Source: Rhodobium gokarnense
GTDB taxonomy: Bacteria; Pseudomonadota; Alphaproteobacteria; Rhizobiales; Rhodobiaceae
DNA length: 64,000 bases
Assembly (NCBI RefSeq): GCF_025961475.1
Contig: NZ_JAOQNS010000004.1
Coordinates: 248,001 to 312,000, forward strand
Direction of reading: 5' to 3'
Below the pieces are notes generated by a model. That model was given only the letters and a program-made list of their open reading frames with translations, searched no databases and was not told the origin of the DNA. The translations under genes and the position numbers were made by a program. Positions 1 to 64,000 of this stretch are shown here, piece after piece (the first letter of the stretch is position 1; each line of letters starts with the position of its first letter).

Positions 1-160
1 GGCGATGGGCGCGCCGGCGGCGATCGCCGATGCCACCATCCGCGTCAGCCTCGGCTGGGAGACCGGCGAGAAGGACGTGGACCGCTTTTGCACCGCCTTT
101 GAAACACTCTATCGCCGCTGGCGCCAGCGCCTCGGCGCCGACAGGCTTGAAGTGGCGTAA
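1..160 (+). CDS. Cysteine desulfurase, C-terminal end (partial)
   Basis: The window opens inside this gene; 52 codons remain before TAA. The visible tail reads AIADATIRVSLGWETGEKD and ends in a helical Arg-rich segment. This matches the C-terminus of NifS/IscS-type pyridoxal-phosphate cysteine desulfurases, which supply sulfur from cysteine for Fe-S cluster assembly. It lies 39 bp upstream of sufB in the same direction. A second, complete desulfurase (sufS) is in the same operon, an arrangement familiar in Hyphomicrobiales suf loci. Catalytic Lys and Cys lie outside the window, so activity cannot be judged. A short hairpin (CGGGGC-ctga-GCCCCG, 161-176) sits in the gap before sufB. Confidence 0.75.
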   Translation, partial: AMGAPAAIADATIRVSLGWETGEKDVDRFCTAFETLYRRWRQRLGADRLEVA

Positions 161-199
161 CGGGGCCTGAGCCCCGCCGTCCAAGGGAGACGAACAGAC

Positions 200-1669
<1,470 letters not shown>

Positions 1670-1747
1670 GCGCGCTGGAACAGCGGACCGACACGATCGA
1701 TATCAGCCGGCCGGGGCGAAAAACCGGCAAGGGCAAGGGAAGAAAGA

Positions 1748-2500
1748 ATGCTTGAGATCAAGAACCTCCACGTCGCCGTCGACGGCAACGAAATCCTGAA
1801 GGGCATCGACCTGACGGTGAAGCCCGGCGAGGTGCACGCCATCATGGGCCCGAACGGCTCGGGCAAGTCGACGCTCTCCTATGTGCTCGCGGGCAAGGAC
1901 GACTACGACATCACCGAGGGCGAGGTTCTCTTCAACGGCGAGAACCTCCTGGAAATGGAGCCGAACGAGCGTGCCGTCGCCGGCATGTTCTTGGCCTTCC
2001 AGTACCCGATCGAGATCCCGGGCGTCGCCACCATGACGTTCCTGAAGACGGCGCTCAACGCGGTCCGCAAGGAACGCGGCAAGGACGAACTCTCCACGCC
2101 GGAATTCATGAAGCTTGTCAAAGAGAAGGCTGCAAAACTTAATGTATCGCAGGAGATGCTGCGGCGGCCGCTCAATGTGGGCTTTTCCGGCGGCGAGAAG
2201 AAGCGCGCGGAAATCCTGCAGATGGCGCTCCTGGAGCCGAGCCTGTGCGTCCTCGACGAGACGGACTCCGGCCTCGACATCGATGCGCTCCGGGTCGTTT
2301 CCGACGGCGTCAACGCCCTGCGCGCGCCGGAGCGCTCGATGATCGTCATCACCCATTACCAGCGCCTCCTCGACCATATCGTGCCGGACATCGTCCACGT
2401 CATGGCCCGCGGCCGCATCCAGCGGACCGGCGGCAAGGAACTGGCCAAGGAACTGGAGGCCAAGGGCTACGCCGATTACGTCGGCGAGGCGGCGGCGTGA
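1748..2500 (+). CDS. sufC: Fe-S cluster assembly ATPase SufC
   Basis: SufC is the ABC-type ATPase that drives conformational change in SufB2-C2-D during cluster assembly. At 250 residues it has normal length. Visible motifs in order are Walker A GPNGSGKST (residues 34-42), the SufC-type signature FSGGEKKRAEI, Walker B with the family-specific LDETDSGLDID, and the switch histidine in ITHYQ. There are no membrane segments, as expected for this soluble ABC protein. It sits between sufB (78 bp before) and sufD (52 bp after). An RBS (AGGGAAGAAAG) precedes the ATG. Confidence 0.97.
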   Translation: MLEIKNLHVAVDGNEILKGIDLTVKPGEVHAIMGPNGSGKSTLSYVLAGKDDYDITEGEVLFNGENLLEMEPNERAVAGMFLAFQYPIEIPGVATMTFLKTALNAVRKERGKDELSTPEFMKLVKEKAAKLNVSQEMLRRPLNVGFSGGEKKRAEILQMALLEPSLCVLDETDSGLDIDALRVVSDGVNALRAPERSMIVITHYQRLLDHIVPDIVHVMARGRIQRTGGKELAKELEAKGYADYVGEAAA

Positions 2501-2552
2501 GGCCGTTTCAGCCCGCCATCGCCGCACCAAATCTGTTGAGGACCCCGCCGCA

Positions 2553-3875
2553 ATGACCGTCAAGCCCGATATCCCGAGAACGCCGGCCGAGGAGGAAATC
2601 CTCAAGCGGTTCGAGGATTGCGACCCGCGCGATGCCCTTTCGTCCTTGCGCGAGACCGCCATGGAGACTTTCGCCAGGACCGGCCTGCCGCACCGGCGCG
2701 TGGAGGCCTATCACTACACCGACCTCAAGGCCCTGATACGCGCTGTGCCGCCGCGCGGCTCGCAGCCGGCGGACGAACTGGCCCAGGCGACGATGGCGGG
2801 CGCGCCCGACTGGGGCGCGGCAAAGGTCAATCGCCTCGTCCTCATCGACGGCCATTTCGTCGCCGGCCTCTCCGATGCGGATGCGCTCGGCGAAGGCGTC
2901 GGCTTCATCCCGCTGGCAAAGGCGCTGTCGGAGAAGAGCGTCATCCTTGAGCGCGTCGGCACGCTGCCGGTCGCCGAAACCGACCCGGAGCTGGCGCTCA
3001 ACACCGCCTTCATGCAGGACGGCGCCGTGCTTGAGATCGCGCCTGGCGCGATGGTCACAACGCCGATCGAGATCCTGCACCTGGCGACGGGCGAGGTGGC
3101 GAGCTTTCCACGCCATCTGGTGCTGGTCGGCAAGGGCGCCTCGGTCAACCTCGTCGAGACCTATTCCGGGCCGGCGGAGACCGCCTACCAGGTCCACGCG
3201 ACGAGCGAGGTGGAGATCGGGGAGGGCGCTACGGTCACCTTCCTGAAGCGCCAGGAGGACGGCAGCGCCGCCATTCACCTGTCGACGACGGTGGTGCGGC
3301 TGGCTGAGGAGGCGCGCTACCACCAGACCGGCTTTGCCATCGGCGCGTCGCTCGCCCGGGCCCAGAGCTTCGTCACCTTCGCCGGCACCGGCGCGGAGGC
3401 GACCCTCGACGGCGCCATCCTCGGCCGCGACAGGCAGCATCTCGACACCACCATGGTGATCGACCACGCGGTTCCCGGCTGCAACAGCAAGGAGGTCATC
3501 CGCGCTGCGATCGACGACCGCGCCAAGGGCATCTTCCAGGGCCGCATCGTGGTGCGCCCCGACGCCCAGCAGACCGACGGGCGGATGATGTCGCGGGCGC
3601 TGCTCCTGTCCGACGGTGCCGAGGTCGACACCAAGCCGGAGCTGGAGATCTTTGCCGACGACGTCCAGTGCGCCCACGGCGCGACGTCGGGCGAGATCGA
3701 CGAGGGCATGATGTTCTACCTGATGTCCCGCGGCATCCCGGCGGACGAGGCCGAGACCATGCTGATCGCCGCCTTCCTTGAGGAAGTGGTTGACGCGATC
3801 GATCCGGAGCCCCTGCGCGAGGCGCTGTCGGCGCGCATCGAAATGTGGCTCGGCGAACGGCGGAGGCCGGCATGA
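2553..3875 (+). CDS. sufD: Fe-S cluster assembly protein SufD
   Basis: SufD is the SufB paralogue that completes the SufBCD scaffold and is implicated in iron entry. The 440-residue product has the SufB/SufD beta-helix core in its C-terminal half, with motifs such as LDTTMVIDHAVPGCNSKEV, GRIVVRPDAQQTDGRM and CAHGATSGEID. The last segment resembles the SufB C-terminus (MFYLMSRGIPADEAETML). The N-terminal third is more variable, as usual for SufD. Its stop codon overlaps the sufS start by 4 bp (ATGA), indicating translational coupling. Confidence 0.95.
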   Translation: MTVKPDIPRTPAEEEILKRFEDCDPRDALSSLRETAMETFARTGLPHRRVEAYHYTDLKALIRAVPPRGSQPADELAQATMAGAPDWGAAKVNRLVLIDGHFVAGLSDADALGEGVGFIPLAKALSEKSVILERVGTLPVAETDPELALNTAFMQDGAVLEIAPGAMVTTPIEILHLATGEVASFPRHLVLVGKGASVNLVETYSGPAETAYQVHATSEVEIGEGATVTFLKRQEDGSAAIHLSTTVVRLAEEARYHQTGFAIGASLARAQSFVTFAGTGAEATLDGAILGRDRQHLDTTMVIDHAVPGCNSKEVIRAAIDDRAKGIFQGRIVVRPDAQQTDGRMMSRALLLSDGAEVDTKPELEIFADDVQCAHGATSGEIDEGMMFYLMSRGIPADEAETMLIAAFLEEVVDAIDPEPLREALSARIEMWLGERRRPA

Positions 3876-5125
3876 ACGTCGACGCAGCAGCGACCCTGAA
3901 GCACGAAGACTACGACGTTGCGCGGGTGCGGGCGGATTTCCCGATCCTGTCGCGCGAGGTCTACGGCAAGCCGCTGGTCTATCTCGACAATGGCGCCTCG
4001 GCGCAGAAGCCCCAGCGGGTCATCGACCGCATCACGCGCGCCTATTCGGAGGAATACGCCAACGTGCACCGCGGGCTGCATTTCCTCTCCAACCTTGCGA
4101 CCGAGAATTTCGAGAACGCGCGCGAGACCGTGCGCCGCTACCTGAACGCGGCGTCCGGCGACGAGATCATTTTCACGCGCTCCTCGACCGAGGCGATCAA
4201 CCTCGCTGCCGCCTCCTATGGCGGCATGGTGCTGGGCGAGGGCGACGAGGTGGTGCTTTCCGTCATGGAGCACCATTCCAACATCGTGCCCTGGCACTTC
4301 CACCGCGAGCGCGCCGGCGCCGTCCTGAAATGGGTGCCGGTGGACGACGAGGGGGCGTTCTCGCTGGAGGATTTCGAGGCGACTCTCAGTCCACGCACGA
4401 AGCTCGTCGCCATCACCCACATGTCGAACGTCACCGGCACCATCGTGCCGATCAAGGACGTCTGCCGCATCGCCCATGCGCGCGGCATTCCGGTGCTGGT
4501 CGACGGCAGCCAGTCGGCGGTTCACATGCCCGTCGACGTGCAGGATCTCGACGCCGATTTCTACGTCTTCACCGGTCACAAGCTCTACGGCCCGTCGGGC
4601 GTCGGCGTGCTCTACGGCAAGAAGGCGCTCTTGGAAGAGATGCCGCCGTTCCTCGGCGGCGGCGAGATGATCCTCGATGTGGCCGAGGAGGGCGTCACCT
4701 ATGCCGAGCCGCCGCACCGCTTCGAGGCCGGCACGCCGCCGATCGTGCAGGCGATCGGGCTTGCTGAAGCCATTGATTACGTTGAGGAGATCGGCCGCGA
4801 TGCCATCGCCCGCCACGAGGCGCGGCTGAAGGACTACGCCCATGAGCGGCTGAAGGCGATCAACAGCGTCCGGATCATCGGCACGACGCCGGAAAAGGGC
4901 GCCATTGTCTCCTTCGAGGTGGCTGGCGCCCACGCCCACGACATCGCCACGATCATCGACCGCTCCGGCGTTGCGGTCCGGGCCGGCACCCATTGCGCCC
5001 AGCCGCTGCTGAAGCGCTTCGGCGTCACCTCGACCTGCCGGGCGTCGTTCGCGCTCTACAACACGACCGAAGAGATCGACCGTCTCGCCGAGGCGGTCCA
5101 GAAAGCCCATGAGTTCTTCGCTTGA
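3872..5125 (+). CDS. sufS: Cysteine desulfurase SufS
   Basis: SufS is the PLP-dependent cysteine desulfurase and selenocysteine lyase that feeds persulfide sulfur to the SUF scaffold. With the ATG overlapping the sufD stop it is 417 residues, typical for group II desulfurases. The PLP-binding lysine is Lys237 in FTGHKLYGPSG. The catalytic cysteine is Cys375 in the short RAGTHCAQPLL loop typical of SufS. A GTG at 3845 would add nine residues but overlaps sufD more deeply, so the coupled ATG is preferred. No separate SufE gene is seen in the window. Confidence 0.96.
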   Translation: MNVDAAATLKHEDYDVARVRADFPILSREVYGKPLVYLDNGASAQKPQRVIDRITRAYSEEYANVHRGLHFLSNLATENFENARETVRRYLNAASGDEIIFTRSSTEAINLAAASYGGMVLGEGDEVVLSVMEHHSNIVPWHFHRERAGAVLKWVPVDDEGAFSLEDFEATLSPRTKLVAITHMSNVTGTIVPIKDVCRIAHARGIPVLVDGSQSAVHMPVDVQDLDADFYVFTGHKLYGPSGVGVLYGKKALLEEMPPFLGGGEMILDVAEEGVTYAEPPHRFEAGTPPIVQAIGLAEAIDYVEEIGRDAIARHEARLKDYAHERLKAINSVRIIGTTPEKGAIVSFEVAGAHAHDIATIIDRSGVAVRAGTHCAQPLLKRFGVTSTCRASFALYNTTEEIDRLAEAVQKAHEFFA

Positions 5126-5135
5126 GGATCCGGAC

Positions 5136-5570
5136 ATGACCGAAGAAAGCACCGCCCGCAAGACCGTCGACGAGGCCGGGACGACGACTGAAGATGCGGC
5201 CTTCGAGCGGTCCGGCGACGTCGAGATGGCGTTTTCCGCCCCGGCGCTCGGGACCGACGAGGCCGAGCAGCTTCGCCGCGACATCATCCTGGCGCTGAAG
5301 ACGGTCTACGATCCGGAAATCCCGGCCGACATCTATGAACTCGGCCTGATCTACGAGGTCGCGGTCGATGCCGACCGCAATGTCGGCGTTGTGATGACGC
5401 TGACCGCGCCCGGCTGCCCCGTCGCCGGCGAGATGCCGGGCTGGGTGGCGAATGCGGTCTCCACGGTGCCGGGCCTCGGCCAGGTCGACGTGGAGATGGT
5501 GTTCGAGCCGATGTGGAACCCGGATCGGATGTCCGACGAGGCCCGGGTCCAGCTCGACTTCTTCTATTGA
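5136..5570 (+). CDS. sufT: SUF-system Fe-S maturation protein SufT (DUF59/MIP18-like)
   Basis: This small soluble protein of the MIP18/DUF59 family acts in maturation of Fe-S proteins; its exact role in the SUF pathway is less defined than that of the scaffold genes. Of 144 residues, the first ~45 are acidic and variable. The rest carries the family hallmarks DPEIPADIYELGLIYEV and LTAPGCPVAGEMPGWV, with a single conserved cysteine. The ATG at 5136 follows a TGAGGA RBS; an upstream ATG at 5109 overlaps sufS and lacks one. It lies between sufS and sufA, as in many alphaproteobacterial suf operons. Confidence 0.9.
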   Translation: MTEESTARKTVDEAGTTTEDAAFERSGDVEMAFSAPALGTDEAEQLRRDIILALKTVYDPEIPADIYELGLIYEVAVDADRNVGVVMTLTAPGCPVAGEMPGWVANAVSTVPGLGQVDVEMVFEPMWNPDRMSDEARVQLDFFY

Positions 5571-5595
5571 TCACCCTCCACGAGAGGAGACGACC

Positions 5596-5976
5596 ATGAC
5601 TGCAATGAAATCCCGCTTCGATGTGCTCTCGCTGACGCCGGCAGCGGCGGCGCGGGTGCGCGAGATCGTGGAGAATTCCGAGGCCGGCAGCGGCGGCCTC
5701 CGGATCGGCGTCAAGAACGGCGGCTGCGCCGGCATGTCCTACACCATGGACCTCGCCAGTGCGCCCGAAGCGGGCGACGAGGTGGTCACTGCGGACGGCG
5801 CGACGGTCTATGTGGACCCGAAGGCGGTGCTGTTCCTGCTCGGCACGGAGCTCGACTACGAGGAGACCAAGCTGCGCTCCGGCTTCGTCTTCAACAATCC
5901 GAACCAGACGTCGGCCTGCGGCTGCGGCGAATCGGTGGCGCTGACGGCGGCCGATCCGGCAGCGCTCCAGAACTGA
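5596..5976 (+). CDS. sufA: Iron-sulfur cluster carrier protein SufA (A-type)
   Basis: A-type carriers accept Fe-S clusters from the scaffold and pass them to target enzymes. The 126-residue product keeps the three cluster-ligating cysteines: Cys44 in KNGGCAGMSY and Cys108/Cys110 in the C-terminal SACGCGES. The chosen ATG follows a clear GAGAGGAG ribosome-binding site. It closes the canonical suf genes, 25 bp after sufT, and is followed only 20 bp later by tenA, which therefore probably shares the transcript. A-type proteins (SufA, IscA, ErpA) are similar; the SufA name rests on operon context. Confidence 0.93.
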   Translation: MTAMKSRFDVLSLTPAAAARVREIVENSEAGSGGLRIGVKNGGCAGMSYTMDLASAPEAGDEVVTADGATVYVDPKAVLFLLGTELDYEETKLRSGFVFNNPNQTSACGCGESVALTAADPAALQN

Positions 5977-5996
5977 TCCGGGGGCTTACCGCCGCA

Positions 5997-6662
5997 ATGA
6001 CCGTTTTCGACCGTCTGAAGGCGGCAACGCCCAGTTCCTGGCGCGCCTATACCGACCATGAATTCGTTCGGCAGATGGGCGACGGCTCGCTCTCCCAGGA
6101 CGCGTTCCGGCACTATCTGGTCCAGGACTACCTGTTCCTCATCCATTTCGCGCGTGCCTATGCGCTCGCCGTCTACAAGGGCCGCAACCTCGCTGACATG
6201 CGCGCGGCGGCGGCCGGTATTTCGGCGATCCTCGATGTTGAGATGAACCTCCACCTGAAGCTCTGCGGCGAATGGGGGCTGGCGCCGGAAGAGATCGAGG
6301 CGGCACCGGAGGCACGCGCCACCATGGCCTATACCCGCTTCGTGCTCGACACGGGGCTGAGGGGCGACCTCCTAGACCTCCATGTGGCGCTTGCGCCCTG
6401 CATCATCGGTTATGCGGAGATCGGGGCGGCGCTCGCGGAAGTCCCCGGTGCGCTTGAGGAGGCGAATCCCTATTCGGTGTGGATCCGGGAGTATGCCGGC
6501 ACCGAGTACCAGGAAATCGCCGAAGCTGCCCGGGCCAACCTCGACCGGCTGGCGGCCGACAGCCTGACGGAGGCGCGGTTTCCGAAGCTCTCCGTCATCT
6601 TCGACCAGGCGACGCGGCTGGAAGCCGACTTCTGGCAGATGGGGCTCGAACGGGCGCTTTGA
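5997..6662 (+). CDS. tenA: Aminopyrimidine aminohydrolase / thiaminase II (TenA)
   Basis: TenA enzymes hydrolyse aminopyrimidine breakdown products of thiamine so that the pyrimidine can be salvaged for thiamine pyrophosphate synthesis. The 221-residue all-helical protein keeps expected active-site residues: Asp44 in LVQDYLF, the nucleophile Cys134 in ALAPCIIGYAEIG, and Glu209 near the C-terminus (RLEADFW). It starts 20 bp after sufA and is followed by a strong hairpin terminator, so it appears to be the last gene of the suf transcript. No other thiamine genes are nearby; the link to Fe-S assembly is positional only. Confidence 0.9.
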   Translation: MTVFDRLKAATPSSWRAYTDHEFVRQMGDGSLSQDAFRHYLVQDYLFLIHFARAYALAVYKGRNLADMRAAAAGISAILDVEMNLHLKLCGEWGLAPEEIEAAPEARATMAYTRFVLDTGLRGDLLDLHVALAPCIIGYAEIGAALAEVPGALEEANPYSVWIREYAGTEYQEIAEAARANLDRLAADSLTEARFPKLSVIFDQATRLEADFWQMGLERAL

Positions 6663-6722
6663 GGGCGGCGTGCCCGCGCGCGGACACTGAGCCTCCCCAA
6701 CACACGGCCATCCACAACGCAA

Positions 6723-6745
6723 AAAGGCCCGTCGGGCGGGCCTTT
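6723..6745. terminator. Bidirectional intrinsic terminator after tenA
   Basis: A 9-bp stem AAAGGCCCG / CGGGCCTTT with a 5-nt loop ends in a short T run on the plus strand and, read on the minus strand, also follows the 3' end of the convergent diguanylate cyclase gene. It therefore probably terminates both transcripts. Confidence 0.8.
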
Positions 6746-6777
6746 CCTGAACGCTGGATAGTTTTGCTGGATCGTCG

Positions 6778-7839
6778 TCAGGCGACGGCCTGGCGGTATT
6801 CGCCGACCTCCGGGTCGGTCTCGCACAGCACCTTGTTGCGGCCGGTGCGCTTGGCGGCATACATGCACTGGTCGGTGCGCTCGATGAAGTCGCCGACGCC
6901 TTCGCTCGGATGGTAGAGCGCGACGCCGATCGAAATCGTGATGCGGCCGAGATGCTCGCCCGTGGAGCGCTTGATCAGTTCCTTCGACATCACCGACTTG
7001 CGGATGTGCTCGGCCACGGTGACGGCCTGGCGCAGATGGGTGCGCGGCAGGATCACGGCAAATTCCTCGCCGCCATAGCGGCAGGGGATGTCCTGACCCT
7101 TGACGTTCTGCTTCACCGCGAGCGCGACGAGGCGCAGCACCTGGTCGCCGGTCTGGTGGCCGTAGGTGTCGTTGAAGCGCTTGAAATGGTCGATGTCGGT
7201 CATCAGGAGCGCAAGCGGCTCGCCGGTCTCGTCGGCCTTGGCGAGCGCGCGGTCGATCGACTGGTCGAAATGCTTGCGGTTGGCGAGCGTCGTCAACTCG
7301 TCCGTCAGCGACTCAAAGCGGATCACCTCAAGGTTCGACTGCAGCTCGGTGATCTGGCGCTGGGATTCTTCGAGCTGGGTGCGGAGGTTTTTGTTGATAC
7401 CGCTGTTTTCCTCGTTCGCGGAGATCAGGTCCTTGACGATCTCGCGGATGCGGGACAGGTCGGTGGTGTTGGAGAGCTTTTGGTTGGCGCCGTTGAGGGA
7501 GCTCTCATAGGCCGTCGATTCCGCAAGCGAGCATTCGATCATGCTGATCACCTGGGAAATCTCTTCCGACACCTGGCTGCCGACGTCCTCGATCTGCTCG
7601 CCGATGCGGCGGGGCGACAAGTATTCGGCATAGATGTTGTCGATGTCGGTCGCGGTGATGCGGCCGCGGTCGCGCAGGATATCGTTGATGGCCTTGTTGA
7701 GGCCGATGTTGAACCCTGCAGAATAAGTGTACCAGAACTCATAGTTACGGGGAAAAGCCGACACCTGGTTGCGCTTGATCAGACTAAGCGCGTTTTCACC
7801 GTAAGAAATCGTTCTTTCAAAATCGTCTTGACTGGTCAT
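6778..7839 (-). CDS. Diguanylate cyclase (GGDEF domain)
   Basis: This protein probably makes the second messenger cyclic di-GMP from two GTP. The C-terminal ~170 residues form a GGDEF domain: LTDELTTLANRKHFD at its start, the DIDHFKRFNDTYGH metal/GTP segment and the active-site GGEEF at residues 256-260. The N-terminal ~170 residues are a soluble, partly coiled-coil region with FPRNYEFWYTYSAGFN, seen in many alphaproteobacterial cyclases and probably sensory or dimerising. No membrane helix is evident. The inhibitory I-site position reads KGQD instead of RxxD, so product feedback may be weak. It is a single gene convergent with tenA. Confidence 0.92.
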   Translation of the reverse strand: MTSQDDFERTISYGENALSLIKRNQVSAFPRNYEFWYTYSAGFNIGLNKAINDILRDRGRITATDIDNIYAEYLSPRRIGEQIEDVGSQVSEEISQVISMIECSLAESTAYESSLNGANQKLSNTTDLSRIREIVKDLISANEENSGINKNLRTQLEESQRQITELQSNLEVIRFESLTDELTTLANRKHFDQSIDRALAKADETGEPLALLMTDIDHFKRFNDTYGHQTGDQVLRLVALAVKQNVKGQDIPCRYGGEEFAVILPRTHLRQAVTVAEHIRKSVMSKELIKRSTGEHLGRITISIGVALYHPSEGVGDFIERTDQCMYAAKRTGRNKVLCETDPEVGEYRQAVA

Positions 7840-7958
7840 AGTCCTCCCCCGGCGGCACGCCTTGCGGCCGCACCGCTTCCGAACACAATCTCGGAATTAG
7901 GCGTTAATGAGCATGGTCGGGAGCGGTTAAGGCCGCGTTAAATCGACCGTAGAAAACC

Positions 7959-9485
<1,527 letters not shown>

Positions 9486-9773
9486 TGAATGCTGGAGATT
9501 GCCCGGAACATAGCGTGGACGGGCGGCCTGTCAATCGTGCTCACAGGGTTCGTGTCGTTTCTTTCCGTGTTGGTTACCAGTCGAATGCAGTTTTGTCACC
9601 CGTCGCGGCAAACAGTTTTCGCCGCGCCAGGCGCGTCCCCGGGCACAAATCCTATTCCGGCAAAGGGTGCGCCGCCAAAGGCGCGAACCATAGGGCACAA
9701 ATCGACGCAGATATCACCGCATCGCAAAGGATGCCGGACGTAGTCGATCGGGCGCGGTCCCTGCCTGCCGGCT

Positions 9774-10208
9774 TCAGTTGCTCGCCGGCTGAAACATGTA
9801 GGTGCCGTCCTCGTTGAAGAACGCCTCGTAGGTGGTGTCGTTGGCATCGCCTGCGCCGACCTCCACGAAGAGCGTCAGGCCGAACTGATCGATCTCGAAA
9901 TTATAGCCGGTGAGCTTGAGCTTGCGGTCGTGGATCTCGGTCAGCTCGATCGTCGAGACGACCGCATCGGCGGAAACCTTCTGGATGAAGAAGCGGATGA
10001 CGTCGGGCTCCGCCTCGCGCCGAATGATCGCGCGGTAGTGGCCCTCGGCATCATCCTTCTTCCACTCGCCGAAAATGCGCATATGGGTGATCGCCGGGTC
10101 GATGCCGGCGATCGCGTCGGAGACCTCGTCGGCGGATGCGGGCACCGACCAGAGGATGGCGGCAAGGGCGGCGCCGGCGACAATATTCGTGATGCGGGTG
10201 GCGGTCAT
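9774..10208 (-). CDS. Hypothetical exported protein
   Basis: A 144-residue protein with a clear N-terminal signal peptide: a short basic start, a hydrophobic core of ~15 residues (IVAGAALAAILWSV) and a likely signal peptidase I site after PASA. The mature ~117 residues are mixed polar and hydrophobic without cysteines and look like a small periplasmic beta-rich domain. I do not recognise the family. It stands alone between the helicase promoter side and the sulfotransferase genes, 138 bp from the end of the latter, all on the minus strand. Codon use resembles that of the neighbours. Confidence 0.75.
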   Translation of the reverse strand: MTATRITNIVAGAALAAILWSVPASADEVSDAIAGIDPAITHMRIFGEWKKDDAEGHYRAIIRREAEPDVIRFFIQKVSADAVVSTIELTEIHDRKLKLTGYNFEIDQFGLTLFVEVGAGDANDTTYEAFFNEDGTYMFQPASN

Positions 10209-10346
10209 GGCGTGGCCTCCATGGCGTTCGCGGACGGTTCTGGCGCCCGTGAGGTTTTCGCAAGCCTACGCGATCCGGCGCCGGTGCGCATCACGGTTCG
10301 ATGAATGCGCCGGCGGCCGGTCCTTCTCCCGGCGGCGCCGTGGCCC

Positions 10347-11111
10347 TCAGCCGGCGGCGTTCAGTTGCTTCAGCGCTGCCGGCAGGTCGGCCGCATCGGC
10401 GTAAAGGTGTTCGAAATCGGCCGGGTAGCGGTCCCGGACCATCCGCACCAGGGCGGGATCGGCATAGTAGTCGACGAGGTCGTCGCGGCCCTGGCGCTTG
10501 ACGTGGCGGGTCTGCAGCGGGCCGATCTCAAAGCCGATCTCGTCGCGCAGCCGTTGCTGCAGCTTCGGCCAGTCGTCCGGGTCCTCGCAGCGGCCGGTGA
10601 ATGCGGGCAGGTAGCGGCCGCGATGGGAGAGGATGTCCATCTGGCCGCGGAAATGGTTGTCGGCCCTGTCGTCGCCGATCTCGGCGACCTTTTCCACGAA
10701 GGCGGCAAAGTCCATGCCGAGGGAAAAGCCGAGCCGGGCAAAGCTCGGCTGGATCTCGTCCTTGATGCGGATCTTGTTGTTGTAGCAGCTCACCACCCGG
10801 TCGAACGGGTTGCGGACATAGGTGAACATGAAGCAGTCCGCATGGCGCGCAACGATGCTGTCCGCGCCGAGAAGGTCGGCGCCCTGGGAGCGGCCGTCGA
10901 GCCAGAAGAGGTCGTTGTTGGGTCCGATACCGTCGCTGCGGCGCTGACGCTTCCAGTCGAGATGTTCGGCAAGGGTGTATTTGATTGAGGAATTGGCGGC
11001 CTTCGGCACCCGGGCATAGACCAGCTTCCTTTCCGGCAGGACGATGAAGTGCCGTTCGCGGATCGGCGTCAGAAGGAGCCGGATGGAGCGGGAAAGGGTG
11101 TTGAACAGCAT
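10347..11111 (-). CDS. Sulfotransferase family 2 domain protein (first of tandem pair)
   Basis: A 254-residue protein resembling the sulfotransferase family 2 fold of carbohydrate sulfotransferases, which transfer sulfate from PAPS to sugars. The PAPS 5'-phosphosulfate loop is ARVPKAANSSIK (near residue 34). The 3'-phosphate motif is TYVRNPFDRVVSCYNNKI (near 97). No signal peptide is evident, so it is probably cytosolic or membrane-associated, acting on a precursor before export. It lies 31 bp downstream of a related gene, so the two look like an operon born of duplication. The substrate is unknown; no PAPS-synthesis or glycosyltransferase genes are adjacent. Confidence 0.82.
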   Translation of the reverse strand: MLFNTLSRSIRLLLTPIRERHFIVLPERKLVYARVPKAANSSIKYTLAEHLDWKRQRRSDGIGPNNDLFWLDGRSQGADLLGADSIVARHADCFMFTYVRNPFDRVVSCYNNKIRIKDEIQPSFARLGFSLGMDFAAFVEKVAEIGDDRADNHFRGQMDILSHRGRYLPAFTGRCEDPDDWPKLQQRLRDEIGFEIGPLQTRHVKRQGRDDLVDYYADPALVRMVRDRYPADFEHLYADAADLPAALKQLNAAG

Positions 11112-11142
11112 GTCAGTCCTTGGCTAAGGGCCGGTCCCGTCG

Positions 11143-11880
11143 TCAGGCGCTGCCCGGCGCATCGGCATCGGGATAGAACAGGCGGAAGTCGTCGGCATAG
11201 CGCTGGCGCACCAGGGCGACCGTTTCGATCGACGTGTAGTAGCCGGCAAGGTCGTCGGCGCCGCCGCGCCGGTAGTTGCGTTTTTCCAGCCGGCCGAGGC
11301 GGATGCCGCAATGGTCGAAAAGCGCGGCATCGAGGTCGTGCCAGTCGTCGGCAAGATTTTCGAAGCGCCCGATGAAGCCCGGCACGATATCGCCGTCATG
11401 GGTCAGCATTGCGGCCTGGGACTGGAAATGGATGTCGGCGTGGCCGTCGTCGATGGTCGCGACCTTTTGCGCGAAGGCATCAAAGGACATGTCCTTGTCG
11501 AAATCGAGGCGGGCAAAACTCGCCGGCAGCTCTTTCGAGACGACGATCTTGTTGTTGTAGCAGCTCACCAGCCGGTCGAACGGATTGCGGGTGAAGGTGA
11601 AGATGAAATAGCCGGACAGCGTGGCGGCCTCGGCCGGCGTCACCATCGCCGTGCGGCCATCCGTGCATTCGGCCCAGAACTGGTCGCGCGTCGGCTTCAC
11701 CGGCCCGTTCGGGTCGTGGGCGACATGGCGGGCGAGCGCTGCCTTGATCGACGAATTTGCGGCCTTGGGCACCCGGCCGAAGGCGATCTTCAGCTCCGGG
11801 ATGACGACGAAATGCTCCGCCTTGGCGGCCGGCGGCGGGCCGCGGAAGCGTTCGCGCAGATTGCCGAAAAGGGATGCCAA
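11143..11880 (-). CDS. Sulfotransferase family 2 domain protein (second of tandem pair)
   Basis: A paralogue of the neighbouring sulfotransferase, with matching PAPS motifs GRVPKAANSSIKAAL and TFTRNPFDRLVSCYNNKI and similar spacing to the C-terminus. I place the start at a TTG (11880) because it has GGAG eight bases upstream and gives the same distance to the 5'-PSB loop as in the paralogue, for a 245-residue product. An ATG 42 bp further upstream would add 14 residues but has no RBS. It is the promoter-proximal gene of the pair. Sequence outside the motifs has diverged considerably, so acceptors may differ. Confidence 0.8.
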   Translation of the reverse strand: MASLFGNLRERFRGPPPAAKAEHFVVIPELKIAFGRVPKAANSSIKAALARHVAHDPNGPVKPTRDQFWAECTDGRTAMVTPAEAATLSGYFIFTFTRNPFDRLVSCYNNKIVVSKELPASFARLDFDKDMSFDAFAQKVATIDDGHADIHFQSQAAMLTHDGDIVPGFIGRFENLADDWHDLDAALFDHCGIRLGRLEKRNYRRGGADDLAGYYTSIETVALVRQRYADDFRLFYPDADAPGSA

Positions 11881-11994
11881 GGACGTCGCTCCGGGTAGGG
11901 CGGCGCAAGGCGCGCCGGACATTGCCGCGAGGGGCGCCGCCGGTTTAGCCGAAACGGGGAAAAAGCGAAAGCGCCGTGACGGGCGCCGCCGACG

Positions 11995-14082
11995 TCAGAT
12001 ATCGAGGTCGGTGGCGAATTCGGCGTTGTCCTGGATGAAGCGGAACCGGGCCTCGGGCTTGGTGCCCATCAGCCGGTCGACCGTCGTTCGCGTCAGGCCG
12101 TCGTCGTCTTCGACGATGTCGACGCGCAGGACCGTGCGCTTGTCGGGCGCCATGGTGGTTTCCTTGAGCTGCGCCGGCAGCATCTCGCCGAGGCCCTTGA
12201 AGCGGCCGATATCGACCTTGCCGCGGCCGTTGAACTCCTTGGCGAGCAGTTCGTCCTTGTGGGCGTCGTCGCGGGCATAGAGCGTCTTGCCGCCCTGGGA
12301 CAGGCGGTAGAGCGGCGGCACGGCCAGATAGAGATGGCCCTCGCGGATGAGGTCCGTCATCTCGCGGTAGAAGAAGGTGATCAGCAGCGAGGCGATATGG
12401 GCGCCGTCGACGTCGGCGTCCGTCATGATGATGACCTTCTCGTAGCGCAGGTCGCTCTCGCGGTACTGGCCCCTGGTGCCGCAGCCGAGCGCCTGGACGA
12501 GGTCGGCGAGCTGCTGGTTCTGGGCGAGCTTTTCGCGCCCGGCGCTGGCGACGTTGAGGATCTTGCCGCGCAGGGGGAGGACGGCCTGGGTGGCGCGATT
12601 GCGCGCCTGCTTGGCCGAGCCGCCGGCCGAATCGCCCTCCACGATGAAGATCTCGCTGCCGGCGGCCTGGCCGCTGGAGCAGTCGGCGAGCTTGCCCGGA
12701 AGCCGCAGCTTGCGCACCGCGGACTTGCGGTTGACTTCCTTTTCCTGGCGCCGCTTCAGCCGCTCCTCGGCCCGGTCGACGACCCATTCCAGCAGCCGGT
12801 TGGCCTGGTTGGGCGATGCGGCGAGCCAGTGGTCGAAGGCGTCGCGGACGGCGTTTTCGACGATCCGGCTCGCTTCCGTCGTCGCCAGCCTGTCCTTGGT
12901 CTGGCCGACGAATTCCGGCTCGCGGATGAAGACGGAAAGCATGGCGCCGGCAGAGGTCAGCACGTCATCGCCGGTGATGATGCCGCCCTTCTTGTTGCCG
13001 ACCAGTTCGGCATAGGACCTCAGCCCCTTCAGGAGGGCGTTGCGGAGGCCGGTCTCGTGGGTGCCGCCCTCCGGCGTCGGGATGGTGTTGCAATAGGAGC
13101 GGGTGAAGCCGTCGCCGGCGAACCAGGCGGCGGCCCATTCCACCGAACCGTGGCCGCCGGGGCGGTCGGTCTTGCCGGCGAAGATGTCGTCGACGACCTT
13201 GCGCTCGCCGTTGAGGCTCTCGGCGAGAAAGTCCTTGAGGCCGCCGGGAAAATGGAAGGTGGCCGAGGCCGGCGGCGCATTGGCGCCTTCCAGCCAGTTG
13301 GCCGCGCAGGACCAGCGGATTTCCACGCCGCCGAAGAGATAGGCCTTGGAGCGGGCCATGCGGAAGAGGGTGGCCGGCTGGAACTTGCAGTTGGCGCCGA
13401 AGATCTCCGTGTCGGGCACGAAGCGCACGCGGGTGCCGCGCCGGTTCATGACCTCGCCGAGTTCCTCCAGGCCGCCGACCGGAATGCCGCGGGAAAAACA
13501 CTGGCGATAGAGCCGGCGGCCGCGGGCGACCTCGACTTCAAGCTTTTCGGACAGGGCGTTGACGACGGAGACGCCGACGCCGTGCAGGCCGCCGGAGGTC
13601 TCGTAGACCTTGGAATCGAATTTGCCGCCGGCATGGAGTGTCGTCATGATCACTTCCAGGGCCGACTTGTCGGTGAATTTGGGGTGCGGGTCGACCGGGA
13701 TGCCGCGGCCGTTGTCACTGACCGTCAGCGCCCCTTCGGCGTCGAGTTCGACCTCGATCCAGCTCGCATGGCCAGCGACCGCCTCGTCCATGGAGTTGTC
13801 GATGACCTCGGCAAAGAGGTGGTGCATGGCCTTGGAATCGGTGCCGCCGATATACATGCCCGGTCGCCGGCGCACCGGCTCAAGGCCTTCCAGGACCTCA
13901 ATGTCGGCGGCGGAATAGCCGGTCTCGCCGCTGTCGCCCGTGCTCCTTGCGGGGGTGCGCGCGGCCGGCCGCGACGGCGCGGGGCGGTCCGCAGCGGCTT
14001 TGCGCTTTGCCGGACGGTTCTGCGCCTTCAGGTCGGCGACGCTCTCCTCGAGCTTGGCAAAAAGGTCTTCGGATTTGGCCAT
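11995..14082 (-). CDS. parE: DNA topoisomerase IV subunit B (ParE)
   Basis: ParE is the ATPase subunit of topoisomerase IV, which decatenates daughter chromosomes with ParC. The GHKL ATPase domain shows EVIDNSMDEAVAG, DNGRGIPVD and TSGGLHGVGVSVVNALS. The TOPRIM domain has EIFIVEGDSAGGSA (about residue 474) and IIMTDADVDGAH (about 550). The product ends in AEFATDLDI, a typical GyrB/ParE end. Length and motifs fit ParE rather than the longer GyrB. The preferred ATG (14082; MAKSEDLFAKLEE) gives 695 residues and follows GGGAAGA; an ATG 69 bp upstream lacks an RBS. It is monocistronic, minus strand; parC is not in the window. Confidence 0.93.
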   Translation of the reverse strand: MAKSEDLFAKLEESVADLKAQNRPAKRKAAADRPAPSRPAARTPARSTGDSGETGYSAADIEVLEGLEPVRRRPGMYIGGTDSKAMHHLFAEVIDNSMDEAVAGHASWIEVELDAEGALTVSDNGRGIPVDPHPKFTDKSALEVIMTTLHAGGKFDSKVYETSGGLHGVGVSVVNALSEKLEVEVARGRRLYRQCFSRGIPVGGLEELGEVMNRRGTRVRFVPDTEIFGANCKFQPATLFRMARSKAYLFGGVEIRWSCAANWLEGANAPPASATFHFPGGLKDFLAESLNGERKVVDDIFAGKTDRPGGHGSVEWAAAWFAGDGFTRSYCNTIPTPEGGTHETGLRNALLKGLRSYAELVGNKKGGIITGDDVLTSAGAMLSVFIREPEFVGQTKDRLATTEASRIVENAVRDAFDHWLAASPNQANRLLEWVVDRAEERLKRRQEKEVNRKSAVRKLRLPGKLADCSSGQAAGSEIFIVEGDSAGGSAKQARNRATQAVLPLRGKILNVASAGREKLAQNQQLADLVQALGCGTRGQYRESDLRYEKVIIMTDADVDGAHIASLLITFFYREMTDLIREGHLYLAVPPLYRLSQGGKTLYARDDAHKDELLAKEFNGRGKVDIGRFKGLGEMLPAQLKETTMAPDKRTVLRVDIVEDDDGLTRTTVDRLMGTKPEARFRFIQDNAEFATDLDI

Positions 14083-14312
14083 TTCCAGCGGGTCTTCCCA
14101 GGCGTTAAAGGGGGATTTCGCAGGCAAGCGAATCGGTTCGCATTCTGGCATGACGAAAAAGTAAAGGCGAGATCGGCGTTCGCGGCTTGTTCCATCACAA
14201 GTCCGCTAGCGGCGCAGAAGATGTCGGGCGCTGGCCAACGGCCATGGAAAATGACTGGCAAAACTGGTTTCTTGGGCAGCGATCCAATGCAATCGCACCG
14301 ATGGAGGTTTTC

Positions 14313-14870
14313 ATGGCTGCAACGCCCCCGCCGCCGGAACTCGGGATACCCGCTCCGGACTTCACGCTGCCCGGAATTGACGGCAAGACCCATTCGCTCA
14401 GCGAGCTGAAGGGCGAGAAGGGGACGGTCGTCGTCTTCATCTGCAATCACTGCCCCTACGTCAAGGCGATCACCGAGCGGCTGGTGAAGGCCGCCGACGA
14501 CATGGCCGCCTTCGGCGTCAGCCTGATCGCCATCAATTCCAACGACACGGCGACCTATCCGGAAGATTCCTTCGACAGGATGAAGGACTTCGCCGCTGCG
14601 TCGGGCTTTTCGTTCCCCTATCTCCACGACGAGAGCCAGGAGGTGGCGCGGGCCTATGACGCCGTCTGCACGCCGGACTTCTTCGGCTATGACGCGGGCC
14701 TCACCCTTCGCTATCGCGGCCGGCTCGACGAGGGACGCAAGGACCCGCCGCCGGCCGGTGCCGACCGCGAGCTGGTCGATGCCATGAAGATGGTGGCCGA
14801 GACGGGAACGGGGCCGGAGATCCAGATCCCCTCCATGGGCTGCTCGATCAAGTGGAAGGAAACCGCCTGA
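14313..14870 (+). CDS. Thioredoxin family protein (AhpC/TSA-type redoxin)
   Basis: A 185-residue thioredoxin-fold protein, probably a thiol-dependent reductase or peroxidase. The start of the fold is IPAPDFTLPGIDG. The active site is FICNHCPYVKAI, a CxxC-like motif (Cys-Asn-His-Cys) of a widespread, poorly characterised redoxin subfamily. The C-terminal third includes DEGRKDPPPAGADR, and the protein ends near a cysteine in SMGCSIKW, also common in this group. No signal peptide is seen, so it is cytosolic. The ATG at 14313 has GGAGG seven bases upstream. It is followed by a terminator and is probably a single-gene unit. The exact partner is unknown. Confidence 0.85.
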   Translation: MAATPPPPELGIPAPDFTLPGIDGKTHSLSELKGEKGTVVVFICNHCPYVKAITERLVKAADDMAAFGVSLIAINSNDTATYPEDSFDRMKDFAAASGFSFPYLHDESQEVARAYDAVCTPDFFGYDAGLTLRYRGRLDEGRKDPPPAGADRELVDAMKMVAETGTGPEIQIPSMGCSIKWKETA

Positions 14871-14881
14871 TCTTCGCCATC

Positions 14882-14910
14882 GCCGGACGGGTCCGCCCGT
14901 CCGGCTTTCC
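14882..14910 (+). terminator. Intrinsic terminator after the thioredoxin-family gene
   Basis: A perfect 10-bp stem GCCGGACGGG / CCCGTCCGGC with a 4-nt TCCG loop is followed by TTTCC. It lies 11 bp after the redoxin stop and upstream of purU, so purU probably has its own promoter. Confidence 0.75.
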
Positions 14911-14969
14911 TCGCAGGGCCACGGCCCGCCACTCCCCAAAATCTGTAAAGCACATCCCGAGAGGTTGCC

Positions 14970-15833
14970 GTGACCACTGCGTCCTTCGTTCTCACCACCT
15001 TCTGCCAGAGCCGTCCCGGCATCGTCGCCGCCCTGTCCACGGCGATCTTCGAAATGGGCTGCAACATCGATGACCTGCAGCAGTTCGACGATCACGAGAC
15101 CGACCAGTTCTTCGCCCGGATCGCGTTTGCCGCGGTGGACGGGGACATGACCAAGGACGAGGTGCTGGAGCGCCTTCAGCCGGACATGGAGCGCTTCGAC
15201 ATGACCTGGAAGCTGCGCGATGCCGACGCGCGGCGCCGGGTGCTGCTGCTCGCCTCGAAATTCGACCACTGCCTTGCCGACCTGCTGTACCGGTGGCGTA
15301 TCGGCGAGTTGCCGATGGAGGTGGTCGGTGTGGTCTCCAACCACCCACGGACGACCTATCCGAACCTGTCGTTCCGGGACACGGAGTTCCGGCACCTCCC
15401 GATCACCAGGGACACCAAGGCCGCCCAGGAAGCCGAGATCCTGAAGATCATCGACGACTGGAAGATCGACCTGGTGGTGCTCGCCCGCTACATGCAGATC
15501 CTCTCCGACGACCTGTCGAAAAAGCTGCACGGGCGCTGCATCAACATCCACCATTCGTTCCTGCCGGGCTTCAAGGGCGCCAAGCCCTACCACCAGGCCT
15601 ATGTGCGCGGCGTCAAGCTGATCGGCGCGACGGCCCACTACGTCACCAGCGATCTCGACGAGGGGCCGATCATCGAGCAGGACATCGAGCGCATCAGCCA
15701 CCGCGACCGGCCGGAGGAACTGGTCCGCAAGGGCCGCGACATCGAGCGCCGGGTACTGGCCCGGGCCGTCAGGAGCCACCTTGAGGACCGGGTGCTGCTC
15801 AACGGCATGCGGACCATCGTGTTTCCGGATTGA
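14970..15833 (+). CDS. purU: Formyltetrahydrofolate deformylase
   Basis: PurU hydrolyses 10-formyl-tetrahydrofolate to formate and tetrahydrofolate, balancing one-carbon pools. The 287-residue product has an N-terminal ACT regulatory domain (about residues 5-80, [18 protein letters not shown]) and a C-terminal formyltransferase-like hydrolase domain with [20 protein letters not shown] and [12 protein letters not shown], containing the catalytic Asn, His and Asp. It starts with GTG after GAGAGG. It stands alone between two terminators, opposed by the RND operon. Confidence 0.95.
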
Positions 15834-15860
15834 GCGCTGTGTCGGGCACTGCCTGAAACG

Positions 15861-15890
15861 AAAAGGCCGGCGTCTCCGCCGGCCTTTTTT
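15861..15890. terminator. Bidirectional intrinsic terminator between purU and the RND operon
   Basis: A strong palindrome AAAAGGCCGGCG-tctc-CGCCGGCCTTTT, with T runs on both strands, lies 27 bp after purU and 10 bp beyond the 3' end of the convergent RND permease gene. It should terminate both transcripts. Confidence 0.85.
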
Positions 15891-15900
15891 GTTGCCGATC

Positions 15901-18900
15901 CTACTCGGCGGCGTCGCTGACGCCTTTGCCGCGCCTTGCATCCCCGTCCGCGGCTGCCGGGGCGGGCGGGACGGCCGGGCGGGCCGTCTCCTCGTCATTG
16001 GCGGCCGTTGCCGGGGCGCCGTTTGCCGTTGCCATCGCCGGCCGCATCGCGCGGCCGCCGCCAAACCAGCGCCCGAACGCCTCGGACCAGACGAAGGGCA
16101 CGGCGAGCATCGTCGGGATGACGACCAGCGTCAAAAGCGTGGAGAAGGCAAGGCCGGCGATGACCGCCGTCGAGAGCTGCACCCACCAGACGGCGGTGAT
16201 CGAGCCGACCGAGACGACCCGGTTGACGAAGTCGAAATTGGTCTGGGTCGCCATCGGGATCAGGCCGGCAATCGTCGTGATCGTCGTCAACAGGATCGGT
16301 CGCAGCCGCTGCGCCGCCGTCTTCAATATCGCCTCGATCGGGTCGATGTCGTGGTCCTCGCGGAACCTGTTGTAGGTGTCGATGAGGACGATGGCGTTGT
16401 TGACGACGATGCCGGCGAGGGCGACGACGCCGGTGCCGGTCATGATGACGGAGAATTTCTGTCCGGTGAGGAGCATGCCGAGGATGACGCCGAAGCCGGA
16501 CATGATCACCGTCGAGAGGGTCAGGAAGGTCTGGTAGAACGAGTTGAACTGCGTCACCAGGATGATGAACATCAGGAACAGCGAGGCGAACATCGCCTTC
16601 TGCAGGAAGGCCTGGGATTCCTTCTGGTCCTCGTCGGCGCCGCGGAACCGGAAGCGGACGTCTTCGGGCCAGGCTTCCGTCTTCAGCCATTCCTCCAGCT
16701 CGCCGACCTTCTGCTCCTTGGAAAAGCCCTGTTCCGTGATCGCGTTGGCGCGCACGGACATGGCATAGAGCCCGTCCTTGCGGGTGATGGAGGAGACCTT
16801 CTGCTGCGGCTTGCGGGTGACGAAGTTGGAGATCGGCACCATGCCGTTGGGCGTCAGCAGGCGGAGCTGGTCAAAGCGGTCGAGCGTCCTCTGGTATTCC
16901 GGCAGGCGGGCGCGGATGTCGACCTCGTCCTCGGAGTCGTCCGGCCGGTACTTGCCGATCAGGATGCCGTTGGTGACGAGCTGCACCATGGCGCCGACCG
17001 AGGCGATGCCGGCGTTGAAGCGGCCAGCCTGTTCGCGGTCGATGGTAAGCTGCCACTCGATGCCGGGCAGCGGCCGGTCGTCCTCGATGTCGCGCAGGCC
17101 CTCCATCTCCTGGAAGTGGGCGTGGACGCGGCCGGCCATCTGCTCGACCTCCTCATAGGACGGGGAGGTGATCTGTAGCTGGATGTCCTTGCCGGAGGGC
17201 GGCCCGCCTTCGACCTTGCGGATCTCCACCTTGATGCCGGGGAACGAGCCGGTGCGCTCGCGGATTTCCTTGAAGATCTCCTTGGCCTTGCGGCGGCAGC
17301 AATAGTCGGCGAGCTCGATCTGGATTTCGCCGATGGTGTCCTTCGGCTTGTCCTGGACGCCGCCGAGGATCTGGCCAGTGCTTTCGCCGCCGGACGTGTA
17401 GGCGGCGGTCACCGCGCTCTTGATGCCGTGGACCTGGAGGACCTGGTTTTCCACCGTGCCGACGAGGTCGCTCGCCTCGTTCGCCGAGAGGTTGCCGCGG
17501 CCGGCAACGAGGATGACGGCGATCTCCGGCTCCTCGTCGACGAAGAATTCGACGCCGTTGTTGTGATGCACGAAGGCCATGAGGATCATGCCGCAGATGG
17601 CAACGGCGGCGACGACGACGGCGATGTTGCCGATGGGGTGGGCGACCAGCGGGGCGAGGAACCTCAGATAGGCGCCGGTCGGGCCGGTGACGTGTTCCGG
17701 GTGGAAGTGGCCGGGGCCGGAGAGCTTGCGGGCCGCTTCCGCGTCGCGCTCGGCGCGCTCGGCCGCGCGCTTGCGGGCCGTTCTGATCAGCGGCCGCAGC
17801 ACCGGGAACAGGAGCGCTGTGAAGAGGGTGCCGACGACAAGCGTGGCAACAATCGCGGCGGTTTCCATATTGGCGGCGAGGAAGTCGATCACCGGGCCGG
17901 CCTGGGCGGGCGCTTCAAGCGCGCCGCCGGAAATGGCCGCGACCAGCGCCGGCACGACGCCGAGGAACAGTGCGGCGGTCAGCCCGTAGCCGATGAGCGC
18001 CGGCACCAGGATGTGGGCCTTGCGGCCGACAAAGGCAGAGACCCGGGCGAGCACGGCGCCGGTCGCCGGCAGGAAGATCATCGCCGTCACCAGCGCCGCG
18101 GTGAGCACGATCACCACCATGATCGGCAGATAGCTCATGAACTCGCCGACGACGCCGGGCCACAGCAAGAGCGGCAGGAAGGCGGCGAGCGTCGTGCCGG
18201 TGGAGGCCATGATCGGCCACAGCATCAGCTTGGCGGCGCGCACATAGGCCTCGTCCGGGTGCATGCCCTCGTGGATTTTGCGGTCTGCGTATTCGACGAT
18301 GACGATGGCGCCGTCGACCAGCATGCCGACGGTGAGCACCAGCCCGAACATGACCATCATGTTCACGGTCATGCCGATGGCGCCGAGGAACAGGAAGCCG
18401 ACCATGAAGGAGGTCGGGATGGCGATGCCGACGAGGAGCGCGGAGCGCAGGCCAAGGGCGGCGACCACCAGCGCCATGACCAGGAAGATCGCCGTCATGA
18501 TCGAGGACTGCAGCGACTGCAGGATCTCGTTGGTGCTCTTCGATTTGTCGAGCAGGTAGTGGACCTTGATCGTGTCCGGCCAGTTCTTGGTGTAGGCGGC
18601 GACGACGCGGCGGACCTCGGCGTTGTTCTCGATGACGTTGGTGCCGAGGCGCTTGACGACCTCAAGGTTTATCGCCCGCTCGCCGTTGACCCTTGTGATG
18701 CGCGAGGCGTCCTTGAAGGTGCGACGGATCTCGGCGACGTCGCCGAGGGTGACGACGCCTTCGCCGTTCTGCTTGATCGGCAGCTCGTAGACGTCCTGGC
18801 TGGTCTCCAGGAGGCCCGGAACCTTGACGTTGAAGCGGCCCTTGCCGGTGTCGAGGAAGCCGGCGGGAACGAGCTGGTTGTTGCGCGACAGGGAGTCCAG

Positions 18901-19506
18901 CAGCTCCTGCTGGGTGACCTGGTAGGACTCCAGCTTCATGGTGTCGATGACGACTTCCAGGAGCTCCTCGCGGTGGCCGGAAAGGTTCGCCTCCAGCACC
19001 GAGGAGATCGACTCGATCTGGTCCTTCAGCTTGCGCGCATGGCGATAGAGGGTGCGTTCCGGGGCGCTGCCGGAGAGCGCCACGATGATGGTCGGCACGA
19101 GGCTGAAATTGGTTTCCGTGACGGTCGGCTCTTCTGCCTCGGCGGGGATCTCGGCCTTGGCCTGGTCGACCTTGTCGCGGACGTCGGCGAGCGCCTCGTC
19201 CTTGTCGAAATCGATGTTGAATTCCAGGATGATGCCGGCATGGCCTTCCGAGGCGATCGCCGTGATCTCCTTCAGCCCGTCCATGCCGCGCAGCGCCGTC
19301 TCCATCGGCCGCACCAAGAGCCGTTCGGCGTCCTCGGGCGAGATGCCCTGCTGGACGACCGAGACGTAGAAGATCGGCACGTCGATGTCCGGGTCGGATT
19401 CCTTGGGGATGTTGATGTAGGTGAAGACGCCGGCCATCACCATGACCACCATCATGGTGAGCACGGTTCGCGGCCGCTGCAGGATCGTCTCAAGGGGCGA
19501 TGCCAT
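15901..19506 (-). CDS. RND efflux transporter permease subunit
   Basis: A 1201-residue inner-membrane proton/drug antiporter of the RND superfamily (AcrB/MexB-like), longer than the usual ~1,050. It shows the duplicated layout: TM1, a periplasmic porter domain, then a block of helices. The TM4 segment GMLVDGAIVIVEYADR has one of the two Asp residues used for proton relay in AcrB (Asp398), with Gly at the next position. The second half includes GIVVNNAIVLIDTYNR. Between the TM6 and TM7 regions (about residues 487-610) there is an insertion with two further hydrophobic stretches (498-526 and 548-572). It is 2 bp downstream of the adaptor gene, in a PadR-MFP-RND operon. Confidence 0.93.
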   Translation of the reverse strand: MASPLETILQRPRTVLTMMVVMVMAGVFTYINIPKESDPDIDVPIFYVSVVQQGISPEDAERLLVRPMETALRGMDGLKEITAIASEGHAGIILEFNIDFDKDEALADVRDKVDQAKAEIPAEAEEPTVTETNFSLVPTIIVALSGSAPERTLYRHARKLKDQIESISSVLEANLSGHREELLEVVIDTMKLESYQVTQQELLDSLSRNNQLVPAGFLDTGKGRFNVKVPGLLETSQDVYELPIKQNGEGVVTLGDVAEIRRTFKDASRITRVNGERAINLEVVKRLGTNVIENNAEVRRVVAAYTKNWPDTIKVHYLLDKSKSTNEILQSLQSSIMTAIFLVMALVVAALGLRSALLVGIAIPTSFMVGFLFLGAIGMTVNMMVMFGLVLTVGMLVDGAIVIVEYADRKIHEGMHPDEAYVRAAKLMLWPIMASTGTTLAAFLPLLLWPGVVGEFMSYLPIMVVIVLTAALVTAMIFLPATGAVLARVSAFVGRKAHILVPALIGYGLTAALFLGVVPALVAAISGGALEAPAQAGPVIDFLAANMETAAIVATLVVGTLFTALLFPVLRPLIRTARKRAAERAERDAEAARKLSGPGHFHPEHVTGPTGAYLRFLAPLVAHPIGNIAVVVAAVAICGMILMAFVHHNNGVEFFVDEEPEIAVILVAGRGNLSANEASDLVGTVENQVLQVHGIKSAVTAAYTSGGESTGQILGGVQDKPKDTIGEIQIELADYCCRRKAKEIFKEIRERTGSFPGIKVEIRKVEGGPPSGKDIQLQITSPSYEEVEQMAGRVHAHFQEMEGLRDIEDDRPLPGIEWQLTIDREQAGRFNAGIASVGAMVQLVTNGILIGKYRPDDSEDEVDIRARLPEYQRTLDRFDQLRLLTPNGMVPISNFVTRKPQQKVSSITRKDGLYAMSVRANAITEQGFSKEQKVGELEEWLKTEAWPEDVRFRFRGADEDQKESQAFLQKAMFASLFLMFIILVTQFNSFYQTFLTLSTVIMSGFGVILGMLLTGQKFSVIMTGTGVVALAGIVVNNAIVLIDTYNRFREDHDIDPIEAILKTAAQRLRPILLTTITTIAGLIPMATQTNFDFVNRVVSVGSITAVWWVQLSTAVIAGLAFSTLLTLVVIPTMLAVPFVWSEAFGRWFGGGRAMRPAMATANGAPATAANDEETARPAVPPAPAAADGDARRGKGVSDAAE

Positions 19507-19508
19507 GG

Positions 19509-20615
19509 CTATTTCGCCTCCGCCGTCTCGAACACCGGCTCGACCTTTGCGCCGGCCCGGACATAGTCCTGGCCGACGGTGATGACGGGAACCGTCTCCG
19601 GCAGGCCGCCGACCCAGACGCCCTCGGTGCCGGAGCCGAGGATGCGGACCGGCAGGAAGGCGACGGTGTTGCCGTCCTCGATGACCCGGACGCCGACCGT
19701 GCCGTCGTCGGCAAGGGTCAGGATCGAGGGCGAGATGAGGTGGGCGCGGGTCGGCTCAAGCTGCACTTCGGCGAGCGCCGTGACGCCGTCGCGCAGGGCG
19801 CCGTCGTCATTCGCCATCTCGATGTCGACGCGGAAGGTGCGGGTCTTTTCATCCGCCGCCGGCGCGATGTAGCGGATCGTGCCGGTGATCTCCTCGCCGG
19901 TGACCAGCGAGACCTTGGCGGTCATGCCGGTCTTCAGGGCGCCGACGTCGCGCTCGGAGACCTGGCCGGTCATCAGCATGGGGTCGGCGTCCAGAATGGT
20001 GGCACAGGTGCCGCCGATGGCCAGCATGTCGCCGACCTCGGCATAGGGTTCGTGGATGACGCCGGCGATCGGCGCGCGGATGGTGGTGCGCTCGATTTCC
20101 AGCTTTGCTTCGGCGACGGCCGCGCGCGCGGCATCGAGCGCGGCGCGTGCGGCGCGCAGCGTGGTGCGGGCCGAATAGCCCTTCTGGCTCAGCGTGTCGG
20201 CGGCGGTGTGGCTGAGTTCGGCCTGGGCGAGCTGGGCCTCGGCCTGCAGGAGGCGGGCCTCGCGGGTGCCGTTCTCCAGCTTGCAAAGGACGTCGCCGGC
20301 GGCAACGCGCTGACCCTCGGTGACCGGCCGCTCTTCGACCTGACCGGCGGTTTCCGCGCGCACCTCGACCCGCAGGTCGGCACGGGTGCGGCCGCGGATC
20401 TCCAGCGTCACCCGGCGGTCCGCCGCCGTGATCTCGGTGACGCCGACCCGGAACGGCTTTTCGGCGGCCTCGGCGTTGCGCTCGGCCGGGGAGGTGGCTT
20501 CGACGCCGCTGTCGCTGACGCCGCCGATGACGACATCGCCCGTGTACATCCAGGCGGCGACGCCGCCGATGATGGCGAGGGCGAGAATGTGAGAAGAGCG
20601 AATTCCGGACGGCAT
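19509..20615 (-). CDS. RND efflux periplasmic adaptor (membrane fusion protein)
   Basis: A 368-residue membrane-fusion protein linking an RND permease to an outer-membrane channel. An N-terminal hydrophobic anchor (ILALAIIGGVAAWMYTG) is followed by a lipoyl/barrel-sandwich domain with an alpha-hairpin coiled coil (about residues 100-200; AEAQLAQAELSHTAADTL). Typical MFP segments follow, including TIRAPIAGVIHEPYAEVGDML and the beta-barrel and membrane-proximal domains. The permease begins 2 bp after this gene. A TolC-family gene at 53.6 kb could be its outer-membrane partner, but this is only an inference. Confidence 0.92.
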   Translation of the reverse strand: MPSGIRSSHILALAIIGGVAAWMYTGDVVIGGVSDSGVEATSPAERNAEAAEKPFRVGVTEITAADRRVTLEIRGRTRADLRVEVRAETAGQVEERPVTEGQRVAAGDVLCKLENGTREARLLQAEAQLAQAELSHTAADTLSQKGYSARTTLRAARAALDAARAAVAEAKLEIERTTIRAPIAGVIHEPYAEVGDMLAIGGTCATILDADPMLMTGQVSERDVGALKTGMTAKVSLVTGEEITGTIRYIAPAADEKTRTFRVDIEMANDDGALRDGVTALAEVQLEPTRAHLISPSILTLADDGTVGVRVIEDGNTVAFLPVRILGSGTEGVWVGGLPETVPVITVGQDYVRAGAKVEPVFETAEAK

Positions 20616-20640
20616 GGGTCCAATCCTTGGAAGATGTCGC

Positions 20641-21195
20641 CTATTCGGCTGCGTTGGTGGTGGTGTTGGAAAGGCGGCTTCCCGCCAGCTTTTCCAGGTC
20701 GCCGCGGGTCTTTTTCAGGTTTTCCAGCGCCTGCGCCTTGCAGGTTACGCCGTATTGCGCGGTCCAGATGGCGGCCTCGTCGTCGAGCTCTTCGACGATG
20801 TGCCGGAGCTGGCCGACCTCTTCCTCGATCGATCTGATCCGCGACTCGATCGCCTCGGTCACCACGTGCTGCGGCAGGTTCTTGGCGCACATGGCGATCA
20901 GCAGGAACTCGGAGCGGAAGACGTCGCGGCCGGGCGGTTCCGACAGTTCCTCGACGAGGGCGGTGCGGCCGGCTTCGGTGATCTCGTAGATCTTGCGCGG
21001 CGGCTTGCCCGGCTGGATCTCCTGGCGCGACGTGACGAAACCGTCCGCCTCGAGCCGGGCAAGGGCGGGATAGATCGAGCCGAAACTGGCATCGACGAAA
21101 TAGCTGAACTTGCCTTCCACCGATTGCTTCTTGATCTCGTAGCCGGTGGATTCGCCGAAGGAGAGAATGGCAAGGCAAAGCGTTCTGACGTTCAT
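20641..21195 (-). CDS. PadR family transcriptional regulator
   Basis: A 184-residue PadR-type repressor. The N-terminal winged helix covers about residues 1-90 (LAILSFGESTGYEIKKQ; SFGSIYPALARLEADGFV, the recognition-wing region). A C-terminal coiled-coil dimerisation region (about 95-175) carries basic and acidic heptads. The ATG at 21195 follows GAGAGCGGGA; an ATG 27 bp upstream is possible. It is the first gene of the PadR-MFP-RND operon (25 bp to the adaptor), so it probably autoregulates and represses the pump until an inducer binds. Two AT-rich inverted repeats lie just upstream of it. Confidence 0.92.
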   Translation of the reverse strand: MNVRTLCLAILSFGESTGYEIKKQSVEGKFSYFVDASFGSIYPALARLEADGFVTSRQEIQPGKPPRKIYEITEAGRTALVEELSEPPGRDVFRSEFLLIAMCAKNLPQHVVTEAIESRIRSIEEEVGQLRHIVEELDDEAAIWTAQYGVTCKAQALENLKKTRGDLEKLAGSRLSNTTTNAAE

Positions 21196-21297
21196 GTCGG
21201 TATCCCGCTCTCGGGCAATCACGGAAATTCGGGCAGCCGCCGGGTTTCCCGGCGGTCAGGGGCAGCGTTGCGACCCATCAACACCCCTTTCATGGCA

Positions 21298-21350
21298 GAT
21301 ATATGTTCGTGCGATATATTTCAATCCAATATGTATCGAACCGATATATG
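21298..21350 (-). promoter_or_regulatory. Candidate PadR operators and promoter of the efflux operon
   Basis: Two AT-rich partial palindromes stand out in a GC-rich background: GATATATGTTCGTGCGATAT (from 21298) and ATGTATCGAACCGATATAT (from 21331; core TATCG-AAC-CGATA, 7 of 8 bp matching each side). On the minus strand a plausible promoter TTGAAA-17 bp-TATCTG overlaps the first. Their location about 100-150 bp before padR fits repressor operators. PadR sites vary between members, so binding is an inference. Confidence 0.5.
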
Positions 21351-21521
21351 CAAGACGGCGTAATGACGGGGATGTGATCGGCCGCGGTCGGGCGATCGGG
21401 CCTCGCCCGCCCTGCGGGTGGAAAAAGGCGAAATTCGGGGTCGACGTTTGTCAACGAAGCGCTAATATTTGAAGAGGTCTAATAATGCAGCCGCTTGCCG
21501 CGCCATGAGAAGGACGCTCCG

Positions 21522-21863
21522 ATGATCTCCAAGGCACTGAAGACCAATCCGCTGTTCCGGCTTCTGTTTGCCAACGGTCTTGCCGGCATTGCCGCGGCCG
21601 CGATCCTGACCGCGGGGCTGCTTCTCACCGATGTCGGCGGCCTCGGCCATCTCGTCGCCAATTCGTCGAGCCCGGTGCTGCCGGTGGCGCTGCTCTTTGC
21701 CAGCCTGTCCATCACGCTGGCGAGCGTTGCCATGGGCGTTGCGGTGATGCGGCTGCCGACCGGTGACGGTCCGGACACCGGGCATCGCAAGCGCCTGCCG
21801 CCGCTTTTCCCGCAAAAGACGCCGCAGCGCGCCTACGCCACGGTGCGCCCGCGCCGGCGCTGA
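21522..21863 (+). CDS. Hypothetical small membrane protein
   Basis: A 113-residue protein with two predicted membrane helices (about residues 14-37, GLAGIAAAAILTAGLLLTDV, and 51-75, PVALLFASLSITLASVAMGV) and a basic C-terminal tail rich in Arg, Pro and His. AGAAGGA lies a few bases before the ATG. I do not recognise a family. It lies divergent from the PadR operon and upstream of a TRAP substrate-binding gene (159 bp gap). It is too short and has too few helices to be a DctQ subunit. Function unknown. Confidence 0.65.
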   Translation: MISKALKTNPLFRLLFANGLAGIAAAAILTAGLLLTDVGGLGHLVANSSSPVLPVALLFASLSITLASVAMGVAVMRLPTGDGPDTGHRKRLPPLFPQKTPQRAYATVRPRRR

Positions 21864-22022
21864 TCCTTGTCTGCCATTCCGGTAAGGTTCGGCAAACCCT
21901 GAATCCTGCCAGGCTTGCGGGGCTTCCCTCGAACGACTAATGCTTGCTCACCCTTGGGCGCCGGGCCCGCCGGTGCGAGTCGTTGCCGGTGCGGCTCCGT
22001 CCGAACGGAGGGCCGGTGCGGC

Positions 22023-23117
22023 ATGACAATTCGATCGGACGGCGCGGCATTGCGTGGCCGCCACGGGCGGCTGCCTCTCGGCATTGCGGTGCCGCTGGCG
22101 GGCATCGTCTTTGTGGCGGCGCTCTTTGCACTGCCTGCCCTTGCCGCCGACGTCACCCTCAAAATCCACCACTTCCTGCCGGCCGATGCACCGGTCCCGG
22201 CCGAATTCATCGCGCCCTGGGCGAGGAAGGTCGAAGCCGCCTCGAACGGACGCATCGCCTTTTCGATCCATCCGGAGATGGAACTCGGCAGCCATCCGCC
22301 GGCGCTCATGGACCAGCTCGCCGACGGCACGGCGGACATCGTCTATGCCGTGCCGAGCTACTCGCCCGGTCGGTTTCCGCGCACCGAGGCGCTGGAAATG
22401 CCGTTCCTGCCGGCGAGCGCCGAGGCGACCTCGCGGGCGGCCTGGGATTTCTTCAAGGCGCATCTCGGCGAGGAATATGCCGACTACAAGGTCATCGCCA
22501 TCAACGTGCACGGCCCCGGCCGCATCCACGTCAAGGGCAAGGGCGTTGCCAGCCTGGAGGACCTTGAGGGGCTGAAGCTGCGCGGCCCGCCGGGCATGGT
22601 CAACGCCATGATGGTCAAGCTCGGCGCGATCGCCGTCGGCATGCCGGTCTCCGATGTCATGCCGGCCCTGAAGAAGGGCCTGGTGGAGGGGACGCTCGCC
22701 CCCTGGGAGATCATCGGGACGCTCGGCATCATCGATGCCGTCGATGCCCATACCGAGTTCAGCGGCGCGCGCGGCCTCTACACGGTGCCGCTGATCTTCG
22801 CCATGCGCCGGGAGCGCTTCGAGGCGCTGCCGAAGGACCTGCAGGCGGTGATCGAGGCCAATTCCGGGGCCGACGTCTCGGCCGAAATCGGCCGGATCAT
22901 GGACGAGGCGGACCGACGGGCGAAAAGTCGCGCCCAGGACCGGGGCGATACCTTCATCACCCTCAACGCGGCCGAGACCAATCGCTGGAAAGCCGCGGCT
23001 GCGTCGGTGGTTACCGCCTGGGAAGAGGACATGGCGGCGCGCGGCATCGACGGTGCGGCGCTGACCAAGGCCGCCCGCGACCTCGTTGCGAAATACGCCG
23101 AAACACATTCCGATTAG
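22023..23117 (+). CDS. TRAP transporter substrate-binding protein (DctP family), orphan
   Basis: A 364-residue periplasmic solute-binding protein of tripartite ATP-independent (TRAP) transporters, which usually bind organic acids. An unusually long N-region precedes the hydrophobic signal core (VPLAGIVFVAALFALPALAAD), with cleavage likely after ALA near residue 40. Family features include LKIHHFLPADAPVP at the mature N-terminus and the mid-protein KLRGPPGMVNAMMVKLGA, where the conserved carboxylate-binding Arg lies. No DctQ or DctM gene is adjacent on either side, so its membrane subunits must be elsewhere if it functions in transport. The chosen ATG follows GGAGGG. Confidence 0.9.
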   Translation: MTIRSDGAALRGRHGRLPLGIAVPLAGIVFVAALFALPALAADVTLKIHHFLPADAPVPAEFIAPWARKVEAASNGRIAFSIHPEMELGSHPPALMDQLADGTADIVYAVPSYSPGRFPRTEALEMPFLPASAEATSRAAWDFFKAHLGEEYADYKVIAINVHGPGRIHVKGKGVASLEDLEGLKLRGPPGMVNAMMVKLGAIAVGMPVSDVMPALKKGLVEGTLAPWEIIGTLGIIDAVDAHTEFSGARGLYTVPLIFAMRRERFEALPKDLQAVIEANSGADVSAEIGRIMDEADRRAKSRAQDRGDTFITLNAAETNRWKAAAASVVTAWEEDMAARGIDGAALTKAARDLVAKYAETHSD

Positions 23118-23223
23118 GAAAAACAGCCCGTTATGTTTTAGGCTGCGGCCCAGTCAGGCCGCGCCGACGATCATTGTCGGGATCGGGCGCGGCACCAAAT
23201 GACGCGATCCCAGGGGGGACGCC

Positions 23224-24504
23224 ATGGGTGTGCTGGTCGTCGGGGGCGGCATCGGCGGACTTGTCGCCGCGCTCAGCCTTCACCAGGTCGGCGTGAAGGT
23301 GAAGCTGTTCGAGCGGGTGCTGCATGCGCGCCCGCTGGAAGTCGGCATCGTGCTCTCGCCGGGCGCCGTGCGGGAACTGGATGATCTCGGCTTTGCCGGT
23401 CTCCTTGCCGAAATCGGCATCCCGCTCTCCGCCGTCGCCTACCACAATCGGCTCGGCCAGCGCATTCTCCAGGAACCGAGCGGTCTTGAGGGCGGCTATC
23501 GCTGGCCGCAATACGCCGTGCCGCGGGACGTGCTGCAGACCGCACTGGTTGCGGAAACACGGCGGCGGATCGGCCGCGACAACGTCCATCTCGGCTGCGA
23601 ACTCCTGTCCTTCGACAATGGCGAGGACGCGGTCTCGGCCGCTTTCCGCGACAAGTCCGACGGCGGGGCGGTGGCCCGGTTCGACGGCTCGCTGTTGATC
23701 GGCGCGGACGGCATCGCCTCGACGGTGCGCCGGTCGCTCAACCCGCAAGAGGGCGAGCCGATCTGGAACGGCGCCATCCTGTGGCGCGGCATGTCGCGGG
23801 GCATCGATCTCCTCGATGGCCGGACCATCGCGGTCGCCGGCAATGCCGGCCAGAAATTCGTCTGCTATCCGCTGGCAGGCCCCGATCCGGACGTGACGAC
23901 GGTGAGCTGGATCGCGCAATTGCGGTTCCGCTCCGAGCATGAGTGGCGCGAGGAGGAATGGAACCGGCCCGGCCAGCCGATCGATTTCCTGCCGGCGTTC
24001 GAGGACTGGCGGTTCGACTGGCTCGACGTGCCGAGGCTCGTCGCCGCCGCCAAGGGCATCTACGAGTTCCCGATGATCGACCGCGATCCGCTGCACGGCT
24101 GGTCGAGGAACCGGGCGACGCTCATCGGCGATGCCGCCCATCCGATGCATCCCGTCGGCACCCACGGCGCCAGCGAAGCGATCATCGATGCGCGGATCAT
24201 CGCGCGCTCCGTGGCGCTTGCCGGCGAGACCGCGGAGGCGCTTGCCGACTATGAACGTGCCCGGCGCCTGACGACGAAGCGGATCACGCTCGCCAACCGC
24301 CAGAACGGCCCGGAGCAGATCCTGCAGATCGCCGACGAGCGGGCGCCGGACGGCTTTTCGGCCATCGAGGAGGTGGCGCCGCGCGGCGAACTCATGGAAA
24401 TGATCGCCAAATACCGGCAGATGGCGGGCATCGACGCCGATGCCGTCAACGGCCGCGAGGCCCTGGTGCCGGAGGGGCTGCGCGTCGCTCCGGTCACGCC
24501 GTAA
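23224..24504 (+). CDS. FAD-dependent monooxygenase (aromatic hydroxylase type)
   Basis: A 426-residue class A flavoprotein monooxygenase, of the group that hydroxylates aromatic acids with NAD(P)H and oxygen. The N-terminal Rossmann motif is VVGGGIGGLVAAL (Gly-rich loop at residues 7-12). The second FAD signature is ATLIGDAAHPMHPVGTHGAS (about residue 300), and a GADGIASTVR segment lies between them. The overall pattern is closest to the PhzS-like flavin-dependent oxidoreductases. A strong AGGGGGG RBS precedes the ATG. It is convergent with a PfkB kinase gene (12 bp gap). The substrate is unknown. Confidence 0.88.
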   Translation: MGVLVVGGGIGGLVAALSLHQVGVKVKLFERVLHARPLEVGIVLSPGAVRELDDLGFAGLLAEIGIPLSAVAYHNRLGQRILQEPSGLEGGYRWPQYAVPRDVLQTALVAETRRRIGRDNVHLGCELLSFDNGEDAVSAAFRDKSDGGAVARFDGSLLIGADGIASTVRRSLNPQEGEPIWNGAILWRGMSRGIDLLDGRTIAVAGNAGQKFVCYPLAGPDPDVTTVSWIAQLRFRSEHEWREEEWNRPGQPIDFLPAFEDWRFDWLDVPRLVAAAKGIYEFPMIDRDPLHGWSRNRATLIGDAAHPMHPVGTHGASEAIIDARIIARSVALAGETAEALADYERARRLTTKRITLANRQNGPEQILQIADERAPDGFSAIEEVAPRGELMEMIAKYRQMAGIDADAVNGREALVPEGLRVAPVTP

Positions 24505-24516
24505 GCTGCAGCGCGC

Positions 24517-25443
24517 TCAGCCCGTGACCTCGTAGCGCCAGGGCATATCGGCGCCGCCCTGCGTGCAGACATAGGCGGCGACCCGCTGGCCGAGGATGGT
24601 GGCGTGCTCCAGCCGGTCCTCGTTGAGGCCCTTGAAGCCTTCCGCGGTCAGGACATCGGCATCGACGAGGCCGGCGAGGAAGCCGGCCATGAAGGCGTCA
24701 CCGGCGCCCAGCGTGTCGCGCACGTCGACCGCATGGGCGGGCTTGGACAGCACGAAATCGTCGGTCGCCACATGCACGCCGAGGTCGCCGCGGGTGATGA
24801 TGGCGATGGTGGCGCCGCCTTCCAGCCAGTATTCCATCACCATTTCCGGCGGCTGGCCAGGATAGAGCCAGCGGATGTCGTCCATGCTCGCCTTGACGAT
24901 GTCGGCCTGGTCGACCATCCGCGTCAGGCGTTGGCGGTAGGCGGCCTCGTCGTCGACCAGTTTCGGGCGGATATTGAGGTCGAGGGAGATCAGCCGTTCT
25001 TCCACCTCGTCGGAGATGAAATCCTCGACGAAGGAGCCGATCGGCTCGGTGCCGAGCACGTAGGAGCCGCAATGGACGAGTTCCACGTCGCCGCCGAGGG
25101 GGCTGGTGTCGGCCGGATCGAACTGGCGTCCGGCCGAGCCGATGTCGAAGAAATCGAAATGCGGCTCGCCCTTGTCGATGCCGACGAAGGCGAGCGTCGA
25201 GGGCTCGTCGACGAAGACGATGCGGTCGGTGTCGACGTCGGCTTCTTCGAGCGCTTCGGCAAAGCGCGCGCCGAAGAGATCGCTCGACAATGCCCAGACA
25301 TAGCCGACCGGGACGCCGAGCCGGCCGAGGCCGAGGGCGACGTTGAAGGCGGAGCCGCCGAGCACGGGACGAAAGGTGCGGGCGCCGTCGAGATTGCGCT
25401 CCGGCAGGAAGTCCACCACCGCTTCGCCGACCGTGATGATCAC
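24517..25443 (-). CDS. PfkB family carbohydrate kinase
   Basis: A 308-residue ribokinase/fructokinase-like sugar kinase. The N-terminal substrate region GGSAFNVALGLGRLGVPVG is typical of PfkB enzymes. The C-terminal signature VRDTLGAGDAFMAGFLAG contains the catalytic Asp and anion-hole Gly residues. The closest match by eye is fructokinase-like. I prefer the GTG at 25443 (MIITVGEAVVDFLP) because AAAGGA lies upstream; an ATG 21 bp earlier lacks an RBS. It is monocistronic and convergent with the flavin monooxygenase. The sugar substrate cannot be told from sequence. Confidence 0.9.
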   Translation of the reverse strand: MIITVGEAVVDFLPERNLDGARTFRPVLGGSAFNVALGLGRLGVPVGYVWALSSDLFGARFAEALEEADVDTDRIVFVDEPSTLAFVGIDKGEPHFDFFDIGSAGRQFDPADTSPLGGDVELVHCGSYVLGTEPIGSFVEDFISDEVEERLISLDLNIRPKLVDDEAAYRQRLTRMVDQADIVKASMDDIRWLYPGQPPEMVMEYWLEGGATIAIITRGDLGVHVATDDFVLSKPAHAVDVRDTLGAGDAFMAGFLAGLVDADVLTAEGFKGLNEDRLEHATILGQRVAAYVCTQGGADMPWRYEVTG

Positions 25444-25589
25444 GCGCCTTGTCCTTTCGCCCATGGGGCCGGTTCGTTTCCTGGCGGAGAAGATCGCGTT
25501 CGCCGCCGCTTTTCAAGCCGGCTTATCGACGCCCGCGCGTTCGCTTTTGAAGTGTTGCCAATCGGAACCGCTCGGCTTATCCACCGGTC

Positions 25590-26510
25590 ATGCCCGACCG
25601 AGCGCTCGTTCCCGCCGAAACCGCCCCGCCGCTTCGACCCGAGGTCGAGGCGCTGATTTCGGCCTTTCACGCCAGGACGCCGATCCGCACCTGGTCTCTG
25701 ATCGTCACGATCTATGGCGATGCCATCGTGCCCCGCGGGGGAACGCTGTGGGTCGGTACGCTGATTACGCTGATGCAGGCGGTTGGCGTCGCGCCCGGCC
25801 TGGTGCGCACGGCCGTCTCGCGGCTCAGCGCCGACGACTGGCTGACGCGGCACCGGATCGGGCGGCGCAGCTATTACGCGCTGTCGGCGCGCGGCCGCGA
25901 TGCCTTTGCCGCGGCGACGGAGCGCATCTACAACGCGCCTGCGAACACCTGGAACGGACGGTTCCGCATCGCCGTCCTCGACGACGGCGGTGACCCGGAC
26001 CGGGCGGCGGCACGAAAGCCGCTGGAAGAGGCCGGCTACGGGCTCCTGGCACCGATGGTGATGATCGCGCCGGAGGGGCGCGCGGGACCCGATCTCGGGC
26101 ATTCCGACGCGCTCGTTCTCGACGCTGTTCCTGTCGACCCGGACGATGCGCGGCGGCTGGCGGCGCGGGTCTGGCCGCTGGACCGGATCGCCGGTGGCTA
26201 TGAACGGTTCTGCGGACAGTTCGCCGATCTCGACGCGGCGCTTCAAGAGGGCGCCGAGTTCCCGCCGCTCGATGCGCTCCTTGCCCGCATCCTGATGATC
26301 CACGAATTCCGTCGCATCCTGCTCCGCGATCCGGCGCTGCCGGCGGAACTGCTGCCGGCAGACTGGCCGGGGGCAAGGGCGCGCGACATGAGCGGGCGCA
26401 TCTACAGCGCTCTGGTCAGTGCTTCGGAGGCCTGGCTCGACGCCCATGCGGCCTCCGAGACCGGTCCGCTGCCGGCACCGGGCCCGCAGTTCCATAGCCG
26501 GTTCGCCTGA
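25590..26510 (+). CDS. paaX: PaaX family transcriptional regulator
   Basis: A 306-residue regulator resembling PaaX, the phenylacetyl-CoA-responsive repressor of phenylacetate catabolic genes. The N-terminal winged-helix region covers about residues 25-110 (GGTLWVGTLITLMQAVGVAPG, VRTAVSRLSADDWL). The central and C-terminal parts match the PaaX domains (NTWNGRFRIAVLDD, ILMIHEFRRILLRDPALP). It lies 1.5-2 kb from the paa operon but is separated from it by rluA on the plus strand. A role in paa control is likely from family and proximity. A TetR gene inside the paa operon is a rival regulator. Confidence 0.85.
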   Translation: MPDRALVPAETAPPLRPEVEALISAFHARTPIRTWSLIVTIYGDAIVPRGGTLWVGTLITLMQAVGVAPGLVRTAVSRLSADDWLTRHRIGRRSYYALSARGRDAFAAATERIYNAPANTWNGRFRIAVLDDGGDPDRAAARKPLEEAGYGLLAPMVMIAPEGRAGPDLGHSDALVLDAVPVDPDDARRLAARVWPLDRIAGGYERFCGQFADLDAALQEGAEFPPLDALLARILMIHEFRRILLRDPALPAELLPADWPGARARDMSGRIYSALVSASEAWLDAHAASETGPLPAPGPQFHSRFA

Positions 26511-26512
26511 GG

Positions 26513-27322
26513 ATGGCGGGAAGCGGAAAAGAGCGGGGAGGGCGACGACGACAGCGCCCGGGCCGCCAGACAGAACGGGCGGTCAGGCCGCCTGCCGACG
26601 ATCTTCCGGCTACCAGCGAGCCCGTGGCCGAAGCGACCGATCCGCTCGGGCTTCTCGACCGGGTGCTCTATCGCGACGACCACGTCATTGTCATCGACAA
26701 GCCGGCCGGACTTGCCGTCCATGCCGGGCCGAAGGGCGGGCTGACGCTGGAGGACGGGCTGGAGGCGCTGCGGCTCGGCGGGCCGCGGCGGCCGGGCCTC
26801 GCCCACCGGCTCGACAAGGACACCTCCGGCTGCCTCGTCCTCGGCCGCGACCGGGAGACCCTCAACCGGCTCGGCCGCATGTTCCATTCCGGGCGGGTGC
26901 AGAAGACCTATTGGGCCGTCGTCGAGGGCCATCCGAAGACCGACCGAGGGCGCATCGCCCTCAATCTTTCCAAGCGCACCAAGGGCAGGGGCTGGTGGAT
27001 GCGCGTCGATCCGAAGGGCCAGCCGGCCGAGACCTTTTTCACGGTGCTCGGCCGCTCCGACCGGTTTTCCTTTCTGGAGCTTTCCCCGAAGACCGGGCGC
27101 ACGCACCAGCTCCGGGTCCATTGCGCGACCAAGGGCTGGCCGATCCTCGGCGATCCGATCTACGGCAAGGGCGTTGACGGCGGTCCGCGCCTGCACCTCC
27201 ACGCGCGCTCCATCTCGGTGCCCGGTGGCAAGGGCCAGAAGGCGGTGACGGTCACGGCCCCGGTGCCGGAGGATATGGCGGCGGCCTTGAGGCTGTGCGG
27301 ATGGGAGGGGGAGACCTCTTAA
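26513..27322 (+). CDS. RluA family pseudouridine synthase
   Basis: A 269-residue RNA pseudouridine synthase. The catalytic motif is AHRLDKDTSGCLVL, with the essential Asp in RLDKDTSG. Other family features are VIDKPAGLAVHAGPKGG near the N-terminal third and KTGRTHQLRVHC in the C-terminal part. The first ~40 residues are basic and low complexity. There is no S4 domain. It starts 2 bp after paaX, so the two are probably co-transcribed, and its 3' end overlaps the convergent tetR by 4 bp. Which rRNA or tRNA uridine it modifies is not visible. Confidence 0.9.
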   Translation: MAGSGKERGGRRRQRPGRQTERAVRPPADDLPATSEPVAEATDPLGLLDRVLYRDDHVIVIDKPAGLAVHAGPKGGLTLEDGLEALRLGGPRRPGLAHRLDKDTSGCLVLGRDRETLNRLGRMFHSGRVQKTYWAVVEGHPKTDRGRIALNLSKRTKGRGWWMRVDPKGQPAETFFTVLGRSDRFSFLELSPKTGRTHQLRVHCATKGWPILGDPIYGKGVDGGPRLHLHARSISVPGGKGQKAVTVTAPVPEDMAAALRLCGWEGETS

Positions 27323-27939
27323 TCCCCCCGCTTCAGGTGTTCCAGTTCGACGCCGGTCGCGCCTTCGATGACGAGCTGGGTGGCGAGGCGGGCGAAGTCG
27401 CGCCGGCTGATCGGACCGTCGGGCCGGAACCACAGGAACTGCCAGTTGAGCATGCCGAAGAGCGACATGGTCACGGGCTTGAGGAGCGGGTTGCCGCCGC
27501 CCAGCGAAGGGACGGCGCCGCGGATGCCGTCGGAGAAGATGGCAACGAGCGCGCGCTCCTTGGCCTTCAGTTCGTCCTGGCGGGCGTGGGGCAATCTCTT
27601 CAGGTCGTTGATCTGCACCTTGTGTTCGGCGTCGGCGTCGCGATAGGCCTCCAGCAGCGCGATGCAAAGTGCCTCCAGCCTTTCGCGGGGACTGGGATGG
27701 TCCTCGCCGACCTCGCCGACGGCCTGAAGCAGCCGCTCCAGATGGTCGTCGACGATGTCGAAGAGGACGGCTTCCTTGTTGTCGTAATAGTGGTAGAGCA
27801 GGGCCTTGGAGACGCCGCAGGCCTCGGCGATCTGGCTCATGGAGGTGCCGTCATAGCCGTGCTCGGCGAACAGCCGGGCCGCGGTCTGGTAGATCGCTTC
27901 GCGCTTTTCCGTGTGGTCCTGGGCGCGCGGTCTTGCCAT
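27319..27939 (-). CDS. TetR family transcriptional regulator (putative paa regulator)
   Basis: A 206-residue TetR repressor with an N-terminal helix-turn-helix at about residues 15-60 (YQTAARLFAEHGYDGTSMSQ, CGVSKALLYHYYDNKE) and an all-helical ligand domain. It lies 58 bp downstream of paaK on the same strand, so it is probably the last gene of the paa operon and is autoregulated. TetR proteins called PaaR play this role in several Proteobacteria. The palindrome in the paaG/paaN divergent region is the likely operator. The ligand is expected to be phenylacetyl-CoA, by analogy only. Confidence 0.88.
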   Translation of the reverse strand: MARPRAQDHTEKREAIYQTAARLFAEHGYDGTSMSQIAEACGVSKALLYHYYDNKEAVLFDIVDDHLERLLQAVGEVGEDHPSPRERLEALCIALLEAYRDADAEHKVQINDLKRLPHARQDELKAKERALVAIFSDGIRGAVPSLGGGNPLLKPVTMSLFGMLNWQFLWFRPDGPISRRDFARLATQLVIEGATGVELEHLKRGD

Positions 27940-27997
27940 GTCGGTCCTCGCTGTCTCGCCAATGGGGTGCGGCCCGGACGCGCCGGGCCGCCGTTGT

Positions 27998-29308
27998 TCA
28001 GGTTTTCGGGCGCTTGTCGATGACGCGGCGCGCCTTGCCGACCGAGCGCTCGATCGAATCGGGATCGGTGACGTTGATCCGTGCCGAAATGCCGACCACG
28101 GACTTGATGTGGTGGGCCAGTTCCTTCGCCGCGTCGGTGCGCCCGTCGCGGGTGACGTCGATGTCGCGGGCCTCGACGTTGACCGTGATGATGTCGAGCC
28201 GGCCGTCGCGGGTCAGGTCGATCTGGTAGTGGGGCGCCAGCGCCCGGCATTTCAGGATCTGCTCCTCGACCTGGGTCGGGAAGACGTTGACGCCGCGGAT
28301 GATCATCATGTCGTCTGAGCGGCCGGTGACCTTTTCCATGCGCCGCATGGACCGTGCGGTGCCGGGCATCAGTCGCGTCAGGTCGCGGGTGCGGTAGCGG
28401 ATGACGGGCATCGCCTCCTTGGTCAGCGAGGTGAAGACCAGTTCGCCTTCCTCGCCGTCCTCCTTCACCTCGCCGGTCAAGGGATCGATGATCTCCGGAT
28501 AGAAGTGATCCTCCCAGATGTGGAGGCCGTCCTTGGTCTCCACGCATTCCTGGGCGACGCCCGGGCCGATCACCTCCGACAGCCCATAAATGTCGACCGC
28601 ATGCATGTCGAAGGCGTCCTCGATCTCCCGGCGCATGGCGTCGGTCCAGGGTTCGGCGCCGAACAGGCCGACCTTCAGCGAGGTGTCGCGCGGATCGATC
28701 CCCTCGCGGCGGAACTCGTCGAGGATGGAGAGCATGTAGGACGGCGTCACCATGATCAGTTCCGGCCGGAAGTCGGTGATGAGCTGCACCTGGCGTTCCG
28801 TCATGCCGCCGGAGACCGGAATCACGGTGCAGCCGAGTTCCTCCGCGCCGTAATGGGCGCCGAGACCGCCGGTGAAGAGGCCGTAGCCATAGGCGACATG
28901 GGCCTTCCAGCCCGGACGCCCGCCGCCGGCGCGGATCGAGCGCGCGACCACTTCCGACCAGACATTAATGTCGTTCCGGGTGTAGCCGACGACGGTCGGC
29001 CGGCCGGTGGTGCCGGAGGAGGCATGGACGCGGGCGACCTTTTCCATCGGCACGGCAAAGAGGTCGAAGGGGTAGTTGTCGCGCAGGTCCTGCTTTTGCA
29101 GGAACGGAAACCGCGCGAGGTCGGCAAGGTCCTTCAGGTCGTCCGGATGGGCGCCGGCGGCGTCGAAGCTGGTCCTGTAGTGCGGCACGTTCTCATAGGC
29201 GTGGCGAAGGGTCCATTTCAGGCGATCGAGCTGCAGGGCGGCGATTTCGTCGCGCGAGGCGGTCTCGATCGGCGCAAGGGTGTCCCTTGCCGGCGTTAAA
29301 TCTTCCAC
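27998..29308 (-). CDS. paaK: Phenylacetate-CoA ligase
   Basis: PaaK activates phenylacetate to phenylacetyl-CoA using ATP, the first step of the aerobic CoA-dependent pathway. The 436-residue protein has the ANL-superfamily P-loop VHASSGTTGRPTVVGYT, the adenylate-binding segment DIYGLSEVIGPGVAQEC and a C-terminal lid domain with IRGVNVFPTQVEEQIL, all characteristic of PaaK. It starts with GTG after GGGAGAA. It lies 115 bp downstream of pcaF, a gap with repeated TTGTCGTT-like sequence, and 58 bp before tetR. Confidence 0.96.
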   Translation of the reverse strand: MEDLTPARDTLAPIETASRDEIAALQLDRLKWTLRHAYENVPHYRTSFDAAGAHPDDLKDLADLARFPFLQKQDLRDNYPFDLFAVPMEKVARVHASSGTTGRPTVVGYTRNDINVWSEVVARSIRAGGGRPGWKAHVAYGYGLFTGGLGAHYGAEELGCTVIPVSGGMTERQVQLITDFRPELIMVTPSYMLSILDEFRREGIDPRDTSLKVGLFGAEPWTDAMRREIEDAFDMHAVDIYGLSEVIGPGVAQECVETKDGLHIWEDHFYPEIIDPLTGEVKEDGEEGELVFTSLTKEAMPVIRYRTRDLTRLMPGTARSMRRMEKVTGRSDDMMIIRGVNVFPTQVEEQILKCRALAPHYQIDLTRDGRLDIITVNVEARDIDVTRDGRTDAAKELAHHIKSVVGISARINVTDPDSIERSVGKARRVIDKRPKT

Positions 29309-29423
29309 GGCGTTTCTCCCGTCTCTGGTCGGCCGCGTCGCCGGCTTTGCGGTGCGCGGGCCTTGTCGTTGTCGTTTCCGGTGCCGGACCGATCGTTGCC
29401 GGTCGCGGCGTTGTCGTTCGTCG

Positions 29424-30625
<1,202 letters not shown>

Positions 30626-30629
<4 letters not shown>

Positions 30630-31084
30630 TGGGGCGCTCCTTCGTCGCTTGCTGTGTTCACGAGGGTGCCCTTGATGGTGCGCGACAGGCCCCGGAATTC
30701 GGCAATCTTGCGGCCGTCAGACGTGGTGACGGAGATGTCGTAGATGCCGGAGCGGCCGCCGCGCGAACGCTCCTCGGCGCGGGCTATCAGCGTCTCGCCG
30801 CTATGGGCCGGGGCCATGAAATCGATGGAGCAGTGCTGGGCGACGGTTCGCTGGTTATAGGTATTGCAGGAATAGGCAAAGGCGGTGTCGGCGAGCATGA
30901 AGATGTAGCCGCCGTGGCAGATGTCGTGGCCGTTGACCATCGCCTCCGTCACCGTGAAGGTTGTCGTCGCCCGGCCGGGCGCCACGTCGGAGACGGTGAC
31001 GCCGATCGCCTGGGCGGCCTTGTCGTCCGGCCACATGGCATCGGCGCAGGCGCGGGCAAGGACGTTGGGATCGCTGATATTCAA
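30626..31084 (-). CDS. paaI: Phenylacetyl-CoA pathway thioesterase PaaI
   Basis: PaaI is a hotdog-fold thioesterase that hydrolyses ring-hydroxylated phenylacetyl-CoA dead-end products to free CoA. The 152-residue product has the hotdog motif HDICHGGYIFMLADTAFAY, which contains the catalytic Asp of the family, followed by QRTVAQHCSIDFMAPAHSGE. The start is TTG with GGAGA seven bases upstream. It sits 12 bp after paaG and overlaps pcaF by 4 bp, in the compact paaG-paaI-pcaF unit. Confidence 0.94.
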
Positions 31085-31096
31085 GGGGATTCTCCT

Positions 31097-31897
31097 TCAG
31101 CCCTTGCGGCGGCCGACGAAATTGGGGGGGCGCTTTTCCATGAAGGCGCGCACGCCCTCGGCATAGTCCGGGGTGCGGCCGGCCTTGCCCTGGAGGTCGC
31201 GCTCCAGGTCGAGCTGGGTGGCGAAGTCGTTGGTTTCCGAGGCATCGAGCGCCTGCTTGATGAGGTCGTAGCCGACAGTCGGGCCGGCCGCGAAGCGCTC
31301 GGCGAGGGCGGTGACTTCGGCCATCAGCGCGTCGTCGTCGACGGCCTTCCAGATCATCCCCCAGTCGGCGGCGGTCTCGGCGGTGAGCGGATCGCCGGTC
31401 AGCGCCAGGGCGCGGGCGCGGGCGGCGCCGGCAAGGCGCGGCAACGACCAGGTGCCGCCGGAATCGGGAATGAGCCCGATCTTGGCGAAGGCCTGGATGA
31501 ATTTCGCGGATTTCGCCGCAATGACGATATCGCAGGCCAGTGCGATATTGGCGCCGGCGCCGGCGGCAACGCCGTTGACGGCGGCAATGGTCGGGAAGGG
31601 CAGGGCGCGCAGCTTCTTCAGGAGCGGATTGTAGTACGTCTCGATGGTGACCGAGAGGTTCGGCGGCTCCCCGCCCTCCGGCGTCACCCGGTCGGAAAGG
31701 TCCTGGCCGGCGCAGAAGCCGCGGCCGGCGCCGGTGATGACGAGTGCGCCGCAGGCCGCGTCCGCCTCGGCATCCGCAACGGCGGCAAAGAACGCCTTGT
31801 GCTGCGCTTCGTTGAAGGAGTTCAGACGGTCCGGCCGGTTGAGCGTGATGACGCGATAGCCCTCGCGCAGCTCCACCAGGATGGGTGTATCGTCCAT
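31097..31897 (-). CDS. paaG: 2-(1,2-epoxy-1,2-dihydrophenyl)acetyl-CoA isomerase PaaG
   Basis: PaaG is a crotonase-fold isomerase that converts the ring epoxide of phenylacetyl-CoA to oxepin-CoA and also acts later in the pathway. The 266-residue product shows the oxyanion-hole segments ITGAGRGFCAGQDLSDRV and AAVNGVAAGAGANIALACDI, the acidic IGLIPDSGGTWSLPRLAG and a C-terminal KRPPNFVGR tail. GGAGG precedes the ATG. It is the first gene of the minus-strand paa operon and is divergent from paaN. Other crotonases share the fold, but the operon supports PaaG. Confidence 0.93.
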   Translation of the reverse strand: MDDTPILVELREGYRVITLNRPDRLNSFNEAQHKAFFAAVADAEADAACGALVITGAGRGFCAGQDLSDRVTPEGGEPPNLSVTIETYYNPLLKKLRALPFPTIAAVNGVAAGAGANIALACDIVIAAKSAKFIQAFAKIGLIPDSGGTWSLPRLAGAARARALALTGDPLTAETAADWGMIWKAVDDDALMAEVTALAERFAAGPTVGYDLIKQALDASETNDFATQLDLERDLQGKAGRTPDYAEGVRAFMEKRPPNFVGRRKG

Positions 31898-31986
31898 GTC
31901 GTCGTGGTCCTCCCTGTTGCCGGCATGTCATGTTTCGCATGCCGTTTCGATGGCCCTTCTTTTTTCACGTTTGCGAAAATGAGGGC

Positions 31987-32017
31987 TTGACTGACCGTCC
32001 GGTCGGTAAATTATTAT
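31987..32017 (+). promoter_or_regulatory. Candidate TetR-type operator within the paaN promoter
   Basis: The 285 bp between the divergent genes paaG and paaN holds the imperfect palindrome ACTGACCG-TC-CGGTCGGT (31990-32007; 8-bp arms, one mismatch). It lies between a TTGACT -35-like element (31987) and an AT-rich TTATTAT -10-like region (32011-32017) oriented toward paaN. This layout is typical of a repressor operator, most simply for the TetR protein encoded at the end of the paaG operon. On the minus strand I see no equally good promoter for paaG. Confidence 0.55.
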
Positions 32018-32182
32018 GGGCGGGACTTGAGGAAGTCAACACGGCGTCGCGGCGGTTGTGACGAAACGGCTCCGACCGGCGGAAACCAGCCGGGTTGCGG
32101 CTTCCTCACCGAGAAAAAAGGCCGCGCGGGCCGCCGCATTTCCGGCACTGCCCGACGACGCGCCGACAAAGGGAGAGACGGA

Positions 32183-33844
32183 ATGCCGGCGTTTTTCGAC
32201 ACGCATCGCGACACCCTGGAAAAGGCCGTGGAGGCCGCAAAGACGCGCGGCTTCTGGACGCCCTATCCGGAGGTTCCCTCGAAGTCGGTCTATGGCGAGA
32301 CCGCCAAGGAGGACGCCGAGGCCGCGTTCCAGGCGATGCTTGGTTCGCCGTTCGACCTCGTCCAGCCGAGCGATGCGGGTCTTGCCGGCAAGGAGGACTC
32401 GCCCTTCGGCCTTACCCTCGGCATCACCTATCCGGCGGCAACGACCGACACGCTGATTGCGGCGGCGAAATCCGCCGGCAAGGGCTGGGCGGCGGCGGGC
32501 GTTGAGGACCGCGTCGGCGTTGCGCTGGAAATCCTGTCGCGCATCAACGCGCAGACCTTCCTGATGGCCCACGCGGTGATGCACACCTCCGGCCAGTCCT
32601 TCATGATGGCGTTCCAGGCCGGCGGTCCGCACGCCCAGGACCGTGGCCTTGAGGCCGTCGCCTATGCGTATCACGAGATGTCGCTGGTGCCGGGCGCGGT
32701 GCGCTGGGAAAAGCCCCAGGGCAAGCACGGCCCGCTCGTCATGGACAAGACGTTCAAGGTGATCCCGCGCGGCATTGCGCTCGTCATCGGGTGCAGCACG
32801 TTCCCGACCTGGAACACCTATCCGGGGCTCTTTGCCAGCCTCGTCACCGGCAATCCGGTGATCGTCAAGCCGCATCCGAAGGCGATCCTGCCGCTGGCGC
32901 TGACGGTCAGGATCGGTCGTGAGGTGCTCGCGGAAGCCGGCTTCGATCCGAATGTGCTGCTGCTTGCCGTCGACGAGGCGGACGCGCCGATCACGCAGGA
33001 ACTCGTCACCCATCCGGACATCGCCATCGTCGACTTCACGGGCTCGCCGGCCTTCGGCGCCTGGGTCCGCGAACACGGCGCCGGCAGGCAGGTCTTCACC
33101 GAGGAGGCCGGCGTCAACTCCATCGTCATCGACTCCACCGACAATTTCCGCGGCATGTGTGCCAACATCGCCTTTTCGCTGTCGCTCTATTCCGGCCAGA
33201 TGTGCACCGCGCCGCAGAATATTTTTGTGCCGCGCGACGGCATCGAGACTGACGAGGGCACGAAGACCCTAGACGAGGTGGCCGCCGGCATCGCCGCTGC
33301 CGTCGACAAACTCCTCGGCGAGCCGAACCGTGCGCTCGGCATCCTCGGTGCGATCCAGAACCCGGCGACCACCGAGCGGGTTGCCGAGAGCCGCGGGCTC
33401 GGGCGCATCGTGCGCGATTCCGGGCCGGTGGATCCCGCGGTTGCCGGCGCGGCGCGCACGGCGACGCCGCTCATTCTCGCCGTCGACGGGTTCAACGAGG
33501 ATACCTATCTGGCCGAACGTTTCGGGCCGATCTCATTCATCGTCGCGACGTCGACAACCGCGTCCGCGATTGCCCGGGCCGCAGGCTCGGCGAAATCGCG
33601 CGGCGCCATCACGGCGGCGATTTACTCGACCGACGAGGCGGTCATCGATGCTGCAAGCGAGGCCTTCGCCGATGCCGGCGTGCCGCTGTCGGTCAATCTG
33701 ACGGGCGGCATCTACGTCAACCAGTCGGCCGCCTTCAGCGACTACCACGTGACCGGGGCCAACCCGGCCGGCAATGCGTGCCTGACCGATGCGGCGTTCG
33801 TCGCCAATCGGTTCCGCGTTGCCACGGTGCGCCGCCAGGCATAA
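32183..33844 (+). CDS. paaN: Phenylacetic acid degradation protein PaaN (aldehyde dehydrogenase family)
   Basis: PaaN is an aldehyde-dehydrogenase-superfamily protein proposed to act at the ring-opening stage of phenylacetate degradation, in place of PaaZ. The 553-residue product has NAD-binding and catalytic features of the superfamily: PRGIALVIGCSTFPTWNTYP, DFTGSPAFGAWV and a Cys in LYSGQMCTAPQNIF at the position of the ALDH nucleophile. There is no C-terminal hotdog or MaoC hydratase domain, unlike full-length PaaZ. The ATG follows GGGAGAGACGGA. It is divergent from paaG and lies 106 bp upstream of the Liv transporter genes. Confidence 0.9.
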   Translation: MPAFFDTHRDTLEKAVEAAKTRGFWTPYPEVPSKSVYGETAKEDAEAAFQAMLGSPFDLVQPSDAGLAGKEDSPFGLTLGITYPAATTDTLIAAAKSAGKGWAAAGVEDRVGVALEILSRINAQTFLMAHAVMHTSGQSFMMAFQAGGPHAQDRGLEAVAYAYHEMSLVPGAVRWEKPQGKHGPLVMDKTFKVIPRGIALVIGCSTFPTWNTYPGLFASLVTGNPVIVKPHPKAILPLALTVRIGREVLAEAGFDPNVLLLAVDEADAPITQELVTHPDIAIVDFTGSPAFGAWVREHGAGRQVFTEEAGVNSIVIDSTDNFRGMCANIAFSLSLYSGQMCTAPQNIFVPRDGIETDEGTKTLDEVAAGIAAAVDKLLGEPNRALGILGAIQNPATTERVAESRGLGRIVRDSGPVDPAVAGAARTATPLILAVDGFNEDTYLAERFGPISFIVATSTTASAIARAAGSAKSRGAITAAIYSTDEAVIDAASEAFADAGVPLSVNLTGGIYVNQSAAFSDYHVTGANPAGNACLTDAAFVANRFRVATVRRQA

Positions 33845-33950
33845 AGCTCGGCGTACCCGCTTAAGACGATGCGCCGCACGGCTTTCGCCCCGGCGTGTCG
33901 CTAAAAATAAGACCAATAAAGTCCAATAACGGGCATTTGGGAGGAAAAAA

Positions 33951-35108
33951 ATGACCCTGAAACTGACCAACCTTCTGGGAGCTGCCGCGGTGTCGGTCGC
34001 GGCACTGTCGCTGGGGGCCGTTACCGCTTCCGCCGACACGATCAAGATCGGCACGGTGCTTTCGGCCACCGGTCCGGCGTCGTTCCTCGGCGATCCGGAG
34101 ATGAAGACGCTCGAACTCTACGTCAAGGAGATCAACGCGGCCGGCGGCGTCGACGGCAACGAGATCGAACTCGTCGCCTATGATTCCGGCGTCGACGCCA
34201 ACCAGGCGCGCACCTTCGCGACCCGGCTCGTCGAAGAGGACGAGGTCGTCGCGGTCGTCGGGGGCTCGACCACCGGCACCACCATGGCGATGATCCCGGT
34301 CTTCGAGGAGGCCGAAATTCCGTTCATTTCGCTCGCCGGCGCCGTCGTCATCATCGACCCGGTGAAGAAATGGGTGTTCAAGACCCCGCACACCGACAAG
34401 ATGGCCTGCGAGAAGATCTTCGAGGACATGCAGACGCGGGGCATCTCCAAGGTCGGCATGATTTCCGGCACCGGCGGCTTCGGCAAGTCGATGCGCGACC
34501 AGTGCATGGCGGTTGCCGGCAACTACGATGTGGAGATCGTTGCCGACGAGACCTACGGCGCCAAGGATTCCGACATGACGCCGCAGCTCACCAACATCAA
34601 GAACACCGAGGGGCTTGAGGCCGTCGTCAATCCCGGCTTCGGCCAGGGTCCGGCGATCGTCACCCGCAACTATAAGCAGCTCGGCATCGAGGTTCCGCTC
34701 TACCAGAGCCACGGCGTTGCCTCCAAGAGCTTCATCGAGCTTGCCGGCGATGCCGCCGAGGGCGTCCGCCTGCCGGCCGCAGCGCTGCTGGTTGCCGACA
34801 AGCTGCCGGACGACGATCCGCAGAAATCCGTCGTCGTCGGCTACAAGGAGAAGTACGAGGGCGCCACGGGTGAGCCCGTCTCGACCTTCGGCGGCCACGC
34901 CTATGACGGCCTGATGATGCTGGTCGAGGCGATCAAGCGCGCCGGCTCGGCCGATCCGGCGGCGATTCGCGACGAGATCGAGAAGACCTCCGGCTTCATG
35001 GGGACGGCCGGTGTCGTCAACATGAGCGCGGACGACCATCTCGGCCTCGACCTGACGGCCTTCAGGATGCTGGAAGTCAAGAACGGCGACTGGACGATCG
35101 CCGAATAG
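33951..35108 (+). CDS. Liv-type ABC transporter substrate-binding protein
   Basis: A 385-residue periplasmic binding protein of the branched-chain amino acid/amide/aromatic acid (HAAT) ABC family. A signal peptide (AAAVSVAALSLGAVTASAD) is cleaved after TASA. The mature protein starts TIKIGTVLSATGPASFLGD, the classic LivJ-family opening, with LAGAVVIIDP and EVPLYQSHGVASK later on. It has an excellent RBS (GGGAGGAAAAAA) and is followed by a hairpin before the permease gene, consistent with higher expression than the permeases. Adjacent paaN suggests an aromatic acid as cargo, but amino acids remain possible. Confidence 0.92.
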   Translation: MTLKLTNLLGAAAVSVAALSLGAVTASADTIKIGTVLSATGPASFLGDPEMKTLELYVKEINAAGGVDGNEIELVAYDSGVDANQARTFATRLVEEDEVVAVVGGSTTGTTMAMIPVFEEAEIPFISLAGAVVIIDPVKKWVFKTPHTDKMACEKIFEDMQTRGISKVGMISGTGGFGKSMRDQCMAVAGNYDVEIVADETYGAKDSDMTPQLTNIKNTEGLEAVVNPGFGQGPAIVTRNYKQLGIEVPLYQSHGVASKSFIELAGDAAEGVRLPAAALLVADKLPDDDPQKSVVVGYKEKYEGATGEPVSTFGGHAYDGLMMLVEAIKRAGSADPAAIRDEIEKTSGFMGTAGVVNMSADDHLGLDLTAFRMLEVKNGDWTIAE

Positions 35109-35124
35109 CCCCCAGGGGCCATCT

Positions 35125-35166
35125 CGCGGGCCGGCGCCTTCACCAGCCGTCGGCCCGCGGTTTTCC
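35125..35166 (+). terminator. Hairpin between the binding-protein and permease genes (attenuator)
   Basis: A 9-bp perfect stem CGCGGGCCG / CGGCCCGCG with a 17-nt loop is followed by GTTTTCC. Lying within the liv operon, it probably acts as a partial terminator or 3'-stabilising hairpin for the binding-protein mRNA. Confidence 0.55.
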
Positions 35167-35206
35167 TTGGCATTTCCGCAATCCGCTTTTCCGTAAGGGG
35201 GAAGAG

Positions 35207-36079
35207 ATGGCCGAATTCCTGCAATTCGCCTTCTCCGGCCTGACCGTTGGCGCCGTCTATGCGCTCGTCGCGCTCGGCTTCACGATCATCTACAACGCCT
35301 CCGACGTGGTGAATTTCGCGCAAGGCGAGTTCGTCATGATCGGCGGCATGGCGACGGTGTTCCTGACCGCCCTCGGTGTGCCGATCCCGGTCGCCGTCGT
35401 GCTGGCGATCCTCGGGGCCGTCGGCGTCGGCCTCCTGCTGCACCGGCTCGCCATCGAGCCGGCGCGCGGGGCCTCGTCCGTCACGCTCATCATCATCACG
35501 ATCGGCGCCTCGATCTTCCTGCGCGGCCTTGCCCAGGTGGTGTTCGACAAGCAGTTCCATACGCTTGCGGCCTTCTCCGGCGACACGCCGATCGTCGTCG
35601 GCGGAGCCTCGATCCTGCCCCAGAGTTTCTGGGTGATGGGCGGCGCCGTCGTCATCGTCGTTCTCCTGTGGGCGTTCTTCAACCACACGCTGATCGGCAA
35701 GGCGGTGCTTGCCACCTCGGCCAACCGGCTGGCGGCAAAGCTCGTCGGCATCAATACCGGCATGATCATGAGCCTTGCCTTTGCACTGTCGGCCGCCATC
35801 GGCGCCGTCGCCGGCGTGCTCGTCACGCCGATCACGCTGACCAGCTACGACGTCGGTACGCTGCTGGCCCTGAAGGGCTTTGCCGCGGCGATGCTCGGCG
35901 GCATGGGCCACCCGCTCGGCGCGGTCGTCGGCGGGCTCGTCGTCGGGCTGCTGGAAGCCTTCGGCGCCGGCTATCTCTCGTCGGACTACAAGGACGCGAT
36001 CGCCTTCGTCGTCATTCTGCTAACCCTCTTCGTGCTGCCGACCGGGCTGTTCGGGCGGGCCAGCGTGGAGCGCGTCTAG
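35207..36079 (+). CDS. Liv-type ABC transporter permease (LivH family)
   Basis: A 290-residue inner-membrane permease with about eight hydrophobic helices. The family opening FSGLTVGAVYALVALGFTII is present, followed by YNASDVVNFAQGEFVMIGG and the C-terminal LKGFAAAMLGGMGHPLGAVV cytoplasmic loop that contacts the ATPases. It pairs with the LivM-type permease beginning at the base after its stop codon. It is the second gene of the five-gene importer cluster. Confidence 0.94.
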   Translation: MAEFLQFAFSGLTVGAVYALVALGFTIIYNASDVVNFAQGEFVMIGGMATVFLTALGVPIPVAVVLAILGAVGVGLLLHRLAIEPARGASSVTLIIITIGASIFLRGLAQVVFDKQFHTLAAFSGDTPIVVGGASILPQSFWVMGGAVVIVVLLWAFFNHTLIGKAVLATSANRLAAKLVGINTGMIMSLAFALSAAIGAVAGVLVTPITLTSYDVGTLLALKGFAAAMLGGMGHPLGAVVGGLVVGLLEAFGAGYLSSDYKDAIAFVVILLTLFVLPTGLFGRASVERV

Positions 36080-37048
36080 ATGTCCGCACTCCTCAACCAT
36101 CGCCTCGCCGTGCCGGCCGTGCTCATTGTCTTCGTCGCGCTGTTGCCGCTGGTGCTGCCGTCGAGCTTTTACCTGCGCATCGCGACGCTGGTCTGGATCT
36201 CGGCCTTTGCCGTCATCGGGCTCAACCTGTTGATGGGCTATGCCGGCCAGGTCAGCCTCGGCCATGCCGGCTTCTTCGGCATCGGCGCCTATGCGGCCGC
36301 AGTCCTGCCGGCGCAGCTTGGCGTTCCCGGCATTTTGGCCGTCGTCATCGGCGCCATCGTCTCTGCGCTCATCGCCTATCTGGTCGGCCGGCCGATACTG
36401 CGCCTCAAGGGGCACTATCTCGCCGTCGCGACCCTCGGCTTCGGCATCCTCGTTGCCATGGTCATCAACAACGAGGCCTGGGTCACGGGCGGTCCGGACG
36501 GCATGACCGTTGCCGCCCTCGGCATCAAGAAGCTTCTGAAATCCGCCTTCGGGCTGAAGGTGAAGACGGCCGAGCTCTGGTACTGGATCGCGGGGGCCAT
36601 GCTCGTCGTCGGCGCCTGGGTCGCCGTCAACCTTGTCGATTCGCCGACGGGGAGGGCGCTGCGCGCCGTCCACGATTCGGAGATCGCGGCCCGGGTCGCC
36701 GGCATCGACGTTGCCCGCATGAAGCTCGTCGTCTTCGTCGTCTCGGCCGTCTATGCCGCGCTCGCCGGCTCGGCCCTGGCGCTTTTCAACGGCTTCATCA
36801 CGCCGGATACGGCCGGGTTCCTGCATTCCATCGAACTCGTCACCATGGTGGTGCTCGGCGGTATGGGGTCGATCCTCGGCTCTGTCGTCGGCGCCGCGGT
36901 CCTCGTCGTGCTGCCCCAGCTCCTGACCATGTTCCATGACTACGAGCACCTGTTGCTCGGCCTCCTGATGATGGTCTTCATGATCTTCCTTCGGGCGGGG
37001 ATCGTGCCAGGGCTGCGCAGTCTCATTGCGGGGAGGGGTGCGGCATGA
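36080..37048 (+). CDS. Liv-type ABC transporter permease (LivM family)
   Basis: A 322-residue inner-membrane permease. Family motifs are GLNLLMGYAGQVSLGHAGFF near the N-terminal third and RALRAVHDSEIAARVAGID plus LVTMVVLGGMGSILGSVVGA in the second half, the coupling-helix region. About eight to nine hydrophobic segments are evident. It begins directly after the LivH stop and overlaps the next ATPase gene by 4 bp, so the cluster is tightly coupled. It forms a heterodimer with the LivH protein. Confidence 0.94.
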   Translation: MSALLNHRLAVPAVLIVFVALLPLVLPSSFYLRIATLVWISAFAVIGLNLLMGYAGQVSLGHAGFFGIGAYAAAVLPAQLGVPGILAVVIGAIVSALIAYLVGRPILRLKGHYLAVATLGFGILVAMVINNEAWVTGGPDGMTVAALGIKKLLKSAFGLKVKTAELWYWIAGAMLVVGAWVAVNLVDSPTGRALRAVHDSEIAARVAGIDVARMKLVVFVVSAVYAALAGSALALFNGFITPDTAGFLHSIELVTMVVLGGMGSILGSVVGAAVLVVLPQLLTMFHDYEHLLLGLLMMVFMIFLRAGIVPGLRSLIAGRGAA

Positions 37049-37833
37049 GCATCCTTTCCGTGGAAGACCTCGGCATCGAGTTCGGCGGCCTCAAGGCCGT
37101 CGACAATGTCAGCTTTGCCGTCAATGCCGGCGAGGTGTTCTCCATCATCGGCCCGAACGGGGCCGGCAAGACGACGCTCTTCAATCTCATTTCCGGCGTC
37201 TACACCCCGAAGCACGGCAAGGTGCTCCTGGAAGGCCGGGACGTCACCGGCGTCGGTCCCCATCTGCTTGCCCGCCGCGGCCTGTCGCGCACCTTCCAGA
37301 ACCTGCAGATCTTCTTTCGCATGACGGCGCTGGAAAACGTCATGGTCGGCTGCCATCGCCACGAGAAAATGAACGTATTCGCCCATCTTTTGGCGCTGCC
37401 TTCCGTTGCCCGCCAGAACGCGGCGACGCGCGACGCGGCGCTGAAGCTGTTGTCGCGCGTCGGCCTTGCCGCCTATGCCGACACGGCCGCCGGGTCCATG
37501 CCCTATGGCGCGCTGAAGCGGCTGGAGATCGCCCGCGCCCTTGCCGCCGATCCGAAGGTACTGTTGCTCGACGAGCCCGCCGCCGGCTGCAACCCGGTCG
37601 AGACGGAGGAGATCGATGCGCTCATCCACCAGATCGCCCGGGACGGCGTCACCGTCGTCCTTGTCGAACACGACATGAAGCTCGTCATGCGCATTTCCGA
37701 CCGGCTGCACGTCCTCGACTATGGCCGCACGCTGGCCGAGGGGACGGCCGAGACCGTGCGCCGGAACCCGGACGTCATCGCCGCCTATCTCGGCAGCCAC
37801 GGATCGAAGGAGGCCGCCCGTGCTTTCGGTTGA
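37045..37833 (+). CDS. Liv-type ABC transporter ATP-binding protein (LivG family)
   Basis: A 262-residue ABC ATPase of the LivG type. Motifs in order are Walker A GPNGAGKTT, the LivG-type Q-loop segment GLSRTFQNLQIFFRMTALEN, a GALKRLEIARALA signature region and Walker B VLLLDEPAAGCNP, followed by the switch His in VEHDMK. The canonical LSGGQ is replaced by MPYGALKR, where Tyr-Gly-Ala substitutes for the usual Gly-Gly, as seen in several LivG proteins. It overlaps LivM by 4 bp and the LivF gene by 14 bp. Confidence 0.94.
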   Translation: MSILSVEDLGIEFGGLKAVDNVSFAVNAGEVFSIIGPNGAGKTTLFNLISGVYTPKHGKVLLEGRDVTGVGPHLLARRGLSRTFQNLQIFFRMTALENVMVGCHRHEKMNVFAHLLALPSVARQNAATRDAALKLLSRVGLAAYADTAAGSMPYGALKRLEIARALAADPKVLLLDEPAAGCNPVETEEIDALIHQIARDGVTVVLVEHDMKLVMRISDRLHVLDYGRTLAEGTAETVRRNPDVIAAYLGSHGSKEAARAFG

Positions 37834-38521
37834 GGGGCTCGGCTCGGCCTATGGCCGCATCGAGGCGCTGCACGGCGTCAACGTCGCCGTCGATGCCGGC
37901 GAGATCGTCTCGCTCGTCGGCGGCAACGGCGCCGGCAAAACGACGCTGTTGCGTGCCATCTCCGGCGTGCAGCCGGTAACGAAAGGCAAGGTGCTCTTTG
38001 AGGGCGTGGACGTTACCCGGCTCGGGCCGCACCGGCGCGTCGAGAGCGGCATCGCCCAGGTGCCGGAGGGCCGGCAGATCTTCGGCTCGCTGACGATCGA
38101 GGATAATCTCCGCCTCGGCGCCTACCGACGCAACCGCGGCGAGACGTCGGCGTTCCTCGAGCGGGTCTACGACAGCTTCCCGGTTTTGCGCGAACGGCGC
38201 CAGTCGCTCGCCGCCGGCCTTTCCGGCGGCCAGCAGCAGATGCTGGCGATCGGCCGGGCGCTGATGAGCGATCCGAAGCTCCTTCTCCTCGACGAACCGT
38301 CGATGGGGCTTGCGCCGATCCTGGTCGACAGGATCTTCGAGGCGATCACCCGGCTGCGCGATGCCGGGACCACGGTGTTCCTGGTCGAACAGAACGCCTT
38401 TGCCGCGCTCAGCATCGCCGACCGCGGCTATGTCATCGAGACCGGCGACATCACGCTCACCGGCCCTGCCTCAGATCTGATGCGCGACGAGCGCGTCCGC
38501 GAGGCCTATCTCGGCGTCTGA
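37820..38521 (+). CDS. Liv-type ABC transporter ATP-binding protein (LivF family)
   Basis: A 233-residue ABC ATPase of the LivF type. Motifs are Walker A GGNGAGKTT, the LivF segment IAQVPEGRQIFGSLTIEDN, the signature LSGGQQQMLAIGRALM, Walker B LLLLDEPSMGLAP and VEQNAFAAL. The start is GTG at 37820, six bases after AAGGAGG and overlapping the 3' end of the LivG gene, implying translational coupling. It completes the importer (SBP, two permeases, two ATPases). No clear terminator follows in the 212-bp gap to the polysaccharide export genes. Confidence 0.94.
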   Translation: MLSVEGLGSAYGRIEALHGVNVAVDAGEIVSLVGGNGAGKTTLLRAISGVQPVTKGKVLFEGVDVTRLGPHRRVESGIAQVPEGRQIFGSLTIEDNLRLGAYRRNRGETSAFLERVYDSFPVLRERRQSLAAGLSGGQQQMLAIGRALMSDPKLLLLDEPSMGLAPILVDRIFEAITRLRDAGTTVFLVEQNAFAALSIADRGYVIETGDITLTGPASDLMRDERVREAYLGV

Positions 38522-38733
38522 GGAGCGCCGGGCGAACCGCCTCCCGTGCCGATTGCTGCATGTGAAAGACTCGCTCCGGCGGCCGCGACGGTGGACGGGC
38601 GGGCCGGTAATGTTGTAATCCTTTCTTTGGGTTCTCGTGGTTTGGTGCCTTGGCGACTGCCATCGTAAGGTCATGATCGTCTGGCGAATATGCGATCGGC
38701 ATCATCCACAGACTGTACTCCAAGGGGGCATTT

Positions 38734-39567
38734 TTGGCCGACGCGATCGTTGAAAGCGCCAGGAATCATGCGACGCGCCTGTTCCAGAGCGGCGTCGAAA
38801 GGCTGGCGCCGCTCGCCGAAAAGCGTGCCGTCATCGGCGACAAGGTGGGCGCCAAGGTGGGCGCACTGGCCGGCAGGATCGGTGCGCTGGCCCCCGCACG
38901 CGCCGAGCGCGAGCAATATATCGTCGAATTCGACGGGGTGACGAAGACCTATCGGACCAAGAAGGGCACCAAGACGATCCTTCGCGACGCCGACTTCAAG
39001 GTCAAGCGGGGGCGCAGCCTCGCCATCCTCGGCAAGAACGGTACCGGCAAGTCGACGCTGCTGCGCCTGCTCGCCGGCGTCGAACATCCGACGGAGGGCT
39101 CGATCCGGCGCGGCGGCCGGGTGTCGTGGCCGCTCGGCTTCGGCGGCGGCTTCGCGAGCGACATCTCGGCGCGGGAAAACTGCATCTTCATCAGCCGCAT
39201 CTACAACGCCGATCCGCAGGAAGTGATCACGTTCGTCGAGGATTTCGCCGAGCTCGGCAATTATTTCGACATGCCGGTGAAGACCTATTCGTCGGGCATG
39301 AAGGCGCGGCTCGCCTTCGGCATGAGCATGGCGATCGAGTTCGACTGCTACCTGATCGACGAGCTCACCGCGGTCGGCGACAAGCGCTTCCGGGACAAAT
39401 GCCATGCGGAGTTTTCCGCCCGGCGCGAGACGGCCGACGTCATCATGATTTCGCACTCCGTACAGACGATCATATCCTACTGCGATACCGCGGCGGTCTT
39501 GAACAACGGCCGGCTGGAGTTCTATGACGATCTCCACGAGGCGATCGAAATCTACAAGGCCCTTTAG
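38734..39567 (+). CDS. Polysaccharide export ABC transporter ATP-binding protein (KpsT-like)
   Basis: A 277-residue ABC ATPase of the group that powers capsule or O-antigen export. Walker A is GKNGTGKST; the signature region is YSSGMKARLAFGMSMAIEF, with the short 'SSGM' form typical of KpsT/CtrD. Walker B is CYLIDELTAVGD. It carries a ~60-residue Ala-rich helical N-terminal extension ahead of the ABC domain (which starts near YIVEFDGVTKTY). The start is TTG with AAGGGGG just upstream. It is 3 bp from the kpsE-like gene. The permease KpsM is not in this window. Confidence 0.88.
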   Translation: MADAIVESARNHATRLFQSGVERLAPLAEKRAVIGDKVGAKVGALAGRIGALAPARAEREQYIVEFDGVTKTYRTKKGTKTILRDADFKVKRGRSLAILGKNGTGKSTLLRLLAGVEHPTEGSIRRGGRVSWPLGFGGGFASDISARENCIFISRIYNADPQEVITFVEDFAELGNYFDMPVKTYSSGMKARLAFGMSMAIEFDCYLIDELTAVGDKRFRDKCHAEFSARRETADVIMISHSVQTIISYCDTAAVLNNGRLEFYDDLHEAIEIYKAL

Positions 39568-39570
39568 CTC

Positions 39571-40818
39571 ATGCTGGAAATCCCCAATTCTGCCGACAGG
39601 CTGAAACGGCTGGCACTGGACCCTTCGGTCTTCACCACCGAGGCCAAGAAGAAAGACGACGCGCAGATGAAGCCGGAACGCAAGCGCTCCGGCCGCAAGA
39701 TCCAGCGCAAGAAAAAGCCGCGCCTTTCGGTCAGCAAGTCGCTGGCGCTGTTCGTGCTCGTGCCGGGGCTGCTCGCCGCGATCTATTTCTTCCTCATCGC
39801 CTCCGATCAGTATGCGGCCGAGGCCCGGTTCGCGATCCGCAGCGCCGAATCCGGCGGCGGCACGGACGTCATCGGCGGCCTGCTCGCCGGCGTCGGCAGC
39901 ACCTCGTCGACGGCATCGGACGCCTATATCGTCACGGAGTACATCTATTCGCGCGAACTCGTCGACGAGCTCGACGAGGCAATCAACCTGCGCCAGATCT
40001 ACAATCGGGACGAGGCCGACTTCATTGCCCGGGCCGGCGCCGACCGGTCCGTGGAGTCCTTCATGGACTACTGGAAGAGCATGGTCAGCGTCTATTTCGA
40101 TTCGACCGAAGGGATCATCCTTCTGGAAGTGCGGGCGTTTACGCCGGCCGATGCCAAGCTGGTCGCCGAGAATGTGATTGCCCGCAGCGAACGGCTGATC
40201 AACGAGCTCTCCCGGAAAATGCGCGATGACGCGGTCAACGAGGCTCGCTCCGAAGTGGCGCGGGCCGAAAACCGGCTGCGCCTGGCGCGCGTCGCGATTT
40301 CCCGTTTCCGCGAGGTGAGCAAGATCATCGATCCGTCGCTCACGGCCAAGACCGAGCACGCCATCGTTTCCTCGCTGGAGGGCCAACTGGCCAAGCGGGA
40401 AACGGAATTGAGCACGGCCCTGATGTCGATGGGCGATACGGCGCCGCGCGTCATCCATATGCGGACCCAGATCGAGGCGTTGAAGAAGCAGATTCTCGAC
40501 GAACGGACGAAGCTGGCGCTTCGCGATTCGACGGGCGGTGAGTCGCTGAACGAGAACCTGAAGCGCTACGAGGAACTGGTCACGGAGCAGGAGTTCGCCC
40601 AGAAGGCCTATGTGTCGACCCTGGCATCGCTGGAGCGTGCGCGAATCGAGGCCGACCGGCAGCAGCGCTATCTGGCGGTGTTCGTCAATCCGCGGCTGCC
40701 GCAGGACGCGCTCTATCCGGAGCGCCTGCGCTGGACGCTGATCATTTTCGGCGGCGCCTTCCTGATCTGGGGTGTCGGCTCGCTGGCGATCGCGAGTATC
40801 CGCGATCACATGATTTAA
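39571..40818 (+). CDS. Capsule polysaccharide export inner-membrane protein (KpsE-like)
   Basis: A 415-residue polysaccharide co-polymerase-type protein that spans the periplasm between the export ABC transporter and the outer-membrane channel. It has a basic cytosolic N-terminus, a first membrane helix at about residues 53-75 (LALFVLVPGLLAAIYFFLI), a long periplasmic coiled coil (about 220-360) and a second helix near the C-terminus (LIIFGGAFLIWGVGSLAIA). This matches KpsE/CtrB topology. It starts 3 bp after the KpsT-like gene. Confidence 0.88.
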   Translation: MLEIPNSADRLKRLALDPSVFTTEAKKKDDAQMKPERKRSGRKIQRKKKPRLSVSKSLALFVLVPGLLAAIYFFLIASDQYAAEARFAIRSAESGGGTDVIGGLLAGVGSTSSTASDAYIVTEYIYSRELVDELDEAINLRQIYNRDEADFIARAGADRSVESFMDYWKSMVSVYFDSTEGIILLEVRAFTPADAKLVAENVIARSERLINELSRKMRDDAVNEARSEVARAENRLRLARVAISRFREVSKIIDPSLTAKTEHAIVSSLEGQLAKRETELSTALMSMGDTAPRVIHMRTQIEALKKQILDERTKLALRDSTGGESLNENLKRYEELVTEQEFAQKAYVSTLASLERARIEADRQQRYLAVFVNPRLPQDALYPERLRWTLIIFGGAFLIWGVGSLAIASIRDHMI

Positions 40819-41135
40819 CCGCCCGCCGTCCGGCGTTTCTGGACAGGCGGTTCATATGGCATTTACCTTTTCCCTTCACCGCATGCTAACCAGGATGCGG
40901 CGACACTGGGTACGGGGACCATGGCTGGCGCATCGCGTTTTTTTAAAAAAATGCCTTGCGACTATCCGAAAATGACCGTCTCTTCCGACTTGCGGACGCG
41001 GCGGCAAAGGGGACTGGCGCAATGGTGTGGCGCCACTGCAACGGGGATCTCGGAAACCCGTCCGACTAATTTCGCGGATATGGCGGATGCGCCATGACGA
41101 TGGTAAGCAACTGCGTGCAATAACGACATAAACCC
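40819..41135 (+). promoter_or_regulatory. Intergenic region upstream of the OPX gene, with an A7/T7 palindrome
   Basis: This 317-bp gap holds no gene that I can support. It is AT-richer than its surroundings and contains the palindrome GCG-T7-A7-TGC (40935-40954; one mismatched pair), a likely site of DNA bending or regulator binding. The downstream OPX gene probably has its own promoter here. No clear terminator for the KpsE-like gene is visible; only an imperfect CCGCC...GGCGG hairpin follows its stop. Confidence 0.4.
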
Positions 41136-42266
41136 ATGCATCACAAACTCCTTTTCGCGCTTGCCATTGTCGGATTTCTGGGCGGCTGTTCGGGGCTTCC
41201 GAGCGAAGGTCCGTCGGCGATGGATATCAGCGCGGAAGACATCGAGTCGCTGCCGCAGACGGAATACATTTTCGTCACCATCGACGCCAACAGCGCGAAC
41301 GTGGCCGGCCAGTACCGGCTGACGGAATTCTCCCGCAATTTCAAGGTCGGCGCGCCGGGTAACGGCCAGCGCCTCGGCGTCGGCGACCGCATCTCCGTGG
41401 CAATCTGGGAAGCGGGCGAGGACGGCCTGTTCTCCACGGAGAACGGCAAGAAGACGACCGTCGATGCCATCGTGGACGAGAACGGCATGATCTTCATTCC
41501 CTATGCCGGACGGATGCGGGTGGCGGGGCGGACCGTGGAGACGGTGCGCCAGAACATCGAGGCCAACCTCGTCGACAAGGCGATCCAGCCGCAGGTGCTG
41601 GTGTACGTGAAGGGGAATGTCAGCAACAGCGCGGTGATCGTCGGCGACATCTCCAAGCCGGGCCGCTATCCGATCTCGCTGCGCGGCACGCGGATTCTCG
41701 ATCTGATCGCCGGCGCGGGCGGCTCGAAATACCCGACCTACGAGACGGTGGTGACGCTGAAGCGCAAGGATCGCACCGCGACCACCGTGCTTGAGAACCT
41801 TTTCGACTATCCGGGCAACAACATCTTCCTGTCGCCGAACGACAATATCCTCCTGGCCCACGCACCGCGCACCTTCACGGCGTTCGGCGCGGTCGAGACC
41901 ACCAAGGAGTATCCGTTCGAATCGCGGACCATCACGCTGGCCGAGGCTCTGGCCCGGGCCGGCGGCCTCGACGACAAGCGGGCCGACGCCGGCGGCGTGT
42001 TCCTGTTCCGCTTCGAGGACGTGGAAGTGGCGCGGCAGCTCAGCGACAAGGTCGATGAGCAGGCCGTTTCCGGCTACAAGGTGCCCGTCGTCTACCGGCT
42101 CAACTTCAAGGATCCGAAGGCCTTCTTCTACGCCCGGTATTTCGAGTTGCGCGACAAGGACATCCTCTATGTCGCCAACCATCCGACGGCAGAATTCGGC
42201 AAGTTCCTGAACATCATCCAGCCCGGTATTTCCTCGGCGCGCTCGGTTGACCTGATCACCCGCTAG
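41136..42266 (+). CDS. Polysaccharide export outer-membrane protein (OPX, Wza/KpsD family)
   Basis: A 376-residue outer-membrane polysaccharide export lipoprotein, forming the exit channel. The signal peptide ends in the lipobox FLGGC (Cys18), so it is lipid-anchored. A poly-export domain begins near GQRLGVGDRISVAIWEAGE, followed by SLBB domains (VIVGDISKPGRYPISLRGTR; AFGAVETTKEYPFESRTITL). Together with the upstream KpsT- and KpsE-like genes it forms an export module, though set apart by 317 bp. A cloverleaf-like repeat follows its stop and may serve as its terminator. Confidence 0.9.
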   Translation: MHHKLLFALAIVGFLGGCSGLPSEGPSAMDISAEDIESLPQTEYIFVTIDANSANVAGQYRLTEFSRNFKVGAPGNGQRLGVGDRISVAIWEAGEDGLFSTENGKKTTVDAIVDENGMIFIPYAGRMRVAGRTVETVRQNIEANLVDKAIQPQVLVYVKGNVSNSAVIVGDISKPGRYPISLRGTRILDLIAGAGGSKYPTYETVVTLKRKDRTATTVLENLFDYPGNNIFLSPNDNILLAHAPRTFTAFGAVETTKEYPFESRTITLAEALARAGGLDDKRADAGGVFLFRFEDVEVARQLSDKVDEQAVSGYKVPVVYRLNFKDPKAFFYARYFELRDKDILYVANHPTAEFGKFLNIIQPGISSARSVDLITR

Positions 42267-42268
42267 AA

Positions 42269-42371
42269 GCGTATTCCCGAAAAGCGGGAACCGGTTTTCG
42301 GACCGGAATACGCGTAAGAACAAGACATTAGAGCGTTTTGGGCGATTTCCGTAGTCGCATGAAACGCTCTA
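42269..42371. repeat. Rhizobial REP-like intergenic repeat (two stem-loops)
   Basis: Directly after the OPX gene there is an outer stem GCGTATTCC / GGAATACGC (42269-42313) enclosing two inner hairpins (CCCG-aaaag-CGGG and CCGGT-tttcg-ACCGG). Next comes a second stem TAGAGCGTTT / AAACGCTCTA (42329-42371). The sequence resembles dispersed intergenic repeats that I know from Hyphomicrobiales genomes. Only one copy was noticed in this window. Confidence 0.6.
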
Positions 42372-42519
42372 AAGGCGGTGTCGCAGACCGAAGCTGCCGC
42401 TGCCCGGTCGTCGACCGGGGTGATGTGGGCGTGTCGTGAGATCGGGGCCGCGCGGGCGCAAGCGCCGGCCGGGGCCGGCCGCGCAATGCGATCCTGGTCG
42501 GGAAAACGTTCGGGAAGGT

Positions 42520-42924
42520 TTACTTGTTGCCGACGCGCACGACGATATCCACCGAGCGGATGGTCTCACCGTCTCCCAGGGGCGGGAGCTTGTCGGTGTC
42601 GATCGCCATCATCGGCAGGTCGACCAGGCGATGGTCGTCCTCGTTGTAGATGTGGTGGTGATCGTCCGTGTTGGTGTCGAAAAAGGTGCTGGAGTTGTCG
42701 ATGACGATGCGCTTCAGGAGGCCGGCCGCGCAGAACTGGTTGAGGGTGTTGTAGACGGTTGCCTGGGAAACGCGCACGCGCGAGCGCCGCGCCGTTTCCA
42801 TGACGTCGTCGGCGGTGACGTGCTTGGTCGGGCCGTCGAAAAGAAGGCCGGCAATGGCGACGCGTTTCTCGGTCGGCTTGAGACCGGCCTTGCGCAACAG
42901 GCGCTCAAGGGCAAGGCGCTGCAT
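42520..42924 (-). CDS. irr: Iron response regulator Irr (Fur family)
   Basis: Irr is the Fur-family, heme-responsive regulator that controls iron uptake, heme synthesis and Fe-S genes in Hyphomicrobiales. The 134-residue product has the winged-helix segment RVSQATVYNTLNQFCAAGLL and the histidine cluster at residues 89-91 (TDDHHHIYNE) involved in heme-dependent control. The N-terminal GCPW heme-regulatory motif of Bradyrhizobium Irr is absent, as in Rhizobium-type Irr. The Cys pairs used for structural zinc in classic Fur are missing. It is a single gene on the minus strand, opposite an rRNA methyltransferase gene. Confidence 0.94.
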   Translation of the reverse strand: MQRLALERLLRKAGLKPTEKRVAIAGLLFDGPTKHVTADDVMETARRSRVRVSQATVYNTLNQFCAAGLLKRIVIDNSSTFFDTNTDDHHHIYNEDDHRLVDLPMMAIDTDKLPPLGDGETIRSVDIVVRVGNK

Positions 42925-42927
42925 GGG

Positions 42928-42983
42928 AGACTCCCGATTTATACCTAGGAAATAATTTTAGAAGCATTCTTGTTTATTACAAG
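42928..42983 (-). promoter_or_regulatory. Candidate irr promoter with ICE-like element
   Basis: The AT-rich stretch upstream of irr includes TTTAGAA-gca-TTCTTGT (42957-42973). Its left half matches the rhizobial iron-control element (TTTAGAA-N3-TTCTAAA) exactly; the right half matches only its first four bases. A TATAAA -10-like element lies closer to irr on the minus strand, so the ICE-like site would overlap the -35 region. Irr autoregulation or control by another iron regulator is possible but unproven. Confidence 0.4.
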
Positions 42984-43126
42984 GGCAAAGTTAGTCGGTG
43001 CCCATTTCACGGGCGCTGCAGTGTTTTCCCATCGCTGGTGTGCCGATTTTCAAAGAAGCTTCTTGACCGGACCCGGTGTCGACGTGGATACCGGCGATCT
43101 CCACACCATTCAAGACAGGAACCGGC

Positions 43127-44431
43127 ATGAAGGACGGCGGCCGCCTGACGGCGGCGATAGAGATCATCGACGACATCTTCTCGCGGCGCCGCCCGGCGGC
43201 CGATGCGCTGAAGGACTGGGGCCTTGGCCACCGCTTCGCCGGCTCCGGCGACCGGGCGGCGATCGGCAATCTCGTTTTCGACGTGCTGCGGCGGCGGCTG
43301 TCGCTGGCCTGGCGCATGGGCGACGAGAGCGCCCGGTCCCTGGTGCTCGGCGCCTACGGGACGATGTGGCGGCGCGACATCGCAGACCTCGATGCGGTGC
43401 TCAGTGACGACCGCCATGCGCCGGAGCCCTTGAGCGATGGCGAGCGGGCGGCGCTCTCGGGTGATGTCCCCGAGGGCGCGCCGGACCATATGCGGGCCGA
43501 CGTGCCGGAGTGGCTGTGGCCGGAATTCGTCGCCGCCTTCGGGGAGCGCGCCGTCGAGGAGGGCAGGGCGCTCGCCGGGCGGGCGCCGCTCGACCTGCGC
43601 GTCAACACGCTGAAGGCGGACCGGGAGAAGGTCGCCAAGGCACTTGCGCGCTTCGACGCCGCAGAGACGCCGCTGTCGCCCGTCGGCCTTCGCATCGCCG
43701 CGCCGGAGGGGCCGAAGCGGCTGCCCCATGTGCAGTCGGAGGACGCCTTCAGGAAGGGCTGGTTCGAGGTCCAGGACGAGGCGAGCCAGCTTGCCGCACT
43801 GCTTGCGGGTGGGCTCGGCGGCGGCCAGTCGGTGGATTATTGCGCCGGCGCTGGCGGCAAGACCCTGGCGCTTGCCGCCCAGTCCCGCAATGCCGGCCAG
43901 ATCTACGCCCACGACGCCGACCAGCGGCGCTTCGGCGACATCCGCGAACGGCTGAAGCGGGCGGGCGTGCGAAATGTCCAGCTCCGGGGACCCGACGGCG
44001 ACACGCTCGCCGACCTCGAAGGTCGCGCCGATACGGTGCTGGTCGATGCGCCCTGCACGGGCACCGGCACCTGGCGCCGGCGGCCGGACGCCAAATGGCG
44101 GGTCGCACCGGGGGCTCTGGAACTGAGGATCGCGGAGCAGGAACAGGTGCTCGCCGAGGCCGCCCGGCTGGTCAAGCCCGGCGGCCATCTGGTCTATGCC
44201 ACCTGCTCGCTGCTTGCCGCCGAAAACGAAGGCCGCATCGCGGCCTTTCTCGACGCCAATCCCGGGTTCAGGCTGACGGCGCCGGCGGATGCCTGGCTGG
44301 CGGCGACCGGCGCAGCGATGCCGGATGGGATCGGGGTCACTCTCAAGGACCGCGGCGAGGTCGCGCGACTCACGCCGGCGACGACGGAGACGGACGGGTT
44401 CTTCGTCGCTCTGATGCAGCGGGCCGAATGA
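43127..44431 (+). CDS. RsmB/NOP2-family rRNA cytosine-5 methyltransferase
   Basis: A 434-residue SAM-dependent methyltransferase that makes m5C in RNA, most likely 16S rRNA. The SAM-binding segment is VDYCAGAGGKTLALAAQS. The two catalytic-type cysteines are Cys310 in VDAPCTGTGTWRRRPD and Cys360 in YATCSLLAAENE. The N-terminal ~140 residues are a helical RNA-binding region resembling the NusB-like domain of RsmB. The ATG at 43127 follows CAGGAAC. It is probably separate from guaA, 90 bp downstream. The exact target base is not evident. Confidence 0.9.
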   Translation: MKDGGRLTAAIEIIDDIFSRRRPAADALKDWGLGHRFAGSGDRAAIGNLVFDVLRRRLSLAWRMGDESARSLVLGAYGTMWRRDIADLDAVLSDDRHAPEPLSDGERAALSGDVPEGAPDHMRADVPEWLWPEFVAAFGERAVEEGRALAGRAPLDLRVNTLKADREKVAKALARFDAAETPLSPVGLRIAAPEGPKRLPHVQSEDAFRKGWFEVQDEASQLAALLAGGLGGGQSVDYCAGAGGKTLALAAQSRNAGQIYAHDADQRRFGDIRERLKRAGVRNVQLRGPDGDTLADLEGRADTVLVDAPCTGTGTWRRRPDAKWRVAPGALELRIAEQEQVLAEAARLVKPGGHLVYATCSLLAAENEGRIAAFLDANPGFRLTAPADAWLAATGAAMPDGIGVTLKDRGEVARLTPATTETDGFFVALMQRAE

Positions 44432-44521
44432 CCAACGAGGCCTTTCATACCGCACTGCGGAAACAAAACGGGTGACGGCAGGGCCGCCGGTCTTGCGGAC
44501 GGGCACAAGCTCGCTTATGCG

Positions 44522-46075
44522 ATGTCCATGACAGACACCGTTCTTGTGATCGATTTCGGCTCCCAGGTGACGCAGCTGATTGCGCGTCGCGTGCGCGAGG
44601 CCGGGGTCTACTCCGAAATCGTCCCGTTCCAGAGTGCCGGTGAGGCGTTCGAGCGGCTGAAGCCGAAGGGCGTTATCCTGTCCGGCGGGCCGGCTTCGGT
44701 GCTGGACGAGAACGCGCCGTCGGCGCCGCCCATTGTCTTTGAGGCGGGCCTTCCGATCCTCGGCATCTGCTACGGCCAGCAAACCACCTGCCTGCAGCTC
44801 GGCGGCATGGTCGAAGGCGGCCACGCGGCGGAGTTCGGACGCGCCTTCGTCGAAATCCACGAGCCCTCCACGCTTTACGAGGGCATCTGGTCGGTCGGCG
44901 AGCGGCACCAGGTTTGGATGAGCCATGGCGACCGGGTGACAAGGCTGCCGGAGGGCTTTGCGGTGCGCGCCACCTCGCCGAACGCGCCCTTTGCCGTCGC
45001 CACCGACGAGGACCGGAAAATCTACACCACGATGTTCCATCCGGAGGTCTATCACACCCCGGACGGGGCGGCGCTGCTGAAGCGCTTCGTGGTCGATATC
45101 TGCGGCTGCAAGGCCGACTGGACGATGGCCGCGTTCCGCGATGAAGCGATCGCAAAGGTTCGCGCCCAGGTCGGCGACGGAAGGGTGATCTGCGGGCTGT
45201 CCGGCGGGGTCGATTCCTCCGTCGTCGCGGTGCTGCTGCACGAGGCGATCGGCGAGCAGCTCACCTGCATCTTCGTCGACCACGGCTTGATGCGCCTCAA
45301 CGAGGCCCAGGAAGTCGTCGGCCTGTTCCGGGACCACTACAACATCCCGCTCGTCCATGTGGATGCGGCCAATACCTTCATCGGCGCGCTTGAAGGCGAG
45401 AGCGACCCGGAGACCAAGCGCAAGACCATCGGCCGGCTGTTCATCGAGGTGTTCGAGGAAGAGGCCAGGAAAATCGGCGGCGCGGAGTTCCTGGCGCAAG
45501 GGACGCTCTATCCGGACGTCATCGAGAGCGTTTCCTTCACCGGCGGGCCGTCGGTGACGATCAAGTCGCACCACAATGTGGGCGGCCTGCCGGAGCGCAT
45601 GAACATGAAGCTCGTGGAGCCGCTCCGCGAGCTCTTCAAGGACGAGGTGCGCGCGCTCGGCCGCGAGCTCGGCCTGCCGGAGGCTTTTGTAGGTCGCCAT
45701 CCGTTCCCCGGGCCGGGGCTCGCCATCCGCTGTCCCGGCGGCGTCAGCAAGGAAAAGCTCGACATATTGCGCCAGGCCGACGCCATCTATCTCGACGAGA
45801 TCAGGAAGGCCGGGCTCTATGACGCGATCTGGCAGGCCTTTGCCGTGCTCCTGCCGGTGCAGACGGTCGGCGTCATGGGCGACGGGCGGACCTACGAATT
45901 CGTCTGCGGCCTCAGGGCCGTCACCTCCGTCGACGGCATGACGGCGGACTTCTTCCATTTCGACATGGAATTCCTCGGCCGGGTTTCCGCCCGCATCGTC
46001 AACGAGGTCCGCGGAATAAACCGCGTCGTCTACGACGTCACCTCGAAGCCGCCGGGGACCATCGAGTGGGAATGA
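44522..46075 (+). CDS. guaA: GMP synthase (glutamine-hydrolysing)
   Basis: GuaA converts XMP to GMP with ATP and glutamine. The 517-residue product has an N-terminal class I glutamine amidotransferase domain (about residues 1-200) with the nucleophile Cys in ILGICYGQQ and the His/Glu pair in [10 protein letters not shown]. The synthetase domain follows, with the PP-loop [13 protein letters not shown] (about 226), and a C-terminal dimerisation domain ends in KPPGTIEWE, the characteristic guaA terminus. Two ATGs six bases apart could serve as start. It is monocistronic and convergent with a LysR gene. Confidence 0.96.
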
Positions 46076-46154
46076 TCTCTGCCCGCACCGTCTCCGAGGT
46101 GCGGATGAAACGGGCATGGCGGCAAAGCCGGCCTCTGCCGGCGACGCCCGCTCT

Positions 46155-47132
46155 CTAGGCGTCGGCGGTCGTTCTTGCCGCCATTGAACTCTGCGGGCAC
46201 TCTTCGCTCGACAATCTTTCCCCTGTGCCCACGATGCCGTCTACCGAACGCAGAGCCGGGACCGCGAAGTCGGTGAACGCGCGCACGACCGGCCGCATGA
46301 AACGGACGGACGGATAGGCAAGGAACGCCTCCGTCGGCCTGACCTCATAGTCCGGCAGGATGCGCACGAGGCGCCCTCCCGCAAGCTCGTCGTTGACGAG
46401 AAGCTGTTGCACCGGACCGGCGGCGTGGCCCTTGATCAGCGTTGCGGCGATGACGTCGGCGTTATTGGTGCGCAGGACGGCGCGAACCGGAACATCAACC
46501 AGCCCGCCGTCGCGATGCCGGAGCGGGAGGACGTCGCGCGAGGCGAGGAGGGCAGCATTGGTGATGATGCCGACCTCCGACAGGCGCTCTACGGTGTCGA
46601 TCGGGCCAAACCGGTCCAGAAAATCCGGCGAGGCGACGAGAATGCGCCGGACCGAGCCGAGACGGCGGATGATGAGGTCCTGGTCGACCGGGCGGCCGTA
46701 TTTGATCGCGAGATCGAAATTCTCGTAGACGAGGTCGACGTCACGATTGTCGAGCACCAGATCCGCCGTGACATCGGGATGGCGCCGCTGGAAGGCCATG
46801 ACGATGCCATGGAGGTGCTTCGCCCCGAGGCATGATGGCGCGTGAACGCGCAGATTTCCTTCCACCGCGCCCATGTCGCGACGAACGCCTTCAAGCGCTG
46901 CCTCGATCGTGGCCAGCGCCTCGCGGCTGGTGTCGTAGAGGGCCTGGCCCTCGGGGGTGGTCCGCACGATTCGCGCCGAGCGCTCGAGCAGGCGCGCGCC
47001 GACATGGCGTTCCAGATTGCGCAGATGCTTCGTGACGCCGGGTTGGGAGACCCCGAGATCGCGTGCGGCGGCGGTCACGGAGCCGCGCTCGACGGTGCGG
47101 ATGAAGGCTCTCAGCGCGGCGGCGATATCCAT
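46155..47132 (-). CDS. LysR family transcriptional regulator
   Basis: A LysR-type regulator (325 residues from the ATG at 47132; an ATG 24 bp upstream is possible). The N-terminal helix-turn-helix is DIAAALRAFIRTVERGS, TAAARDLGVSQPGVTKHLRN. The C-terminal co-inducer domain has VRRDMGAVEGNLRVHAP and DFAVPALR near its end. It is divergent from the ldt-VOC gene pair, which it may control. A palindromic CATA-N9-TATG element lies between them. The inducer is unknown. Confidence 0.9.
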   Translation of the reverse strand: MDIAAALRAFIRTVERGSVTAAARDLGVSQPGVTKHLRNLERHVGARLLERSARIVRTTPEGQALYDTSREALATIEAALEGVRRDMGAVEGNLRVHAPSCLGAKHLHGIVMAFQRRHPDVTADLVLDNRDVDLVYENFDLAIKYGRPVDQDLIIRRLGSVRRILVASPDFLDRFGPIDTVERLSEVGIITNAALLASRDVLPLRHRDGGLVDVPVRAVLRTNNADVIAATLIKGHAAGPVQQLLVNDELAGGRLVRILPDYEVRPTEAFLAYPSVRFMRPVVRAFTDFAVPALRSVDGIVGTGERLSSEECPQSSMAARTTADA

Positions 47133-47355
47133 CGGTTCTGACCTCGATTTCTCCAAGCCTGCGGGCGACTCGAAGCGGCGTCCGCGGCATCCGCCCGCCG
47201 AATGGGCCGACCCCGTTCGCCACCGCCTGCTTGATCGCGCGATTCGATCATAACTAATGGCTATGAGATCAATTACACCATAACGTATGGACGCACCTCA
47301 TGCCATCTGTTTCTGATCGCAGGGATTTTTGGCTCACATGAGGTGCGAACGCGGC
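47133..47355. promoter_or_regulatory. Divergent lysR / L,D-transpeptidase promoter region
   Basis: This 223-bp region contains GATCATAACTAATGGCTATG, whose core CATA-N9-TATG (47249-47265) flanked by GATC-type arms fits the dyad form of LysR binding sites. The surrounding ~60 bp are AT-rich compared with the genome. I cannot assign exact -35/-10 elements. Confidence 0.45.
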
Positions 47356-48018
47356 ATGACTATCAACAGACGTGGCTTTGTGGCCGCCTTTCCCTTTGTC
47401 CTGGCCGGCTGCGCCACGGTTCGGCAGTCCCCGGCAGAATCGGCCATCGGGTCCTCCTACGCCTCCATGTATGCGGCCGTCGACACCGAGCCGTTTCCTG
47501 TGCCCGCGATCGATCTCAGAAAAGTCAAACCGGCGTTCCTGCGCCGTGAGGTGGCGTATCGGACAGACGAGTGGCCGGGCACGATCGTCGTCGATCCCGC
47601 CGCGCGCTACGCCTATCTGGTGCTGGAGAACGGCCGTGCGCTTCGCTACGGCGTCGGTGTCGGCAAGGAGGAAGCGCTCAATTTCCGCGGCGAGGCGACG
47701 ATTGCCCGCAAGGCCGAATGGCCGGGCTGGCGCCCGACGCTGGACATGATCAAGCGTGACCCCAAGAGGTACGGCCCGTTGAAGAACGGTCTTCCGGGGG
47801 GCGCCGGCAATCCGCTCGGGCCGCGCGCGCTCTATCTCTACCGCGATGGCCGTGACACCTATTACCGGCTGCATGGCACCGTGGAGCCGTGGACGATCGG
47901 CACGACCGTGTCGTCGGGCTGCATCCGGCTGCTCAATCAGGACATCATGGATCTCTATCGGCGCGTGCCCGTCGGCACGAAGGTCGTCGTCCTGCCCGCC
48001 GGCGCGGCAACGGCTTGA
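47356..48018 (+). CDS. L,D-transpeptidase (YkuD family), lipoprotein
   Basis: A 220-residue periplasmic L,D-transpeptidase, of the family that makes 3,3 peptidoglycan cross-links or attaches proteins to the wall. The N-terminus MTINRRGFVAAFPFVLAGC combines a twin-arginine-like motif with a lipobox (LAGC), so it is probably a lipid-anchored exported protein. The catalytic motif is HGTVEPWTIGTTVSSGCIRL, with the nucleophile Cys and Ser in place of the more common His before Gly, a variant seen in many alphaproteobacterial homologues. It lies 31 bp upstream of an exported VOC protein gene and divergent from lysR. Confidence 0.87.
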   Translation: MTINRRGFVAAFPFVLAGCATVRQSPAESAIGSSYASMYAAVDTEPFPVPAIDLRKVKPAFLRREVAYRTDEWPGTIVVDPAARYAYLVLENGRALRYGVGVGKEEALNFRGEATIARKAEWPGWRPTLDMIKRDPKRYGPLKNGLPGGAGNPLGPRALYLYRDGRDTYYRLHGTVEPWTIGTTVSSGCIRLLNQDIMDLYRRVPVGTKVVVLPAGAATA

Positions 48019-48049
48019 CATCGGCGCGGCGACGAGGGGGAGAACGGCG

Positions 48050-49030
48050 ATGCCGGCAACGGGCAGATCCATGACGACCCGCCGATCGGTGCTCGCGGCC
48101 GCCGCGAGTGTCCTCTGGGCGGGCGTCCTGACCGGAGTCCATGGGACGGGCAGGGCGCTGGCGGGCGGGGCGGGTCGCATCCCCGCCCACCGGCGGTCGA
48201 TGTTCATCGACCGCGCCGGTCTGCGGGTGCGCAATCTGGAGGGAACGATCCTTTTCTACCGGCAGGTCATCGGGCTGGAGGTCCTCAGTCGGACCGAGCA
48301 TGGTGCGCTCCTCGGCGCCGGCGGTGCGGGGTTCCTGGAACTGGAGCGCGACCCCGGTGCGGCGCCCGCTCCGGTGGGGGCCGCGGGCCTCTACCATCTC
48401 GCCTTTGAGATGCCGACACGGCCGGATCTTGCGCGCTGGATCGTCCATGCCGCTCGGCATCGCATTCCGGTGTCGGGCCTCGCCGACCATCGCGTGACCG
48501 AATCCGTCTATCTCGACGATCCGGAGGGCAACGGGATCGAGGTCTACGCCTCCCGGCCGGAGGCGGAATGGATGTGGACGGGTGGCCAGGTCGCCATGGG
48601 TGTCTTCGACCTCGATCTTGATCCGCTGTTGAAACTGGTCGACCGGAGCGAGGAGGCCTATGCCGGCGCGCCGGCGGCGATGCGCATCGGCCATATCCAT
48701 CTGCGGGTCGGGGACCTCGCTGCCGCCGAGCGGTTCTATTCCGACCTGCTCGGCTTCGACGTGACCCGGCGCGCATCCGGCGTCGTGTTCCTGTCCTCCG
48801 GCAAATATCACCACCATGTGGCCGTGAACGTCTGGGAGAGCGCGGGCGCGGGCCGGCGCGGCGAGACGGACCTCGGGTTATCGTGGTTTTCGGTCGCGAT
48901 AGCAGATCGGCCGGCGCTGGACGATCGAAAGGCCCGCCTGCGCAGCGCCGGCGTCCCGTTCAGGTCCATCGCCGGAGGGATAGACGTCGAAGACCCCTGG
49001 GGAAACAGGGTTCGGTTGAGGGCGATCTAG
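48050..49030 (+). CDS. Exported VOC family protein (catechol 2,3-dioxygenase-like)
   Basis: A 326-residue vicinal oxygen chelate (glyoxalase/extradiol dioxygenase) protein with two VOC modules. Residues 53-170 contain GLRVRNLEGTILFYRQVIGL and GLYHLAFEMPTRPD; the second module starts at IGHIHLRVGDLAAAERFYSD. Metal-ligand candidates are the His in GLYHLAF and the Glu in GNGIEVYASRP. It closely resembles CatE-type catechol dioxygenases but begins with a Tat-like signal (TTRRSVLAAAASVLWAGVL), so it is predicted to act outside the cytoplasm, which is unusual. The strong GAGGGGGAGAA RBS supports the 48050 start. Enzymatic activity is unproven. Confidence 0.8.
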   Translation: MPATGRSMTTRRSVLAAAASVLWAGVLTGVHGTGRALAGGAGRIPAHRRSMFIDRAGLRVRNLEGTILFYRQVIGLEVLSRTEHGALLGAGGAGFLELERDPGAAPAPVGAAGLYHLAFEMPTRPDLARWIVHAARHRIPVSGLADHRVTESVYLDDPEGNGIEVYASRPEAEWMWTGGQVAMGVFDLDLDPLLKLVDRSEEAYAGAPAAMRIGHIHLRVGDLAAAERFYSDLLGFDVTRRASGVVFLSSGKYHHHVAVNVWESAGAGRRGETDLGLSWFSVAIADRPALDDRKARLRSAGVPFRSIAGGIDVEDPWGNRVRLRAI

Positions 49031-49114
49031 GCGTTGTCGTCACAGGACGGCTGCGAGAGCCGAGCTTTGCCGCGGCGACGGATGGGGTGGGTGCGGACGA
49101 TGCGCTCCGCCGTC

Positions 49115-50035
49115 TCACAGGCCTTCGCTGCGCACATATTCCGCGATGCCGGTCGGCCTGATGTGCGGATAGCGGTCGTTGGCGATCGATTGCAGCTTGG
49201 CTTTCCCGGACAGCATTGCGCGCCAGTACATCAGCGGCAGCCAGGCGTACATGTTGCCGGGCTCCGCCAGCCGGCGGCGCTCAAGCTCGGCGTCGAGATC
49301 GGCGAGGGTGCCCATATTGCTGACCGTGATGGATTTGCCTGAGCCCGCCTCATAGGCCTTTACCAGCCCATGGAAATCCACGGTTTCGCCGGCCACTTCG
49401 AAGAGCGGCGGCAGGGGCTCGTCGTCGACGGCCGCCTCGGCGGTGTAGCGGGCGGCGTCGGCATAGGTCGTGAAGTCCATGTCCTTGTTGCCGTTGCCCC
49501 ACAGGAAGGCGCGTCCTTCGCCGAGGTCGAATGCGCCGAGGAAGCCGAAGGTGACCCTCTTGTCGTTGAATGCGCCGATCTGAATCTGGACGACCTCCAC
49601 ATCGCCGCTTGCGTCATCTGCGGCGCGCGCAAAGGCGCGGCGGTCGTCGGAGTTGATGTTGTCGCCGTCATCAAGGCCGAAGATGTTGTAGGAGAAGTTG
49701 GAGGGGATGAACCGGCGCACGCCGGCCTTGCGCGCGGCCTCAAGCAGGCGAAGCTGGGCGCCGACGATGATATCAGGGCCGCCCTGGACCGCCGAGACGA
49801 CCGAGAAGGCACCGGCCATCGCCCCGTCCAGCACGCCGCCCTGGTCCTCGCTCGCCAGGTCGACCTCGACGACCTCGACGCCCCGCTCGCTGAGGCTTGC
49901 GACCTTGGCGACGCTTTCGGGACGGACGAGGACGCGCAGCGTCACCTCCGGCTTTGCCAGAAGCTCTTTTGCGATCAACGAGCCCAAATCACCCGTTGCG
50001 CCTGCGAGAACGACGATCTTCTTCGTGTCGGTCAT
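49115..50035 (-). CDS. NmrA-like NAD(P)-binding reductase
   Basis: A 306-residue atypical short-chain dehydrogenase/NmrA-type protein. The N-terminal dinucleotide-binding loop is VVLAGATGDLGSLIAKEL (about residues 8-25), with an Arg-containing LRVLVRPES segment that fits NADP preference. Later features (AVQGGPDIIVGAQLRLLEAA, RRFIPSNFSYNIFG) match the isoflavone-reductase/NmrA subgroup, whose members reduce aromatic or quinone-like compounds or act as redox sensors. The ATG at 50035 is preferred over an upstream start. It is divergent from an HxlR regulator gene, its likely controller. Confidence 0.86.
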   Translation of the reverse strand: MTDTKKIVVLAGATGDLGSLIAKELLAKPEVTLRVLVRPESVAKVASLSERGVEVVEVDLASEDQGGVLDGAMAGAFSVVSAVQGGPDIIVGAQLRLLEAARKAGVRRFIPSNFSYNIFGLDDGDNINSDDRRAFARAADDASGDVEVVQIQIGAFNDKRVTFGFLGAFDLGEGRAFLWGNGNKDMDFTTYADAARYTAEAAVDDEPLPPLFEVAGETVDFHGLVKAYEAGSGKSITVSNMGTLADLDAELERRRLAEPGNMYAWLPLMYWRAMLSGKAKLQSIANDRYPHIRPTGIAEYVRSEGL

Positions 50036-50192
50036 GTCTTGCCTCGTCCTGAACGTTTTTGTGGGAGCGCGCCTGAGGCGGAACGACAAGTATTTGTTCC
50101 GGATCGGCACCTGGTTCCTTTTCGTAATCCGGCATAGATAGTAGGCTCCGATCAGGCGCCGCAAGACGGCACAACAGTGTTACCGGGGTCAC

Positions 50193-50564
50193 ATGGACGG
50201 AACCGACCTTCCCATCCGCCACACGGCCGACTGCATGAAGGCCTCCCAGGTGCTGTCGCGCATTGCCGGCAAGTGGAGTGTGCTCGTCATCATGCTGCTC
50301 AGGGCGCACCCTTTGCGGTTCAGCGAACTGAAGCGCGGCATCGAGGGCATATCCCAGCGCATGCTGACCCTGACCCTGCGCAACCTGGAGCGCGACGGCC
50401 TCGTCACGCGGACGGTGACGCCGTCGATCCCGCCGCGCGTCGACTACGAGCTGACGGATCTCGGCCATTCGCTCGCCGGGCCGATCGAGGCCGTCGGCAC
50501 CTGGGCGTTCCGCAATATGTCCCGGATCGAGGCCGCGCAGGCGCGCTACGACGCCACGGACTAG
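50193..50564 (+). CDS. HxlR family transcriptional regulator
   Basis: A 123-residue winged-helix regulator of the HxlR/YodB group. The conserved Cys (Cys14 in TADCMKASQVLSRIAGKWS) is the usual thiol-based sensor of electrophiles or quinones. The DNA-binding core is FSELKRGIEGISQRMLTLTL, followed by the wing PPRVDYELTDLG. It is divergent from the NmrA-like reductase gene (157-bp shared upstream region), a classic regulator-target arrangement for redox or quinone stress. Confidence 0.9.
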   Translation: MDGTDLPIRHTADCMKASQVLSRIAGKWSVLVIMLLRAHPLRFSELKRGIEGISQRMLTLTLRNLERDGLVTRTVTPSIPPRVDYELTDLGHSLAGPIEAVGTWAFRNMSRIEAAQARYDATD

Positions 50565-50630
50565 GCGCATGCGCATCACGCGCGGAACGACCGGCGGCGC
50601 AAAGGTGTCTGGAATGTCTGGGAGAAAAGG

Positions 50631-50706
50631 TGGCTCCCCGGGCCGGACTCGAACCAGCGACCCAGCGGTTAACAGCCGCTTGCTCTACCAACTGAGCTAC
50701 CGGGGA
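50631..50706 (-). tRNA. tRNA-Asn (anticodon GTT)
   Basis: Read on the minus strand, this 76-nt element (including encoded CCA) folds into a full cloverleaf. The acceptor stem is TCCCCGG / CCGGGGA, the D-arm GTAGCTCAGTTGGTAGAGC, the anticodon loop CTGTTAA with GTT, and the T-arm GGTTCGAGTCC. The anticodon identifies Asn. It lies between the HxlR gene and a small membrane protein gene. Confidence 0.95.
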
Positions 50707-50876
50707 ACAGACGGTCGCGAACGACCGAGGCCCGTCCTATATCAAATCCCTGTCGCAATTGCCAAGAGCCAAATCGCCATGTTTTTTCGCACCGAAACGT
50801 TTTCCACCCGCAAGGACCGCGGACGTTGCCTCCACGGGTTTTCCGGCCGGGCGGGATGCTGTGCAAAGGTCTCTCT

Positions 50877-51155
50877 ATGACGAAGGTCCGGCTCGGCAAT
50901 CGCAGCGTCTCGCTGCCGGGATCGCGCATTGCCCGGATCGTCATCGGCGTGCTTCTCGTCGTCGGCGGCGTCCTCGGCTTCCTGCCGGTCGTCGGCTTCT
51001 GGATGTTGCCGCTCGGTATTCTGGTGCTTTCCATCGACCTGGCGCCGGTCCGCAGGCTCCGGCGGCGCGTCGAGGTGTGGTGGGAAAAGCGGCGACGGCG
51101 GCGCAACGGCGAGACGGAGAAGGGCCGCTGGACTTCGCGGGAAAACGGCTCCTGA
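50877..51155 (+). CDS. Small hypothetical membrane protein (PGPGW-like)
   Basis: A 92-residue protein with an uninterrupted hydrophobic stretch that could form two membrane helices (about residues 20-55: IVIGVLLVVGGVLGFLPVVG, FWMLPLGILVLSIDLAP). A very basic C-terminal tail (RRLRRRVEVWWEKRRRRR) follows, likely cytoplasmic. It resembles the small putative transmembrane PGPGW-type proteins in layout. AAAGG precedes the ATG. It is convergent with cbiB (13-bp gap). Function unknown. Confidence 0.65.
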   Translation: MTKVRLGNRSVSLPGSRIARIVIGVLLVVGGVLGFLPVVGFWMLPLGILVLSIDLAPVRRLRRRVEVWWEKRRRRRNGETEKGRWTSRENGS

Positions 51156-51168
51156 GGGAATTGCCGCC

Positions 51169-52170
51169 TCAGGGCGCGATGAGCACGGTGGCGCCGAGAG
51201 AAAGGGCACCGATCATCAGCACCGCATAGATGCCGGCATGGAAGACGCCGGCGGCGGCAAAAAGCCCCAGGGCCCGGTCGAGGTCGCCTTCCGCCAATTC
51301 CTTCTTGCCGCCGTCGTTGACGAAGTCGTCGTCGATGACGACGCCGGCATAGACCCGCGGGCCGGCAAGGGCGATGTCGAGGGCCCCGGCAAAGGCGGCC
51401 TCCGGCCATCCGGCATTTGGCGAGCGGTGTTTCCTGGCATCGCGGAGCGCGGTGCGGAGCGCCTTCCTGGCGGCTGCGCGGTCGGCAAGGAAGGTCGCGC
51501 CGGCAATGACGAGGGCGGAAAGCCGGGCCGGGACGAGGTTGGCAAGATCGTCGAGGCGGGCAGCGGCCCAGCCGAACTCCGAATAGCGCGCGTTGCGGTG
51601 GCCGATCATGGAATCGGCCGTGTTGAGGGCCTTGTAGACAAGCAGCCCCGGCAGGCCGAAGATCGCGAACCAGAAGGCCGGCGCGACGACGGCATCGGAG
51701 AAGTTCTCGGCTAGCGATTCGGTCGCCGCGCGCACGACACCGGCCTCGTTCAGCCGGTCCGGGTCGCGGCCGACGACCTTGGCGACGGCCTCGCGGCCGC
51801 CCTTGAGCCCGTCCTTCAAAAGTGCGTCTCGGACGATGGCGACGTGCTCGTAGAGCCCGCGCTGGGCGATCAGGATCGAAGCCAGAAGGCCGATGGCGAA
51901 ATCGCCGAAGGGCAGGCGGGCGAGACCCATCTGCAGGGCGATACCGATGCCGATGGCGACACTAAGAAGAACGACGACGGTGAGGACGCCGCCACCGCGC
52001 CGGCGACCGTCTGCGGCGTCTTCCAGGTTGAGCTTGCGGTCCAGAACATCGATCAGGTGGCCGAACAGCACGACCGGATGGGACAGTCGGCGCCACACCG
52101 GATCGGGATCGCCGACCAGCGCATCGATGATGAGGGCAAGGAGAAGGGCTGCGAGGGTTTCCGGAAACAT
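51169..52170 (-). CDS. cbiB: Adenosylcobinamide-phosphate synthase CbiB/CobD
   Basis: CbiB attaches (R)-1-aminopropan-2-ol or its phosphate to adenosylcobyric acid in cobalamin (B12) synthesis. The 333-residue membrane protein has 4-5 hydrophobic helices and the family motifs ALVGDPDPVWRRLSHPVVLF near the N-terminus, RAATESLAENFSDAVVAPAF in the middle, and KHRSPNAGWPEAAFAGAL in the C-terminal half. It is called cobD in Pseudomonas nomenclature. No other cobalamin genes are in the window. It lies between a small membrane protein gene and tRNA-Cys. Confidence 0.94.
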   Translation of the reverse strand: MFPETLAALLLALIIDALVGDPDPVWRRLSHPVVLFGHLIDVLDRKLNLEDAADGRRRGGGVLTVVVLLSVAIGIGIALQMGLARLPFGDFAIGLLASILIAQRGLYEHVAIVRDALLKDGLKGGREAVAKVVGRDPDRLNEAGVVRAATESLAENFSDAVVAPAFWFAIFGLPGLLVYKALNTADSMIGHRNARYSEFGWAAARLDDLANLVPARLSALVIAGATFLADRAAARKALRTALRDARKHRSPNAGWPEAAFAGALDIALAGPRVYAGVVIDDDFVNDGGKKELAEGDLDRALGLFAAAGVFHAGIYAVLMIGALSLGATVLIAP

Positions 52171-52316
52171 CGGGATTTCTGGGCCGAAGCTGACGTCACG
52201 GCGCCTTGGTTAGAGCATCGGCAGGTTTGGCAAAAGCGGAAAAACCCGCAGTCCGGATGCGCGCGTCATCAGCGCCGGGCAATCGGACAGGGTCTGGAAC
52301 AATCGGAAGGGAAATT

Positions 52317-52390
52317 TGGAGGCCACGCCCGGAATCGAACCGGGGTATACGGATTTGCAGTCCGCTGCGTCACCACTCCGCCACGTGGCC
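52317..52390 (-). tRNA. tRNA-Cys (anticodon GCA)
   Basis: On the minus strand, 74 nt including encoded CCA fold into a cloverleaf. The acceptor stem is GGCCACG / CGTGGCC, with the D-arm GCGGAGTGGTGACGC, the anticodon loop CTGCAAA with GCA, and the T-arm GGTTCGATTCC. The anticodon identifies Cys. It lies upstream of cbiB on the same strand. Confidence 0.95.
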
Positions 52391-52712
52391 GTCGCGTTCA
52401 CACGTTCGTGAAACAGCAATGGTAGCAGCGTCATTATCAAAGCTTCCGTCCGACCTCAATCGCAAAAACTCACAAGGTGACGAAACGCGTCCGTTGCGGG
52501 CGATGCGGCAAATGGCCGGACGGCATCGTCGCCGGCGCGATTGCGGCTTCTTCTTGCCAGCGGCCGTTGGCGGGGCTAATCAATCGGGCACGGCCGGCAA
52601 CGGCCGGATCGCCGGAACGGGGCGCTGCGGCATCTTTTCCTCCGGGCGGTCGGTTGAGGCGACGGAGACGGCCGACAGGGCCGGCGGCTCCGGCAAGCGG
52701 CGGGGACCCGAG
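52391..52712. other. Intergenic region between tRNA-Cys and pcm
   Basis: This 322-bp region has open frames through it, but none carries a supported start or a recognisable motif. It presumably holds the promoters of tRNA-Cys (minus) and pcm (plus). I see no repeat or terminator in it. Confidence 0.4.
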
Positions 52713-53384
52713 ATGGTCGATTTCACCACAGCGCGCAGGAAGATGGTCGACAGCCAGCTTCGTACCAGCAACGTCACCCATTACGGGGTGCTGGCGGCGA
52801 TGGGCGAGGTGCCGCGCGAGGATTTCGTGCCGGCGGCCCAGCGCTCGCTCGCCTATATCGACGAAGACATCCTTCTGAAGGACGCCGATGCCGGCGAGCC
52901 GGCGCGCTATCTGACGCGGCCGGCGCCGTTCGCCCGGCTGGTGCAGCTCGTTGCGCCCGGGGCCGACGACGTCGCGCTTCTGGTCGGTGCCGGCGGCGGC
53001 TATGGCGCTGCCGTGCTGGCGAAGATGGTCAGCGCCGTCGTCGCGCTGGAATGCGACGAGGAACTGGCGAAAGAGGCCGGCAAGACGCTGGACGAGCTCG
53101 GCATCGACAATGCCGCCGTCGTCGTCGGGCCGCTCCAGGCCGGATGGCCGGGCGAGGGGCCCTATGACGTCATCCTGGTCGACGGCGCCGTGGAAAAACT
53201 GCCCGACGGATTGCTCGACCAGTTGAAGGATGACGGCCGGCTCGTCGCCGTGGAGGGCCATGGCCTTGCCGGCAAGGCGATCGTCTATACCCGCTCCGAC
53301 GACGACGTCAGCGGCCGGCTCGGGTTCAATCTGGCGTTGCGGTCGCTGCCGGGGTTCGAGAAAGAGCCGGAATTCACGTTCTGA
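52713..53384 (+). CDS. Protein-L-isoaspartate O-methyltransferase family protein
   Basis: A 223-residue SAM methyltransferase of the PIMT (Pcm) family, which repairs isoaspartyl residues or, in this subgroup, may have another role. It begins MVDFTTARRKMVDSQLRTSN. It has FVPAAQRSLAYIDEDI, the SAM-binding loop LLVGAGGGYGAAVL and the post-motif GPYDVILVDGAVEKLPD. The classic GTGSGY motif is replaced by GAGGGYG, as is common in alphaproteobacterial homologues next to tolC. That linkage is seen here: TolC follows 237 bp later on the same strand. I therefore give no gene symbol. Confidence 0.87.
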   Translation: MVDFTTARRKMVDSQLRTSNVTHYGVLAAMGEVPREDFVPAAQRSLAYIDEDILLKDADAGEPARYLTRPAPFARLVQLVAPGADDVALLVGAGGGYGAAVLAKMVSAVVALECDEELAKEAGKTLDELGIDNAAVVVGPLQAGWPGEGPYDVILVDGAVEKLPDGLLDQLKDDGRLVAVEGHGLAGKAIVYTRSDDDVSGRLGFNLALRSLPGFEKEPEFTF

Positions 53385-53621
53385 GCCGGACCGGCGCCGC
53401 TATTGGCGGTTTTCCCGGCCTTTCCACAGGCCGAACGCTGCCGGGACGCCCGGTTGTGGCCCGTGGCGAATCGACCTGTTGCCCTTTAGCCGCACAGCTG
53501 ACGATTTCTTAAGATGCCCTTAAGGTGCCTGTTTCGGGTACTGCGGCTTTTCATTATTGTGCTTTCGAAGACAGACGAAGGGGCAGAAGGCGGTGCTTTT
53601 GCCCCGGCTGAATGAGTCTGC

Positions 53622-55028
53622 GTGAGGTTCGCTTCCGTGTTGCGCGTAAAAACGGCCACCCTGACATTGGTTCTGACCCTTGGCGTCGCAATTTGCGTCG
53701 GCCAGGGCGCGCGGGCCCAGACCCTGATGCAGGCGCTGGCGGAGGCCTATAACAACAATCCGACGTTGAACCAGGCGCGGGCCCAGCTCCGGGTCACCGA
53801 CGAGGGCGTGCCGATCGCCAAGTCGACGGGCCGGCCGACGGCGACCGCGTCGCTGGAACGCGGCCATGTGTCGAGCTGGTCGACGTCGCCGGGCAACGGC
53901 CTGCCGCACTATTCCTCGCACTACAATCCCTCGACCGTGGCGCTGCAGATCGTGCAGCCGATCTTCCAGGGCTTTCGCACCCGCAACAGCGTCAAGCAGG
54001 CCGAGGCGGCGGTGCTGGCCCAGCGCGAGTCGCTGAAGAACACCGAGCAGCAGGTGCTGCTGGACGCGGTCACCGCCTATATGGACGTCATCCGCGACGG
54101 CGCCATCGTGCAGCTTCGCGAGCGCGACCTGGAATTCCTCGACGAGCAGGTCGGGGCCTCGCGCGACCGCTTCGAGGTCGGCGAGGGCACCCGCACCGAC
54201 GTCTCCCAGGCGCAGGCCCGCGCCGCCAGCGCCCGCTCGGAGCTGAACCTTGCGCGCGCCAACCTGACCACCAGCCGGGCGGTGTTCCAGCAGATCATCG
54301 GCATCAAGCCGCAGCGGCTCGTCGGCCGCACCAAGGTCTACGGCACGCTGCCGAGGTCCGTCGACGGCGCGGTGCAGATCGGCCGCGCCGAGCATCCGGC
54401 GATCCGCGCCAGCGAGATGAACATCGATGCCGCGCTCTATGCGGTGAAGGTGGTCGAGGCGGAAATGCTGCCGACGATGACGCTGGAGGGCAATCTCAGC
54501 CGCCAGTGGCAGCCGTCCTCCAGCTTCGACGGCCGCGTCGACACCGCCTCCGTCTACGCCCGCGTCCGGGTGCCGCTCTACCAGGGCGGCGGCGTTTCGG
54601 CGCGGGTGCGCCAGGCCAAGGAAGAGCTCGGCGTTGCCCGTATCCAGCTCGACGTCAACCGCGACCTCGTGCAGTCCAACATCATCGCCTCCTGGGGCCA
54701 GTTGCAGGCGGCCATGGCCTCCATCATCGCCGGCCGGGCGGCGGTCGCGGCCAACCAGCTCGCCCTTGACGGCGTCATCGAGGAGCAGAAAGTGGGCCAG
54801 CGCACGACGCTCGACGTGCTCGACGCCCAGCGCGAGCTGATCAACGCCCGCGTCTCGCTGGTCACCGCGGAGCGCAACAAGGTGGTCGCCGCCTACACGC
54901 TGCTGTCGACGATCGGCCGCCTCAAGGCGGAAAGCCTCGGCCTCCAGGTCACGGCCTACAATCCCGAGGCGCACTTCGAAAAGGTCGAGGACAAGTGGTT
55001 CGGCCTGCGCACCCCGGACGGCCGCTGA
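53622..55028 (+). CDS. tolC: TolC family outer-membrane channel protein
   Basis: TolC trimers form the outer-membrane exit duct for type I secretion and RND efflux. The 468-residue protein has a signal peptide (LTLVLTLGVAICVGQGARAQ, cut after ARA) and the internal duplication of the OEP fold (coiled-coil hairpins, such as AYNNNPTLNQARAQLRV and a repeat near LIVNARVSLVTAE-like segments). The start is GTG at 53622; another GTG 15 bp later is also possible. It could serve the RND pump at 15.9-20.6 kb, but this cannot be shown from the sequence. Confidence 0.92.
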   Translation: MRFASVLRVKTATLTLVLTLGVAICVGQGARAQTLMQALAEAYNNNPTLNQARAQLRVTDEGVPIAKSTGRPTATASLERGHVSSWSTSPGNGLPHYSSHYNPSTVALQIVQPIFQGFRTRNSVKQAEAAVLAQRESLKNTEQQVLLDAVTAYMDVIRDGAIVQLRERDLEFLDEQVGASRDRFEVGEGTRTDVSQAQARAASARSELNLARANLTTSRAVFQQIIGIKPQRLVGRTKVYGTLPRSVDGAVQIGRAEHPAIRASEMNIDAALYAVKVVEAEMLPTMTLEGNLSRQWQPSSSFDGRVDTASVYARVRVPLYQGGGVSARVRQAKEELGVARIQLDVNRDLVQSNIIASWGQLQAAMASIIAGRAAVAANQLALDGVIEEQKVGQRTTLDVLDAQRELINARVSLVTAERNKVVAAYTLLSTIGRLKAESLGLQVTAYNPEAHFEKVEDKWFGLRTPDGR

Positions 55029-55207
55029 GCCCGCCGCGGGGCCCGTAAAGGGCGCTTTTCCACAACAAAGAATTCCGGTGAATACATGTGGGCCGTCCGG
55101 CCGGCGGGATTCCTTACCGCCGGTGCGGCGTCTATAGTGTGGGTTGACCGAATCGCCGAAAGCATCGGTGGGTAAGTGGAAAGAGTAACGCGGGAGCGAG
55201 CGGGCAT

Positions 55208-55957
55208 ATGGCCAAAGTCAATCAGGACCAAGAGCCGTCGATGGAGGAGATCCTGGCGTCGATACGCCGGATCATTTCCGACGACGAGAGCGCTCCTGCG
55301 CCCGGCGACGCGCCCGTTGCCGAGGCACCGCCGCCGGAGCCCGACCTGGAGCCCGACGCCGACCTTTCCCAGGATGACCTCGACGCCCTGTTCGACACGC
55401 CCACTCCGGAACCGGAGCCCGAGCCGGAACCAGAGCCGGAGCCGGAGACCGAGCTTTCCCAGGACGATCTCGACGCGCTGTTCGATGCCCCCACGACACC
55501 TGAACCAGAGCCGGAGCCCGAACCGGAACCTGAGCCGGAGCCCGAACCTGAGCCGGAAACCGATGTCCTCGACCTGACCGAGGACCTGGTGGAGACGGAC
55601 GACGGCGGCTTCGACGTGGAATTCGCCGAGTTCGAGGCCGAGGAAGAGCCGGAGCCTGAGGTCGAGCCGGAACCGGAACCCGAGCCGGAACCGCAGCCGG
55701 ACCTTGCGGCCTTCGCCTCTGCCGCGCGCGCCGAGGCGCCGGACGAGCCGCTGCTGTCGCCGACCTCCGATGCGGCGGTTTCCGCCGCCTTCGGCAACCT
55801 GGCCCACACGATCCTGTCCAACAATGCCCGCACGCTGGAGGATCTGGTCGGCGAGATGCTGCGGCCGATGCTGAAGACCTGGCTCGACGACAATCTGCCG
55901 GCGCTGGTCGAGCGGCTCGTGCGCCAGGAGATCGAACGGGTCTCGCGCGGCCGCTGA
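55208..55957 (+). CDS. popZ: PopZ-like polar organising protein (DUF2497)
   Basis: PopZ forms a polar scaffold that anchors centromeres and cell-cycle proteins in Alphaproteobacteria. The 249-residue product has the typical parts: an N-terminal helix [17 protein letters not shown], a long disordered acidic and proline-rich middle (many EP repeats, residues ~45-160) and the C-terminal oligomerisation helices ([39 protein letters not shown]). Within the middle region the short motif [11 protein letters not shown] occurs twice (near residues 53 and 83). The gene follows tolC by 179 bp. A hairpin and valS follow. Confidence 0.9.
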
Positions 55958-56037
55958 TCCGGCGCATTCCGGCGGGCCGTGCCCGCATGGATTGGTGCTG
56001 CGGTTTGCCACGTGAAGGCCTGCCGCGACGCGAACGC

Positions 56038-56069
56038 ATGGGCGGGGCGGTTGACTTCGCCCCGCCCAT
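56038..56069 (+). terminator. Hairpin after popZ (probable terminator)
   Basis: A perfect 12-bp stem ATGGGCGGGGCG / CGCCCCGCCCAT with an 8-nt loop lies 80 bp after popZ. It has no T tract, only TCGCTTT, so it may be a weak or Rho-assisted terminator. Confidence 0.5.
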
Positions 56070-56090
56070 TCGCTTTACCAGCGACTTGCA

Positions 56091-56128
56091 GCAATGCCAG
56101 TGCCTTGCGGCAATGTCAGGGCCTTGCG
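56091..56128 (+). repeat. 19-bp tandem direct repeat upstream of valS
   Basis: Two adjacent 19-bp units (GCAATGCCAGTGCCTTGCG and GCAATGTCAGGGCCTTGCG, two mismatches) are followed by a partial third GCAAGGG. The array ends ~25 bp before the valS start and could affect its mRNA leader. Confidence 0.7.
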
Positions 56129-56158
56129 GCAAGGGACCTTCTTCGCGGACCGGATTTC

Positions 56159-58921
56159 ATGCTCGACAAAACCTATGACGCGGCCTCGATCGAGTCGCGC
56201 ATCTACGACCTCTGGGAAGACACGGGCGCCTTTCGCGCCGGCGCCGGACCGCGGGGCAAGGACGACACCTATTGCATCGTCATTCCGCCGCCGAACGTCA
56301 CCGGCTCGCTGCATATGGGCCACGCCCTCAACAACACCCTCCAGGACGTGCTGATCCGCTTTGAGCGCATGCGCGGCAAGGACGTCTTGTGGCAGCCGGG
56401 CACCGACCATGCCGGCATCGCCACCCAGATGGTGGTCGAGCGCCAGCTCTTGGAGCGCCAGGAGCCGGACCGCCGCAGCCTCGGCCGCGAGAAATTCGTG
56501 GAGCGGGTCTGGGAATGGAAGGCCCATTCCGGCGGCACCATCATCAACCAGCTAAAACGCCTCGGTGCCTCCTGCGACTGGAGCCGCGAGCGCTTCACCA
56601 TGGACGTGGGCCTGTCGAAGGCCGTCCTCAAGGTGTTCGTCGCGCTCTACAAGGACGGCCTCATCTACAAGGACAAGCGGCTGGTCAACTGGGACCCGAA
56701 GCTGCACACGGCGATCTCGGACCTGGAAGTCCAGCAGATCGAGATGAAGGGCCATCTCTGGCACCTGCGCTATCCGCTGGAGGGCGGCGCCACCTACGAG
56801 GCGCCGGTCGCCTGGAACGAGGAGGGCGCCCCGACCGCCTTCGAGACCCGCGACTACATCGTCGTGGCGACGACCCGGCCGGAGACCATGCTCGGCGACA
56901 CGGCCGTTGCCGTCCACCCGGAGGACCCGCGCTACAAGGATCTGATCGGCAGGAACGCGATCCTGCCGCTCACCGGCCGGCGCATTCCGATCGTTGGCGA
57001 CCACCATGCCGACCCGGAGGCGGGCTCCGGCGCGGTCAAGATCACGCCGGCGCACGATTTCAACGACTTCGAGGTCGGCAAGCGCCACGACCTGGCCCAG
57101 ATCAACATCCTCGACATCGAGGCCAATCTGGCGCTTGAGGGCAACGACGATTTCCTCGCCGGACTGGAAGAGAGCGCCGAGCTTGCTGAAACACTGAAGC
57201 TGCACGGCGTCGACCGCTTCAATGCCCGCAAGGTCATCGTCGAGCGCATGGACGCCGCCGGTCTCCTCGACCACATCGAGGACCACACGCATATGGTTCC
57301 GCATGGCGATCGCGGCGGCGTGCCGATCGAGCCGTATCTGACCGACCAGTGGTATGTGGACGCGGCAACGCTCGCCAAGCCCGCCATCGCCTCGGTCCGC
57401 GAGGGGCGCACGGAGTTCGTCCCGAAGACCTGGGAAAAGACCTATTTCGAGTGGATGGAGAACATCCAGCCCTGGTGCATCTCGCGCCAGCTCTGGTGGG
57501 GCCACCAGATCCCGGCCTGGTACGGGCCGGACGGCGCCACCTTCGTGGAAGAGAGCGAGGAGGCGGCGCTCACTGCCGCCCGCGCGCACTACGGCAAGGA
57601 CGTGGAACTCACCCGTGACGAGGACGTGCTCGACACCTGGTTCTCCTCCGCGCTCTGGCCGTTCTCAACGCTCGGCTGGCCGGACCAGACGCCGGAGCTG
57701 CAGCGCTACTACCAGACAGACGTTCTGATCACTGCCTTCGACATCATTTTCTTCTGGGTTGCCAGGATGATGATGATGGGTCTTCACTTTATGGATGAAG
57801 AACCCTTCCACACCGTCTACATCCACGCCCTGGTCCGCGACGAGAAGGGTCAGAAGATGTCGAAGTCGAAGGGCAACGTCATCGATCCGCTCGAGCTGAT
57901 CGACGAATACGGTGCCGACGCCCTGCGCTTCACGCTCGCCGCGATGGCCGCGCAAGGGCGCGACATCAAGCTGGCACCGACGCGGGTCGCCGGCTATCGC
58001 AACTTCGCCACCAAGCTGTGGAACGCCACCCGCTTTGCGGAAATGAACGGCTGCGTCCGGGTGCCCGGCTTCGATCCGGCGACGGCCAGGGAGCCGGTCA
58101 ACCGCTGGATCGCGACCGAAACGGCGCGCTGCGCCGGTGCTGTTCGCGACGGGCTTGAGACCTACAAGTTCAACGAGGCGGCCGGCTCGCTCTACCGCTT
58201 CGTCTGGAACACCTTCTGCGACTGGTATCTGGAGCTCGCCAAGCCGATCCTGACGGGCCCCGACGGGGCGGCCAAGGACGAGGTCCGGGCGACCGCCGCC
58301 TGGGCCATCGACCGTATCCTGGTGCTCTTGCATCCGTTCATGCCGTTCGTGACGGAAGAGCTGTGGCAACGCACCGGCGAGGACGGCCCGGCGCGGGACG
58401 GCATGCTGATCCATACGGCCTGGCCCCACCTCGACTTTGCCGATGCGGACGCCGCCGACGAGCTCAACTGGCTGGTCGACGTGATCTCGGCCGTGCGCTC
58501 GGTGCGGGCGGAAATGAACGTGCCCGCCGGCGCCCGGACGTCGCTGGTGGTGCTCGGCGCGGATGAGGCACTCAAGGCCCGGTTCGACACCCATCTGCCG
58601 GCGATCGAGCGGCTCGCGCGCGTCGACGACCTGACCTTTGCCGATACCGCGCCGGAAGAGTCCGCGCAGATCGTCATCGGCGCGGCGACGCTCTGCCTGC
58701 CGCTTGCCGGCGTCGTCGACCTCAATGCGGAGCGGGCCCGGCTCGACAAGGAACTGAAGAAGATCGACGGCGATATCACCCGCATCGACAAGAAGCTCGG
58801 CAACGAGCAGTTCCTGGCCAAGGCGCCGGAAGAGGTGGTCGAGGGCGAGCGCGAAAAGCGCGAGGAATTCGTCCAGCTTCGCGCCAAGATGGCCGAGGCG
58901 CGGGGTCGACTGGGGCCATAG
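56159..58921 (+). CDS. valS: Valyl-tRNA synthetase
   Basis: ValS charges tRNA-Val. The 920-residue class I synthetase has HIGH as [17 protein letters not shown] (about residue 40), the editing (CP1) domain in the centre, [15 protein letters not shown] (about 570), an anticodon-binding domain, and a C-terminal coiled-coil arm ([19 protein letters not shown]). Length is normal. The ATG ([12 protein letters not shown]) is preferred over in-frame upstream ATGs, which would lengthen it by up to 60 residues without family support. It appears to be its own transcription unit. Confidence 0.96.
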
Positions 58922-59188
58922 AGCACATCGAAGATCGATAAATCGATTGTGAAGCGACGGTCGGCTGCGTGTCCGATTCGACGTCTCCGACAGAGGAGAC
59001 TTTGGAACGGGATGAGCATTGAAAAAGGGATCTTCGCTGGGGGGTTTTGAGAGCCTCGGACGAAGCCCTTTCAGCATCGACCTCATCGAAATGGCGTTCG
59101 TCGAGAGGCGTCGTAAGCAAGATAATTCATCTCGCCACACACCTTGATCCGTTGTAGAAATCGGCGACATTTCGCGGATCAGTCTTCA
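58922..59188. other. Gene-poor sequence after valS
   Basis: This 267-bp stretch has no supported gene. It has lower GC than its neighbours and a small palindrome (ATCGAT-aa-ATCGAT) shortly after the valS stop. It begins a ~1.5-kb region of low coding density that runs to glnB. Confidence 0.4.
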
Positions 59189-59551
59189 ATGAAGTCGGTC
59201 TCATTCGAGCGAGCCTGCTTCCTGCTCTTGGCAGCTTTCTGGCTAGGGTTGGACGCTCACTATTGTCCGCCGAATGTATCGGCCCTCGACGAAGCCAATC
59301 TTGCCCAGGAAGGACCGCACGAGGTTTTTGCGATCCTCCGGCAAGCAGTCATTCACGTCGAGGCATTGCCCCGCGACGGGGATGCGGCAAGCGAAAACGG
59401 CTTGGGAAGTGCGGTAACGCCTCCCGTAGGGTCGTTCGTTCCGTCGACGCAGCTGTCGAAATCGACGCGTGCACCCGCATTTCCCGAAAAGCGCATTTCT
59501 TCCAGCGCTTCTTCCCGTCACCGGGCGAGACCGCCGCCGCTGTTTGCCTGA
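59189..59551 (+). CDS. Hypothetical short secreted protein (weak)
   Basis: A 120-residue ORF that begins MKSVSFERACFLLLAAFWLG, a convincing signal-peptide or membrane-anchor pattern. After it the sequence is Ser/Pro/Arg-rich and ends ARPPPLFA. No family was recognised. Codon third positions are less GC-biased than in neighbouring genes, and the ATG has no good RBS. It might be a recently acquired or decayed gene, or spurious. It lies in the gene-poor region between valS and glnB. Confidence 0.4.
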   Translation: MKSVSFERACFLLLAAFWLGLDAHYCPPNVSALDEANLAQEGPHEVFAILRQAVIHVEALPRDGDAASENGLGSAVTPPVGSFVPSTQLSKSTRAPAFPEKRISSSASSRHRARPPPLFA

Positions 59552-59668
59552 AGACCCGACATCATCGGAAAAAGCAATTGGCGCACCTAATGCTCTGCGC
59601 GCCTGCCTGTTCGGCTGTCTGTATGGCCGCCGTTCTCATTGCGCCCGATGGGGCGCACAGGATTTCCA

Positions 59669-59905
59669 ATGAAACGTGTCATCAATTTCTGGAGCCTATT
59701 GGGCTTCATCTCCGTCTCTGCCTTCCTAGCCACCGAGATTGCCGTTGTCGCTGCCGCTGTGGTTTGGGGGATATCTAGCCTCTTCGGGCTGGCGATGGTG
59801 CCGACGATAGCCCTAGGTATCCTGGTCGGAGTTCCGAGCCTCTACGGCATGGTCAAGGCCACCATTCTGGCTTTTCAAGCCGAGACCGATCCGGAGAACA
59901 ACTGA
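59669..59905 (+). CDS. Small hypothetical membrane protein
   Basis: A 78-residue protein (MKRVINFWSLLGFISVSAFL start) with two predicted membrane helices (about 7-33 and 42-63) and a short acidic C-terminus (ETDPENN). An in-frame ATG 30 bp earlier exists; I prefer the later one. No RBS is strong, but the hydropathy pattern is consistent with a real small membrane protein. It is followed ~115 bp later by an intrinsic terminator in the same direction. Function unknown. Confidence 0.5.
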   Translation: MKRVINFWSLLGFISVSAFLATEIAVVAAAVVWGISSLFGLAMVPTIALGILVGVPSLYGMVKATILAFQAETDPENN

Positions 59906-60019
59906 GGCAAGGTGGTCATCGGCCGCGTGCCGTCGTTCCTGACCGCGCCTGCATAGCTGCCTGCTGTGTAAGCCGGTTCCGCGTTTTTAGGACGGGCTAT
60001 AACCACAATAGGCGGCAAA

Positions 60020-60061
60020 GACTGGACCGGCACTGCGCCGGTCCGGCAGTCCCGTTTTTTT
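60020..60061 (+). terminator. Intrinsic terminator upstream of glnB
   Basis: The stem GGACCGGC-actgc-GCCGGTCC, extended by GACT/AGTC around a small bulge, is followed by CCG and seven T. It is oriented to stop transcription from the small membrane protein gene and isolates glnB from it. Confidence 0.75.
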
Positions 60062-60297
60062 CTTTCATTGTTGGCCATGGCGCCATCGGCATTGCCTTTG
60101 ACGAAGCCGCGGTCATGCCTGTCGCGGGCTCCATGCTGGCGCGCGTACCGTCGGCTTCACCGCGCTGCCGAATGGGTTTGACTAACAATTCGGCAACTGC
60201 AACAAATTTGGCCATCAGCAGTGCTCCCTCCGGTACCGGAACGCCGCTCAATGCGGCGGATTGCCGGGGGTTTTTTGCGTAGGCAGGGTTTTTCGAA

Positions 60298-60315
60298 TTG
60301 GCATGCCGCGTGCTA
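60298..60315 (+). promoter_or_regulatory. Candidate sigma-54 promoter of glnB
   Basis: TTGGCATGCCGCGTGCTA has the invariant GG-N10-GC spacing of sigma-54 (-24/-12) promoters (GG at 60300-60301, GC at 60312-60313). It lies ~80 bp upstream of glnB, whose homologues are often NtrC/sigma-54 regulated. It could be chance; no NtrC sites were clearly seen. Confidence 0.4.
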
Positions 60316-60369
60316 GGACGGGGGCGATCGCGCCGGGGTTTCCCCACTCACGGCCGCGGCGACGATTAA

Positions 60370-60732
<363 letters not shown>

Positions 60733-60838
60733 GATACCGCTCGCGCCACCCGCCTGTTTTCTCAACTGACCGGTCCCCGCCGACAATTTTTGCACGGGAC
60801 CAGACAAGACCAATCCAACACGTGAAGGAATGTAGCAG

Positions 60839-62248
60839 ATGAGCACTGCCAGCGACGTCCTTAAGAAGATCAAGGACGAAGACATCAAATTTGTTGACCT
60901 GCGGTTCTCCGATCCGCGCGGCAAGATGCAGCACCTGACCATCGATTCGGGCATGGTCGACGAAGACATGTTCGCCGACGGCACCATGTTCGACGGGTCG
61001 TCGATCGCCGGCTGGAAGGCCATCAACGAGTCCGACATGTGCCTGATGCCGGATCCGGCCACCGCGCATATGGATCCCTTCTTCGGCCAGTCGACGCTCG
61101 CTATCTTCTGCGACATCCTGGAGCCGTCCACCGGCGAGGACTACAACCGCGATCCGCGCTCCACGGCCAAGAAGGCCGAGGCCTACCTGAAGTCCACCGG
61201 CATCGGCGACACCGTCTTCTTCGGCCCGGAAGCCGAGTTCTTCGTCTTTGACGACGTCCGCTTCTCGCGCGATCCCTATGACACCGGCTTCATCATCGAT
61301 TCCGGCGAGCTGCCGATCAACTCCGGCACCGAATACGACGCCGGCAACCTCGGCCACCGTCCGCGCACCAAGGGCGGCTACTTCCCGGTGCCGCCGGTCG
61401 ACAGCGCCCAGGACATGCGCTCCGAGATGATCTCGGTGATGGCCGACATGGGCATCAAGACCGAAAAGCACCACCACGAGGTCGGTGCCGCCCAGCACGA
61501 GCTCGGCATCATGTTCGACACGCTGACCATGAACGCCGACAAGATGCAGATGTACAAATACGTCGTGCATCAGGTCGCCCATGCCTACGGCAAGACCGCG
61601 ACCTTCATGCCGAAGCCGGTGTTCGGCGACAACGGCACGGGCATGCACTGCCACCAGTCGATCTGGAAGGACGGCGCCCCGGTGTTCGCCGGCAACCAGT
61701 ATGCCGACCTCTCCGAGGATTGCCTGTTCTACATCGGCGGCATCCTGAAGCACGCCAAGGCGCTCAACGCCTTCACCAACCCGTCGACCAACTCCTACAA
61801 GCGTCTGGTCCCGGGCTATGAGGCGCCGGTGCTCTTGGCCTATTCGGCCCGCAACCGCTCGGCCTCCTGCCGCATTCCGTTCGCGACCTCGCCGAAGGCG
61901 AAGCGCATCGAGGTCCGCTTCCCGGATCCGGCTGCCAACCCGTATCTGGCCTTCGCCGCCATGCTGATGGCCGGCCTCGACGGCATCAAGAACAAGATTC
62001 ATCCGGGCGACGCCATGGATAAGAACCTCTATGACCTGCCGCCGGAGGAGCTGAAGGACATCCCGACCGTCTGCGGCAGCCTGCGCGAAGCCATCGAGTG
62101 CCTCGATGCCGACCGCGAGTTCCTGAAGGCCGGCGGCGTCTTCGACGACGACCAGATCGATGCCTATGTCGAGCTGAAGATGGAAGAGGTCCTCGCCTAC
62201 GAGATGACCCCGCATCCGATCGAGTTCGACCTCTACTACTCGGTCTAA
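60839..62248 (+). CDS. glnA: Type I glutamine synthetase
   Basis: GlnA makes glutamine from glutamate, ammonia and ATP, the entry point of ammonia assimilation. The 469-residue product has family length. Visible features are [18 protein letters not shown] (N-terminal beta-grasp), the metal and substrate region EAEFFVFDD, the catalytic-domain segment [12 protein letters not shown] and [10 protein letters not shown], and the adenylylation Tyr398 (NLYDLPPEE), showing GlnE-type control. RBS GAAGGA precedes the start. It is followed by a strong terminator. Confidence 0.97.
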
Positions 62249-62299
62249 GCACCGCATTTCCGGCGCCAGCAACGACTGGCGCCGTCAGAGGGGAAAGCC

Positions 62300-62333
62300 G
62301 GGCCGGAGCGCAAGCGCTCCGGCCCATTTTTTT
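62300..62333 (+). terminator. Intrinsic terminator after glnA
   Basis: A perfect 11-bp stem GGGCCGGAGCG / CGCTCCGGCCC with a 4-nt loop is followed by A and seven T. It lies ~50 bp after the glnA stop and ends the glnBA transcript. Confidence 0.9.
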
Positions 62334-62432
62334 GTCTTTTTGTCCTGTCCATCGGACCGGTAGCCGCCTTGACAGGCCGGCGATGCCTCCGACAATGGCC
62401 GCGTTTCGTTTGGACCTTTGAAGGGCTCTGTT

Positions 62433-63938
62433 GTGATCGAGCTGTTGACGCCGGAGGAAATGGGGCGGGCCGACGCGGCGACGATCGCCGCGGGAACGCC
62501 GGGCATCACGCTGATGGAGGCGGCGGGAAAGGCGATCGCCGAGACCGTCCGCGACCGCTTCGCCGATGCCCGCCGCGTCCTCGTCCTTGCCGGCCCCGGC
62601 AACAATGGCGGCGACGGCTATGTGGTGGCGCGTCTTCTGGCCGGGCGCGGCTGCGCCGTCGCGCTCTGCCAGTTCGGCGATCCGGCAAAGCTGAAGGGCG
62701 ATGCCAGGCTTGCCGCCGAGGCGTGGGGTGGCGACATCGGCGCGGCCACGCCGGCGTGCGTTCCCGGCCACGACCTCATCATCGATGCGCTGTTCGGCGC
62801 CGGGCTCGCCCGGCCGGTGACGGGGGCGGCCGCCGATCTCATCGAGGCCGTCAACGCCGACCCGGCTTCCGTCCTGGCCGTCGACCTGCCGAGCGGCGTT
62901 TCCGGCGAGACGGGACTGGCCCAAGGCGCTGCGATCCGGGCCGATGCCACCGTCACCTTCTTCCGTAGGAAGCCCGGGCATCTGCTCTATCCGGGGCGCG
63001 GCCTTTGCGGGCCCGTCGACGTCCATGACATCGGCATTCCCTCCGGCGTCCTTGGCGATATCGCTCCGAAAACCTTTGCCAACGAGCCGGCCCTGTGGCG
63101 CGACCACTGGCACCCGCCGGTCGTCGAGGGCCACAAATACGCCCGCGGCCATGCCGTCGTCGTCTCCGGGCCGGCATCGGCGACGGGCGCCGCGCGCCTT
63201 GCCGCCATGGCGGCGCTGCGGGCCGGGGCGGGGCTCGTCTCGCTCGCCTCGCCGCCGGGCGCCGTCCTCGTCAACGCGGCCCATCTGACGGCGGTCATGG
63301 TGAAGTCCTGCCGCGGCGCGGAGGGGCTGTCGGAGCTGCTGTCGGACACGCGCCTCAACGCGGTCGCCATCGGTCCGGGCGTCGGGATCGGACCCGAAAC
63401 CTGCGACCTCGTCGCTGCCTGCCTCGACGGTGACCGGTCCGTCGTCCTCGATGCCGATGCGCTGACGGCATACCAGAATGAGCCACAAGGACTGTTCGGT
63501 GCCATTGCGGCACACTCCGGGGCGGGCGTGGTGATGACCCCGCATGAAGGGGAGTTTTCCCGGCTGTTCCCCGATCTCGGCGTTGCCAATCCGGAGACGG
63601 CCGTTGTCTCGAAACCGGACAGGGCGCGCCAAGCGGCCGCGCGGAGCGGCGCCGTCGTCGTCCTGAAAGGACCCGATACGGTCATTGCCGCGCCGGACGG
63701 ACGGGCTGCGATCAATGCCAGCGCCCCGCCCTGGCTGGCGACGGCGGGGGCAGGGGATGTGCTCACCGGCATCGTTGCGGGCCTCCTCGCCCAGAAGATG
63801 CCGGCCTTCGAGGCGGCCGCCATGGCGGTCTGGATGCACGGAAAAGCCGCCGCTTGCTTCGGGCCCGGCATGATCGCCGAGGACCTCGCTCCGGCGCTCC
63901 CGGCGGTGTTCGCCGACCTCCTCGAGCCGGGCGATTAA
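62433..63938 (+). CDS. nnr: Bifunctional NAD(P)HX epimerase/dehydratase (Nnr)
   Basis: Nnr repairs hydrated NADH and NADPH: the N-terminal YjeF_N domain epimerises S/R-NAD(P)HX and the C-terminal carbohydrate-kinase-like domain dehydrates it with ADP or ATP. The 501-residue product starts MIELLTPEEMGRADAATIAA (GTG, after GAAGGG). It has AGPGNNGGDGYVVARLL in the epimerase domain, DLPSGVSGETGL at the domain's end, and the C-terminal ATAGAGDVLTGIVAGLLAQ kinase-like signature. A TTG 15 bp upstream is possible. It stands alone after the glnA terminator. Confidence 0.93.
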   Translation: MIELLTPEEMGRADAATIAAGTPGITLMEAAGKAIAETVRDRFADARRVLVLAGPGNNGGDGYVVARLLAGRGCAVALCQFGDPAKLKGDARLAAEAWGGDIGAATPACVPGHDLIIDALFGAGLARPVTGAAADLIEAVNADPASVLAVDLPSGVSGETGLAQGAAIRADATVTFFRRKPGHLLYPGRGLCGPVDVHDIGIPSGVLGDIAPKTFANEPALWRDHWHPPVVEGHKYARGHAVVVSGPASATGAARLAAMAALRAGAGLVSLASPPGAVLVNAAHLTAVMVKSCRGAEGLSELLSDTRLNAVAIGPGVGIGPETCDLVAACLDGDRSVVLDADALTAYQNEPQGLFGAIAAHSGAGVVMTPHEGEFSRLFPDLGVANPETAVVSKPDRARQAAARSGAVVVLKGPDTVIAAPDGRAAINASAPPWLATAGAGDVLTGIVAGLLAQKMPAFEAAAMAVWMHGKAAACFGPGMIAEDLAPALPAVFADLLEPGD

Positions 63939-64000
63939 ACGGCTACCGCGCCTTTCGAGAATTCCGTCAACGCTTCGTTTGGCCTTTCCCCAACGCGCCT

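Follow-up and report, generated by a model that had tools for sequence, protein, structure and literature searches.

Directly downstream of parE, Rhodobium gokarnense carries two adjacent genes, here called ST1 and ST2, that probably encode two active, diverged PAPS-dependent sulfotransferases of the PF03567 type, probably with sugar acceptors and with a different position or acceptor for each protein. This explanation draws on homology, intact residues of the PAPS site, the modelled fold of ST1, the PAPS genes of the host and the presence of both genes, kept under purifying selection, in a second species. From these we infer catalysis, the sugar acceptor and the division of labour between ST1 and ST2. 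The enzymes would take sulfate from PAPS and attach it to the hydroxyl of a sugar in a surface glycan or glycolipid, and each would act at its own position or on its own acceptor.

The ST1/ST2 Pair and Its Locus

The window analysed is a stretch of 64,000 nucleotides of contig NZ_JAOQNS010000004.1 (positions 248001-312000). The features around the pair are the following.

6778-7839, minus strand: GGDEF (diguanylate cyclase-type) protein, downstream synteny anchor
7959-9485, minus strand: DEAD-box helicase, downstream synteny anchor
9774-10208, minus strand: 144-aa protein with a signal-peptide-like start (judged by eye)
10347-11111, minus strand: ST1, Sulfotransfer_2 (PF03567) protein of 254 aa, from open reading frame and profile match; motif residues Lys37 (in RVPKAANSSIK), P102xxR105xxS108, His153 and Gln157
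11143-11922, minus strand: ST2, Sulfotransfer_2 protein of 259 aa, from open reading frame and profile match; motif residues, as aligned with ST1, Lys53, P114xxR117xxS120, His165 and Gln169
11970-11987, minus strand: terminator-like hairpin with T-rich tail, immediately 3' of parE
11995-14151, minus strand: parE (topoisomerase IV subunit B type), upstream neighbour and synteny anchor

An earlier note on this DNA had described two adjacent minus-strand genes with common motifs at matching positions, between a hypothetical protein and parE. This description holds: the two open reading frames share the minus strand with 31 bp between them, RVPKAANSSIK is identical in the two proteins and NPFDR[VL]VSCYNNKI is in register, the 144-aa protein has no Pfam match above cut-off, and the other neighbour is a ParE/GyrB-type subunit. 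The span given for the pair was 10347-11880, but 11880 falls within the ST2 frame, which extends to 11922; this ST2 start is that of the longest open reading frame and is putative. In a single pairwise comparison ST1 and ST2 were 43% identical (105/246, E 1e-61).

No promoter was found in a sigma-70 scan of the ST1/ST2 region. Two terminator-like hairpins were found in the region against 1.6 expected by chance, a weak signal; with such a hairpin right after parE, co-transcription of ST1 and ST2 with parE is not implied. The 144-aa secreted-looking protein is found again close to parE in several families, whether or not a sulfotransferase is there (L082, L084-L086, L183, L191 and L192).

Family Membership and Donor-Site Residues

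The sulfotransferase family proposed from the letters alone was recovered by profile search, which puts both proteins in PF03567 above its curated cut-off of 22 bits (ST1, 57.7 bits, E 2.6e-15; ST2, 85.9 bits, E 6.4e-24). The NCBIfam scan gave no match for ST1 or ST2. The two are almost certainly sulfotransferases by descent, of a kind that is uncommon yet already known, and the pair adds new members to PF03567.

In the consensus described for PF03567, the PSB lysine is accompanied by PXXRXXS, and the catalytic base is either histidine or glutamate (PMC11625862). The PSB lysine, PxxRxxS and an in-register histidine are found in all four Rhodobium proteins (the window pair and that of Rhodobium orientis), and each of the 13 motif residues examined is kept in 4/4 copies. 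PxxRxxS, the 3'-phosphate binding motif, reads PFDRVVS and PFDRLVS in the window pair. The histidine (ST1 153), a putative base by its position, is invariant in the 4/4 Rhodobium proteins and in 18/18 other relatives aligned; the PSB lysine is present in 17 of these 18, the remaining one having Arg. The PAPS-binding motifs noticed earlier correspond to site residues that are intact in both proteins.

Modelled Fold of ST1

Structure prediction had been suggested as a check, and the model obtained for ST1 has a sulfotransferase-like fold. The AlphaFold2 model was made from a 45-row alignment, deepened by 41 viral relatives, and reached a pLDDT of 83.5 and a pTM of 0.82. The ST2 model, from a 4-row alignment, is weak (pLDDT 40.8), and the fold comparison rests on ST1. 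Retinol dehydratase is itself a protein of the sulfotransferase fold, and all 50 of the 50 entries listed by VIA-align 2 for the ST1 model were sulfotransferases or retinol dehydratase, as were 41 of the 50 chains listed by Foldseek, where no match reached E <= 0.001. The best VIA-align 2 match was the heparan sulfate 6-O-sulfotransferase 5t05/5t03 (Z 9.2, rmsd 4.2, 190-192 residues aligned), a Z of 8-9 being middling by the program's own note. The small-molecule cytosolic SULTs come next at Z 8.4; since they stand within 1 unit of HS6ST, the modelled fold does not settle the acceptor. Neither ST1 nor a 5-row profile retrieved a sulfotransferase from the PDB by sequence, and the profile matched no chain below E 0.085, which we read as a short reach of the sequence searches because the structural comparison does list sulfotransferases.

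The animal members of PF03567 include CHST8-15, HS2ST, UST and HS6ST (PMC4659905). ST1 and ST2 resemble these enzymes in the PSB lysine, PxxRxxS, the histidine and the modelled fold, but they are bacterial proteins of 254-259 aa that the sequence profile does not connect to any PDB chain at an E below the value just given. Among related bacteria, sulfation of surface glycans or glycolipids is described for rhizobial LpsS, of the Stf0 family (PMC12445080), and NodH, of PF13469 (PMC11625862); these belong to other sulfotransferase families, however, and are related to ST1 and ST2 by function and not by membership.

PAPS Supply and Other Sulfotransferases of the Genome

The 5.1 Mb host genome has 10 PF03567 matches, 9 of them above cut-off, while the same search found none in 14 control genomes (0/14), in agreement with the rarity in bacteria claimed for such sulfotransferases. 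A search for PAPS-synthesis genes, also suggested earlier, located cysD and cysNC on a contig other than that of ST1 and ST2. The single APS kinase domain of the genome is fused to a CysN-type GTPase (cysNC) on contig C11, and the adjoining PAPS_reduct-domain protein is read as CysD. With cysD and cysNC, the host is predicted to make the donor PAPS.

About 2 kb separate cysNC from another PF03567 gene on C11, with an ABC-2 transporter gene in the interval. Within C11:138000-157000 (L033), cysD/cysNC are within a few kb of PF03567, ABC-2 transporter and sugar-nucleotide-type genes (the last judged by eye), and this region is a likely sulfated-glycan locus of the host genome. Five further PF03567 genes are found at C20:2898-10022 (L034), among them a direct tandem of four (7143-10022); they lie in and around a gene pair with biotin carboxylase/propionyl-CoA carboxylase and carboxyltransferase domains.

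Conservation of the Pair and Its Relatives

R. orientis, the one relative genome in the search of named genomes, carries both genes in the same order with 90% and 92% identity, the two Rhodobium species differing at 8-10% of ST1/ST2 positions. The dN/dS values of 0.33 and 0.25 for ST1 and ST2 against R. orientis (NG86) suggest that the pair is constrained by purifying selection; parE gave 0.12, and the values for the pair are about 2 to 3.5 times those of parE and the helicase. The tree did not place the ST1 and ST2 copies as sisters, and a single clade of the four Rhodobium proteins was not rejected (p 0.585 and 0.422).

A class-wide scan gave matches at E <= 1e-12 in 5/385 genomes, the window's own genome counted, and the 5-row profile matched 49/397 genomes of an order-wide sample at E <= 1e-6. 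The surroundings of the match were viewed in 30 of these 49, the other 19 being weaker matches. The plasmid search found two distant relatives, in Marinovum algicola pMaD10 and in Gloeothece. Scans of viral contigs drew a blank when the close profile or ST1 served as query. One more diverse sulfotransferase query, used in tblastn, picked up relatives in 102 viral contig stretches, of which 80 were kept (L202-L281); PK-type motifs were seen by eye in many of the 47 viral stretches read, and phage-borne sulfotransferases seem to be common.

Gene Neighbourhoods and the Acceptor

The earlier note had found it peculiar that the pair has no polysaccharide neighbours. Of the intact close relatives from other genera, nine were examined (L038, L073-L079 and L093, the last being the Marinovum plasmid protein), and only two of them, L038 and L093, have a glycosyltransferase next door; none was seen in the other 7/9, where some neighbours were scanned with Pfam and the rest judged by eye (L075 entirely so). 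The neighbours scanned include a solute-binding protein (L073), an alpha/beta hydrolase (L074), a KDPG aldolase (L076), a Na/Pi cotransporter (L077), SelR (L078), and DUF423 and fumarase C (L079). A position away from glycan genes looks like the rule in the ST1/ST2 branch, and the peculiarity was overstated: because a lonely position is ordinary among the nearest relatives, there is less reason for surprise.

The same neighbourhoods bear on the acceptor in both directions. For a sugar acceptor, two intact relatives do adjoin glycosyltransferases. One of them is the sulfotransferase of Marinovum algicola pMaD10 (AKP00181.1), 36% identical to ST2 over 83% of its length, which differs from the window genes in being on a plasmid near sialic-acid and dTDP-rhamnose genes and not beside parE. 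The human members of PF03567 are also described as acting on carbohydrates (PMC4659905). On the other hand, the acceptor could be a small molecule, a lipid or a protein, with the family name mirroring the animal members only. The 7/9 relatives with no glycosyltransferase seen next door speak for this, as do the account of the Pfam seeds as biased to glycosaminoglycan enzymes and that of the substrate-recognition regions as not conserved (PMC11625862). The best structural match of the ST1 model, a heparan sulfate 6-O-sulfotransferase, points the other way, though with the SULTs so close behind, and we consider a non-sugar acceptor doubtful, if the most serious competitor. The immediate neighbours of ST1 and ST2 give no pathway, which counts against reading them as an active pair.

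A specific glycan had been proposed as well, the polysaccharide exported by genes located further along the window.

38734-42266, plus strand: polysaccharide exporter genes
38734-39567, plus strand: ABC ATPase (ABC_tran)
39571-40818, plus strand: exporter-region gene with no Pfam match
41136-42266, plus strand: Poly_export/SLBB protein

The ABC ATPase and the Poly_export/SLBB protein are indeed present at 38.7-42.3 kb, and sulfated capsules are reported from marine bacteria (PMC11766843, PMC11641403). However, the exporter is 27 kb from ST1 and ST2, and the PF03567 gene close to cysNC and the ABC-2 transporter gene on C11 is a likelier partner for capsule sulfation; we consider sulfation of the exported polysaccharide by ST1 and ST2 unlikely. 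Still less probable is an ongoing loss of activity in ST1, ST2 or both, after the pattern of the relatives from family f41 described below. The PSB lysine is absent from all of those genes, which occupy the same gap (0/51), and the dN/dS of ST1 and ST2 is above that of parE and the helicase, but the 13 motif residues are present in every Rhodobium copy despite the divergence between the two species. Two active sulfotransferases, probably acting on sugars, remain the best explanation of the pair.

A Relative in the parE-Helicase Gap of Family f41

Besides the window's own genome and R. orientis, thirteen of the 30 order-sample genomes examined have their match located in the gap from parE to the DEAD-box helicase, and all thirteen are of family f41, possibly Stappiaceae. 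A profile of the f41 proteins matched 54 of 87 f41 genomes, 3 of the 54 only by a weaker match elsewhere, and the gene is in the parE-helicase gap in 51/87 (the 13 and 38 further loci; L039, L080-L088, L090-L092 and L101-L138). In 38/38 of the further loci the sulfotransferase gene, parE and the helicase are on one strand with the sulfotransferase gene in the middle. By genus code, the gap gene is present in g41 3/3, g142 0/3, g82 3/5, g143 1/1, g128 4/16, g109 26/45 and g89 14/14. In 35 of the 36 f41 genomes without the gene, 150-550 bp separate parE from the helicase downstream and give no sulfotransferase match at E 1e-3; in the stretch from the remaining genome (L164), no helicase was found.

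PF03567 matched 10/10 of the f41 proteins scanned, from the 51, at E <= 0.1 (best 2.6e-15), and one of them scored 34.9 bits against the cut-off of 22. Among 20 genomes of the order picked by hand from 60 parE loci (19 of other families and one congener, with the helicase within the stretch in 13/20), no sulfotransferase match was found in the parE gap (0/20). In the congener G001, the third genome of the window's family, an alpha/beta-hydrolase-like frame was seen by eye in the parE-helicase gap (L177, 4900-5950).

The f41 proteins share with ST1 and ST2 the parE-helicase gap and 24-32% identity (first 13 proteins), but they are encoded in single copy, have a near-invariant RPL(R) motif of their own, and have lost the PAPS lysine in 51/51 cases, whereas both window proteins retain it. 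In place of the lysine there is E in 17, G in 15, N in 12, H in 5 and D in 2. The histidine is retained in 4 of the 51, the first PB arginine in 18 and the PB serine in 7 (rows as aligned); the PB Pro and Gln157 are retained in 51 and the second PB Arg in 50. Other positions are near-invariant in f41 (ST1 numbering, 50 rows): R15 100%, P16 100%, L17 90%, R84 96%, N152 98% and R155 100%.

An alignment slip was set aside as the cause of the lysine loss after the 51 motif rows were checked by eye; in L138, a frame break put a spurious Q at the lysine position, where the correct frame has E. The genes are also poor candidates for decaying pseudogenes. Open frames of at least 245 aa are present in 50/51 (in one genome the gene is split into two frames), the positions conserved at 96-100% identity argue for constraint, and for every one of the 35 pairs that have an NG86 value, among 60 listed of 120 close pairs, pairwise dN/dS falls within 0.05-0.41, some dS values being saturated. 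The idea that f41 lost PAPS binding for want of PAPS synthesis was rejected because an APS kinase is present in 86/87 f41 genomes. In two of them (G042:C18 and G081:C2), the APS kinase gene has a further sulfotransferase-profile match some 2.5 kb away, and an active sulfation locus may exist there alongside the pseudo-sulfotransferase.

Taken from its residues and substitution pattern, the f41 gap protein appears to be a pseudo-sulfotransferase under purifying selection, for which the usual PAPS binding is not expected and which may be kept for another role. Its own near-invariant residues, the dN/dS values and the supported clade (99/95, 21 representatives) suggest that the donor site was probably lost once, early. 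No bacterial pseudo-sulfotransferase of this sort is described in the literature titles and abstract openings searched.

Origin of the Pair and of the f41 Gene

Position speaks for a common local origin of the Rhodobium pair and the f41 gene, and the sequence tree tests speak mildly against it. Rhodobium and f41 as one clade were weakly rejected (p 0.026 with 43 rows and 0.026 with 34 rows), as was ST2 with f41 (p 0.035), and ST1 with f41 was not (p 0.175). The union of Rhodobium, f41 and L079, an intact protein outside the parE locus that joins f41 in the tree, was not rejected either (p 0.24). The groups for these tests were chosen after the synteny had been seen, and the branches of f41 are long. 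The common position may reflect an independent insertion into the same gap or local ancestry with an escape of L079. We suggest only tentatively that an active sulfotransferase was ancestral to the gap, was kept and duplicated in Rhodobium, became a conserved pseudoenzyme in f41 and was then repeatedly lost. Under this local ancestry, the f41 gene would have lost PAPS binding once, early, would have gained the near-invariant RPL near its N-terminus, and would perhaps serve as a glycan- or partner-binding protein.

The window pair represents two sulfotransferases of glycan type, probably active and lacking an obvious pathway, in a genome predicted to make PAPS. The pseudo-sulfotransferase lineage of f41 is the more interesting of the two: in 51 genomes, one per species, a protein of a sulfotransferase family is without the usual PAPS site and yet under selection. 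An active pair and an inactive relative at one locus would offer a clean comparative system for what becomes of the sulfotransferase fold after sulfate transfer ends. If local ancestry is true, f41 would hold a bacterial pseudo-sulfotransferase family with its active living counterpart in the window.
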